Below are positions 1 to 64,000 of a DNA stretch of 64,000 bases, one piece after another. Where the stretch lies: positions 186,001 through 250,000 of the forward strand of contig JABVXV010000052.1 in the NCBI GenBank assembly GCA_013365325.1. The letters run 5' to 3'. Source of the stretch: Dipetalonema caudispina (Eukaryota; Nematoda; Chromadorea; Rhabditida; Onchocercidae). Under the pieces are notes generated by a model that saw nothing but the letters and a program-made list of their open reading frames with translations, ran no database searches and was not told the DNA's origin. The translations under genes and the position numbers were made by a program. Every line of letters starts with the position of its first letter. The first letter of the stretch is position 1.

Positions 1-2140
1 ATTATGATTATGGAGGCAATATTTATCTTTAGCAACATTCAGAGACTTAAAACATCTAAAATAAGTTTCCAATTTACACAAAAGTACCAGTTTTTAATCC
101 TCGTTTTTTAGTGAAAAGGAGAATGCAAAGAGGCAAAGAGGACTTCTGCAATTTAAATATCAAAAGTGTATCTTTCTCAAGCTACCACATTGCAATTAAA
201 AAGTATTCCAATTCAATCGAAATGAAAACAAATTAATTCTTCCCATATCCTGAAGATGAGTAATTTGACTTGCGAACAAATTCTGTTTTAAGGAAATAAA
301 AATCAAAAAAGATGGATAGAGGTCAATGATGGCCATTCAAATGGAGTTTTTCCAATTTGTAATAAAATAACTTAAATGTGACTGGAAACAAATGAATGAA
401 ATTATATTAAATTTGAGTTGAAGGGTAAAGCTAAGAAGATAAATACTGGTTTATTATCGAACACAAAGTTGATCTTATAGGAAATGAGTAAAAACACTGC
501 CATTCCCACCTTTAGCAGAAAAACAAAAAACTATGGTGACAAAATATAATCTAAATTGATAGACCTGAAAAAGATCGATGTTTTTAGCAATTAGTAAAAC
601 ATTTGAGAATGCAATGGTCTTCTGCAGTGTCGTAAACAACTTTAATCTAATGAAAGATTAATTAAATGACAAAAGACAGTAAAGAGTGAATTTTAATCGC
701 TACTTTCATTTTAAAATCATAGCAGTAAGAAAGGATGTGAAGCCACATTTTGAAATATTTTGAGAATTATATATGTTAGTCATTGTATAATAACGACAAT
801 CCTTTCCTCCTCTTTCCAGTTAATTTAGTTTTGTCACTGTCCTCTTGCTGATACTTCAATGATTCCTAAGCTCTAATAGAAGATGTACCAGTTCGAAAGA
901 CATTCTTTACAGTAAAAAATGAAACAATTTTCAGGTTAGTGACGGTGTTAAGACGTAAATTATTAGCAGATGTCAAATACCGGATCCTGAAATCATGATC
1001 TAGAACATATGATCGGCCTTATAAGGGCTAGTATGCATTAACATATTTCTCCTTATAATATTGATTCATCCATGGATATATTCAGGATGACCACTTCAAA
1101 CATTTTCTGATGAAATATACAGCTTATTTGAAGTGAGCAGAATGACTTACTTATCGATTGGTTTTGTTGTTTGCAAAATATAATTAATTAGTTTGTAGAA
1201 TTTCTAGAATGAATTTGGAAAAGCAAAAAAGCTATAAGATTGAGAAGGCGAGGAACTGATAACTAATATAGTACAGTACATCGATAGATTAATTCTAGCA
1301 TTGCAATTAGTGAAGAATTGAATTTCATCCATTATATTCCTTAGTGCAACTTAATTGACAATTAACAAATTTGAACAACAACAAATAAAAACTTTTAAGA
1401 AATTTAAGAGCCTCCACTGATAAATGTAACATAATGATTACGTATTGTTTGATTATTACTGGCACCTTTCTGTCGTTATTACAAATCCCATCCAACAATT
1501 TTTTGTTTTCGCTCTTAATTCCTGTAATCTCTGTTGCTAAAGAAATAATACGAAATATTTGCGAAGTAAATTATCGAATCCATTTCTTTAAATTATCGAA
1601 TCCATTTCTTTAACTGATTCACATTTCAAAGCTTGATCGATCAAATAGCTTTTATAATTTTGAAAGCATATTAAGAGCTCCGCGGAGTTTCTAATCCATT
1701 TTTGTTATTTTTTACGGTTAACCTTGAGATGGTTAATAAACAGAACTGATATTTGCTGGGAGCTTCATTTGCTTACATATTCGTTTTCATAAAATGTTAA
1801 TCTTAGCCCATTCTTTTTTGATAATTTGTTTAGTACGAAATATAAATTGAGATATTATTAGTTATCACGTTGAAATCTGATCATTTTGTCCTTCTCTTGC
1901 GAAAGAATCTGTAACTTGTTCGAAAGATCGTAAAAGGTTAAAAGAACAATGGTGATCATTTATTGAAATGGGGGAATCTTCATTTTGATTGTTATGAATA
2001 TAAAAAAGACAAGAATACCGAAGAAATGTATCCAGAAACCAATACGTCAAATATTTCATCTTGACAAAAAATGAAGATTTGATCATTTCAAAGTTTTAAA
2101 GAAAAATAAAATTCAAAAGATTAATGCCCAAAAAACTTAC
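1..2140. other. Noncoding AT-rich stretch
   Basis: I see no convincing exon here. The only structured item is a short tandem duplication at about 1568-1611, described separately. A minus-strand open frame at 1865-2086 may hold a terminal exon of the gene suggested at 2141-2235: a TTACAG acceptor there is followed by a short frame rich in Arg and Lys ending in TGA. The joint cannot be confirmed by eye. Confidence 0.4.
1568..1611. repeat. 22-bp tandem duplication, two copies
   Basis: The 22-bp unit that begins AAATTATCGAATCC occurs twice head to tail with no visible difference. It is probably replication slippage in noncoding DNA. Confidence 0.85.
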
Positions 2141-2235
2141 TGAACGCGGAATATGCTAAGTTCACGAAGAGGTCTTTTTACAGCTGTGATAGGGAGAGCA
2201 AGTTTCTTATCAACGAGTCGTTGCTGTAGTTCCAT
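2141..2235 (-). CDS. Possible coding exon of an unrecognised minus-strand gene
   Basis: On the minus strand an ATG at 2235-2233 opens a 31-codon frame with normal-looking composition. It runs MELQQRLVDKK, then LPITAVKRPLREL and SIFRV, and ends in phase 2 at a good donor (GTAAGT). The frame also stays open upstream of the ATG to a TTTTAAG acceptor, so this may be an internal exon whose 5' neighbours lie across the sequence gap. The next exon toward lower coordinates is not certain; a short exon after a TTACAG near 1911 would keep frame and end the protein soon after. Not recognised. Confidence 0.4.
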
Positions 2236-2292
2236 ACTTATTTCATCTTAAAATCAAGAAAAATTAATCAGAAAACAATACTTCGTAAACAA

Positions 2293-2413
2293 TACTTCGT
2301 AATAACGATATTATGGCGTATGATCTTAAATAACCCAAATGATCGAGTAGTAAGCTTAAAAGTAGCAGTAAGTCAAAAGTAACAATGTTCAAAGCTGTGG
2401 TAAAGGCCAAAAT
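2293..2413. repeat. 121-bp sequence at the left edge of the gap (copy 1)
   Basis: These 121 bases are repeated exactly at 2514-2634, on the other side of the run of N. See the finding on an unmerged contig overlap. Confidence 0.9.
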
Positions 2414-2513
2414 NNNNNNNNNNNNNNNNNNNNNNNNNNNNNNNNNNNNNNNNNNNNNNNNNNNNNNNNNNNNNNNNNNNNNNNNNNNNNNNNNNNNNNN
2501 NNNNNNNNNNNNN
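2414..2513. other. Assembly gap of exactly 100 N
   Basis: One hundred N, the conventional placeholder for a gap of unknown size. It is flanked on both sides by the same 121 bp, so it may be artificial. Confidence 0.98.
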
Positions 2514-2634
2514 TACTTCGTAATAACGATATTATGGCGTATGATCTTAAATAACCCAAATGATCGAGTAGTAAGCTTAAAAGTAGCAGTAAGTCAAAAG
2601 TAACAATGTTCAAAGCTGTGGTAAAGGCCAAAAT
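2514..2634. repeat. 121-bp sequence at the right edge of the gap (copy 2)
   Basis: Exact copy of 2293-2413 at an offset of 221 bp. Two small open frames across here are shadows of the duplication, not genes. Confidence 0.9.
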
Positions 2635-3019
2635 ATTAGGTGAAAAAAGTTTTTGTATTCGAAGGAACCTGAAAGTCACTTTTGAAAATAATAATAATTG
2701 TATTAAGATGAATGGAATTATAGGAATAAAATTACATTCTCATCATACAATTTCTAGGTATTATTTTTTTCAAAAACGGCTAGGTTACCTTGCAAATACT
2801 TAAATCATTACAAAACTGTAAACAATATTTAAAAAAAATTCTTCTGAAAATCGAATTTATAATTTTCAGAAAGAAGTGAATCTTCCTGTGGTTCCATATA
2901 GTGAATGAGAAGTGAAGAATAATTGAATACCTGAGAATTAATCAGAATGGATTAATCGAAAAATAAATCATCCGAGAGAGAATTGTTTTTGCAGTTAAAT
3001 AAATCAAAAGTTTCTTGTA

Positions 3020-3052
<33 letters not shown>

Positions 3053-3380
3053 AAAAAACAATCAGTGAAATTAATGTAATATTATACTGTAAGTAAAGCT
3101 CATCAAAATGACATCCTAATTCTCAGGAATAGAATTAATTAATGAATTTCGAAATGAAATTAGACGAAGATACGAAAGCGGACAAGAAGAAATCGAATTT
3201 CACCGGAAATAACGAAAAGTTCGTGGTAAAGTTTTTTGAAAAAAAAAAAAAAAAAAAAAAAAAATCATTCCTGACCAGAAGATTACATGAAGTGTATGTA
3301 ATAGTTGCATAGTTCTATCACTATTGAAAAAATATTTTATTGATGCTTTCTTAGTTACTTCAACATTTCTGTGTTCTCTA

Positions 3381-3436
3381 TGTATGTGTGTGTGTGTATG
3401 TGTGTGTATGTTTGTGTATGTGTGTGTGTGTGTATG
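3381..3436. repeat. TG/TATG microsatellite
   Basis: Interrupted (TG)n with TATG interruptions. It creates spurious His-Thr and Cys-Val open frames on both strands. Confidence 0.9.
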
Positions 3437-4984
3437 CAAGGAAGTACACATGGATTGATGGAAAAAGTTCTATTTCATTCCTCGTGGAAATCTATGTGCT
3501 TAAAGTTTATTAGCAAAGTACTCTCATATATTCCTTACAATGACAAAAAAGAATGAAATTCATTTTCTTTACAAATATTTTTTTTTTGATAATCGAAAAG
3601 AAATCAGAAATAATGGGAAGAGAAGTGATACAATGTTAATGAGTGCTATTAATAACACTGATGATAACAGATCAGAATGTTTTATTGTTTATTTCAATTC
3701 ATACGCTTTCAGTTTCCATCAGAATATGTTGCAAGAATATTGTGAAGTTAAGAGAAACGAGGAGTAATTTCATAAAACAAAAACAAAAAAGTTTGGAAGT
3801 GATAGTAGGACTGATAATATATGATGTTAGAAGATATCATTATGAGAACTAAATGCTATCATTAAAAAATATTGGAAATTTGATTAGACTAGCAGTTATT
3901 TTAAACTCATGCATTGTTTTCTTATACTCCGTAGTATGGCTGGCAGTATGTTTGTCATGATCGTAATGCATTTTATGAAAATATAAACCAAATACAAAGT
4001 TATATTCTTTGGTAAAAGTACTCATTCGAATACTTATATTATTATTTCATCATATTTTAATCATGCATAAATTCTAGTACAGTTAGTAATTAAGTCTTAA
4101 CTGTGTCTGGTTAAAATTTGATTTAAAATTTGAAATTAATGGTGGACTTATTTGTCAACAGATGTAAAAATATTCAACGCATAGCATTAGAAAACATTCA
4201 AAGATTAATATATAACGATATCTTTAATGTAGTTAAATTACTTTACACCATTGTCGAGGGATCGAGTAGTCATTTAAAATTTATGAACGATAAATCCTCG
4301 CTTTTTTTCCTGAACCACTTGAAATTTCAGAAGAAGCAAGACCAACTGCTAACAATATGAACTAAGTACTTTTGTCCTAACAACGATCAGGACAACAGTA
4401 CTTAATTGATAGTAATGTTTTAAATTTGATTGCTGATTCAAGGTGATAATGCTAATGGATATCAGGTTAAATAAGATAGGTACATTACAGGCCTATGGCT
4501 CAGGCTTAGAACAAATTGCCATACTTATTTATCAATAGCAATATGAACTACACATTATCATCCCTTCTAAAGATTACATCTCGATAAACAACTGTTCATT
4601 AATGAACTGACAGAGTTAAATGATTTTGATTTTTGTTCTCAATAATTTGCTTTTTTTTTATTTCTTTTCTTATTCTTCAAATTGATGATAATATAATCTT
4701 TTCTGGCTCATTTCATTATGATAATAATCGAGGAGTGTCCAAAAAAAGTCAAATTTGGATAGTTTGACTAATGCTTCGAGGAATGGAACGAAGAGAATGT
4801 GATGACAATAAATACTACCCATTTACCTTTCCACGTTAACTACTGCATTATTGTAACAGTCTCTTATTGCTTAATTGTCACATATACCTGAATGATTGAT
4901 ATGTACAGGTGAGATTGCCAGCTTCGCTGTGTCTCCTATTGGCCTATATCGTCATCCAGCGCGACCCTGCTATTCCCGTCATAT

Positions 4985-4993
4985 GTCACGTGA
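4985..4993. promoter_or_regulatory. GTCACGTGA E-box upstream of EMC6
   Basis: An 8-bp palindrome TCACGTGA with a preceding G lies 300 bp upstream of the EMC6 start, in a locally GC-rich patch. This is the core recognised by bHLH-Zip factors, including MITF/TFE-type (HLH-30 in C. elegans) and USF-type proteins. Its use here is inferred from sequence and position only. Confidence 0.35.
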
Positions 4994-5293
4994 GATGTGA
5001 CGCATTGTTATGGTCAAATTGTAATGGTGTTAGATGGGAAAAGATGTGGACTAAGTGAGGTAGTAGTTAAGAGGTACAAAGATTGGTAAGTTATATGAGA
5101 GAGGGTGTAATAATGGAGGATCAGGAGACGAGACGGGAGAGAGAAAAATGGGAAATGTGATGAGTATATGCAAGTAGCAGACATTGGAAGAGATTTTGAT
5201 AAGCATAGATGTTGTCATGTGATAGCAGAGATTAGAAGATATGATGTTGTATGGATAAGTAGTTGTATTTCAGGTTGGAGACAAGTTGACAGT

Positions 5294-5802
5294 ATGGCAC
5301 CACAAACGATGAGTGCCAAACGTTCAGTGAATGAAAATAAGACAACAAAAGATATGGAACAGGTGGCGGTATGTACTAATTTTGTTGTTTCATAGTACTA
5401 TTGTAGCTGATAACTTTATCATTTTATGGTTTATTTTATTAGGTACCCTTTGAGTGCATTGATAACAATAATATCAATTCATTTGCTATACACTTCATGC
5501 TTAAGTTAGCTTTGTCAGTTTTTTCCGTATCATGCTAATTAACTGCTACAAGCTAATAATTAAACTCTTCTTTAGAGTTTCATTTTACATTTCACACATC
5601 ACTTAACAATAAACAATTTATTGCAGATATTTAGTGAGGTAGCCATGCGACATAACGTTGGTGTTTTGGAGTATTCAAGAACATGTCAGGCAGCTGCATC
5701 AGGAATGGCTAGTGGTATTCTTGGATTAACTGGAGTATCTGGATTTATTTTTTACTTTGTCCTTGTCGTTTTACAGGTAATCGTTCAACTTACTACGTTT
5801 TC

Positions 5803-5855
<53 letters not shown>

Positions 5856-6125
5856 GGTTTTCTGGGATGGATCGTTTATATAACGAATTTAGAATAACAG
5901 TTTTTGTCTTTTTTCAATTGTGAAAACGTTACTCAAGTGTTTTTAACTTCCTTATTACTTATTTCAATCCTATTACAGGCCTTATTTTGGGAGATGAAAG
6001 CGAATTTTGAGTGGCAAAATTATTTCATGAGTCGAAGTTTGTCGTTAACACACTCATTAATATCTGGTTTATTCACTTATATTTTATTCTGGGTGTTTTT
6101 ATATGGTATGGTTCACGTTTACTGA
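5294..6125 (+). CDS. emc-6: ER membrane protein complex subunit 6 (EMC6), complete, 3 exons
   Basis: EMC6 is a small subunit of the ER membrane complex, which inserts tail-anchored and multipass proteins and helps their biogenesis. Exons are 5294-5368, 5627-5776 and 5979-6125, all joined in phase 0 at GTATGT/TTGCAG and GTAATC/TTACAG signals, giving 123 residues, close to the usual 110. The family signature is clear: AGILGLTG-like ([15 protein letters not shown]) in exon 2, and GLFTYILFW followed by FLYGMVHVY at the extreme C-terminus. Two to three hydrophobic segments are visible. The ATG at 5294 is the first in frame after a TTTCAG at 5270-5273 that could be a spliced-leader acceptor. Intron 2 contains a run of about 50 T. 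Identity is very secure; the N-terminal 20 residues are variable in the family. Confidence 0.95.
5803..5854. repeat. Poly-T run in EMC6 intron 2
   Basis: About 50 consecutive T. Length is likely to be unreliable in the assembly and polymorphic in the population. Confidence 0.9.
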
Positions 6126-6619
6126 GTTCATCAATAGTTGCTTCAGGGTAGTATATCGCCGGTCCTATTTTGCTTAAACTAATATTGCTATAGTTGTCCA
6201 GAAAAGATGAATAATTATCGTTTTGATGTTCAGAATGTATAAATTTATGCACCAGAAAATCTTGAAAGTAAACATTATTCAAATCTATGAAAAAAAAAGG
6301 ATTCATTCATTTGTTTATCTTGATTTCGCAATCTGTTATGGAGTTTGCTTCCGGTAAATTTGAAATTTTCTAGATATTCACAAGTCTGTGCTTCACACAT
6401 AGCACTGAAGTGTTGTTACTGCTGTATTCGATTGTTTGTTAACAGTTTAATGAAGCTTGTTAGAACCATTTAATTTGAAATATTTATAAGTTTCATTTAT
6501 TGAATAGATTTTTGTTAATATATGTTTCTGTATGATAGAATGATTGTTCAAATAGAGCGCTTGAAACTTGTGTGTTTTCTTTAGAATTTTGAGCTTTTTG
6601 CATCTGTGAGTTACATTGT

Positions 6620-7230
6620 ATTGGATCTTGTAATTCTTCAGGACTATCCTCTATGAAGATTAAGATTATCTCCGAAACAGACTCTCGATGTCAGTTTCGT
6701 TCAACTTTTCACCAGATTACGTAGTTCATATCGCCCACCTGTGTTTTGGGATTTCCTAATTCCTCAGGTACTTCCTAACCGATGTCATACCTTATTTTCG
6801 TAGGGAATGAGGTCGGATATTTCAGGAGCATGTATTACGTATATTCACGGCATTCATTCTGGTTTTGATGATGAAATTATTTTATCTTTTTTGTGTGCTG
6901 ATGATAGAATTTGTTGATGTTGTGATGCAGCATGTTTTCCGAAGTGCAGTAGTTGCGCTATCACAAATACTTTTCAAATTAATTTCGTATATGATACAAT
7001 GAAATTTAAACTTGTCGGAGTCAAGGGAAAATCTACATTCTGCAAATGTGATGCTAATGTCAGAGACTAGTAGTTAAACAGCTCCAAAATCTTTCAGTAT
7101 TAGGTGGCATTCTTCACCATGGTTCTTATTGGATTCATAGTCGAAAAGATAGCGAATATTGGCTTGCAGAATTGCACTTAATGGTTTTTCTTCATTGCTT
7201 TTGAATGCACAGAAGTGTTCACGAAGCGTA
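6620..7230 (+). pseudogene. Frame-broken coding remnant, possibly USP35/38-like deubiquitinase
   Basis: Between EMC6 and the golgin gene the plus strand holds short segments with coding character in changing frames. About 6656-6768 reads RLRLSPKQTLDVSF, then LFTRLRSSYRPPVFWDFL, and ends at CAG|GTACTT. Later come a CxxC-containing piece (FPKCSSCA, near 6936) and a piece reading LHHGSYWIHSRKDSEYW near 7112. The order and spacing recall the ubiquitin-specific protease fold of the USP35/38 kind (an LF-FL-R-P-F block after the catalytic box, a zinc CxxC, then a His box). Stops and frame changes interrupt it and no start was found. It could also be a real gene with mis-assembled bases. The family link is a weak inference. 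Confidence 0.3.
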
Positions 7231-7500
7231 GTTTTCAAAGTATTCATCTTTCCTTACTCCAACATTTTAATCGGAAGATATTAGAAATCGCTTTTCTAAT
7301 TTTATTTTACACTCATGAAATTTATTGAAGTAATGGGGATCTTTGACCGTTAGTATATTTTTCGTTACTTGATTGCTGGGATTTCTTATTTATTCATTTT
7401 TCTTCTTAATAAAGTTTCACCAGGTCTACAATTAATCGCCAATGTAAGGGCATGGTACAACTAACTTTCTTACTGTAGTTTTCTGTGCAGGTTCATATCC

Positions 7501-7524
7501 ATGTCTGAGTCACAAGGATACTAA
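7501..7524 (+). other. Short upstream ORF before the golgin start codon
   Basis: After a strong TTTTCTGTGCAG acceptor (7479-7490) the first ATG opens a 7-codon frame (MSESQGY) that stops at 7522-7524, three bases before the ATG used for the golgin. If the acceptor is the 5' end of the mature mRNA, this uORF would be translated first. Confidence 0.5.
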
Positions 7525-7527
7525 CTA

Positions 7528-10500
7528 ATGTTGAGAGGTAACGACAAAGTGAAACTGAGCCGTTCAGAACTTATCAAGAAAATTGAAGAACAGCAGCTTC
7601 AAATCGCTGATTATGAAAATAAACTGAAAGGTTTGGAATATTTTTAATAGAAATACTAAGCTTCAGAAATTATAATTTCTTGCAACCACTGCTAAAGTCT
7701 GAAAATATATTAATTCCGAGCACTTGTAACTCTTTTTAATTTTAATTTATTTAAGATTTCTATAATGTTGTCTTAGTTATCTCTTTTTTGATTTGCTGTC
7801 AGTAAATTTGATATTCTTCAGACCTAATTCGCGCTTACAAGGGACTGAGTGCTGAAAGGAATGCTTTGCAGACAGCAGTTAAAGCTTTGAGTTCACAGCA
7901 AGGTGTGTTTAAATTCTAAAATGATTTTTTTTAGAGGCTGTCATTTGAATTAGCAATCACTTTTCTTACAGAAACTACAACCTTAGTTGAGAAATCACAA
8001 AACAACGTGCAAGATGGAGTTTCTCGTCCTGAAGCTAACGCGATGGAAAAGGAGATTTCTGAGGTTTAACCTACTCTTAATTTTTGTTCGCGACATTTCA
8101 ATTGAATCTCAAATTTGTCTGATGAAGTAACGGAAGCTGTGCATAAAACTTATGTTTGTATTTTCCATTTATTAAGAAATACATGCTATAATATAATGAC
8201 TGTTTTTTCCAGGAAGACCAAATCGAGAGCCTAAAAAAATGTTTAGAAGTATTAATAACTGAAAAAAGCAGACTAGAAGCTGCTTTTCGATCTGACAGAA
8301 AAGCTTTATTGGTAAGTAGAAGCATAACTTTTTTTATTCCGCTAAATTGAAGTTAAGCATTTATTGGAGCTAAATGTATGCCTAATTTCTATTTTTAATA
8401 GAAAGTCGGAAGTTTTATAAGAGATGAATTTTTCATCGGAAATTGCGCAAGTATATGGTAAGTGCAATATTCGCATTGCTATCTTTATTTTGGCTGTACT
8501 TCTCAGCGATAGATTCAGATGTACCCGAATTTCGGGTATTCACCATAGTTCGAACTAAAGTAATCAGAATATCTTCAACTTCTTTTTTTGGATTTACAGG
8601 TCGAAAATGAAGCTTTGAAGGAAAAACTCTCAAAAACTGCTGACGAGACTGAGGCACAAGCTGAGAAGCTGGAAAATAGATTGTTGGTAAACTATTTTTT
8701 TGAAGGATTTATTCTAGTTTTTTGTTTTTATTTTGTAAAGGCCAATGTTGCATGTACTGAGAATTTGATTGTCTTAACTATTCCATTTCTCACAGACATG
8801 TTCCGATTGTTAAATTAATTATAGGAGTTACGGTCAAAAATAAAGCTTATAGAAGGAGATCGTGAAAAAGAACTGTCAGATCATGGTTCTGTTTTGGCTG
8901 CTATTCAACAGCAGTATGCAAAAGAATGCGTTAATTCAGGGCAGCTTGAAAAACAGGTATGAAATATCTTGTATTAAGCTGTAGTATAATGACTTCACGA
9001 TTTTTGCAATATTTTTTACTTATTGATGGTTGTATCGATTGTTAAAAATTGTATAAAAAATGAGATTGATTGTTTAAAATTTTATCCATCCTAGATCAGA
9101 ATTCCAATTGCAGATCATAGAATTGCATCAAAAGTTGCATGAGAAAGATGAAGTATCTAAAGTACTCGAAATGGACATTGTCGCTTTGAAGGAAGAACTT
9201 AGCCGAACACAAAATGAAGTAGAATTTTGGCAGAAAAGAGCTGAGAAAACGCCAGCTATCCAAGTGCTGGAAAGTGAACTTCAAGATGTAAAGGTGAGAC
9301 TTCATTTTATTTTAAGAAACACAAATAACGTGTCTGTTCTTTGGATTTTTATCCTGTCTTTCTCTTCTTTTTTTGAAATATTAAACGAAATTCACATTAG
9401 GAAAGCAGTAAAAATGAAATTACCGAACTAAAAAGGAAGCTGGTGGAGACTATGAATACAGAGAGAGAAAGTCGTCTACGCGAACTAGAACAAAGGTTAT
9501 TTTGCAGAATTCTGAAGGCTTTCATTAGTATTTGTTACTTTAACCTTTAGTTTATGTGCAAATTCTAATATAGGCTCCAGGAAATGTCGATTGAAATTGG
9601 CAATTTTAATAGAATTCGCACAGAATTGCAACAGAAAGTGGATCAGCTGGAAAGAAAAAATAAGACTTTAGAAGATAATGTATTTCTTGAAGTATGTTTG
9701 CTTTTCAAGATAATTTTATTGAAGTTTGATTTGATTTGAAAAGCAGTTTTGAAAATTTATTGTAAATTCAAGCAAAAACTTTCGAATACCATCTTAGAAT
9801 GACTGGACTGGTACGAATTTTTTTAGGGAGGAAAGATGAAACGAGAACAATAATGAGTGCATAACTGATCGTTCTGATTAATAACTATGTTTAATATGGT
9901 AGCGCTAATATAAATGAAATAGAATTATGCCTCCAATTTCAAAGCAATATTTACATTATTATTCTTTAGGTATTTATTGACAAATTTGCGCAATGAAATG
10001 GTTTCATAAAACGGACAGCGCCGTTAGTCGGAACTCATGAAATTTATTTTCTCAACACTTTTTATTTTTCAAATATGTAGTGATGTATGTAGTCCCACGT
10101 AATTCATGCGCTTAGGCTTCAAAATCAACGAAAGAAATTGATGATGAGTCTACTGATTTCGATTTGCTAAAACAGAATTTCATGAGAAGTGCTCAGAAGT
10201 TGCGCAGGAGTAAGCAGGCGATCAATTTTTACGGTAATCCAAGTTTTTTTCTTTTGGTTTTATAACATGAGTCAAAAAGTTACGTAAAAAGAAGAAGTAT
10301 TTGAAGTGCTCGAGGTAGAAATTATCTCTTTGAAAACAGAACACAGAGCTTTTCGAATATCTGGTGTTCTATTTATTTTTTATAAACTTGAAGTTGGTGT
10401 TAACTGCAGAGTTGTTGGACCTAGAAGAAACTTCATGTGAACAGAAACGGCGTTATGAAGTTCTGAAAGATGAGTATGAAAAATACAAATTGAAAGCTGA

Positions 10501-13500
10501 AGCAGTGCTAAAAACCAGAATTGCGAAGGTATAATCCTTTATACTTCTATATTCACTTTTCTGTATATTTTGTTAGTTTCCTTATAAATGAATAAATTAC
10601 GCTTAATTCTGGGAGTTAGAATGATAACATCGCAAGTTTAATTGACATCGTAAGTTAACCGCTTTCAGTAGTTTAATTAACATCGCACTACTTTCAGTGT
10701 TAAAAATCTGTATTTATATCCTGTACTTGCCGGCATTGCTGAATTCATTGGTTTAGCCTTTTTTTTTCTTTGTGAATATCATGAGTAGATTTATACTTTT
10801 TTCATAGTGGCTATAAAAGACAACTGAATGTACATACCATTTTGAAGTAAGAATTGAGACGAAGCATTTAAAAGTATGGTTTATTTCTAAAGAGTATATG
10901 ATACAAATAATCAAATGAATAACTTGTTTGTATTTTTTTTTTTCTAAATTTACATGAGTGCGAAGTTGGTGTTGACTATAGAGCTCTTTGGCCCAGAAGT
11001 GGTTTCGTTTGAACAGAGACATTGTGAAACTTCAAAAGATGAATGCAGCAGTTGAGAAATTGATCAGAAATCCACCTTTCAATGCTTTTGATTGAATACC
11101 AGATATTGGCATAAAGTAAATAGCTTTATAGCTTTGATCTTTTAGAATGATGCTGTGGAAAATACAGGAATAGCACACACATTATCGTTATTACCTGTAA
11201 ACGAATGCTCATCTTGTGCAGCGGCAGAAGGAGACTTGCAACATATGCGTGCAGTTGTGGCTTCGCTTCATGACAAACTTCACTCTCTTGAAATTGACCA
11301 TGCGAATGCAAAAAACAGCTATGATGAAGTGAATTTCTATAAAAAACAATTGATTTAATCCTATTTCCAAATAAGATTTAATTTTGCCTTAGAAAAAAAT
11401 GGGAGATTTTATATCCTAAAAAAGTAATTTCCAATGATACTAATATATTTCTGAACGACTTGGCTACTATATAAAATATATTGCAGAAAACAACTCAACT
11501 GCAACTAAAAATTATCGAAATGGAAATGGCGCAAGAAAATTCGGCTTCTGATTTACGCAATCAAATGCAACAAAAGAGTCAGACATTTTACAGTTTATCA
11601 CATGAAGTTTGGCTATATTTAAAAAGCTTTCTCTTTGTAACAATGTTGCCATATTTTTCTGATTTTCATTCTTCACATGTCAGTTTTTTCATTCACTTAG
11701 TCACTCAATTTTTTTCCATCATTTTGTGTTGTTTTGTTTCTGGGTTTTTTGATTCATTAGTCGTTATTTCTGTTCATGTTTTTAGTAGTCGAAATGGAAT
11801 CAGAGATGCAAAAGCAACGTATCCGGGCTCTGGATATTCTTGCAGAAAAAGAAAATGAGTTGGAAATAACAAAGTATTTCTCTTTCTCTTGTAGTTGCAT
11901 AGAGATCGATTTGATTTTGGGGAAGAACTTTTAAGCTTATCTTTTTGACTTGACATAATAGTTTAACTTTTAACATTTTTAGAGATACCGCGAATATTTT
12001 CACCATTGTTGCTTATTTTTTAGAATAACGGGATACAATGAATTACTGAAATTCCATGACTGCCTAACAGCGTTATTCGAAAAACAATTCATTTTTAAAT
12101 GAGTTTTTAGGCTTCAATATATTTTATAAAATTTGGTAATTAATTATGCATTCCCTTTTCTATCTAAGTTAATATAAAATTTTTCCATTCAAAAAGCTTA
12201 CTCAATTCGATGGGAGTTAATATTCATTCATGAATTCAAGAGCTATATTAGCATCGATAAGAAGTCAGCCAAATGTTGACCCAGTAGATCCTCCACAAGG
12301 TACCTCATTCCGATCCGTCAAATATCGAAAAAGTTGCTCACACGATTTATTTGAAAGTAATACGTCTATTGATGAGCGACGAAGTGGAGGTACCAAGTTT
12401 GATTTCAATGTTTTTTTTTTTTTTTTTTTTTTTATTAATATGCTGATCAGGACTGAATTATTATAACCTTTGCTTTCTGTTCGAGGAAGAATTATTTGGA
12501 TGAATTTTGAAAATACCTGTTTCCTTAATTTCCTTGCTTTATGAAGTCTTTCGTTTGATATAAGATCATTTAAAACATTGACAAGAAATTTTCTTTTTTA
12601 CCAGTATTTTTCATGCTATGTTTCTGTTTTATGACAGACTTCGTAAATGCTAATGATTAGTAGGCTTTTTTCGTTATTTAATTTACAGAAACTCGAAATG
12701 TAATTGATCATTCACCAAGTGATGTTGATTCATGCTCCAGTTTCGTGGATGAACACCATTTAGGTAAACCAGAAGTACACCATAGACATAATTATTAGTA
12801 ATGAGTTGTTCATTTCATAGCGTTAGCGTTTCAGCATTTTTTCTTTGCACAGATATTTTAACTCCAAAAATGATAAGATCAAACGTGCAGATGACTTAGT
12901 TTTCCATTATCTCATGTTTTTGTTTTCGATTTTTGGGGTGTAACTTTTTCATTCTTTTCAAATCATATATGATGTGGATTATTATTATTGGAATTAAATC
13001 TGTTTGAATCTTCCTCTAAGTTTTAGAACGTTCATCAACTTCACCGAATAGTACACAAGTTCAAGTCTCTATCCCTGGAACTACTACTGGTGTAGAAACT
13101 CGCAACATATTTTACGAACAGCAGCTTGTTAGGAAGGAAAAACAAATAGTCGAACTAAGGTTTTTACTTAATATCCGCAGTAAATGGATTTAATATTTCT
13201 TTTGAAGCAGCTGAAATTAGCTGTAGCTATCATTGTTTTCCCAAAATAATGCAACTTATATCATTTCATAATTCGGAAAAGTCTTCATTAGTTCATTTTC
13301 ACTTTATTTTGTAGTGTGTGAATACGAATAGGTAAAGCAGAGTGAAGTGAATCTGAACTTTAGAAATGCCATGCGTGTAGCAGAATTAAATGTTCGTGAT
13401 ATTCAACAGGCAGCTCTCACTAAAGATTTGCAACATTTCGAAATGGTGGAGAAATTGAAGGATGAGATTAGGTTATTGGAAGGTTGGTAATTTCTAGTAA

Positions 13501-13854
13501 AGTTCCATTTTCTATCTTTTTAACTGTGCTTCCACATTTCTGTTGTGAATTAAATTTGCACATCTGTCCCTATATCAGCTACATAACGATTTCGTTATCC
13601 ATTTCTTCTGCGATAAATGAAATTATACACTGAAATTTTGTATGAGTTGTTCTACTAATGACATGTCAAGTTTCATTCCAGGAAAACTGAAATTTTTAAG
13701 TGTCGATTCAAATATGGAGTATTTACGGAATATTTTCATCCAGTTGCTACACTGTGACAGTTCTTCGGGTCGTAAACATATCTTGAAAGCAATAGGTGCT
13801 GTGTTGAAATTAAGTGTGGCTGAAATGCGAGCTATTGAGAAACGTAGTCTGTAA
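7528..13854 (+). CDS. GRIP-domain coiled-coil golgin (GCC1/GCC88-like)
   Basis: Golgins of this class are recruited to the trans-Golgi by an ARL1-binding GRIP domain and tether endosome-derived vesicles. I trace about 19 exons: 7528-7630, 7822-7902, 7972-8063, 8213-8311, 8600-8686, 8825-8956, 9114-9293, 9401-9495, 9574-9691, 10116-10233, 10410-10528, 11146-11328, 11487-11577, 11786-11873, 12241-12389, 12689-12763, 13027-13159 (or 13148), 13332-13482, 13682-13854. Nearly all phases agree. The product is almost wholly heptad-rich coil, with an EGDREKELSDHGSVLAA block in exon 6 typical of GCC1 relatives. The last exon gives the GRIP domain: MEYLRNIFIQLL, then LKAIGAVLKLS. The key GRIP tyrosine (MEY) is present. 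Two joints are weak: the donor GTGAAT at 11329, and the joint into 13332, which is one base out of frame with the best donor. Confidence 0.85.
12411..12433. repeat. Poly-T run in a golgin intron
   Basis: About 23 T directly after the GTACCAAG donor region; it is intronic and creates a false extension of the exon frame. Confidence 0.9.
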
Positions 13855-15503
13855 TGGTGCCATTCCGGAATTGAGGATAGTGTAACCGACGCATTCATGT
13901 ATTGTAGAAATAAGAACGGAGAGAGGAACATAACAATCATTCTTGTGAATCTTGGTTATTGCATTCCGCTTCTTAGTAAGGTTTTAGTTTGTCATTTATG
14001 GAAAACACCAAAGGGCAGAAAACTTCATATGTTAGCTTATATTCCTTAACCGAAGATTGATAATTCCAGCCTGCTCCTGGGTTTTTCTCTCGAAAGCTAA
14101 AACTTTCCGTTGTATTCTTTTTACTTTTATGCTTGTTGCTGCCAGTATCCATCGGGTTGTTATGTTCCAGAAATTTGCGATACGACTTGATATTCAGTTT
14201 TAATTCTAAATAATTTTAGCAGAAAGAAAATCTTCGAGATTTATTGAATTTATAGTGATTTAAGCAGGTGATATGTTGTGGAAACTCTAAGTTTTGGATT
14301 TCCTAACTTTGCTTATATTTATGTTTTTAGTCTGTTTTGTGTTGATTTCGTTCTCATGTAGATTGAAAATTCTTGCATCTTGTATTCTTTCATTATAATT
14401 TTCTGGCATAAAGCATATTATCATCATTTTACTTCAGTACCTGGAGGAGGAAGAGATGTTATGGAATCAAGTAATTAAAAGACCTAATTAAGGCTCAAAT
14501 AATGAAATAATACAACTGACCAAAACAATTTAATATGCTTGGTAGGCTTTATAAAAGAGAAATATTTTTCCTAACAAACTAACACTATGCAAACCCTAAT
14601 GTATTGCTGAGCTCTGACTCTAAGCATTACACTACAACCATTAAACTTGAATTCACACAGTTGCACTCTCTTGTTTTGATTTTTTGATTATTAGCTAATT
14701 TTGAAATGATCTTTAGCTAAAGAGATCAAAAGGAAACCAGTAGTGTATCATTCCTTTCCTTCTGCTTGAAAATTTTATGAAAAAAGCACCGAATGGACCT
14801 TTTGGCCAATGTGCCTTGGCATAAATTGTAATGTTACTGTTTCTTCTAAAATGAATTTCAAATAACATCTGCGAAGAAAGTGAGATATTGCGGTTAGGTT
14901 GATTCTTAACCTATGTGACCTCTCACAGGATAGAATCTTAAAAACAGCTAACTTTCTTGTTATGGAGCAATAATTCTTTAACAGTCATAAAGTAAGATAG
15001 CTCATAAATGACGAGACAGTAACTTTATTCTAGGTGTTAGTAGTAATCCAATTTTTAGCGACCAAATTGTATAGTATCTTAGGAGTTCCTCTTTTAATAT
15101 TGCTTCCAGTCTTGAATGTGGTTAGATTAGAATGAAATCTTTTTGGAGGTAAAGAAATTATAAATCAGGTGTGGTTTATTGGTTTATTAGTACTTTCCCG
15201 GTAGTAACTTTTTATGGTTGCACTGAGGACAATTAGACAGTGTCGAAGTTTGACAAAATATGTCTTCTATTAGGAATTAGAAAACTCAATACTGCATATT
15301 GTATTAACCGTTAAGCTTGGCTGCACCAACTGAAACAGGGCCATATTCGTTGGCACTGCTAATTAAATGATCAATTCCGGAAAAAATGAATGAATAAATT
15401 CCCCTGTTCACCTCTCATCTTTCTTCGGAGATCCTTTACACCATGTCCGTTAAGTCGTTTTACGAACATCAGACATTTTACGGTTGGACAATGGAATGCC
15501 TGG
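13855..15503. other. 3' flank of the golgin gene, no features seen
   Basis: AT-rich sequence without splice-framed open reading on either strand. It presumably contains the golgin 3' UTR. Confidence 0.5.
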
Positions 15504-16492
15504 TCAGCAAGATTAATAGATATCAGTGCTAAATGTTGCAGATAAATGTGTGGTCATTTTAAATTTATTAATCATTAACTAATCAATAGATTACTAACTT
15601 CACTTAAACTAATTTATCATATCATAGTATAGGATTCCTGGCTTACCTGAATTGACAAGGTAAACGCCCTGACGTTGTTTACCTATCGTTGTTGTTACCA
15701 ACGATATTAAATATTGTTTGAAAATTCCATCATATTTCGGCCTTGCAGTTCACTGAATCGCAATGTGAAATGACTAATTAAGAGAGAAATAGTATTACTT
15801 CATGTGATACCGTACGCAATTTCGTGATAACAAGGTATCTCAAATATAAAGAAAGGTTCCATTGAATATGTATATCTCTTCTACCTGATGTAATGGTAAT
15901 ACATTCGGTTCACCGGAAATACTGGACAAAATATCAAAGTATTTATTGATCATCAACAGACATAATGCTTTTAACACCAACAGCCAATCAATACTTCATA
16001 AATTCACTGATGTAAAAACTTAATTTCATTATAGTTTCGTAAGATCTTTTAAGCATAATGGTAAACTTAAAGTGTTCGAGAATAGTAGGATAGATGTACT
16101 AATCAATAAACCGATAGAGATAAGAAATTTTCCCTTTTACAAATGGAAATGCGATAATCCGGAAAGTTACACGGATTAAAAGTTAATTTTACAATGTTCA
16201 CCAATCAATATTTGGCTAAAATTGACAAAGTTTGAAGTTGTACTAAGTCGAGCAAATAGAATTGAAAGGTACAGAATTTTCGTTATTTCATTGATCATCG
16301 GAAATCATTTCAAATGCTGAAAGTTCGAGAGGAGGTTGAAGGAGGGGTCATAAATTACGACAATAATGAGGAAAGGTCATTCCATTCTAAGTGTTTGCAA
16401 CAGGAGCAAAAAAAGAAATAAATATTCAATTTGTCTGCTTTATTTCATTACTCTTCAAGATATCATTACTAGCAGTATAACAAAGTGGTACT
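15504..16492. repeat. 989-bp direct repeat, copy 1
   Basis: This block recurs at 32571-33559, same orientation, at a constant offset of 17,067 bp. Comparing line by line I found no difference. It starts TCAGCAAGATTAATAG and ends AAAGTGGTACT. No terminal inverted repeats, no target-site duplication and no long open frame are visible. Sequence to the right of this copy (TATACTGCATTAATGTAAT) and of copy 2 (AATGTAAT) share a short AATGTAAT. Confidence 0.95.
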
Positions 16493-17418
16493 TATACTGC
16501 ATTAATGTAATGTATAAGTCATTGCGCTTTATACGAATCAAAGGGATAAATTGTGCTGATAAGATGAGTTTACCGAATAAGCATTCAGATGATTAATTTC
16601 ATAGATGCAAATAAAAGTATCAGAAAAACTGTCGGGTTTTCAATCACTGTATGATCATAATCTTTTCTGCTGCATTTATTCCATAAGGTATCGAAAAAAT
16701 TTGTAGTTCTCGATGTTCGTAGACTTGCGCATTTCCCAATAATGTATATTGATCAAATTCAGTTCGATCCATGCACAACATCAAAACCTTTGTGTCCAAT
16801 GTGTTGTCGGATTGTTTCATGAACTGAACTTACTTTTTTCTCGAAACGTCATCCAACTTCATTTTTCTTAGGAAACTAATGCTACCAGCTACAGCTACGT
16901 TTTGTCAGAATGAATAGTTGCCTATTGTTTTCAACATTTTTCAAAAAAGAAAATTCCTCAACAAGGTGGGCAATCATTTTTTCTATTTGTATATGTGAGC
17001 TTACGAAAACACGTTGAATAAAAAGAAAGTCTTTTTTAATAATACATTGATTGTATTCGTTCCATTTTATGAAATTTTTCTTAAACTTCTTTAATTTATA
17101 TTCATATCTACTGAAATTTTGTTGTTGATCGAAGTGCAAAAGTGCAACAATGTTAGCGACAATAACGAAAATGTAAGCAATGCGACAATTGTTGACATCA
17201 GAGCAAGCAAATATTTATGATTTGTGATGCTTTTACCTTTGAACAGAAGTATAGATAAATGCCTTTATATGCACTCTACTGCCAAATTTCTCTCAAAAAT
17301 AAAATGAAATTGAAATTATCTCAAGATGTGGCTCATTCGGTTGGAATCAATTCTCCTTCGTATTGATTTCTTGTATTTGTTGTATTCTTGAGGTTAAATC
17401 TGATTTATTCCGTTTTAG

Positions 17419-18149
17419 GCCATTAAACTTGGTACTGCTCTGTTCAGATCTTATTTTAAACATTCCTCAGAAATGCTAATCTTCATGGCAAAAGTAGAAA
17501 ATTATGCATCACATGCAGAAGTGTCGTGCTGTGTTACTACCTTTCCAAATATTTACAGCATCTCAGGTATGTTCGCTCTTTAAAAGATCAACAGACCTTT
17601 TTCTGTAGTCCATTTGTTTTGTGTAATAAAATCGATCGAGTTCGTGATGAAAAAGCTATTGACATCTTCAATTCCTTTAAAAAATTGTTTTTTTTTTTTT
17701 TTTTTTCATAACGACTGTGGATAGTGTGCGTAGTGGTTTAAAATTAAGTAAAAAGATTCAGTTTTTGCTAATTAAATTTGTATTTTGAAGTTTAGAATTA
17801 GTTATGGAGAGCGAAATTTCAAGTGAAAAATATGTAAAAGGCTTACTACTTTGATTAGCGATCACTTACTATTGCTGAAAATGTCTTCGAATATTTGAAA
17901 GAGAGCCTAATTCTGATTGCTTCGAATGATCCTGTCGATCATTTCATCATGATATTGCCAGCAACATGCTTCACAGGCCTGGGGAAGTATCCTTCACTAT
18001 TGAAGCTTTTTCGGAATATAGTAAAAAACATTCTAAGTAACAAATTAGTGAGCAATAAGACATTCCGAATTTCATTAATCCATTCTCTAAGGAGTTTAAG
18101 GTCATCAAAACCTAACTCATTACATGCAACACTTATTTCTCAACTTTGA
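17419..18149 (+). pseudogene. Possible exons or remnant of an unrecognised gene
   Basis: A frame opens after a TTTTAG acceptor at 17418 and runs 148 bases to CAG|GTATGT at 17566; it begins AIKLGTALFRSYFKHSSEML, which loosely recalls the start of a globin-like domain. A second frame follows a GATTAG near 17857 and runs to a stop at 18149, containing EYLKESLILIASNDPVDHF. No exon carrying a globin proximal histidine could be placed, the phases were not reconciled, and no start was found. It may be a decayed gene or chance open frames. Confidence 0.25.
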
Positions 18150-20556
18150 TAAATATATTCTTCGTTTTCGAAAGCACTGCTTAATTAAAACTTTTTCCTA
18201 TCGAATTGAAAGAAATCAGTGTTCGGTTTTGCAATAACATAGAGAGTCCGAAAGTTGTTATGGATATTCATCAGTGCGGCAGTGAAATAGAATCAGATTT
18301 ATGTTTTTTTTTTGAAACATTGAAAAAAGCATAAATCAAGAATAGTTTTCCGGATGGCTAATATGATAGGAAATCATCCGAGAGTGAAAGTCTTAGAAAT
18401 CTACGATCCAGTTGTGCTAACGAATGTGAGTTCCGTGCAAGTCTTTACCGTACAAAAAGTTATAAAAAATGGCTAATAAAAAGGAATAATTTAAAAAAAA
18501 AAAACAAAATCCGGACGGAAATAAATTTATTTCGAAGACGTTATCAGATCCTGACTTACGCATCCTAAAAATATCATTGATTTTACCGTATACAGATGAT
18601 AATTTGCAAGCAGTATTTCTAAAGTACCATGCTGCATAGCATCCAAAGATAAATTCTCAAAAATTTCTTGAAGATTTAATTTAATTTAAGTTCGTTGAGA
18701 AAAACCAAGTATGCTCGTCCGTACTGAATAGACACATATATGTGTTGCCTGGCTACAATCTGTCATAAAAATTAGGCCTCTTTTATTTGAATGAGTCATA
18801 TCTACATTATTAATAAGGAAAGGTTTCATTTTTTAAGGTATATATCCTAATAAAATAACTTTACCTTTGATCTACAAACCATGTAGTAGAAAGAAATTGT
18901 AACATATAGGAAACAAAGTGGAGGGATCTATTTGTTGACTTTGGGTGTCAATGGATAATTGTCGTATATTTCGTTCTTCTTAAAATGGCATCTCATTTGA
19001 TTTTTACTTGATCAGGCACGTTCGTATCAATTACTGATATTTGCTTCCACTGCGTTTATCCATCGTTTCTGGAAGATCGCACGATTTTGTTTCCTTCCTT
19101 CACTGGCTTGTTTTAGATTGATGTTGCGTATTAGATTTAGGTACATTACTCATTAAGGCTAAGGTAACATAACTATTATAAATCGTTCCTGTTTATCGCG
19201 TGGAATTCCTTCTCGAACAATAGTAAAAAGCTTAGCTAATCGCTGATCGTATCATCTTGATAGTTATCATATCAGCTGATTAGTCAATGTTCATTGTTGC
19301 CACTGATTTAATGTACTTATCAATTTCATCCTTAGTAAATGCTTGAAACGCGGTATTCAATTTAGTGCTGTCGGATATTTCTCCGTTGTAGGAAAAAATA
19401 AATCGAAGAACGAGATGGCATTCCCCTACTCAGTTATAAACCACGATATGGTTAACAATCATTTTGCTGACCAATTTCTTCACTTGTTGTCCATTAAGCC
19501 CTTCTGTGAAACAACTGATAACAATCTTCAAAAATAGTTTATAAATATATGAAAATAGGTGGGTGATAATGCTTCTCTAATTCAAATTCAAATTGAGGCA
19601 GATCTTTGATTTTTTGCTTAATTTCTTCAACTTGACTTGACCCATTCTTCGATGTCCTTTCTCAACTTTCACCTGACCAGTCTGTAGTGGACATTCTTAC
19701 TGTTTCCATGCAATTATTTCGTTAGTTCAGCGATCTTTAAATTCAAATTTTGCAATTGAGAACGTTTGACATTTTTTGCATCGAAAGAAAATTTTATTTG
19801 TCTGTCCCCAGTGGATGAACTTAATCGGTTGTTGTACCTTCCTTTCATTTACTTCCACGCAGATTCATTGCTTGCAACATTCTCGTTCTAAGTTTTGTAC
19901 TAGGCTTAATCCAGATTCATCAATCAAATTTCATCGATCTATAGTTTCTCTAAAGCTGATGTAATTTGTGTTTTGCTCGCTAATCATAAAATTTCTAATG
20001 TATTTTATTCCTGTTATTTCTCCTCCGAAATTTGCTTCCAAATCTTTTATCACAATTGAGTTGAACTTTTAGATTGTAGAATCTCACAGCTAATCATAGT
20101 AATGAGGTGTTTAGAATGAAAGAAAGAATAGATCATACATCTATTGATGTATTCATGTATCCATGATCTCTCTTCAGATTACGTCAGGTAGTTCTTGATT
20201 CCAGGATATCATGAGATATCCTATAAAGTTGTTGGCAAAGGTAATTTAATCTCACCGGAATTCGCCCCATTCCGGAGACTGCTTGGAAAAAAAGCAAGAT
20301 GAAACATCTAAACTATCCGCGTCCTACAAAGTAGTTCCAGTAGAACCGCTCTGTTTCATGCAAGCTTCCGCACCGTTCCAACGTGAACCGCCCACAACGT
20401 TACTCTATCTCTACGTGTACGTGCACATATTGACTCCAAGATCCCATGCACTGATTCTGAATTGTAAGAGTGCATAAGCAATTGATCTGCCGCAGCTAGG
20501 ATCTTCTGATTTATTAGCTGTTTCATACGTATTATGTACAATGGGAGGCAAAACTC
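18150..20556. other. Noncoding stretch with possible old coding debris
   Basis: I find no exon with matching splice sites. On the minus strand at about 19020-19130 and 19560-19700 there are stretches reading like decayed coil-rich coding DNA, interrupted by stops, too degraded to name. Confidence 0.35.
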
Positions 20557-20629
20557 CGACCCTGGCAGGACTCGAACCTGCAATCTTCGCCTCCGGAGGG
20601 CGACGCCTTATCCATTAGGCCACAGGGCC
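20557..20629 (-). tRNA. tRNA-Arg (anticodon CCG), no intron
   Basis: On the minus strand the sequence folds into a complete cloverleaf of 73 nt. The acceptor stem GGCCCTG pairs with CAGGGTC (one G-T pair), followed by a G discriminator. The D arm is GCCTAATGGATAAGGC. The anticodon stem TCGCC/GGCGA closes the loop CTCCGGA, which puts CCG at positions 34-36. The T arm is GCAGG-TTCGAGT-CCTGC. The A box (TGGCCTAATGG) and B box (GGTTCGAGTCC) are canonical. It reads CGG arginine codons. Confidence 0.97.
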
Positions 20630-21758
20630 CATTTTTGCTGACCTTTCAATTATTAGTAGAAATATTCTTTTCCTCTCAATTTCATCTTTATCTAATCAGT
20701 ATTGTCGGTATTCATTAAAGAGAAGGAATGGATATTCCGATGGAACAAGATTCTCACCAGTTTGACATATCTGTCATATCGAATCTTAACGGTACTGTAA
20801 AAAGAGAAATATGTCAAAATGATTTCAATCAAAATAGATCATTTCTTATTGAAAGATAGCGAAGAGCACTGAGCAATTTGAAGGAAATTTCGAAAATATT
20901 GGCCGATTATAAATTGCTGAGAACTGAGGAAATTACGTCTGTTATTTAATAGATTGAAATTTGAAATAGAATAGCTAATATTACCATAGTTCGCTATTTC
21001 ACCAACGAGTTGGTGAAACTCATTTTGATAGATGGACGTAATATCATATTTCCCTATCATTAAGTATTGGCACACTATAGAACAGAAAGTTTTGTCGGAA
21101 TGTGATTGGACTATCTGAAGTTAGATAAAATTAGAACTTACTGCTGATCGAATGCTATTGATCAGTAAATATGGCGTTAATCTACTTTTTATCACTATAC
21201 CGCCATTTTTAACCGCCATCTTCTATGAGCGGAGAATTTGCCCTAATCGGGAATTTTCGGATATGCTCATCAAAGGTTTCATAATCGTACTATCATAGTA
21301 ACATTGAAGATTATATTCTAGGCTTGTCGACTTATGAATTATGAATTTTTTTCTCGAATTATATAGTATAGGTATCTTTACTCAAGTTATTAACGCTACG
21401 ATTGTAGGAACTATTTGTTGTGGGTAGTAAATAGATATTACTCGGTACGTTAGTAAGTGATTCAATATGTTAGGTAAAAAGGAATAATGACTATCGTCAT
21501 ATTAGGATAATAAGGAAACTTTGTAGCTTTTTCCATCAAAGCTTTGATCCCTTAAGCTAATTGCAACGTAACTCATAACTGTTGTAAATCATTTATGTTT
21601 TGCATTTATTTGAGAATTGCTTCACTAATGATTAAAATAAAATGGTGATAATCATGCGAGTTCAATCATTACTGTAATTTTTCTATTTGTGAGTGCTCAA
21701 TTGTAATTAATTAGCGTTGTTTGGTGTAGTGAGTGAAAAAAAAAAAAAGACGGTTGCA
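20630..21758. other. Upstream flank of the 14-3-3 fusion gene
   Basis: No exon is evident. It should contain the promoter of the gene starting at 21759. A run of 14 A lies just before the start codon. Confidence 0.4.
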
Positions 21759-24700
21759 ATGGATAAAGAGGCGGAAGTTATCAATCGTAACGACTTAGTG
21801 CTTCGCATAAGGATCGCCAATGCGGTAATAATTCCAGTTTGATTGTACATTTCGAACAATCGTTAAAAAGCCTTTTTTTGCTTAATATCAACCATTAGGA
21901 CAAACACTGCGAAACAATGCAACAGGGCTACAGTAAAGACTACAACAGTAAACAGTATAAAGTTTTACGATAAATTTATAACAGACTAATAAATTTGTAT
22001 TTTATAACTTTGAGTTTATTCTATGAAGTGAAGAATAAGTAAACAGGTAAAACATAAGTTAGGAATTAAGGTAAAGGCGGCTGAGAGACTTTGCATTCTT
22101 CGTAATTCAGCAAATTTATAAGTTATTATCGCAAAATTGGTAACCTCATGCAGTATCTATGATTTATAATTTATATTTATTCGTTAATTAATATTCAATA
22201 ATGAATCAAAAGAATTGATCTGCTGATTGTTAGCATTTTGGATGTTTTCATAAAGACTTATGAGAGTTGAATGTTTCATTATATCTTATATTACTATCAT
22301 TTACTTTGTGGTATAAGTTGTGGAAATGCATAATTATTTCACAGCTATCGCTATTTGATGATGCAAGGAATAATATTCACAAATTAATTGAAAATTATGG
22401 TGAAGAGTTGACTAAGGAAGAAAGAAATTTGTTTGCAGTCTTCTATAAGGTTTGCACAACTTCATTAATAAATGTTTAAATGAAGGTGTAGACAAGTTAA
22501 AGGTTATATATGAAGGGTATTTAAAATTAACTTGCAAGTCTATTGTCATCCGTATTGATTTAAGCCAGTTAATTATAGTTTAATTGTAAAATGATCTCTA
22601 TTGATGTCTTAAAATTTGTCTTTGCTGGTCAAAAATTTTAACTTTCCAAAGTTGCTGAGAGTGAGAACAATTATATTTAGAGCTTACTGTCCAAATTTCA
22701 CAAAGAATATGATATGTACATGGATCTACAAAAAGAAATACCACGAAGGGAAATTCTTAAGCAGCGCATTTTACGTGATAACATGTATCGAGCACGTTAT
22801 GAAGTGGTCACCATTTGCGAGGAAGTGATCGTAAGTTAAGATTTATTTTGCAATTAAGATATCTATAAAGGATGTAAAAAAATGTAAGCATAGTTAAAGT
22901 ATCAGTTGTGATGAGAGCCATGTTTTGATACTAAACCTTTGTTTTGACACTTAGTGTTTTTTGTAGGATTTCCCAGGATAGATAAGAGCCTTAAAGCTAT
23001 CCGAGAGTTATATTGTTTCTTTGGATATGCGACTTTGAGTTCCATAACTTACGGCGATTCATTTTTTCATTGATTGTCAAATTTCTGGCGTCATTTCTAA
23101 TGCTCTGAAAATTCGTTTGATAACAACAAACTGATTTCCTTAGTTTTACTAATGTCAACCTATTCGTTGTCTAATAGCCTCTGGAGAATCAAACGTGTAA
23201 CGCAAAGACTTTAGTGCCGAATTTATTTCGAGAGTACTTAACCTATAGTATGATTTGTGAAATGATAATTGCTAACGAAAATTTGTCAAGTCATATTTGT
23301 TTATTTAAAGGAGAGTCAGAAAATTGTTTTTAAAATTAAAGAGTTGTTTTTGGTACTGCTTGAGGTTATAGTAAATTGAATTTAGTGGCAAATAGATAAT
23401 CTGATACGAATGGTTTATGAAGTCGAAAATGATTGTTTATAGGGAATGATCAATAATGATATTCTGGGCACGAAAAATATTGAACTGAAAATTTACTTTA
23501 TGAAACTTCGTGCTGATTATTTTCGATACTGGTCAAGTGTTGCAAGTGACGATAAATTTTTTAGTAAATCTTCCATTAAATTTCATTTTTTTTTTCATCA
23601 TATGTTCGTTGTTGCTCAATGGATGAAAAGTATTGGTCTGTATGAAACTAAAATTTTACTTTAGTTTACTTTATGAAACGTTACACTAATTATTTTCGAC
23701 ACTGATAGTATAGCGAATAACTGCAGGATTTATTGATAAAACGATTTCTGTGAATTTTAAATGCTCATTAGTAAGAAGTTTGTAGATCGGCGCAAAGCTT
23801 GGTATGCTACAAATTTACCCTATGTGTGCATAGTGTTTCCTACTGAAAATAAGGCCTGGTTTTAGGTTTGTATAAGCAAGCCGAGAATTACTATCACATG
23901 GCACTTGAGCTAGCTGATAAGAAGCTTAAAAGATACCATCCTCTACGTTTAGGTTTAATGCTCAACATGTCTATACATTATTATAAGATACCATGTGAAC
24001 GTATCAAAGCTATACAGTTATCAATGCAAGTATGCTTTCATTTCAATTTATTTAAATGGAAATTAAATTCTGAAATGCTTTCTACAAATACCCATTCATC
24101 TATAAATCAATTCCATCTTCTAAAAACTTAAAAATATTGTAAAACGATAGTTGCAAGTTGTATCATATTAGGTTCTTCAAATAAATATTATTTCAGGCTG
24201 TAACTGAAGGAAAGGAATATGTTAAAAAGGATCCGGATATTCGTGCAGCGGTGAATTTATTGCAAGATAATTTAAACGCTTGGATGGCAGATCTTGGTCC
24301 TAGAGAAGTGCGTGAATTGGAACTTCTGGAAGGAGCAAGAAAGTGGCATGGTGATTACCGCAAAATGTACTTTAAATTCATTCCTTCTCTCCCTTCTCAA
24401 CTTTCCAGATTCATCACTCCTGCTTCCTTCTTTTTATCATTTTCAAAAGAGTCTTTCCATCTTTTTCTAGAAAACTGAAATCTGAAAGAATCTCTTATCT
24501 CTTGAGTAAACGATATTGTTATATATAACTGATGAATAGGGATAATCATCATTCAGATCATTGTAAGCAGCGGCTTGTATATCCATATTACATCATCTTT
24601 TAGCTGAGCAGATGGTGGTAACTTCAATCGTTCAAAAAGGGAAAAGTTAACTAAACTGAATTTTTTGCGTTTTTGCTGTGTCAATTATTTTATAAATGTT

Positions 24701-26719
24701 GCAGGGAAAAGAGCAGCAGTACCATCCTCACATTTACTGCACTATTTATCTGGACAACTAAGTCCAAAATTTGAACTTCCAATGCCAGCACACCACCGAT
24801 ATTTCACTATTCCACAACCGTTGACGCGATACGACGAGTTTGAATATGAACCGACTTACGCTTGGAATGTCCCTCTGAAGCCAGATATTTTTGTACCTGA
24901 AACGGTACACACTTCGGACAAACAACAAGTTCCTTCGACGGAGCCTGAAATGTTTGTTGTTGAACCACAGAATACCACAACTGAATTACAAACCACTCAG
25001 ACGGAGTCACAAATCACTACATCTACAACAACCACTTCACCTACTGTTTTAGCAGCAGCAGCAGGATTACAGACGAACGTAGTTGACACAGATCCAATCT
25101 CCACAAAAGTACCCGAAAATATGCATCTCTACACATCTCGTCCAAAACTTACACCTCCTACAATTTCGTTTCATCATGCATCACAGGAAGAGCACGAATC
25201 AGACGATGAGCATGAATCAGACGAAGAGCATATATCACGACCAGATCCCTTTGATGGAATATTTCAACCGATCCTTAGTTCCTCGTCCTCACAATCCTCG
25301 TCTACCACATCATCACAACCATTGGATGAAGATGATGAAGACAACAATGGTAACTTCTATCATTCATCGACTAGTGCACCGCGCGATATTCCACGTACGG
25401 ATCAACGTAGAATCCCAACAACAGTAGATCCTACAAGTGGACTAACAAAACGACTTCTTAGTTTTGAATCCAGAATGCTAGCCATACAGAGAAGCCAACT
25501 TAGACTAGAACAAGCAGCAGAACGGGAATCGGAAGTTGAACAGCCAAATGAAGGAAGCGATTCACTTCCGGAATTGTGCAGAACAACAAGCGTAGCTACT
25601 ATTGAGGAATTGCAGACACCTTCGAATATTACGTCTTATGTCCCACAACAAATCGTGACAAGTGAAGTTTCAGTACCTTCATACACTCAGATAACAAGTG
25701 AACTCGGCACTGCTGGGGAATCGCAACCGCAACCTCAAAATATACCCACTGACCGTATTGCGGACAATCGCGATGCTGAATTGCAACAGCAACTTACTAC
25801 CTCCTCATATCAACCTAATATTAATACTTTTGCTTCTCTTCACCAAATTGATCTCTCTGCTCAACATCAACAACACCAAAGCACCTCGGAGGTTGAGCCA
25901 ACTAAACCTTCTAGAACATATGAACATCTTGTATTTCCAGAACCTGCACCACCAACTCCACCACCAAGAGTCATTTTCACTCCATACGGTCCGAAGATCG
26001 TCAACTTTTCCCCAACTTCATCGCTTGAAGGTGCTACTGCAGCTCTGTCACCTTCTTCGTCGGTTAAAAAAAAAAAATCAAAAGTTGTAACTTTCGATGA
26101 AAAGTGCACCTATTGGTCTTCTCAATCCACAATAGAGGCAGGAACTTGCTATAAGCGATTTCCAAAGCAAAGATCAATTCGACAGAGATCAACTCGTCCA
26201 CCTCCTCTAAGGTCAACATCAGTCGAAAAAGAACAGCAGGTGCCTTCTTCGCCTCAAAATCGCGGAACTCAACAAATTGCACTGACACCGCAACAAGACG
26301 CAAATCTTTACCAAGTCTCATCTTATCCGCAACAACTTCGTAGACAAAGCCACACATTAGAAAGTCGTCGACGAAGGTTGGCACAACGAAAACGACTTCG
26401 GCGCTCTTTTTCAGCTCCTCGAAATGGTGCTGTATGGCCACTATGTTCCTTAGTACGTGAACCTCCATATTTCATCTACAAGGTTCTGCGTCGAGCTTCT
26501 GCATCAAGTAGACAAGTCTTTGGCAGGCGATTTCTTTCAGTACATTCAAGTGCTGAGGATCTGTATGACGAAGCTGCTGAAAAGGCCTTTCCTGATCCAT
26601 GGGCTCCAAGAGGATCAAGAACGATGCATAACACTTTCCCTATTACACCATGGTTACCAAAAGAGAAGCCTCGTGTTCCATGGATTCGATTTCAGTGGCC
26701 TTATAGGAGAAGTTCGTGA
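21759..26719 (+). CDS. Divergent 14-3-3 domain fused to a long disordered tail
   Basis: 14-3-3 proteins bind phosphoserine/phosphothreonine clients as dimers. Exons 21759-21824, 22345-22449, 22681-22830, 23443-23545, 23866-24029, 24197-24350 and 24705-26719 join in phase and sum to 2757 bases, giving 918 residues. Residues 1-247 match the nine-helix 14-3-3 fold: EELTKEERNLF, LKIYFMKLRADYFRYW, HPLRLGLMLNMSIHYY, LLQDNLNAWMADLG. The usual acidic 14-3-3 C-terminus is missing; the frame instead runs on through GARKWH|GKRAAV into a 670-residue low-complexity region rich in Ser, Gln, Thr and Pro, with an acidic E/D-S-H repeat near 25190-25235 and a basic C-terminal third. RSFSAP (26402-26419) fits the mode-1 14-3-3-binding consensus RSXpSXP. 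The exon 6-7 joint uses CATG|GTGATT, the only donor giving the right phase. Alternative: the tail is a separate gene starting at the ATG near 24783. Confidence 0.7.
26402..26419 (+). other. Consensus 14-3-3-binding motif RSFSAP within the tail
   Basis: The six residues RSFSAP, preceded by Arg, match the mode-1 motif RSXpSXP exactly, with the second Ser as phospho-acceptor in a basic (PKA/AKT-like) setting. Nearby RRQSHT, RRASAS and RSTSVE could serve as weaker sites. Confidence 0.6.
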
Positions 26720-28916
26720 ACAAAATCTTCAAAGGGAAAGCAAGACTGGATAACAATCTTTTATTACCTGGAAAGCTGATTCTACTGACTCAACAAGTGG
26801 AACTATTATCTATCTCATTGGCCTTTTATCAATAACTGATTTCAATCTAAGCAATTTCGAACAATTAATAATAGTATAACAAAACAACAATATTCCTTTA
26901 TAAATCATTTAGAATCAAAGGTATCACAATATCTTTTCATATTTTTTGGAATTCACTTTTAAAGTTACGGAAACTTTGTTACTGAACGATTTACCTAAGT
27001 ATAAGAGATGAAAAAAGTATTCAATGAAAAGATAACCAAATGCGTAATCATATTAAAAATGAAAACATTAAAAAGATATATTTCATAGTTTTGATAAAAC
27101 AGTACAATATTTGCAAATGAAGCATTTCCTGATAGCCAGTAAATTTCAATCAACGTTAAAAATGCTCATGTTACTCACGCGAAGAGCAAAGTAAAATATA
27201 ATACTTCATTTATCGATCAAGACCGATTCCGAAACATCTGATAGGAATCGTTGTTTAAATTAAGGAATTAATAGAATTCATGCTAAATACAGTAGTGTAT
27301 AAGTATGGATTAAAAAGTAGGAATGTTTTTAGTATTGTGTGTATTGTTTATACAATAAGCATAGTACAAAGTGATTTAGTTTAATGAATATGCAATAATA
27401 CATTAGAGAAAATAACTGCAATAAATTGATTTTAATTTATTATTTTTCAAATCTTTTGTTGATTTCAGATCGGAAAATGAACTGTGAAGGAAAATTAGCT
27501 TAACAGTAATCATTGCAGAAAGTGAAAGTTTGACTTCGCTCACTTTGCTACTTATTTAATTATCTATTCCTGCTCAATGTTTACATTTATACATTTCAGC
27601 ATGTATATTTTTGCTTATTTGATATGTATTTAGCTATATTATCCTTAAAATATCTTCTAGTTTCTATACTTGATAACACTTTATCAGTCTTATGACTTAT
27701 CACTTATAAATCAATTTTGATGCTCATCTTCTTATCGATCATATTCCTTTACTGAAATGTATAATTCAGATTATTTTACTATTCCGAAAAAAAGGATATT
27801 TATGATAACAAAATCACAAAGAAGAATTCATTTGGTGTATATCCGACATAAACTTGTCACTTCTTGTAACAGAATGCAAACTTGTTGCAGAATAAGTCTG
27901 TAGTACTCTATCTCATTAGATTCTTAGAAACTTATGGAAATGATAAACTGTCTTCTTGAATTGTGCTTTAAATTCGCATTAAAATTTGTTTTTTTTTTTT
28001 GCTTTCTTCAAATTGAAAGGGAAGTATAAAGCAATCACACGGCTTGCAATTAGAATGTTAGATAGTACAAATAAATGCATCCGGTATCAGTGTTAGGTAA
28101 GATATATGAAAGTCCAACAAAATATCTTTAGTAGAATTTGCAATCATAGATGTTTGTCGATTTGTCTACTTCAAGACTTACCATCATTCTCCCACTTATA
28201 TCCGTGGATCCCGTCAGGTTCATGTCATAGCATCTTCATAAACTGAACCAAACCAATGTCTTAGATATCAAGGCTTAAACAATGTTTTAATACTCGATTT
28301 ACTAACTAGAGGCAAGTTTCCAGAAATATCTGATCCGTAATCGAATGCCTTGGATCAACACTTGCTTCAATTTCATCCATGTTCTGCTAGTTCTAAACGG
28401 AAACTACAAACACTACTACTATCAAAGAAACCTTTTGAAACAGATTTGCAATAAGCCCTAAAGAGATCAGAAAAGATCACTGGCTGTTCTTTTCTCTTTT
28501 TTTAGAATTTAGATGAATATTATCACAGTGTTATTATTATAGAAAAAACTATTTGAAATACCTTTTGACATTTAAAGATGGTGAAGGAAAATAAATCTCT
28601 CTACAATATGGCCAAATTTCTTGTAATCTTTTTAGGTCCTTTATGATTCTCCGTCCTCAATGAAATTGTTCTCATCCCTAAATTGCAACTTTATTAGGCA
28701 TACCTTATGAAAGTTCATTATCAACAAAAAATTTGAAAAATTATCGTTGCTGATCAGTCGATGACAAAAATGGTGAATAAGTTGATGCCGTAAAAACTTC
28801 ACAAAAATTCTGAATTGTTGGTGTAATGGCAAGAATAGTAAAGCGCTTGTAAATTTCCAACTGATATGGCTTTTCTGAAAATCTTTTGCCTGTTTTGCGA
28901 AATCATTGCTGCAGGA
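26720..28916. other. Noncoding stretch between the 14-3-3 fusion and the MSP-like array
   Basis: It contains the 3' flank of the preceding gene and no exon I can support on either strand. Confidence 0.5.
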
Positions 28917-29092
28917 AGTTCGAAAGTGATACAGCTACGAGAAATGCAAAACTGTTTCATGTTCGCATGTATAATCACTCACCACAGTACCTATCTATAC
29001 GTGTATCCGTATATTATGAATTTAAAATGATGAGATTTGCATATTTAGAGACTGGGTATTTTTTCTCACTGTCAACAGATAAAGAAACTTGA
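28917..29092 (+). CDS. Degenerate MSP-like module 0 (first half only)
   Basis: After a TTGCTGCAG acceptor (to 28913-28916) the frame reads KFESDTATRNAKLFHVRMYN, then HSPQYLSIRV. This lines up with the first-half exon of the modules downstream: a hydrophobic strand, N-x-S, then a second strand. A possible donor (CGT|GTATCC) follows; otherwise the frame stops at 29092. No second-half exon could be found before the next module, so the module looks truncated. It may be the 5' end of the gene described next or a decayed copy. Confidence 0.35.
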
Positions 29093-29464
29093 ACAAGGTT
29101 TAGATCATTTTACTTGCGAGTGTTTGAACGAGGAGGTTTATATTACTTTCACTAAGTTCGGATAATGGTTGATGTTGCGTGCGTTCATTTTTAATCCCTA
29201 AAGTTATCAATAAAATGCCTAATTATGTTCCTTCAAACAAAAGTTAAAGGGATGCAATGTCTAACGATTCAGATTACTATGATTTTAGCTTGTGATTAAG
29301 GAAAGGCATAAGCATTGAGCTAATTTCGTGTTGCAGAATACTGTTTATTTATCGAAGCAAGAAATTTTAATGGCAATTATCGGATAGGTTTCATTCTGAG
29401 ATATCTTTTGATTACTAACATTTATATCCTGAAAATGCAGAATGAAATAGCGATTCATAAGATT

Positions 29465-31818
29465 GCAGATCGTATTCAGAGGGAATTAATGATACAGCCT
29501 TGGAAAGCCATGATCTATCAATTAAAGAGTTGCAAACAGAGCCAAACTACGAAGTTTTATCAATTGACAAAGAATGGTAAATTTATTTCTTGAAATGTTC
29601 TCCACTTTGGGCTAATTTTTCCAAACAGATAGGCCGAAATGAAAAAGATTGCTTGAACAGAATATCGACTTCACATACTTAAGGACACAACGTGCTCTAA
29701 CTAACATGATTAGTGTCTAGAAATAGAACTATTAACGCATATGAAACATTAGAGAAAACTGAATTGTTGAAAGAAAAGACAAAACAGCTGTGTGATGGGG
29801 AATATGTGACATAATATCATCATTTGACAGAATTTCAGCAGTGTCAGATTTGCATGTGAATGGAACAATGATCGAGTTGCACGCATTCTGCTCTCACTTA
29901 TTAATGATACTCCAAATTTAATCGAATGGAAGTTGCACTGCACGACAGCAGCAATTACAGTAACATTTTTAGGAACGAATGATGATCGAATATTTGATCG
30001 AATGCTTTTCGATCTTTTCCGCCTTGCGTTGAAAAATTGATGTTATTTGAGAGATCAAAGAATTTCAAAAAATAGAAAATCTTGAAAAAAGTTCTGATAT
30101 GCAAGAATTTGTTGTTAGTATTTAAAAATTTTAAGGCATTTCCATCTGGCAACGGACAAATTGTTCCTTATGGCGAAGGGAAATGCATGTTGTCATGGAT
30201 TCGTCCGATTTACATTGAAACATGGAGTCGAATGGAATCTGCCAAATTGCTCTTTTCCCTTCATCTTTTCGCACCCAATGATAATTTCATCGGATCAGCT
30301 GATATCAAACTTTTGGGTAGTCAAGTTTGGTTCTTTATGCGGCATCTTATTGACAAGGAGCATCTGTAATTTGCATAGGATGAACTGGAAATATATCGAT
30401 ATATTTTATCGCTTTGTGGTTTAAAATATAAGTATCAGAAATGTTCTTTCTTATAACAAAAAAATGAGATTTGTGTGAATTAAATAGCACACTCAAAACT
30501 TGAAATTTTCAAAATTCACTAACAAAGACTGTGTTACAGCACAATTGGATACGAACGAATTTTGCACACCGGAAAATCCACCTGTGCACAACTTAATATT
30601 TGGTTCTGAGGAACCATCATTGAATCGCGGACAATCAAAATTATCACTGCAAACGGCGCTTGAAGTTACGGAAATGATGTCGCAGTCAGTTTTTGTCATC
30701 TTTGAGTAACTTACTAACTTTCCTCCCCAAATATTTTACATCTATACTAAAGTGAAACTTCAATTTGACTTAGAAAGAACAAATAAATCTATAAATAGTT
30801 CAAGTTCAAAGATCGTGAAGTTACAAGAACTCACAAAAAGGTTAGATTTTAGCGATGGCAACAGTAGTGAATTGCATCCAATCGATAAGCAAAAGCCTCG
30901 ATTTTCGTAAGTTCCACATTCCTGCGATTCAGTAATATTTCCTCGGTACAGATTTGAATTTTAGAGCTTTTTCTAATTGTACATCAAATTTCACAATCTA
31001 AATAGTAGTGTTATACTGTAATTGCAATAAATAAATTCAATTGCATTGCAGTACGATTAACTTTGCGTTAGATCGCTTCCATGATGACGTTGCGTATGTC
31101 CAGCTTAAGCTTATCAACAATAGCAAGCGACAGGTTGTTTGGAAACTGAAGACAAATAACAAATGCATTACGGTTAGTTGAGGTTATTCTTCAATTTTTA
31201 ACATCTAAATTCTTAAGATTATTCCATCTGCGAAATATTTCATTTGCAGGCCTTACCCAGCGGAAGTGGGCTGGTACCGGCGCTTAGAAGTGGTAAATGT
31301 ATCCTTTCCTGGCAACTTCCTAAATATTGCCAAACTTGGGATAGAGTTGAATCGGCCAAACTGCTCATATCCATTCGAATCTATACAGAAACAGGGAAAC
31401 TGCTTGGTGAACACATCGCAAAGTATATCGGTAAAAGTAGTTTCAGGCGCTGATTTTCAGAGTTTAAAAATCATTGCTGAAAACAAATAATTCAGTACTG
31501 AATAATGAGAAACGAATGAATCATTTGATTTGTCAACTTATTTAATGCTAGGAATCAAAATATATTTGACAGTAAATCGAAATTTGGTTAAAAAAATCAA
31601 GTGCGAATAAGCCATTTCAAAAATAGTAGTGAAATTTGAAAGAAGTATCTTCACACCTAGTAGATATTCATTTCTATGGATTTCTAGTGCAGCCGAATAT
31701 GGGTCATACTTGTACAGCAGACAATATTCCAATTCATCAGATTGTCCTCATATCGGAAAAAGTATTTCGGGGTGAAGCAAAGTCAACAGTACGAACATTT
31801 ACATCGACAGAGAAGTGA
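29465..31818 (+). CDS. Tandem MSP-like domain gene (two full modules)
   Basis: The gene has repeated exon sets. Module 1: 29831-29959 (first half) and 30136-30316 (second half). Linker: 30540-30705, 30778-30906. Module 2: 31052-31172 and 31250-31430, then 31688-31818 with a TGA stop. Phases agree throughout this part, and both second-half exons are exactly 181 bases. Each module reads like an MSP fold: strand, LxLxN-[DN]-[TS/S], I/V-W-K-L, then a P-S-G-[NS]-G turn and G-K-C-x-L-S-W. The linkers also repeat (NEFCTPENPPVHNL against GHTCTADNIPIHQI). MSP domains serve as sperm cytoskeleton and signalling proteins in nematodes and as VAP-type adaptors elsewhere; the role here is unknown. The 5' part is unresolved: a frame at 29465-29573 (SYSEGINDTALESHDLSIKE) and a coil-like piece at about 29720-29806 look coding, but their joints fail. 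The MSP link is from pattern, not search. Confidence 0.55.
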
Positions 31819-32255
31819 GCAATTTGATTTTTTCTGTTAACATTTAGTTTAATAGAATGTTAATAAGCGTTGTAAGGAATCCCAAGTAAATTTCAGTTAA
31901 ATTGAGTGCATAAACTCTTTTCAAATGAAATAATAAAATTAAATTTTCAAACTTCAATATCGATCCTCATAATACTCTATATGAAGAAATGGGACTAAAG
32001 GTATTTCATATCCTTTCAATTATGCTTCTTCTATAGCGGAACGTTAAGTTGAATGCACTTCTTATCACCAATAAGTATCAAGGATACTCCGAGTAAAGTC
32101 AAAGATAAATGTATATTCGGTTGTAAAGAAATGCGGAAATTATTTTTTCTAATCCAGTTATATGTTTGATTCCAGCTAAGTTTACAGTTATGCTTACAAG
32201 ACATAATTCAGGTTATATTTAAGGATAGCTCTTCCACGGACGATTTCTACTACAG
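31819..32255. other. Spacer between module 2 and the partial module 3
   Basis: No linker exon with the right phase was found here, unlike between modules 1 and 2. The stop at 31816-31818 may therefore be the true end of the gene. Confidence 0.4.
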
Positions 32256-32350
32256 TGACGAAAATCAAAAACAGAGTTCCAACGTCTAAAGCAGAATTAG
32301 TTAATAATAATGAAATCGTTTGGCAGATTGGAGTAATTTGTTGTGCAACG
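32256..32350 (+). pseudogene. Partial MSP-like module 3 (first half only)
   Basis: After TACTACAG the frame reads TKIKNRVPTSK, then AELVNNNEIVWQIGVICCAT, and ends in phase 0 at ACG|GTAATG, the same end phase as the first-half exons of modules 1 and 2. The core LVNNN-IVWQ matches LINNS-VVWK of module 2. No second-half exon follows before the 989-bp repeat at 32571. Probably a truncated or decayed copy. Confidence 0.4.
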
Positions 32351-32570
32351 GTAATGTCATATTTGGTCCTGAAGGTATTATACGAAAATGATTTCTTATT
32401 CTGAAGATCACAAAATTGAAACATCCGTTCACAAAATCTTCATGATTTGTTACTGGTGATATATTAATCATTCATCACGAAACTAAAACGATCTCAATCC
32501 TTCCCACTTATTCTCGCTACATTTTGTTGAGATCGATTTAAGCGTTTAATCTGCTTTGTATGTTTTAATA

Positions 32571-33559
32571 TCAGCAAGATTAATAGATATCAGTGCTAAA
32601 TGTTGCAGATAAATGTGTGGTCATTTTAAATTTATTAATCATTAACTAATCAATAGATTACTAACTTCACTTAAACTAATTTATCATATCATAGTATAGG
32701 ATTCCTGGCTTACCTGAATTGACAAGGTAAACGCCCTGACGTTGTTTACCTATCGTTGTTGTTACCAACGATATTAAATATTGTTTGAAAATTCCATCAT
32801 ATTTCGGCCTTGCAGTTCACTGAATCGCAATGTGAAATGACTAATTAAGAGAGAAATAGTATTACTTCATGTGATACCGTACGCAATTTCGTGATAACAA
32901 GGTATCTCAAATATAAAGAAAGGTTCCATTGAATATGTATATCTCTTCTACCTGATGTAATGGTAATACATTCGGTTCACCGGAAATACTGGACAAAATA
33001 TCAAAGTATTTATTGATCATCAACAGACATAATGCTTTTAACACCAACAGCCAATCAATACTTCATAAATTCACTGATGTAAAAACTTAATTTCATTATA
33101 GTTTCGTAAGATCTTTTAAGCATAATGGTAAACTTAAAGTGTTCGAGAATAGTAGGATAGATGTACTAATCAATAAACCGATAGAGATAAGAAATTTTCC
33201 CTTTTACAAATGGAAATGCGATAATCCGGAAAGTTACACGGATTAAAAGTTAATTTTACAATGTTCACCAATCAATATTTGGCTAAAATTGACAAAGTTT
33301 GAAGTTGTACTAAGTCGAGCAAATAGAATTGAAAGGTACAGAATTTTCGTTATTTCATTGATCATCGGAAATCATTTCAAATGCTGAAAGTTCGAGAGGA
33401 GGTTGAAGGAGGGGTCATAAATTACGACAATAATGAGGAAAGGTCATTCCATTCTAAGTGTTTGCAACAGGAGCAAAAAAAGAAATAAATATTCAATTTG
33501 TCTGCTTTATTTCATTACTCTTCAAGATATCATTACTAGCAGTATAACAAAGTGGTACT
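32571..33559. repeat. 989-bp direct repeat, copy 2
   Basis: Same orientation and apparently identical sequence to 15504-16492. It sits between the end of the MSP-like array and the 3' end of the Crumbs gene. Left flank (TTTTAATA) and right flank (AATGTAATACTG) differ from those of copy 1, which limits the repeat precisely. Confidence 0.95.
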
Positions 33560-34301
33560 AATGTAATACTGTTTGTGGGTTCAATATTAATGTATTAATT
33601 GCTGCAACTTTTCTTCTTAATATTAGTGCAAAGAGGTCGCAGTGATTCGAAACCAAAAAGTTGCATGTGACTTTTGCATGAAATTTCTTTGCCTCACCGA
33701 CTTTACATTATCATTCTGAGTGTACAAATCTGTCATTGCTATTATTTTAACCATAATTAGTCGTTAGTGGTGAGTTATTCTTTGAAAATCAAAGAAATTA
33801 TAGTGTTATATATATATATATTCAGAATTTAGACGATGAAATGATATGTTCTGCCGTAAATACCAGTGCCAAATGGATGAACATAAGAAAAATAAATGAT
33901 TTTAAAGCTGTTAAAATATTAATTCATATTTTCATGCTTTTTCATTAGAAAACCAGCGAAGCAAACAAATAATTTAAGAATCATTACTGATAAATCAATA
34001 ACGCTTGGCTTGAAATACTTAACTAAACTGAAATTAATACATACCTTGGTACTTTTAAAAGTTTTTTGATTAAGTGTATTAAGTGCAGTACAATTCATTA
34101 AGTGTATTTACTTATACTCATTAAGTATATCATCCAGTAAATACAAGAACTGAACACAAATAATGATAGCAAGCAAAGAAATATTCTTCTCTCGCAAAAA
34201 TAATTGAAGAACAGTTAAAGGCACATTGTCAAACCCGTAAAAAGGAGTAAAGTGATATAAATTGATCATTTTAAGACTCCATCATAATTACTCTGTCATT
34301 A
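33560..34301. other. Noncoding, downstream of the Crumbs gene
   Basis: AT-rich with a short (TA)n near 33808. It would contain the Crumbs 3' UTR on the minus strand. No exon seen. Confidence 0.5.
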
Positions 34302-34346
34302 CTATATCAGTCTCTCCTCAGGTGGAGATTTGAGCATTGAATTCAT
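34302..34346 (-). other. Terminal Crumbs exon with ERLI PDZ-binding motif
   Basis: A 45-base exon, too short to stand out as an open frame. It follows a CTGTTTCAG acceptor and encodes [14 protein letters not shown] and a stop. The C-terminal ERLI is the PALS1/PAR-6 PDZ ligand of Crumbs proteins, which fixes the end of the gene. Confidence 0.93.
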
Positions 34347-37300
34347 CTGAAACAGAAAAAGCTATCTGAACTAATTTTTGCATATAAATAGCTTTTCTCA
34401 CATTTTATTCATCAGTTTCTCATTATCATTTTATGAATTAATTCACTTTCTATTTAAAAATGAGACTAAAAATAACAACAAATATAAAAGGAAATTTAAA
34501 TCTAACCGGCATTCGTGAAATACTACTTTCGTGATGTGATGGACTGTAGGTACCCTGAGTTGCACGTCGTCCACGAATCATTACTACTGCCAATAATACG
34601 AAGCCAATGATGAGCAATGCCATTACAAGGGCTAATATTGGTCCAGCTATGTAACCCAATGAGATAGACCTAAAATTTTACTGTTATTTTTATAATCTTG
34701 TTAATTACCAAACTCAGTCTAATCCTCTAAGACAATGAAATAATGTAAAAGCTGACTTATAAAGATGTCATAATTTTTATAGCTAATATCTAGATTAGTT
34801 GATATTGAGAATGTAGAAAATTTTTCATATCTTGGAGCACATATCACAATATCGAAATATAGGATGAAGAAGAGAATCTCATATTTTATGTTGGCAATCA
34901 CTCATAATTTTGAAGGAATTAATTAGCAGAAATAAGAAATTAAAAATGTGTTGAAATGAAATTAATTTATATACCTTCTTTTCTCGACTAAGTGGATACA
35001 ATGCTCGCCACTATAGCCGAACTCACATTTACATTCATAACTTGCCACTTCCATATCATTCTTCATGCTAACTGCAGGGTGGATGCATGCACCATGCACA
35101 CAATCGTGTCTCGTTCGATTCAAACTATCCGGAATGCATGGATCTTCTACAGTACATCGTTTTCCAATATACCCTGAAACATACATCAAAAATTAATTTA
35201 TAGTTCAATAACTTGTCATACTCATCCATATTCATTTCCATATCTAAATAAACTAACCTATATCGCAAATACAATTATATGAGCCAATCAAGTTGGTGCA
35301 TCTACCGTAGACACAATGGCCCAATTCACATTCATTGATGTCCTCAGTACAATGAGTACCTTGGTAACCTGTACCTTCACAGTCACATTCGTATCCATTT
35401 ACACGATCCGTACAACGTCCGCCATTCTGGCACACTTCACTAACACAATCATCAATATCCACTGAACATGTTTCTCCTTCAACCAATCTATCATTTACAT
35501 TTTGAAGCAAATTAAGGAGTAAGTTGAATTAGAAATTTTAATGCATCGCTGCTGAATGTTAAAATTATTAAGGTTTCACTTTTTGCATTACTTAAACCTC
35601 ATTTATTTATCATCGGTAATTTCAGGAATTTTTTAGAGAGGAAAATACCAAAAGTTTTCTTAAAAGAAGAAATTTCATGTCTTTTCATAATTATTCATAG
35701 GATTTCAAAATAATGTTTTGAAAAATAGTTAAAAAAATTCTCAAATATTATGTAAGAAGTCAAAACGGAGTAATTGTAGCGAATGATAAGCAAAATCTTC
35801 ATTGGAAACTTCGGTCTTTTTCTTCCTTAGTATTTAATTAAGGGAAGTTTTCAGTCCTTATTGTAATCAAATAACCTGTAAAGCCAAGTAAGCATGAGCA
35901 ATTGAAGCCACCAATGAATCCTTGGCAGGTAGCACCATTCTCGCACGGATTTGGACTGCAGTAATCAATTATTATATCACATGCATCACCGGTATATCCT
36001 CGTCTGCAGATACATGAATGTGTAGTCGATGTTTGTTGTATGCAATCACCCTTATCACCACACGGTTCTTCTACACAACTGCCCACTATTTCACAATGAT
36101 CTCCTGAAATTTCAGAATTAATCGATATTAAACAAAAGCCTTATAACTCATACATTACACGTTATCGCATTGTCGAAGCATATTAAAGTGAAAAAATCAA
36201 AAACTCTTTCCTATCTTCAGTGATCAGCAGAAGAATTGCTGATAAAAGAGATCCATTTCATTGTTATAAGTAATTTTCAAGCAGTACTTGAACGGTAGAT
36301 ATGATTCCGAAAATCGATAAATATCATTGAATAGGAATGATTTCGAAAGAAGTATAATAAGAAATAACCTAAATGATAAGTATCGCAGCTACAGTGATAT
36401 GATCCAGATGTATTGGTGCAGTTACCATCATGTTCGCAAGGAAATCGCATACATTCATTAATATCAATATCACAGTATTCGCCGTTCCAACCTGGTTCAC
36501 AGTTACACAAAAAGTTGTCAGTTACCGTTTTGCATTGTCCATGTACACAAGGTGATGTGCTACAGTAATCCTTCACTTCATCACAAATCCGACCTGCAAA
36601 TGGAAATAAATAATGAAATTGAGAAGATATTATGAATATTATAAACTACATGTTACATGACAAAACTTACAAATATTATTTTATAGTTGATCTCACTAAT
36701 TCAAGGCATGAAACGGAATTAGATTTTATTAGCCCAGTATCATCTTACCTTACACGCAACAATTCTTCTGTCGCATACATTTCCTAATGCCATAAAATGA
36801 TTTTAATTAGCAAATAAGCATTGGAATTCACCGAGTACTGCTCATAAAGTTAGGAATAACATTAATATGGAAAGATTTGCATAATTTCTTCAGTCCACTA
36901 TCCTACGTTACGTGTCTTTTTGTGGCGAATGGAAAATCCCGAAATGTTGTTTTTCCTATAATAATTTTATAGAGCTTTTGAAAGTGAAATAATTTACAAT
37001 AAAATGAGTACCTTCATAACCATTGGCGCATATGCATTTAAAATCGCCATCTTTTGATATGCATATAGCTCCATTTTTGCATGGATTTGACTCACAAATA
37101 TCTTCTTGTACATCACAAAGTATACCACCAAAACCTGGCGGACAGTCGCATTTGAATGTATCCTAAAACACAAATACAAGTGAAGCATTTCACTCATTTA
37201 TGGGAAATTCTAGTATTTGAGATTTTGATTTTAAAAAATTGAGATTTAAAAAAACTTTCTTATGAAATTTTGTCGCATTTTTTAACAAAATAATTACTGC

Positions 37301-40300
37301 TTTTCTCAAGTCAGTTCAGCTTCGTTCATTATTTCCTGTATAAAACCAATTTATTTCTCTTCAGTGAAATACGTCTTCTTCCATACTTCTCGTTGTTTCA
37401 TAAATATTAAGCTATTTTCCCTTTTAGGTGGAAAAAAAATGAAACCTTACTCTAACTGTCGTACAGGTTGCTCCATTTTCACATGGAGAAGGAATACATT
37501 TTGATGATTTCTAAAAAAACGATTTTATTAAAGGACAAATGTGATATCCCTCATTTAATCATTACATTTGTATATCATTACAGTTTCAGCTCTGTATCAT
37601 CTATCCAGTTCAGAAGTTCTATTCATTTCATTGATTTATCATAAAATGCATTCAAAATTCTTACGAGTGCTTGACAGCGTGATCCGACAAATTGAGCTGG
37701 ACAATTACAGTTGTATTTACCCTTTGCCAATGTACAGTTTCCACCGTTCAAGCATGGCGATAATTTACATAAATCTATTTCTTCATCGCAAAATTGTCCA
37801 CCATATCCTGGCAAACACACGCAGCTGCAACGAATTATTTAAAAAAACTCATTAAATAGAAAATATGAAATACAATAATCTAAAGTTTCAATTAGATTTT
37901 TTCTGCACTGATTTTACAAAAACATTTGACCAACCAGGTCTTTTTTCTTAAATTACTTATTCTTAAAAACTATACAACAATTAAAAAAAATACTGAAATT
38001 GACCTATATTCGTCCATACCATTGATGCATGCACCAAATTTACACGTATGATTCACACATCTATCAATTCGTGTCTATAAAATGGAAAAAATAATGAAAC
38101 GATATTACATTTATGTCAAGAGTTTCCTAACAAGCAATCATTTCTAAAGAAATTCATAAGAAGAAATTACAAATTACGAACTTTAAATAAATTAGTCTAG
38201 CATAGGTTGTATTCCAGATGCACCAGTTGCAGACAAGAAAGGCATAGTATCATGATTTTGAGAAAGTTTTCAACCTCACAAAAAGTGCCCGTAAACCCAG
38301 GTCGGCATTCGCATACTCGTTTATTCCACAAATCACGACAAACTGCTTCATTCTTACATGGATTTACTAAACCACAGAGATCGTCAGTGTAGCAGCGATT
38401 ATCTATGATATTTCGACGTTTTGTTAACTTGAAATGTGTGGTATTTTCCAACAAACCACCAGCTTGATTGTCAACAAAAAATGAAATCGGTGGAGACATT
38501 CCAATCTGAATATTTTCCAGACAACCCTGCAACAAAATTTATCATTATCTAAAAAATCTCTATATCAAGTACATATTTACTTTACAGGAAAAAATGTTAA
38601 ATTAACTTAATACAAAAATCTAACTCAATCTCTAGTTATCATTTTGTTTCAAAGTTTACTGCAGTACAAAAAGTTATTTCCCGCATATTATACATCATGA
38701 TGAAATGTTGAAACCCTAAAACTGTATCACTTTTCATGAACGACAGGCAATCCATGTCCAATGCGATACGAATGAAGAGATTAACTTAACAAATGACAAC
38801 AATTAATGTTGACAATTGTCAGTACGACTAATGAAGAAATCTCTGCAACAGATTTTAGTTTCATTCTCGGAAACTCTATTTAAATACAAAATAAATTAAA
38901 TTTAAGGAAAAAAGCAATTCCTACAATTTTATATCCTGAGAAATTCACTTACATCGAATGATGGAATTTCATCATTTCGTTGCCCAATTACTAAGGTAAA
39001 ATTATCAGCGAAATCAAACATATCCATCGGCAGGAGAAATGCTGAATTCTTGGCACTGAGCTTGCCGTCGATATATAAACCACTTTGGTTGATATCGATA
39101 GTGCGCATTATACCATCATTTACTACCAGATTCGTACTTCGCTTTTTCACATTGCCATTTATCAGTGCCTCATAGATAAGTATGCCATCTTCTAGCGAGG
39201 CAGATAAGAAAGAAGTTGGAGTTTTCTGAAAAAGAAATACCTGCTGAGGGTTATGAGCAACGAACTCATTTGCGTAGTAGGAGTGATGAAAAACGCTCTT
39301 TCATATTTGCAACTCATCACATTATAAGAAATTCCATCATTACAAAATTAAAATAAAGCTTACCAAATAAATAATTTGACCTAATAATGAACGAGTTCGT
39401 AGTACAAAGCTGATTTGTAATGGCTTCAAAATATCCTTCGTAACACCGCCATTTTCCAATTTAAATTTTGCGAACGATGTTGACACAAATGTTGCTGGTG
39501 AACTGCCTGTCAATTAACGACTATCATATTATTATTGATCTTTCTTACTTAACGTTTTTTTTAATAAAAAGATTAAGTAAAATAGACTTAATCAACGTTT
39601 GAAGCTAATGATTTAAAATGATAAATGCACTTACAAACATAACCACCGTTGTAATTAGTACATGTTACATTTGCGCCGCAGGATGAAAGTGCGCAATGAT
39701 CATGTTGATTGCAATATTTCCCAGTCCATGAATAATCACATATACATTCAAAATCGTTAAATGTGTTTGAGCATTTTCCATTCACACATGGTTTTAGAAG
39801 AGTGCAAATATCATCCGATACTGTTCCCTGCAAAATGAATTTCGATGGAATAAAAATGAAAAGTTAGTCTCTGAGACAAGAAATTGTTCTGCTGGAGATT
39901 TGATAACTCAACAGATTTATTAATTTTGTATTGCTAAATTTTAAAGATCTAATAACTAATTAAAATGTAAGAAATCCTTCAAACGTGTTCAGTCACACCA
40001 AATACATGAGAGAAAAGCAGAAAAAGTAAAGAATAGTTTTTGTGTTACATTCTTGCATATCAATAAATGACACAACTTACCTGCAAAATATTATCCTCTT
40101 TGATTTGAACGCCAAATTGCTGTATTTCGATATCAGTAGGTAATGTTGTAAGGGGAACTACACGGTTGTTGATACGTAGATCTTGCAGTGTCCCTTTGAA
40201 GTAGTCATTACTTGAAAATGCATCTGTAGGCAAATTTTCACTACTACCCAAAACTAAGGTATCTGCTAGTAGCGGATGATCAAAGCGATTTTCAACGTCG

Positions 40301-43300
40301 AATTTTGTTCCTTCCACACCATCTATTGTGACCTGCGATAAATAATATTTACTGCAAGAAAAGTACTAAAATAACAAGCCAACATTCAATCATATAAATT
40401 GTTCATATCTTCTCAGTTAGCGAATATAATTCCATCATCGAACCTTCACAGTGTAAAATAATTCAATTCACTTTATAGTCATAAATGGAAATATGCATTG
40501 CACTTTAGAAAGTGAAATGAAAAAATAAATAAGCGTAATTTCCAATTAAATATGAAAAATTAGGAATAAAATAGGAACTTACAGTAAAATTATTTCGATC
40601 TCTGATTAAACTTATCAAATGCACTTCATTATCATCGACTTTATCTAATACACTTCTTGAGAACACTTTCTTCCCTCCTAATCTCGTCCGTATATTCAAG
40701 GAACCATTGAGAATTTGTAGTGCTATGAAGGTTCCAATATCGTCACTACCCTAAAACAAAAAATCCTCATCATTATCTACCATGCAGTATTTTGAACTCG
40801 TGTGGAAACAAATGCTTCTCGCTTTTTCTCTTCCAAGCTTCGGCCCAAATGTTAAAGGATAGAAATCATAGAAAGTTCAATATTTATGGGATATCTCAAA
40901 TTTAACAAATGCAACATACCTTCTCACCAAGATACAGTAATGTTCCATTGGGCTTATTGGTCCTCATCAAGAAATCAATATCCGTATCTAATTTAATATC
41001 TTCCAAATCTTGTTCTGCATCGAACTCTAATCGCGATTTTAAATTATCATGTCCAAAAGTTACTTCATCTGTTTGGTGTATACAATATGGTGACAAGAAT
41101 GGTTTGTTACATTCACAACGAAATTCATCCCACTGATCAATACAAATGCCATTATTTTGGCATGGATTAGGAGAACATAATTTGGAATGTTGACATCCTT
41201 CGATGACGCCGAATACATTGCTGAAATGCGCAATTATGTTTGGGAATTTCAGTAATTGTTCAAAATTTCATTCAACAGCCCTTAAAATGCAATAATTTAA
41301 TATATGAAATGCACTTGAAATCTTTTGTGATCTCCATCAATTCATTATTTTAACTCACATGAGTAAGTATCACTGATTTATGACCATGATAGCTAAAAGA
41401 ACCGGTCCTTGCACTTTGATATTTATAATACTTACGTTGATTTGAGCATATCAATGAATTCTCCATTGATAAATAGATCACGAATACAACCTTTGAAACT
41501 ATTTGTACGACCTTTGCCTATTCGTGTCCAATAGATACCCATATTTTTTCGTTCTTTCATTCTGAGACGCGATAAGACAAAATCTCCTTCGCGTATTTCT
41601 AACGAAACAATCTGCGAATGAAATTATTGAAAAAACAATTATAATTTCAATGATTGAAATTCTTTTGCATTTGATAAAAGAATTTTCATTTGGTTTTTTG
41701 CATTTTGATATCACGCTCAAGTGGTATTCAAGGGCCATAAAGCATTTTTTCATTATCATAGTTCGAAAATAGGCTCACTTTAACAAATAATTTGAAACTA
41801 ATCTTAATCTCAATATTGAACATAACATTTAATTTCCTGCAATTGCTTCCCAGAAAAATTCCCCCCGAGTTTTCCCTTACAGTAACTTTAAGTAAGATGT
41901 CAAAAAAAATTGAGGAGATAAGAGGTACAGAGCAGTTTAAACCATCAAAAATTGACAAAGTGGTAGATTAAATAGTTCGAGTGCTACTTCAGTTTAATAC
42001 ACAGTAGTTTTTGACATATATTGGCTCTAACATTTGAAGTACCTAATGGTCGAGTGGTTTCAAAAAATCAATTAAAACTACAAAACATAATTTCAAACCT
42101 TATTAATATTACTAAACAATACAGTGTACCAGTGATCATCATTTACAGCAAATGGCAACAATTTTCGGTAAACAAAACCAGTGAAGTTGCCGTATAAATA
42201 ACCGTGTCGTATATTTAAAGCGAATTGTATTTGACTTAAGATATCTTCTGCTGATAATATATATGTATCATCTACAGTTGTCCGAAATGTGATCTTTAAT
42301 GTGTAATCGGATTGTGGTAACCTAAAAAAAAGCCCAGCAGCATAAAAGAGTTCTTCTACACTTTTCATAGGTTTGTCTTTGCTTAATTTCAAATATATTT
42401 TGCATTTCAGAGGAAGAAGTTGAAAATTGATTACTTAGAATTGAGAAGAATAATTTTTATCGAGCGAAGAATTGTAAAGAGTTCTGCATATCATATAAAG
42501 AAAAGTTGATTAACTAAATCTTATTCAGACTGGTACCAACATATGTGATAGGACAAAAAAAAAAATAACGGAAGCATACCCGATAACGTTATTTGGCAAC
42601 TGGTGAAGAAAGAATGAAGTATTATGAAATGTTACAGCGGTATTTATGTCACAATCTATTCCAATTAGACCTGGGGCACATCCACAAGAGGTTATTGTTC
42701 CAGTATTAGTAGGCTCATTTCGACATATCTGATGATTGGTACACGATAGATTTTGACATTCCTATAAATGTATCAAACGATTGGTCGTGAATATATCCTC
42801 GACCACTTTAACAATGCGTAAGAAATTAATCCTCCTTGTTGATCACTTGCATGATCTAAATCATCTTATCATTCTGCGTCACCGTGCCTAATTCAACTCA
42901 CTCTATTAAAAACTGCTAGCTGAAAGAAATTTATCAAACCTCGATTCGCTGATCACATTTTGGCCCAGTCCAAGAGGTTTCACAAACGCATACCGCATAT
43001 TTACCATTTTCAATACATCGAAATGAATGCATACAATCATCACAAGATGTTTGAGTCTGAAATATATATCATTGAAGATTATTTCAGAAATTTTTTAAGA
43101 AATTTCAGATGCAAAAGTAAATGCTTCAGAAGAATCACCACAGTATTGATTGTTTTATTTTAAGGTTTGTATAGGTATCAGTGGAAAGTTAGCATTTGTT
43201 TGCTATTCTGATGACAAGTAAATCTCTTACTTTAATGCAGGCAAAGGTACCATTTCTTTGTTCACAACTTTCACTTGCGATACATGCCGGCACACATTCC

Positions 43301-46300
43301 GTTTCGTGTACTGTCAGTTCGCAACGTGTACCGCTGAAGCGTTCATCACAAATACATTTGAAGTTAGACGTATCTGAATCGATTCCTTTTAATAATCACT
43401 TCATGTAAATCTAATTAGTTCGATAAATCCTGGCTTAGGTATGAACTTTTCTGAAGCTGACCAAATTTGAGCCAGCGAAAACATTAAAATTGAATTGACA
43501 AATGAATTGGGAAAATAACTATGAAGCAAAATACAATACAATAAGCACAATAAAAAAATAAATTTTGTGAAAAATAAATCAAATTTCTATAACTTACTCG
43601 TGAAGTCAGCAAGACATTTGCCTCCATTCATGCACGGCTTTGTTTTACAAATATCAGTATTTTCACAAAATTCGCCTGAATTCTCTTCCGGACAGATACA
43701 AACTGCTGAATCCCCTTTACTTATACACCGACCTGATAGGAAAAATCAATTGTGAAATTTGATAAAAGACATATGAATAAGAAATCTGTTGTTATAACTG
43801 ACTTGAACAGGTCATACAACCTTTGATCAGTTTTCAAAAAACATTAATAAAGAGATGAGTCTGAGAGTAAAAGAAGATACCAGTATTACAGCTTCTTCGC
43901 AAGCATGGATCGACTTCTGAAACACTTCTCTCGCAATTCTTTCCCTCAAAACCGTTTTTACAATTGCAGATAGTTCCATTTGCAGACCAAACACAGTTGC
44001 CATGTACGCAAGGACTGCTAAAATTCGAGAAAGTGAATAGAATAATCAATAGACATAAATATGAGCAATTTAATTCAAACACAAAAACAGACTTTTCATT
44101 ACCATCAAACTAAAATGATCTGTTGAAAGCTTCGCCGTGCTGATGTGTATTAATGAAAAAGATTTAAAAAATACCCATCAACAGTGCATTCAAACACGTG
44201 TTCACAACGTATTCCCGTGAAAGCAGGTGGACACAAGCAATCGCCAGTAATTTCAAGACAAGTACCACCGTTCTCACAGCTACCATTCCTCATACATGAC
44301 CACGATACCGGTTGATCACAATCTTTGCCCTGCAGTTTGCAATATTGTAACTTAGAAGTTACGTTGATTCTTTCTTCTTTCGACTTCCTCTTTGTGATAG
44401 TTCAAAATATCTTTTATCAGTATCCTTACCATAAAGCCATCAGGACATTTGCATATGCCATTAATACAAATTTGCTTATCACTTTTGCAGTTGCATCCTT
44501 CCCCAATTTGTTCCTGCAAAATTTCTTTTAAAATACTTTGAAAGGAACTAATCACATTAAGTGACAATAATTTATTCAACAGAATGCTCACTTATCTTTA
44601 TTTTTTTATTTTTTCATCTTTCAACTAATTCTTTTCTACATGAATGAATTGTAGAATGATATGGTTAGAAACTGGCAAAGTATTTCTATACTGAAACGTT
44701 ATTCTCATGCTCAAACGTCGAACAATTTCCTACACGAGTTCTGAAATATCTTAAAGTCATTACGGAAGAAATACAACATTTTTAGGAATTGCTAAATTCC
44801 CTTTTGTCTCTCCCAATACATCATTTAATCGAGGATATAATTAGCTACACAAACACTTACTTGACATCGATCAGAGGTAAAGCCAGGTTGACAGTTGCAG
44901 TGATACAAGCTATCAACAATACTACAAATTCCATTATTTAAACATGGATTAGGATCACATAACGTATTCTCCTCGCATAAAGTGCCTAGAAAAATAATTG
45001 AAATATGTACTTCTTTGTTGTTTTGTGTTGTGACTTTGATTCCGATACCGAATTTGATTTTAAATTCTGCTAAAACATTGCAGAAAACGATAAGCGTGAA
45101 AAGGATGAAAAGAGAAATTAATAATCATGGGGAAAGTCAATGAGCTAAGTAAGTACTAATAGCAAATTTATAATGAGAAAAGATTTTCTCAAAAGATTCC
45201 AAAAAACTGATCCATATTTATTTTCTTGAACAAAGACAAATTTCAAAATTTCATTGTCTGTAGCTGTTGAATTTTACATGTAAAGGCTTGAAAAGGGAAA
45301 ATAAAATTGACCTCGGAAACCGTCCTTGCAGAGACATATAAATGACCCAAGGCTATTCATACAGATAGCATCGTTTTTGCAAGGTGTCGTCATACATTCA
45401 TCAATGTCATTTGCACACAGTGCACCTTCGAATCCATCCGTGCAAACACACTCGAATGTATCCTGCGAATTAGTTTACTTATCATTCATAAAACAGGCAA
45501 ATGAGTTAAATGACCGTTGATCATGTTGAACATTAATTTCAATTTAATTTGTTTCAATCCGATTGTATGCACTTTTTGCAAACTTTCCACTTACTTTGAC
45601 CAGCATGCATGTTGCATTGTGTTGGCATGGATTTGGAATGCATGGATCGGGCATACAGCGCCATTTGCCTCTCTCACTAACTACACATCTAAAAATTGTA
45701 AAATTTCAAGCTCAAATTAAATTTCATCATTTCTGGATTATTGTTATTGTTCAATTACAATGAATATTGATGTTCTGATTAAGTCAGCAAGTTCGATTAG
45801 CTACCATTTATACCTAAATTAAGTTAGCAGTGAGAAAATATACCTTTCACCGGTTGAACAACCTTGAACTTGACAGTCAATTGAGCCGATTTCACATAAT
45901 TCCCCCGAAAATTCTGCAACTTCTACCATTATTTCTCTTTTCCTCTCTTCTTTAATTCGTCAACCATTATAATAATGTATGTATCACGTCAGAATTTCCC
46001 CTCAATATAAGGTTAATTTTGGAATGACATCAGTGACACTCATCTCCCCATCACTGATAGATCTTCCAATAAAAAGAATTGATGTGATTACCGAAAAGTA
46101 TGTACTACAAAGCGTTTTACGAACGCAGTGGACACCGAACATTGCGTTAATATGAGGAAATTTTATGATTACGATCAGTATTACGATGAATTAGTATAAA
46201 GAGAGATGATGTAGTAATACAATGATAAGTAAAAGTGATTAACTTGCTTACTTAGTTTATCGCGTAATCTATTAATTAAGCAATAATTACATACTATGAT

Positions 46301-46722
46301 TAAGTTATATGAAGAAATTGGCGAGTATTTACGCATGATTTAATTGTTTTTTAAGTCAAATTCTTTTTTTTTTTGCAAATCTTAAAAGAACGAACTGATA
46401 GATGAGAAAAGGTCGAATACCTTCTAAGCAATTGCATTTCGATTTTCCATCATCAGTGAAGATACACACTCCATTGTTCTGACATTTCAAAGAACAAATT
46501 TTCTCCGACTCGCATAGCAATCCTTCGAAACCAAATGGACAAAGGCACTGGAAACTGCGATCTTGATCATTTACTTTACATGTTCCACCATTCAAACATA
46601 CATTACTTTCACATTGTCGCAGTGCAAGAAAACCTAAAATATAACTGTCATCATCCATCATCTTGTCAACTCGTCTTTTTATCTTTGGCAAACAGAATAG
46701 AAAGCAATAGAATTGGAAGTGT
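34302..46722 (-). CDS. crb: Crumbs homologue: EGF/LamG transmembrane polarity protein
   Basis: Crumbs organises the apical membrane and junctions of epithelia through PALS1/PATJ and PAR-6/aPKC. Reading from high to low coordinates, many exons encode about 13 EGF-like modules (46.6-42.7 kb), a first LamG (about 42.6-41.4 kb), an EGF (41.2-41.1 kb), a second LamG (41.1-40.1 kb), two EGFs (39.8-39.6 kb), a third LamG (39.5-38.4 kb), then about 11 more EGFs (38.4-35.0 kb). The exon 34507-34669 holds a transmembrane segment and [13 protein letters not shown]; the last exon 34302-34346 ends in PPEERLI and a stop. The cytoplasmic tail is 37 residues, as in Drosophila Crumbs, with the FERM-binding GTYSPS and PDZ-binding ERLI intact. 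Early exons are 46671-46722 (signal-peptide-like [11 protein letters not shown]), 46421-46633, 45844-45913 and 45595-45688. The exon with the start ATG was not found and may lie upstream of 46722. Confidence 0.93.
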
Positions 46723-47578
46723 CTGAAAATTATTCCAACAATAGCTCCCCTATAACAGTTTACTTTAATCTTTTAGTTTCATAGTTCAATTCTATGAAGC
46801 TGATCTTCCTTCCAAAATGGTTCATTTGTCAGAAAATGTATGGCACTCACTCAATTTCAAATATTACCTCTGAAATGATTCTTAATTTTATACAATGATA
46901 TTTACATAATTGACTTCCTTGTGAATAATGATGTAAAAGTTTACTTTCACAACTCAAATCTTTTCAGCTAGTCTTTCCGTTATATTCTACGCCATACAAA
47001 AATTATACCAAACATTTCAATATGATGAAACTATCATCGATACAGAGAAATTATTCAGCTGAGTATATTCACAAATACTGCAATTGCATCAGTTCTGCGA
47101 TTCTGTGATACTGAAGATTATCTGATAAAGTCCGGTCACGACCTCCTTCCTAGTATTACCATCAATTGACTTCACTCTAATGTCTATTGAGTTGGAGAAT
47201 TACAAATCATTGATTCCAACAAGAGAAATTTCCTTCCTTTCCTTCATTTGTCATACTTCAATCCTAGCTGATCAGTATAGGGATAAAAGAATAGAACAAA
47301 TTAATAAATGTTATTTGCTAACACAATTTGATTTATTTTATTCATTCCCAATTTATTTTATTTGAACAATTTTGTAAAGTAATTAGATGTCAAGAAGTGT
47401 AAGTGTCAAATTTTGTTTGGGTGCAGTTTAGTGATACTGTCATTTTCTTTTCAACAACAGCAACGAAGAATTTCGGGAATTACTTACGATTGAATGCGAA
47501 TAGTTATAAGAACGAAATGTCCAATGTCACTTTTTCAACTTCAGATCGTGAGAGTGAAAAGCGTATGATTTGTTGTAG
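46723..47578. other. Noncoding flank upstream of the visible Crumbs exons
   Basis: I searched the minus strand for a signal-peptide exon with an ATG that ends in phase 0 and found none I trust. Plus-strand open frames at 47180-47588 lack coherent splice context. Confidence 0.4.
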
Positions 47579-47818
47579 TGGAAACTGAAGGAGAAAAAAA
47601 AGGCTTTGGAAAAAGAGCACTGTGATCAAACATTGCAGAATATAAAAACTATTTTGATAAGAAAATTTAAGACAAAAACCAGGAAAGATATGAATTCAAA
47701 GCGTAATCCATCGAATACTACTGCAGTTGAGGAAACAAAAGGTACTGATTCTGAAGTTAAAATGGACGTAATTGATTTGATAGGAACTCTCGGTATTTGC
47801 TTGTTTGTTTACTCATAG
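47579..47818 (+). CDS. Weak Lys-rich open stretch, possible exon
   Basis: After TTGTTGTAG the frame reads WKLKEKKKALEKEH and stays open for 79 codons to a stop at 47818, ending DLIGTLGICLF. It is Lys-rich and helical in the first half. A donor (CTCG|GTATTT) precedes the stop. No neighbouring exon was found, so this may be a chance frame or a relic. Confidence 0.2.
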   Translation, partial: WKLKEKKKALEKEHCDQTLQNIKTILIRKFKTKTRKDMNSKRNPSNTTAVEETKGTDSEVKMDVIDLIGTLGICLFVYS

Positions 47819-50800
47819 TTTTATTTCCGCCATCCACCGAATTCTATAATTTCGCATGATTTCCATCCCAAGCCCTTGATCTGTGGTGTACTTCCATCTA
47901 TTACTGATGCCTTGAAGAAAAAAAAATTTCTAAGCTGTCATTTCTACTTCTCAATAATCTAAAAGATAAAGAGTGAAACAATAAATTTGTTGCATAACAT
48001 TTTGTTTCTAAATAGTAAATAAATGAACGGATTAATTAATGATTATAAGTAAAAGTATATAATGAAATCTGTAAACAACTATGGACAATTCAAGAAACGC
48101 TTTTGTTTATGGGCGGAATTAGTTAATGAGTGTACAAATCAGTTTAAGAATAAGTCAAAGGAAAGAGGAAATATATAATGAGCATTTCAATAAATTTGTT
48201 TATGGATCAAAATTTCAGGTATTTTATTCTTTTCGACAGATCAACAGCGATGGAATGAAGCATTGCTTCACTCTTTTCAATTCGAAATTTCATAATTTCT
48301 GATAAAAGAATACAAGAATCGATGAAATCATTTTCCAATTATGTATTTAAAATCTATTTCATGCATGCATATTAACAGGCGATTTTATAAAGCGAATATC
48401 GAACATGAACAAAGCTCGTCAGTTCCTTCGTTGTTAAACGACCGATTAATCGTCCTGTGCAGGTAATTGCCGATTTTCATCAGACAGTAGTTGTCAATCA
48501 TTGTTTGACAGTACCTATGATCTGGATTAAAGTACATTTTCCAGACTATCTAAGCTTATCTGCACATGATGGATAAGGTATCAAAAAACACTGAAATTTG
48601 TGAACTAAAGCGAAGTATTGTTATGGATAGAATTTTACCAATAGATGATGAATAATTCAGGAATGCAATTTCGAGAGAATTTGAAAAATCCAACATTGTT
48701 AATGTCCTCAAATATTATAGTTAACACTATTATATTATTAGATAAGATAAATGTGTAATACAACAAGAAAAATTACTACCAGCAATTTTAGTTCAATTGT
48801 CGGAACATCGGAAATTTTTCTGGATACTGAATAGCAGGAACAGCGATACAGAAATGAGATATATGATGTCAACATACTTACTTATCGTCTAAACTAAACT
48901 TCTGCATAATAACACATTGATAAACTTTCATTACTAATCCATGTAATTGTGGATAATCGGTTGACAATAGTACTGAAAAATTTAGCATAGAACTCTCGAA
49001 ATCAGCGCTCTTGTCGATTACTCTAAAGTTTAGAATAGATTATGATAATTGAGCATTCTTCATAATTCTTTTATTTCACCCAATAACAATTCTTCCAATG
49101 AGCAAATAGAATACAGCGAGTAGGAACTATTATCGTAAATTTCAACCCCAAATTAGTCTAAAACACTATTTTCAATATATTTTCAATTACACGTTAGTAA
49201 TTATGTCAACAACTAATTACTAAAAGGTAGCGTTGTAATTGTATCCAATTTTTGCAAGATTTTCATCGTGTAGAAGTTCGTCTTTCTTGAAGTTCTTGCA
49301 ATCCACAAATTTTCACACATTGCAGATTTAAATCTTTTTTTAGTTCATTTGATTCTGATATTCTCGAAATTATTGAGTTCATCAATAGTAAAAAGAAAAT
49401 AATAAGGTAATAGGAGGAATTGTACGATGAGTACCCACTGGTTGAGAGGTCACTCAGGGAACAAACTAAAGCCAACTATTTGTTTGCATACATCACTCAT
49501 CACGAGCTATACTTTGTTTGAACATTGACACACTTCACTTAACTTCATCTCAATTTCGTACGAAAATATAAACTCACCAAAAGAGTGCGATTTTAAATGA
49601 CAGAACAAGATGAAGTAAGAATTAAATAGATTTTTAGTTGTTGGATTGCTAAATTTTTACAATATCAGCGAAAAAATAAAACATACATTACACTATAAAT
49701 TCATTAAATTTGCAAACAAGCATAGTCGAAGATTTCAATTTCAAAAGATTTTTCGTCTTTCCATTGTTATTGAGATTTTAACTGACATTTCGTAATATTT
49801 ACAGTCCACTTAAATTTCAATTAAAAAAAAGAAATTAGTAACAGTTTATGCACTTACATCCTTAAAAATCACAAAACCTCTATATATAATGTGTGTGTGT
49901 CTCATTTCTGATTGTAAATTCTGAGAAAATTCGGGTCATTATGAATGTTAATGGACATAAAATTCAAATCTGCGCACAAGCACTAAATGTCCTTCATATG
50001 TAGTACTAATTTATTAATTATGTGATTTTCATATCATTAGTTAAATTGATTGAACATTTCAATTCGAAAAATTGAAATTTATCCAGTTCCACTCCAACTG
50101 AGTAATTAGTATATTATAATGAATCATAGCGGATTAAAAGTTAAAGGTTCCATACTTTTTGATTAGCACTAAAAATTTGAATATTAGAATTTGCTAGATA
50201 CAGACATCATACGTCTGATAGATTTGATTAATTTTTTGCAACTGAGATATAACAAGTGTGTGATTGTATTTGACAACGATCCTTTTGCTTTTCTTCTATA
50301 AAACTGATAAATTTCACGATAAGATTGTTGATATTGCCGACAAAGATGGACACGGATAATAATAATGGCGAGGTTAATTCAAAAAAAAAAAAGGAAAAAT
50401 TGAATGAGTACGTAAAGGTCAAAATTGGTCGCTAATATACAATTATAGAAACAGAAAGGAGACTGAAAAAATTTGAAACTGATAGTTATAATAAAATGAA
50501 TGAATTTGTTAATTGAACGAATCATTTTTTAACTTTTTCTCACTTTTACGATGAAATGGAAAGATTCGCTAATAGCCAAACTTTAAAATTTCCCTAACAT
50601 AAGCGTGAACAAATTGTTGAAATGAATTAGTAATCAGAAAAGAATTGAAAATCAAATCGATTCATTTCAGCGTGTTGTATTTCTCGATTTCAACTATGAA
50701 AATAACTATTAGTAAAATATAATGATGATCGAGGTTGAAAATCTAACCAGTAATTTTGGTGACATAAAAGACACTTATTAGACAACTTATAAATCCATGG

Positions 50801-51959
50801 TTTATAACAAGGAATGATTAACGACGAATGAGATCACCATCACTGTCATCTCACAATGACGATATATTTATCTGTTGATATGGAAACATGGAAGAGAAGA
50901 AAGCTGTAATTTATGACCGTAATCAGGAATGAAAGTAGAATTTGTCAGATGGAATCTATCAATTACCTAATAATAGATGGCAACGCAGATAGCCAGTTGT
51001 CACCTAAAAGAGAAAATAACCTTAAGGCTGAGTACAACTTTGTATGACAGAAGATTTGGAAGATCAGAACTAATTAAAAGTAATTATGGATAGGTTTGGT
51101 AAGATTGTCCCTGATATGAGATTATATTTTAGTGACAATTTTCACATGCCACTAAAAGTTTTGATAAATTTTGAAAACGTTGAATTTGGATTTATAAGTA
51201 TTTTCAAGTGAATGAAGAAGAATTTCACATCAGAAAGTTATGATTATCGTCGCAGCACAGAACCAATGAGTTAGGCAGAGAATGTATTTTCTATGATTCG
51301 AATATTTTTAAATGGAATTGAAGAGCTATTATATTACAAAAGCTTCGAAAAACTATATATTTTTATTTCTGAATTATCCGGTCAAATTACCCGGAATGGA
51401 GGATTGCTTGAACCGTTTAGAAAGATTTCTATAAACCATTTTCAAATACTTTGTTTTGAAATATACATAATTTTTGTAAAATTAAAGTCTTCCATATAAC
51501 CAGTTTATGTTCTGCCAGCAAAATATATGGTTAAAATTCTTTCGCAAAATGAGTATAATTAGGTCAATCTCTTCCATTTGGCAATCCTTTATCAGAAAGA
51601 TCTTTAATCTGAGTTCAAGAAAGTTATGGAAATTAGGGGATATTGGAGGAATAAATAAAAAGGAACTGTGAAAAATAGGAAGTTTGAAAGTCATAAAAAT
51701 GTAAAATATAACCTCAAAAATTCAAACTTATGATGAAATTTATCAACTTCAAACAAAATCACACTATCTTAGTGAATTTGAAAGCTTCATCTTAAAGAAG
51801 TTTAAGACGGTAACAAACCTTGTAAATAGGCGAATAACAGTGTTAGAATAAGCATATATGCAAAATTTTAGTGTGGCCTGCAGCAACCGTATTTTCAGTG
51901 AGGAGCGTTTTTCTATTCGTGTGATTGTTGCAAAAGAAGGTCATATACAGGAAAGTGAA
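47819..51959. other. Long noncoding stretch
   Basis: AT-rich, with short A-runs. Open frames are short and compositionally random. A minus-strand frame at 49263-49475 contains a hydrophobic segment (YYLIIFFLLLMNS), but it lacks a proper start and donor, so I do not call it a Crumbs signal exon. Confidence 0.45.
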
Positions 51960-51972
51960 AGGTCAAAGGTCA
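51960..51972. promoter_or_regulatory. Perfect DR1 nuclear-receptor element (AGGTCAAAGGTCA)
   Basis: Two AGGTCA half-sites in direct repeat with one-base spacing, the classical site for HNF4/RXR-type nuclear receptors. Nematodes have a greatly expanded HNF4-derived receptor family. It lies in the intergenic region between Crumbs (-) and the CULT gene (+). Function is inferred. Confidence 0.4.
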
Positions 51973-52500
51973 CAGACACTGCTGATTCCAGAGGAGTTTT
52001 ATGGAGCCAACAATGTTTAATTAGTGTATGAGCGGTAATGAATAGTGATATGCCGACGATGAAACTAAAGAGAATAGTTGAGGGTGGCGCTTTAATGGAT
52101 ACACCAAAGCTATTGCTCTTGCGATCTTTCTATCGATGTGATTGTCATCGGATCTTTATTTCAAGGTTGGGTATGGGATTTATTTGATTTGCTAATAGAA
52201 GAGCGTAAGATCGAGTTGAATGACAACAAATATATGGACTACAGACCAGTGGTCAAGAAAGTACTTCAGCAAGAATATGCTACGCTACTGTAGGATGAGT
52301 GATGTCTAATGAATGTTTAGTTGGAGTAGCTTTAGCTATATCATTCATCTGTACTTATACGAAAATAATAGAAATAAAGATATTGATGACAGCGATTTGG
52401 GCACTATGATGATGACACCGGTTGACAACGTTGACAATGATGACTGTGCCTGATATCTGCCTATATCTTCATATCCTCTACTGCACTGCCAATTACTATA

Positions 52501-52610
52501 CTGGAGCTGCGGAAGAAACAGTCCGTTGGTAACGATCGTTCATCCATCCCTCCCACGTCCTTTCCGTCTCATACCCCGAACCTCCCCGCCCGCCCTCATC
52601 TCGTACACAA
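52501..52610. promoter_or_regulatory. Short GC-rich island in an AT-rich intergenic region
   Basis: About 110 bases are clearly richer in G and C than their surroundings, with CCCGCCCGCCC and several CpG. In this genome such patches also precede EMC6 and the membrane-protein gene at 61799. It may mark a promoter, possibly of Crumbs (-) with a distant first exon. Confidence 0.3.
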
Positions 52611-55211
52611 ATCAAAACTACAATAATGACTGACTAGTACTGATTGATGAATGAACCGGTTCCCAAGATATCCATCTACATGATAAAAAATTGCTAGTCC
52701 AATTTACCTATTTTGTACTCACTATTAATATTGATCATAGTGTCACTGTCCTTTATTTCATCTTTGAAACCATTCCACATCACTCACAATTCATTACTGG
52801 TTTTAGGATTCAGTACAAATGATCTATACTATTGATTTCCGTGATTGGCAATATGTTACCGATCATCTTCAGTCATACATTCTTCATTTCTTCAAGCATT
52901 ACTAACCTGAAGAGAATTAGACTTACCAAATTCCACTTCAACATTTCCTTCTTAATTCTTTCCTATTACCTCACAAATAAACAAAGTGTTGTATAAATAC
53001 GACGTATACTTGCAATCATCTCTATATTTAATTAAGATTTATTTTATCTCGAATAGTGTAGTAATTTTTTGAGGTCATTTATGATTCACATAGTGATGAA
53101 TAATGAGATATTGTTTAGATGGGATATTGTTTCCTGTTTGACATCATCATCATTCTTTTTGATAGGTCATGCAGATATTTAGAAAGTGAAAAAGTGCGGA
53201 TGATTTTCAATACAATATACTTGATAGAAAGGAATTCATAATGATTATGGTTTTTGGCTTTGGACAATGAAACAGTTTACGAATTGTCTGATCTATAATT
53301 TGATTAGGATAGTGATTGTTATGGTTGCCTTAAACTGACCTCACAAAGGTATTTTTTTAACTTGCTCATGGGTTTTAAAGCATGGGAATTTTAACAGTCT
53401 TAATTATCAAAGCTTAAAATAGGTTTATAGTGCAATTTATAATTGTTGGAAATATGATTTGTCATGTATTTTGGTAAGGAAAACTCGTTTCCTACTCAAT
53501 CATAAATGAATATTTTAAATCATGTCAATCAGAAACAAATTTTTCCCGATTTTAATTTTCCACTTTCGAAAACAATACTAAATTCCCTTTATTTTCTTTC
53601 TTTTTTGACGGGAAATAAGGTTACAAAGGGTGTTTAATACTAACAATGTAATATTTTGTCCTGAAAACATCATCTATCTCTTTCATATTAGTTCTTGCCC
53701 TCCTGTTAACGAATTTTCCGGAATAGCTCTTCTGACATCCGTCTTTTTCAATTTGTGTTCAATTACTCAATTCGGTCTTTTCTCTCGAAACAAAATGAAA
53801 TCGCCAGTGAACAGCTAATTTTTAATGGGTAATACTATTACATGAATATAGGCCTAGAGGAAATAGCAAAGCAAACCATTTTGATAATATAGGCTTGTTC
53901 AAATATAGAATATAATAAAACCAGAAATTTGATAAAAATGAAGGTAACTCTGATAACAGTCAAGAATAATGAATGAATTTTTGATCGAAATCTTACCATT
54001 CTTGTGATTCAGTGAGATTCTATTTCGATCAAATTTACTCGTAGGTACTCTAATATGCATCACTTTCTTCACATTAGGTTCTGAACAGCAAACAAATGAT
54101 CCAGCATTTCACTTCACTTGTCTAATTTAAATTATTTCAATATCCCATTTTGTAGGCATTTCAATAGCCACAGTTACTCCCTACGTAACATTATTATCTA
54201 ACCAGTAGTTAGCTCAAATTTAATTCATATATCTTTTAAAACAATTCGAGTTTTGGCAGATTTAGTAAATTCGCAATTCAGCTTAAATATTTTCAAACAG
54301 TAACGAAATCAGAGAATGAGCTATAGCAAAATTGAATTAAATCAGTTTAATCCAAGTAAATTTACTGTTATGAAAGAGTTAATAATCGCAGCTACACAAT
54401 GATATTAGCAGCATTTAATTAATAAGATTTATGTTATTAGTGAGTAAATTATATTTTCTTTTCTCACCTGACCTATTCTTTATTTCTTTCTATCAGAGTG
54501 TCAAAAATTTCGTATAACTTATTAAGAATATTCAAGAAATTGTAATAGATACTATTTATTGGGAACAGTCATCCTCAATCTCAATTTATCGGAGACAATC
54601 CTCAATTTCGATTCATCGGGAACAGTTGTTGTCCTCAGTCTCGATGAAATTAACAGTTTCTTACTGTGACCTTTTCACAGTATGCAACAGATATTGCCTC
54701 TTTCTCGTACCGCTCAAAACAAACTATTAAGCACAATCTATAATCAATGATAACAAAATTTCCCGAAAAGTTTGAAACCTATCAAATTCAAATTAATGTT
54801 ACAATAATATATTAGCTGTAACAAAGAAGCAATAATAAATGATAAGTATGTAGCTAAACTGCTCTTTTCGAAATATTTTCAATCGATGATGAAGTTTGTA
54901 TATGATTGTCTGTATTTGTTGCAACTAGACTAAATCAATATTTCTTCATGATTACTTTCAGATTTCAAGTTAATTTCAAATTAATTGAAATATCTCTCAT
55001 GAAATCCTTGAATAATACTTCACTTTAAACCAACCCGATAGATTATACATACATCACAACATGGTTTCATCGAGTCGGATTTTCATTTCGCTCCCTCACT
55101 CCTTCATTTCCGTGGTGAGTATCGAGTAGATGGTATTGGGGTCAGGGAGGATTGTGGGTGATATGATTAGTGATAATGTGCTGGTTGCTTTTCAGGTGTT
55201 TTCACAGATAT
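52611..55211. other. Noncoding stretch upstream of the CULT gene
   Basis: No exon seen. A degenerate tandem repeat lies at about 54557-54650. Confidence 0.45.
54557..54650. repeat. Degenerate tandem repeat, roughly three copies
   Basis: Variants of a 30-35 bp unit with the core TCGGGAACAGT and CCTCAATCTC follow one another, with several substitutions and indels between copies. Confidence 0.55.
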
Positions 55212-57022
55212 ATGTATCTGCTATGGTTCATGTGGTGTTCCATGTTTACTGTCCCTGCAGGTATGGTTTGATTTTCATCGTTGGAAATATTTCAAAATTA
55301 ATCCAAAAGTTTTACCTTCCTTTAGAACATCGAATATAGGTTATTGTTTCCAATTATTGTTGTTTATTTGGAAAGAGTCAGTTAATTCTATGGCATGAAA
55401 TTTATATGAAATAGTTTACTCTTCAGAATCTGTGGCATTACTTTGTCGTAACTGCGGACGTGACATTGTCGAAGGTTCGACACTTACCAATGAGAAGAGT
55501 GTGAAAGCCATACGTTCATATAATATGACCATTTTGGGCCGAAATCAGCTCGTTCAAGTATTCGAAAATGCTGTCCGTATGTTTAAATTTCCTTTTCGAA
55601 TTTATATGTGAATTCAGTAAGCTTTCAGATAATTTTATACGTATTTCACTTTATTCTTTGACAGCACCAACAGATGCTTCTTGTTGGTAGTTTAAAACGT
55701 TGATTAGTCTACAAGTAGTTAAACATCAGTCATCCGTAAAAAATTGATTCTTGGATGCAATAAGGTGTCAGTAGATTACTGTTCAGTTCGAATTTTTTCT
55801 CTATGCTATGCAATATTTTCATATCATTATTTTTTTATGAAGTTTTTTGCAGCTGAAAAATTCGATGTGATAACCGCTTCAACCGCTGAACTGAGACTTG
55901 CAGGTAAGGTAAGCAAACCCTGAAATTTCGTTTCTACATTTTCTTACCAAATGGTTTTTTAGAGATGAAAAGAAGGTGTCTAATGATTCTTTTACTTGTT
56001 TGAGATGCTTTTTACTCGAATAATTGCCTCACCAATTAAATTTTAATTGCTTGACATATATCGCAACCTAATGAAATGTTAAATGAAATCTAACACTATA
56101 AACTACATTGCCTCCCATCATTCAGTAATCGACACTGACTTTTCTGCCAATTCTTGGGTTGGTTTATTTCGGGATAAAATCATGATAATGTGACTACTAA
56201 AGTGTGCAGAAAGTGTTTCGCAAAGTCACCTTAGCGGGATGTCTTATTGAAAGTTCTAGTCGTTTTCATACTTCATCTGGATAATCATCATCTAGTTCTT
56301 GTATTTGATTAAACTGTACTCCTGAAGAAAAAGAAATGTATTGTTTTGCAGTCTTACCTAGCGGATACTTGGTGGCCGAATTATGAGTGGACCGTTTGTG
56401 TGTGTCCTAGCTGCGGTTTTCATTTGGGATGGTATTATTTCTTGCTTCTGCCGTTTCATTTTTTTATTGACGAGATGCTTTGATCCTTGTTAAAAAGAGC
56501 ACTGTTTGAATTCTTTATTTTTTATATTCCAGGTATTTCCAATCAGGTAATATCCAAGCGAAGTTACACAAATCATTCTTTGGGCTTGTTCTGGATTACT
56601 TAATCAGTGAAGAATGTAAGGATTTATTTGACAAAAAATGATTTTTTATGGAGGTAGCGTGTGATCTGTATTTAAAAGTCGAAAATATTTTGAATACTGG
56701 CAGGTGGCAAGCACCATTTCTATTATTTTTCTTTTTTCAGACGTTGATTTGTTGACGTGGGTACCATAGTTTTGGAAACGAGTAATGTCGATATTTATTA
56801 TCAGTGTGATGTATAATTTGATGCAGTCAATTTGCTTCATAACTATTAGGTTTTAATGTAATAATCTCAAAATTGTTTTATATTGCAAATTATTGTACTC
56901 ACATACTTTAATAATTTAAGAAAGTAAACATCCTTTTTTCAGTGCATAGAAATTATTACTTGAAGTATAATGGAAAGGTACCTCTAGTGGATCTTACGGA
57001 ATGTGGAGCACTACCCGCTTGA
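55212..57022 (+). CDS. Secreted CULT-domain protein (cereblon thalidomide-binding fold), complete
   Basis: Exons 55212-55260, 55427-55576, 55853-55908, 56352-56431, 56533-56615 and 56943-57022 agree in phase and total 498 bases, giving 165 residues. The N-terminus (MYLLWFMWCSMFTVPA) is a signal peptide, so the protein should be secreted. The rest is one CULT domain: CRNC, a middle part with ITASTAELRLAGK, then DTWWPNYEWTVCVCPSCG and HLGWYF. The two CxxC pairs match the zinc site. The three Trp at the positions of the cereblon cage (W380, W386, W400 in human) are all present; in cereblon they bind glutarimides such as thalidomide and C-terminal cyclic imide degrons. There is no Lon domain or DDB1-binding region, so this is not a ubiquitin-ligase receptor but a member of the secreted single-domain CULT group known in animals. 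The ATG follows TTTTCACAG, a likely spliced-leader acceptor. Confidence 0.88.
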
Positions 57023-58661
57023 AATTTTCCCTTAAGGTTAAAGTCATTAAGTTTTTTTGTAGATTTGCTTCCATATTTTGAGACTATTTTTGTTACATTT
57101 TTTGTTTGGCACAATATATTTTTTCTATTTTTTTAAAAGAAGATGTTCATTATGCAGATTACACATCTGCAGAAAGCAATGAATAAGTTTGAAGAGTGCT
57201 TTTTGCCTTTAAAAATATTATGTCTGAAACACGACGTTTTCTTTAGTGGTCACTGTTTTATTGACTTTTTGATTGGATTTTTTTCTCTCTGAAAACGGGG
57301 ATTTTTCAAGTCGTAAATAACCATGTTTACTAATAAATTGGTAATTAATACTGACAAAAACAAAATGAATCAGGACAGATTATGAAATATTTGGGTATAG
57401 CAAATAAATTCTAAAAAAAAGTGCTGGGATCTTATCACGAATTGGAAGAGTGGTTTCATCTTTTGCGGGCAGCATATGTATTATAGAACCAAACAAAGAG
57501 AATATCCTCTGGATTACCTTTTTCAGCGTATGAACGTTAATTATCTTTTGTTTCGGTAACTGACATCAAGTTACTCAATAACAGCTGTATGGAATAATAT
57601 TTATTTCAAACGGTAAATTCTAACTCAAAACTGAAACCCTTCTCAGTTTTTGGTCTTTTTTGCATAACTAAACTTAATAACAATGCTTTATAAACCTATG
57701 TTAATTATTAATAACTTAGAAGACTCAAAGTTGTTTTTCAACTTCACTTTCTTTCAGTTTATTTTTGCATTGCAACAGTATAGCAGATTTTATTAAAATA
57801 ATGCATGCATCATAGTTTGTCAGCAGTTCTTGGTGTTTATTTATAGTTGCATGACTATATTTAACTATTTCAATATTATATTTACTATAAATGTGGGTTG
57901 TTTAATGTTTATTATTTTTTGAGTTTTTATTTATCACTGTAGTGATAGGACCGCTACTACTATTATCAAATATTCAACATATTAGAACTTCGTCTGTATT
58001 TGAATAACACTGGGGAGAACAGATCGGACAAACGACCCAAAGAGGAATCGGCAACAAAATTGGATCACGAAAACGGGGCGTAAAAAAATATGTATGCATG
58101 CTGTGGTCAATAATACAATAATTTATCTAATCTATGGTGATGGTATCCTTGCTGAAGCTATTTAACTTTTTTTGTTAATTTCAGATTATGAAGAGTTGCT
58201 CAGTTCGATTATTTCTCAGCAAATATTATGTGGGATACGGACGGTAAAGAATTAATCATAAAATCCAATCTTTTCTATTCCCACCGATCTTTGATTTAAC
58301 GCTAGCATAGTAATTTCCATAGATGAAAATTTGTTATGGTCATTTTTGGTACTGAAAAATCGTTTTCACTAATTTACAATTATTTTGGTGTTATATGTCA
58401 GTCAATTAATGTCTCAGAAGTTCCACCAAATTTATTTGAAAAAGATCATGAACATAACAGAATTAATTCGAATTTTTTGAACGGAGAGGGTAAAATGTTT
58501 ATTGCTCAAAACTCATAAAATCCCATCTCCTATTTTCTCTTTCAACTTGAAATGCCAAATAATCTAAAAATAAATCTCATCATTTCGCGATCAGCCAATG
58601 ATTGACGCACACCCTGAATCGATAGAATGAATTCGATTACATCCAATTGCAGTACACACGC
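57023..58661. other. Noncoding, downstream of the CULT gene
   Basis: AT-rich. Short spliceable frames near 58020-58080 and 58186-58245 were seen but cannot be linked to a gene. Confidence 0.4.
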
Positions 58662-58728
58662 AAGATGTGATATTGTTTTGAATATGAAATAGATGTACTA
58701 TTTCATATTCAAAACAATATCACATCTT
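58662..58728. repeat. Perfect 31-bp inverted repeat with 5-base loop
   Basis: The left arm 58662-58692 (AAGATGTGATATTGTTTTGA onward) is the exact reverse complement of the right arm 58698-58728, separated by ATGTA. The bases just outside do not pair. It would form a 31-bp hairpin or cruciform. Not inside any gene I can see. Confidence 0.95.
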
Positions 58729-60345
58729 AAAATTGTACTCATTTTTGTCTTCGGATTATCTGCTATGAATTCAGACTTACAGCTGCTTTTAAACAAGTCG
58801 TCTACAACTATCGATTGACGCCATATTGTAGCACAAACAAAATAAGCTTATTGGGTAAATGTCGTTGATTTATTGTTTAGATACATCCCAGAACCACTAG
58901 ATTCATCGGATCATCTGGTGCAATTCATAATCTGGTAGTAGCAAATTGCACTTTTAAGAGAGGCTTCCGATATGCACCAATCTTAATATTCTGAAAGTCA
59001 GTTCTTAAAAGCATTTTCAAAGTTTCAAGGGATCCAATAAATTTGGAAGATATTTAATTTGTAGCATTGCTTAGATCAAGAAATGTTAAATTTGAGACGT
59101 ATCATTACGAAAGCACTGGACAGAACCATCATTCCGGAACGATAATTTCGATGAATCAACTCTTATTTATAACTTAGAATGTGCCATACGAGAGATTAGA
59201 ATTAAAGAGGTTAAATTAGCATTTTCTGAATGATGTACCTGATACAATATGTTATATTCAATTGGAGAAAGATGACTACTCTCAAGGACATATATTTCAT
59301 ATGGGGAAAATCCACCTCGCATTTATGAAGATTGGATTACATGATTTGAATTCATATTTGGTAACTTTTTTGAAATTGCTGAACGACTTAAAGATATTAC
59401 ATAGGTTGTGTAGTCCCTGTCATCATCTCTTTTTTTCTATTTTGCAAAATATACAACTATCATAGAGTTTTAAAGTTGAATAAAAACGAATCAATAAAGA
59501 CATTTTTCGGCAAATTCAAAACATATTAGATATAACAATTCTTCCATTTAATGGATATGATAAAACAAAGAAATATACTGATTGAAGTACCATATTTCGG
59601 CAATCAATACCAAAGCATTCGCTTGAAATGTGCCAATATGAGGATTGTATAGGTTGAAAAAAAGGTTAATTTCTGAAACGTAAGATTGGAGACAATTAAA
59701 CAAGTCATATGAAATTTCTTAAGTGCTACCAATTGAAGCTATTTTATAAGATTACAAACAACTAAAGTTTTTTTTTTTTTTTTTTTTTTTTTTTGCATTA
59801 ACTGTTTCTGTAGTCTGTAAAGGTGGTATTTTTAACACAGAAATAGTTCTAAAAACTACGGAAGTTGAAAGTTGCAATCAAAAAATCCACTACGAATTTT
59901 GTTTAAAATCCGTCGAAAAATTAAAATTTCATCATGGTTTATTAAGGATGAAAAGAACTCTTCGGTAAACTATTTCTTTTTATCACTTTTCGCTTTCTAT
60001 CATTTGATACCTACATTTTAAATCCCCAAGTTCCTACAAATCTTAGATATGAAAATTCTGCATTAGTTTAGTACTATATTGTAGAGCTCAAATGAAAGTT
60101 ATAGGATAAAAAATTAACAAAAAAAAAAAAAAAAATTAATAAGTGGAAAAAAGCATTACAGTTACGAGTTCTTTCTTTTTGTGCAGTAAAGCAGCTAACT
60201 TAAAACTTTTGCAAATCAAACAAAGATGAACAATTAGCAATAATTTGTCAAACACAGTCAATCAATCAATTGCTGCCACTCTTATCTATTACTATCATTA
60301 ATAATTCTCCTCACTAATTTGCAGTGATAACAAAAATTTGTTTGA
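58729..60345. other. Noncoding stretch
   Basis: Contains a T-run at about 59768-59794 and an A-run near 60119-60134. No exon supported. The 3' UTR of the minus-strand gene ending at 60346 lies at the right end. Confidence 0.45.
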
Positions 60346-61799
60346 CTAATTTCGAAGAGGTTGTAATGCTAATAAGGAATGACTCGAACTTATAAACTTG
60401 CGTTCCACAGAACTTCTCTGGATAAAGATTATGATGAAAAATGTAACAATACATACAATAAATGACAAAACTACGATAGTGCAACATAAATGACCACATA
60501 AATTACTAGCATCACTAATAATATTGTGCTCTTCCTCTTCATTGAACATTCGTATTGTAACAAGTTTCAGGTCTGAATGAAGTAACACAGACAATAAGTG
60601 TTCTCTGGACTGTATTACTTTACCGACGATATTCAAATCAAGGTGATTGGCTGAAAATCCCGCAATTTAGAAAACTGTAGAAATTATAAGAATATTGCAG
60701 TTTTTTATATAACCTCTTGTTTGCTGTTAAAAAATGGTGTGTTTTCCGCTTCATTTCACGATAATACTGAAATATTTGGACTAGAAATTCCAAGAATGTT
60801 TCAAACATAATTCTAATTTTGGAAAGTTTTATGCAAGATATTTCTTGGGCAACTTTTTGTAGATGCCATCATATATTTCAAAATTCAGCTTCTTTTTTGC
60901 TTTTTAAAAACTAATTTCGAAGAGGTTGTATAAGATTATTACAATAAGCTTCGTAAAAATAAGCTTAATTTTTTGTTTGAATAATTTCAATTTTACAGAT
61001 GCCCGCTGCTGAACACGCAATATTTCTTCAGCACATTACTTGCAAATACACCAAAATTATTGAAATGGTTATAATTAGTTGACATTTTCTTGACCTTCTC
61101 ATCATTTTACAACTATATTACATTTTATTAAATTAGTTAGTTTATTATATAGTTAGTATAAATGATAACCTTGCAATGATGCATGACCGGTAGCATTCCT
61201 CATCACAAGGAATGTGATAAAATTATTTGGTGTACCGCAGAAAAGAGTACCAACTAAGACATTTTTCACTTCCACTGTATTATCCAGATTACATTGAATA
61301 GCTGTAGCACATTCTTCGTTAATCCAGCGAGCTAATGCTACTCGAATTGCATCCACATTGATTTTAAGAATTGACGGACAGTTGAAGAATTCTACATAAA
61401 TCCATCGTGTACCATTCCTTGCGTCATTTTCAATATACTTGAAAATGATTACAATTGAATTTTCTATTGGTTATGAAGATTATGGTAAATAATGACAACA
61501 AGAATTCGAGAGAAATGATATAAAGGAGTTTCTGATCTCTAAATGCTTATTTGATTCGTAACGCTAGTGATATTGCTCATTGTCTCATCCACTTTAAATT
61601 AGATTCTGTAATAAAATTGTACCAATATGTTCTTAGGATCTTAACTTGAAGCTGCTGAATAGTCACCTAGCGGTAATATATTGAATTACAAAACAATCTG
61701 TTCAAATTCTAATTAACTGGCAAAACACACCTGAGGAGCTCTTGTTGCTGCACTGGTTACATATAACCAGGTAAAGCCCAGTAAAGCGATTATGGGCAT
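60346..61799 (-). CDS. Type I membrane protein of unknown family, complete, 3 exons
   Basis: Exons 61731-61799, 61170-61437 and 60346-60650 (minus strand) join in phase with good signals (CAG|GTGTGT, CAAG|GTTATC) and total 642 bases, giving 213 residues. A signal peptide (MPIIALLGFTWLYVTSA) is followed by an extracellular part of about 140 residues with four Cys (FFNCPS, EECATAIQC, LFCGTP) and N-glycosylation sequons (NGT, NAT). Then LCGHLCCTIVV begins a single long transmembrane helix, with a short basic, Ser-rich cytoplasmic end (SSSHSLLALQPLRN). The start is the only ATG after an in-frame stop upstream, and a GC-rich patch precedes it. I do not recognise the family; the layout suggests a small receptor or adhesion-type surface protein. 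Confidence 0.72.
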
Positions 61800-62362
61800 C
61801 AAAAATTGAATGACGGCAATGACACAAATTTCAAGAGGGGCGGAGGAGAAATGTCACGCCTTTTAGGGGGACATCTACTGTTCGATATGGAAGAGAGGAG
61901 CATTGTAACATATTTTATAAAGAAGTGGTAGTGATAGCAACACTGTAAAGGACGATGCTATATCATTAGTGATTATCTACGATTGGCCGATAACATCCAC
62001 TCTTACGCTAATTATCCTTTCCTTTGCCCACTGCAAACAACGAACCGTCTAAACCAGTCTTTAAGTTTTCTCTGATTTTAACTGTAAAATGATACAATAC
62101 ATAAAAATGTAACGGATTATTACAGCTGGAAAAATTTGCAATGATAAACAAAAGAACATACTCAATCTATTTTCACGCAATAAATCAATGGTCGGAGTAA
62201 AAAATCTATAAGTATTACAACTAGAAATGCTGCGACAAAATGTTGCTTTATGAACATCACTGATTTATTGGAAAGATGCGACTTCGAGAACCATTCCTAA
62301 ATTCCAAATGATACTGTACTACAGGCAGTGTATAACAAAGCGTCCAAGAAGCCCAGTATATA
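61800..62362. promoter_or_regulatory. Upstream region of the type I membrane protein gene
   Basis: A GC-richer patch at about 61836-61875 (GGGGCGGAGG and neighbours) and a GATTGGCC at 61980-61987 stand out from AT-rich DNA and fit a promoter for the minus-strand gene starting at 61799. Confidence 0.35.
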
Positions 62363-62392
62363 TTGTGTGAGGTTTACAATATATTGCATCAC

Positions 62393-62700
62393 TTCATCAA
62401 TAAATTTGAAGATTTGATACGAAAAAAGCTTTGTAAGGAAAGAGATGGTCACGCTTTGCAAAATATGAAGATTTCATTGTTAAGAAATACTTTTTTAGTC
62501 AAAATCAATGATCATATCGTATTGTCGAAATCTGCCCAGAGAGAAAAAAATCAATCCTTTAAGATGTCATTATTTCGTGAAAAAAAAACTGAAAGCAAAT
62601 GGTTTACATTGGTGGGATTTAGTGAATACGATCGACGCATGGCTTCATGCCATTAATATTAAGAAGCACCAAGAAAAGAAGATGGTGTTCACACAATCTT
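62393..62700 (+). pseudogene. Frameshifted coding remnant, not recognised
   Basis: Two overlapping plus-strand frames look coding in succession: the first (62363-62656) contains FEDLIRKKLCKERDG, the second (62508-62700) contains YCRNLPREKKINPLRCHYF, then KANGLHWWDLVNTIDAWLHA and stops at 62700. The change of frame at about 62510-62560 with no splice signal suggests a decayed copy of a gene, perhaps processed. The parent family was not recognised. Confidence 0.3.
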
Positions 62701-62939
62701 AAAGATTTTAGCGATTTCCAAAAAAGAAAATGAATATCACTAGCTTGAAATAAATGTGAATCTTTATACAAAGAGTGTGAATTAAATGATGAAACCTATC
62801 AAAAGCCGAAATTTCAAATCAAAGCCACGATCAATAGTTAAACAGTAAACATATAATCAATTTTGGACAGCAAATGAGCTATACAGGATGTTTGGCCCTA
62901 TTTGAAAAGCTTAAAAATTTTTGCATCAATATTAGTGAC
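62701..62939. other. Noncoding spacer
   Basis: No feature seen. It may hold the 3' UTR of the minus-strand gene ending at 62940. Confidence 0.4.
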
Positions 62940-63956
62940 TTAATCTTTCCATTTTCTTAAACCAAATCCATAGTCTCTCCAGTAGGAAGTTGGCCAGCGA
63001 TTCGCGCGATTTGTTTCAAATGGTGCAGGGTAATCCTGGAAAAATTATGGTTAAATCCAAAAAACCATGTTTTTTTTTTTTTTCATTTAAATTCTAAGAA
63101 TTTAAATTCTAACTTTAAGAAAATTCTAAACTTCGTCATCCTAAATTCTAAGAATTATCGATACAAATAAAATTTCTTAGCAGAGGGAATGATGAAAAAG
63201 TGTTGGAAGTAAAAGTACAAAAAATTGTTAATTCAACAGTTTTCTACTTTACTGTTTAAAATCTCGTCTAGAATCAATCAACAAAATTTCAAAACCAACT
63301 TCAGGCGGTCTCCACTCCACAGCAATCGGATCATCAGGACGGACAACATGGTAATATTTTCGATAATAAGGCATAGCTGAAAATTATCGAAAATAAAACC
63401 TAGTAAAAAATGCAACAACCAGAATAATGCTTTAACGAAATGCTGTAATTAACTTTAAAAATAGAAGTCTGAAACAGTTTTATGTGCAGCGTTAACGTAC
63501 TAACGTCGTGATGAATCCTCAGTTTAAATGACTAGGAAGCATAACAGGAATTATTATGATTATCGCAGCATATTTAAATGTTGCATGAGGTAGGGCATTT
63601 CAAGTCCTTCCATTCTTCATTTTATGGTGACCAGCACCACCTATACAGAAAAAAGAACTGTCAGTTTCATGTAAAAAATGCGAATCCCGAACATAATTCC
63701 CGTTTGAAGGATAATTTGGGTAGAGATTTATGCAATGTTGCCGTTCAAAAAATTGAAGTATGACTTGGTATGCAGCAGAACAAAGTAGTCAGTGTGTTCT
63801 TCTGGAACAATATAAAGGCTATTCCATCATCTCCCAGCAAAATTTAACTCAAATAAATACTCACAATCATATCCCGCGCCATACTTGCAGACATCATAGA
63901 TGACAATAACAGTCATTGGAACAAAACAAAATACAACACCAATGAACTGAAACGAT
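62940..63956 (-). CDS. Small single-pass membrane protein, 3' part only
   Basis: Three in-phase minus-strand exons are visible: 63865-63956, 63300-63376 and 62940-63035. The first gives a transmembrane segment (FQFIGVVFCFVPMTVIVIYD). The rest is an aromatic- and Arg-rich domain: MPYYRKYYHVVRPDDP, AVEWRPPED, then NRANRWPTSYWRDYGFGL and a stop. The donor at 63299 (GAA|GTTGGT) is modest. The 5' exons lie beyond the window. The length and layout (one helix, then a Tyr/Trp/Arg/Pro-rich soluble end) are like accessory subunits of mitochondrial complex I, but I cannot name one, and this is only a suggestion. Confidence 0.6.
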
Positions 63957-64000
63957 CTGAATGAAAAAATTGAAATTATTCGCTAAAGTGCAAAAAGATG

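What the first reader, a model, noticed from the sequence alone, without database searches (positions are those of the whole stretch)
21759..26719. A 14-3-3 domain that continues in frame into a 670-residue disordered tail
Ordinary 14-3-3 proteins end about 20-30 residues after the last helix. Here exon 6 lacks the usual acidic end and stop within the 14-3-3 pattern, and splices in phase into a 2-kb open exon. The seven exons sum to a whole number of codons. The tail exon has no in-frame ATG between its acceptor and residue 26 or so, which argues against an independent start right there. If real, this is an adaptor covalently joined to a large intrinsically disordered region.
Basis: partly seen in the sequence, partly recalled or inferred. 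Interest (0 to 1): 0.8.

Follow-up and report, generated by a model that had tools for sequence, protein, structure and literature searches.

The report
14-3-3 protein with long built-in tail
A filarial worm gene makes a very divergent 14-3-3 signalling adaptor joined to a 650-residue floppy tail, an arrangement kept in the related parasitic worms found here, whose tail carries conserved stretches that look able to sit in the adaptor's own binding groove.

Summary
Seven exons (21759-26719) encode one 924-residue protein: a divergent 14-3-3 domain (Pfam E 3.9e-34; 30% identical to the same genome's canonical 14-3-3) spliced in phase into a long, mostly disordered tail. The fusion is no gene-model accident. 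All 9 homologues that span the joint read through it (RKW[HF]GKxAA). The 25 tail residues before the first ATG are more conserved than the next 151 in 9 of 9 comparisons. That ATG is Met in 3 of 12 sequences. Two AlphaFold models put the first tail residues in a helix of the folded domain.

Most groove residues are conserved, but R56 is His in the window. The dimer face is rewritten (R18 to L/M, S58 to E/D, Y82 to N/F in 10 of 10). The tail keeps a 14-3-3-type motif (RSFS[AT]P, 12 of 13) and an island, DxF[ED][GE]xxQP, that both models seem to lay near the groove at very low confidence. Best reading: a cis-regulated 14-3-3 carrying its own groove ligands. The fusion is near certain; the mechanism is inferred. 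Homologues are already in databases; ten paper searches found no description.

The parts
21759..21824 (+). exon 1: start codon and 14-3-3 helix A
   Evidence: aligns with homologues
22345..22449 (+). exon 2: 14-3-3 core, ends at the K49 equivalent
22681..22830 (+). exon 3: 14-3-3 core; R56 equivalent is His here (Arg in 8 of 8 homologues with a residue there), S58 equivalent is Glu
23443..23563 (+). exon 4: 14-3-3 core with K120, R127, Y128 equivalents; donor A|GTAAAT
   Evidence: SDDKFF aligned with nine homologues
23866..24029 (+). exon 5: 14-3-3 core with L172/N173 equivalents
24197..24350 (+). exon 6: 14-3-3 helix I (N224, W228 equivalents) and extra helix 10, ends WHG|
24351..24704 (+). 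intron 6, phase 1, 354 nt, no AATAAA; its retention would give a stop at 24476-24478
24705..26719 (+). exon 7: tail, residues 254-924 and stop
   Evidence: homologues
24728..24751 (+). extra helix 11 of the folded domain, encoded by the tail exon (residues 262-269)
   Evidence: AlphaFold models of two orthologues; coordinates
24797..24814 (+). RYFTIP, 14-3-3 mode-I-like site close to the domain (residues 285-290)
25244..25270 (+). DPFDGIFQP, conserved island (residues 434-442), candidate phosphate-free groove ligand
26084..26101 (+). VVTFDE, part of a weak RVxF-like stretch (residues 714-719)
26381..26695 (+). conserved C-terminal region (residues 813-917), no convincing Pfam match
26402..26419 (+). 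RSFSAP, exact mode-I 14-3-3 motif RSxSxP (residues 820-825)

Best explanation
SHOWN by sequence: one gene encodes a divergent 14-3-3 domain that continues without a break into a ~650-residue, low-complexity tail, and the same arrangement is found in filariae and in Thelazia. PREDICTED by AlphaFold: the domain has two extra helices that cross the exon joint, and the tail is otherwise mostly disordered. INFERRED: it is a cis-regulated 14-3-3. The groove keeps most of its ligand-binding residues. The tail brings its own candidate ligands: an acidic, phosphate-free island (DxF[ED][GE]xxQP) that can lie in the groove at rest, and one or two phosphorylatable mode-I sites (RSFS[AT]P near the C-terminus, RYFT[IM]P near the domain) that, once phosphorylated by basophilic kinases, compete for the groove in cis or in a partner protomer. 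With a rewritten dimer face the protein probably does not form ordinary homodimers. Kinase input would switch the tail between plugged and open states and so expose or hide the rest of the conserved tail to partners.
Against: The groove placement of the island rests on block pLDDT of only 29-34 and 33-36 and on first/last aligned residues; I could not inspect coordinates. The two models share most of one alignment. The aligned lengths of the peptide rows in model 2 (228-237) overlap those of the other rows (217-233), so length alone does not show the peptide is aligned. The 13 tails are homologous, so motif counts are not independent: a shuffled tail has strict RSxSxP with a chance of about 8%, and RSFSAP lies in a generally conserved region. 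Setaria has RSFSAQ, which breaks the motif. The window's R56 is His, which should weaken phosphate binding. Glu at position 58 alone leaves human 14-3-3 zeta dimeric at 50 uM (PMC10141581, passages), so the dimer claim rests on the combination. E180 of the groove is kept in only 1 of 10. No expression or phosphorylation data were available.
Confidence: 0.42

Rival explanations
1. Ordinary client adaptor with a passive tail: the divergent 14-3-3 domain binds phosphorylated clients in trans (possibly as a heterodimer with the canonical 14-3-3) and the tail only localises it or recruits partners through its conserved C-terminal region; no self-binding.
For: Groove residues mostly conserved; the most conserved tail part is a 100-residue C-terminal region that looks like a partner-binding region rather than a single groove peptide.
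Against: A near-invariant mode-I motif inside the same polypeptide, and low-confidence placement of another conserved island near the groove in two models.
Confidence: 0.36
2. The groove is vestigial: the domain has become a structural helical scaffold and its divergence from canonical 14-3-3 reflects loss of phosphopeptide binding.
For: Only 26-31% identity to human zeta against 83% for the canonical protein of the same genome; R56 to His in the window; E180 lost in 9 of 10; the Thelazia model lacks the K49-R56 stretch.
Against: K120, R127, Y128, L172, N173, N224 and W228 kept in 10 of 10 although the domain is only 51-79% identical to the window across the nine homologues.
Confidence: 0.12
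3. Mainly a short 14-3-3 isoform: intron 6 is usually retained or polyadenylated, giving a 14-3-3 of 295 residues, and the long form is minor.
For: A read-through frame of 42 codons exists before a stop at 24476-24478; weak signal variants at 24505 and 24691.
Against: No AATAAA in intron 6; the tail is conserved in all nine spanning homologues, which a minor form would not predict.
Confidence: 0.06
4. Two genes of an operon: the tail is a separate cistron, trans-spliced at 24705 and started at ATG 24782.
For: 354-nt gap; base composition changes at the tail exon.
Against: Residues 255-279 upstream of the ATG are conserved and the ATG is Met in only 3 of 12; joint conserved in 9 of 9; helix 11 of the folded domain lies before the ATG.
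Confidence: 0.02

Closest known systems
Canonical 14-3-3 proteins (PF00244; human zeta, and the same genome's gene on C147)
   Same: Nine-helix fold and most groove residues
   Different: 26-31% identity to zeta, changed dimer face (R18, S58, Y82, A16), two extra C-terminal helices and a ~650-residue tail in place of a short acidic end
Engineered 14-3-3 chimeras with a tethered phosphopeptide or partner (e.g. 14-3-3-HSPB6, PMC6802120; PDB 5okf, 8ah2, 4zdr)
   Same: Ligand covalently tethered C-terminal to the 14-3-3 core (passages; row titles)
   Different: Those are man-made with short linkers; here the fusion is natural, the candidate ligands lie about 30 to 570 residues downstream, and self-binding is unproven
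PARP4-like proteins with an appended 14-3-3 domain in amoebae, lancelet, sea urchin, Capsaspora (PMC4245714, passage)
   Same: A natural protein in which a 14-3-3 domain is part of a larger chain
   Different: There 14-3-3 is added to an enzyme; here 14-3-3 comes first and the rest has no known domain
SMG5/SMG6/SMG7 (EST1) 14-3-3-like domains (recalled, no call)
   Same: N-terminal 14-3-3-like domain followed by further helices and a long disordered part
   Different: As I recall those are structural look-alikes rather than PF00244 members by sequence; this one is a PF00244 member

Membership tests
14-3-3 (PF00244) | Sequence match above Pfam's curated cut-off | tested here: met
   118.6 bits against cut-off 33.2; 9 of 12 members of A2 match, the other three being tail-only pieces
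14-3-3 (PF00244) | Nine helices in the 14-3-3 arrangement | tested here: met
14-3-3 (PF00244) | Phosphate pocket K49, R56, R127, Y128 (labels recalled) | tested here: inconclusive
   All four kept in 8 of 9 sequences with residues there; the window itself has His at 56; Thelazia lacks the K49-R56 stretch in its annotated model
14-3-3 (PF00244) | Groove residues K120, L172, N173, N224, W228 (labels recalled) | tested here: met
   10 of 10 sequences
14-3-3 (PF00244) | Conserved dimer contacts R18, Y82, S58 (S58 at the interface: PMC10141581 passages; others recalled) | tested here: not met
   R18 to L/M, S58 to E/D, Y82 to N/F in 10 of 10; E89 kept 10 of 10, D21 kept as D (8) or E (2). I file it as a divergent member by sequence and fold, not as a typical dimeric 14-3-3.
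14-3-3 (PF00244) | Dimer in solution | not testable with these tools
   needs purified protein
Phosphopeptide-tethered 14-3-3 (works-like comparison) | Mode-I motif in the same chain | tested here: met
   RSFS[AT]P in 12 of 13 tails
Phosphopeptide-tethered 14-3-3 (works-like comparison) | Tethered peptide occupies the groove | tested here: inconclusive
   very-low-confidence model placement of a different island, DxF[ED][GE]xxQP
PP1-docking proteins (RVxF) | [KR][KR]?[VI]{FIMYDP}[FW] motif | tested here: inconclusive
   [KR][KR]VTF in 4 of 13 tails by the strict pattern; VVTF/TVTF in seven other sequences of 14, the window and its near-copy P0001 among them; total strict count 11, within the shuffle maximum of 12 (mean 3.9)

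The most novel reading that the evidence does not exclude
A natural self-liganded 14-3-3: a monomer-leaning 14-3-3 protomer whose own disordered tail carries both a constitutive, phosphate-free plug (DxF[ED][GE]xxQP) and phospho-switched ligands (RSFpS[AT]P, RYFpT[IM]P), so that one polypeptide is hub, client and switch. It would be a spirurine-nematode invention that turns the usual trans-acting 14-3-3 logic into a cis-regulated scaffold.
Probability: 0.3. Interest if true: 0.82.

Novelty: new variant of a known kind. Interest (0 to 1): 0.6.

Why it matters
14-3-3 proteins are a much-studied, strongly conserved family; the ordinary ones end soon after helix I and act in trans as dimers. A conserved natural version with a changed dimer face, an ordered cap running across an exon joint, and a long tail holding its own candidate ligands would be a ready-made case of cis-regulation, something otherwise built by hand to study 14-3-3 complexes. 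It is also a 14-3-3 gene far from the human proteins in sequence, in a group of worms that includes the agents of filariasis.

Tried and rejected
Separate cistron for the tail: rejected on conservation before the ATG and absence of the Met in 9 of 12 sequences. Exon 4 donor at 23545: set aside because it drops residues present in all nine full-length homologues; my first protein, used, had this shorter exon and so lacked six residues. Wider reach: the full-length alignment returned nine known members and missed three that one search had found (P0001, P0010, P0012), so its reach was limited; the C-terminal region alone (484 candidates of 0.55-1.75 times 890 residues, E up to 1) returned 13, twelve known and one more tail-only piece (P0013). 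PP1 docking: the strict RVxF count is within the shuffle range, so it is kept as weak. Known domain in the tail: only weak Pfam hits above E 0.005, which I did not take as real. Viral structure library: no match at E 0.001. VIA rows for other chimeras (6zfd in both models; 8p1h and 7q16 in model 2) did not extend into the tail; those rows were trimmed of low-pLDDT stretches, so they do not test it. Expression in extracellular vesicles: B. malayi 14-3-3 entries Bm4259, Bm9583 and Bm10299 are reported (PMC5919703, PMC11732158; passages) but I could not tell whether any is the fusion. Paper searches (for prior description; 32, 38, 40 on side questions) listed no paper on it in this library, which lacks most subscription journals.
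Full report
GENE MODEL. I read the locus and rebuilt the gene from its splice sites. Seven exons, 21759-21824, 22345-22449, 22681-22830, 23443-23563, 23866-24029, 24197-24350 and 24705-26719, join to a 2775-nt reading frame with a single terminal stop, giving 924 residues. Intron 6, at the joint, is phase 1. Exon 4 has two usable donors in the same frame; the later one (A|GTAAAT) gives ...SDDKFFSLYKQAE..., which aligns with SEDQFFGVRKRAE and the like in the homologues, so I prefer it. The tail exon keeps 670 codons open, against a mean of 113 and a maximum of 416 in 2000 Markov controls.

IS THE FUSION REAL? The first homology search returned 12 proteins. Eight are named species with the same architecture: Loa loa, Wuchereria bancrofti (partial), Brugia pahangi, Acanthocheilonema viteae, Cercopithifilaria johnstoni, Elaeophora elaphi, Setaria digitata and Thelazia callipaeda (1483 residues). 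P0010, from a source without names, is a ninth full-length fusion. P0001 (99% identical to the window), P0009 and P0011 are tail-only open frames. A later search added P0013, also tail-only. Across the joint, 9 of 9 spanning homologues read RKW[HF]GK.AA followed by a conserved stretch. Window residues 255-279, before the first tail ATG, are 44-80% identical to the nine full-length homologues, while residues 280-430, after it, are 20-55% identical; the first figure is the higher in each of the nine. The ATG itself is Met in 3 of 12 sequences (window, Loa, Wuchereria) and V, I, L or E in the others; P0001 and P0013 were not counted, the first because its frame was called from that Met and the second because it starts later. 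P0009 shows the raw frame running upstream into ...SINFTGKK instead of RKWHGK, which fits an intron acceptor at the same place in another species (inference). P0010 is an 890-residue frame on a 3546-nt contig without any insert at five of six joints and a four-residue difference beside the exon 4/5 joint, so it looks like a spliced transcript (the molecule type is not stated by the tool). The other annotated proteins are gene predictions; their agreement alone would be weak, but conservation before the ATG does not depend on annotation.

FOLD. Pfam's only match above its cut-off is 14-3-3 (118.6 bits). AlphaFold models led by C. johnstoni P0006 and by P0010, 40% identical to each other, agree: nine 14-3-3 helices, then a tenth (237-253; 242-258) and an eleventh (262-269; 267-274), then mostly pLDDT below 50 (602 of 916 and 584 of 890 residues in all). 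Helix 10 ends at the exon joint (W252-G254 of P0006) and helix 11 is encoded by the tail exon. The exon joint therefore lies inside the folded part, which is a further argument that the two exons belong together. Helix 11 precedes the ATG. The two models share most of one alignment and are not fully independent.

GROOVE AND DIMER FACE. On an alignment with human zeta (residue roles recalled, except Ser58, confirmed in passages of PMC10141581), K120, R127, Y128, L172, N173, N224 and W228 are kept in 10 of 10 sequences, K49 in 9 of 9 and R56 in 8 of 9; the exception is the window itself (His). Thelazia's annotated model lacks the K49-R56 stretch. Against this, E180 is kept in 1 of 10. On the dimer face R18 is L or M, S58 is E (9) or D (1), Y82 is N (9) or F (1) and A16 is L, I or V in all ten; E89 is kept. 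The canonical 14-3-3 of the same genome keeps R18, S58 and Y82 and is 83% identical to human zeta over 218 residues, while the window's fusion domain is 30% identical to it. S58E by itself leaves human zeta dimeric at 50 uM (PMC10141581 passages) and phosphomimics shift the equilibrium far less than phosphorylation (PMC8935074 abstract), so a monomer is only a prediction from several changes together.

TAIL. The 13 tails have 0.21-0.27 order-promoting residues against 0.35-0.40 in the domain of the ten full-length sequences. Smoothing conservation over 13 sequences (P0001 dropped as a near copy of the window) leaves few islands: the start (GKRAAVPSS), PFDGIFQP within DxF[ED][GE]xxQP, FESRM, a few of one or two residues, and the C-terminal region 813-917 in three pieces. 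In that region 12 of 13 tails carry RSFS[AT]P, an exact RSxSxP mode-I motif; Setaria has RSFSAQ. A second mode-I-like site, RYFT[IM]P, lies 32 residues into the tail in seven and at the matching place in P0011, thus in 8 of the 12 tails that include that region. Together R[SFYW]x[ST]xP occurs 21 times in 13 tails, against a shuffle mean of 2.8 and maximum of 8 of 500; since the tails are homologous this is not an independent sample, and one shuffled tail holds the strict RSxSxP by chance about 8% of the time. About 29 residues after the RSFS serine lies a RxAS site, LRRAS in 11 of 14 sequences.

A LEAD ON SELF-BINDING. In the 50 rows listed for each model, VIA-align against solved structures gives 14-3-3 chains throughout. 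Ten rows of model 1 and 18 of model 2 were aligned without trimming the low-confidence parts. Among these, rows for chains that hold a peptide (9uj2, 8qt5, 8ah2 and 4zdr; in model 2 also 5okf, titled as having self-bound phosphopeptides) run far beyond the domain, to model residues 411-420 in model 1 and 421-430 in model 2. The other untrimmed rows, 6 and 13, end at 232-234 and 238-241. The island DxFEGxxQP is at 408-416 and 418-426 in the two models. I read this as the models laying that island where the chimera peptides lie. The block pLDDT is 29-34 and 33-36 there, only slightly above its surroundings; the tool reports only the ends of the range; and the aligned lengths overlap those of other rows. 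So this is a lead and not a result. An acidic, phosphate-free peptide in a 14-3-3 groove has precedent in the ExoS and R18 peptides (recalled).

MECHANISM. I think the most likely working is a cis-regulated adaptor: a groove kept by selection, a tail that brings its own candidate ligands, and a dimer face changed away from ordinary homodimers. The close rival is a passive tail with clients bound in trans. A vestigial groove is possible but fits the conserved groove poorly.

CONTEXT AND NOVELTY. The tail has one match in the 78-Mb assembly, and the seven 14-3-3 family hits there fall at two loci, the canonical gene on C147 and this one; that search scores best candidates only and found a single exon of this gene, so further divergent copies are not excluded. 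The homologues are already in public databases as '14-3-3 domain-containing' or '14-3-3 family' proteins, so the existence of the protein is on record; ten searches of the open-access library listed no paper describing the fusion. Natural 14-3-3 fusions are known elsewhere (PARP4-like proteins, PMC4245714, one passage), and engineered 14-3-3-ligand chimeras are a tool (PMC6802120, start of abstract and passages). I therefore call this a new variant of a known kind.

Noticed in passing
G000 contig C147:56321-56491 and 56099-56266 (minus strand; loci L001, L002): The genome's canonical 14-3-3 gene has two alternative exons for the same stretch (zeta ~135-191), both in frame and flanked by AG/GT: VVEKSQQSYQEAFDIAKDK... 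and AVADAGQKAYSEALEIAKAQ... They look like mutually exclusive exons.
   Followed up: partly
window 22699-22701 (exon 3): The residue equivalent to R56 of the phosphate pocket is His in the window species and Arg in all eight homologues that have a residue there; it could be a real change or an assembly or allele difference.
   Followed up: no
window 20557-20629, minus strand: tRNA-Arg (CCG) just upstream of the gene.
   Followed up: no
window 35838-36140, minus strand: Open frame with EGF-like cysteine repeats (judged by eye), probably an exon of a secreted or surface protein.
   Followed up: no
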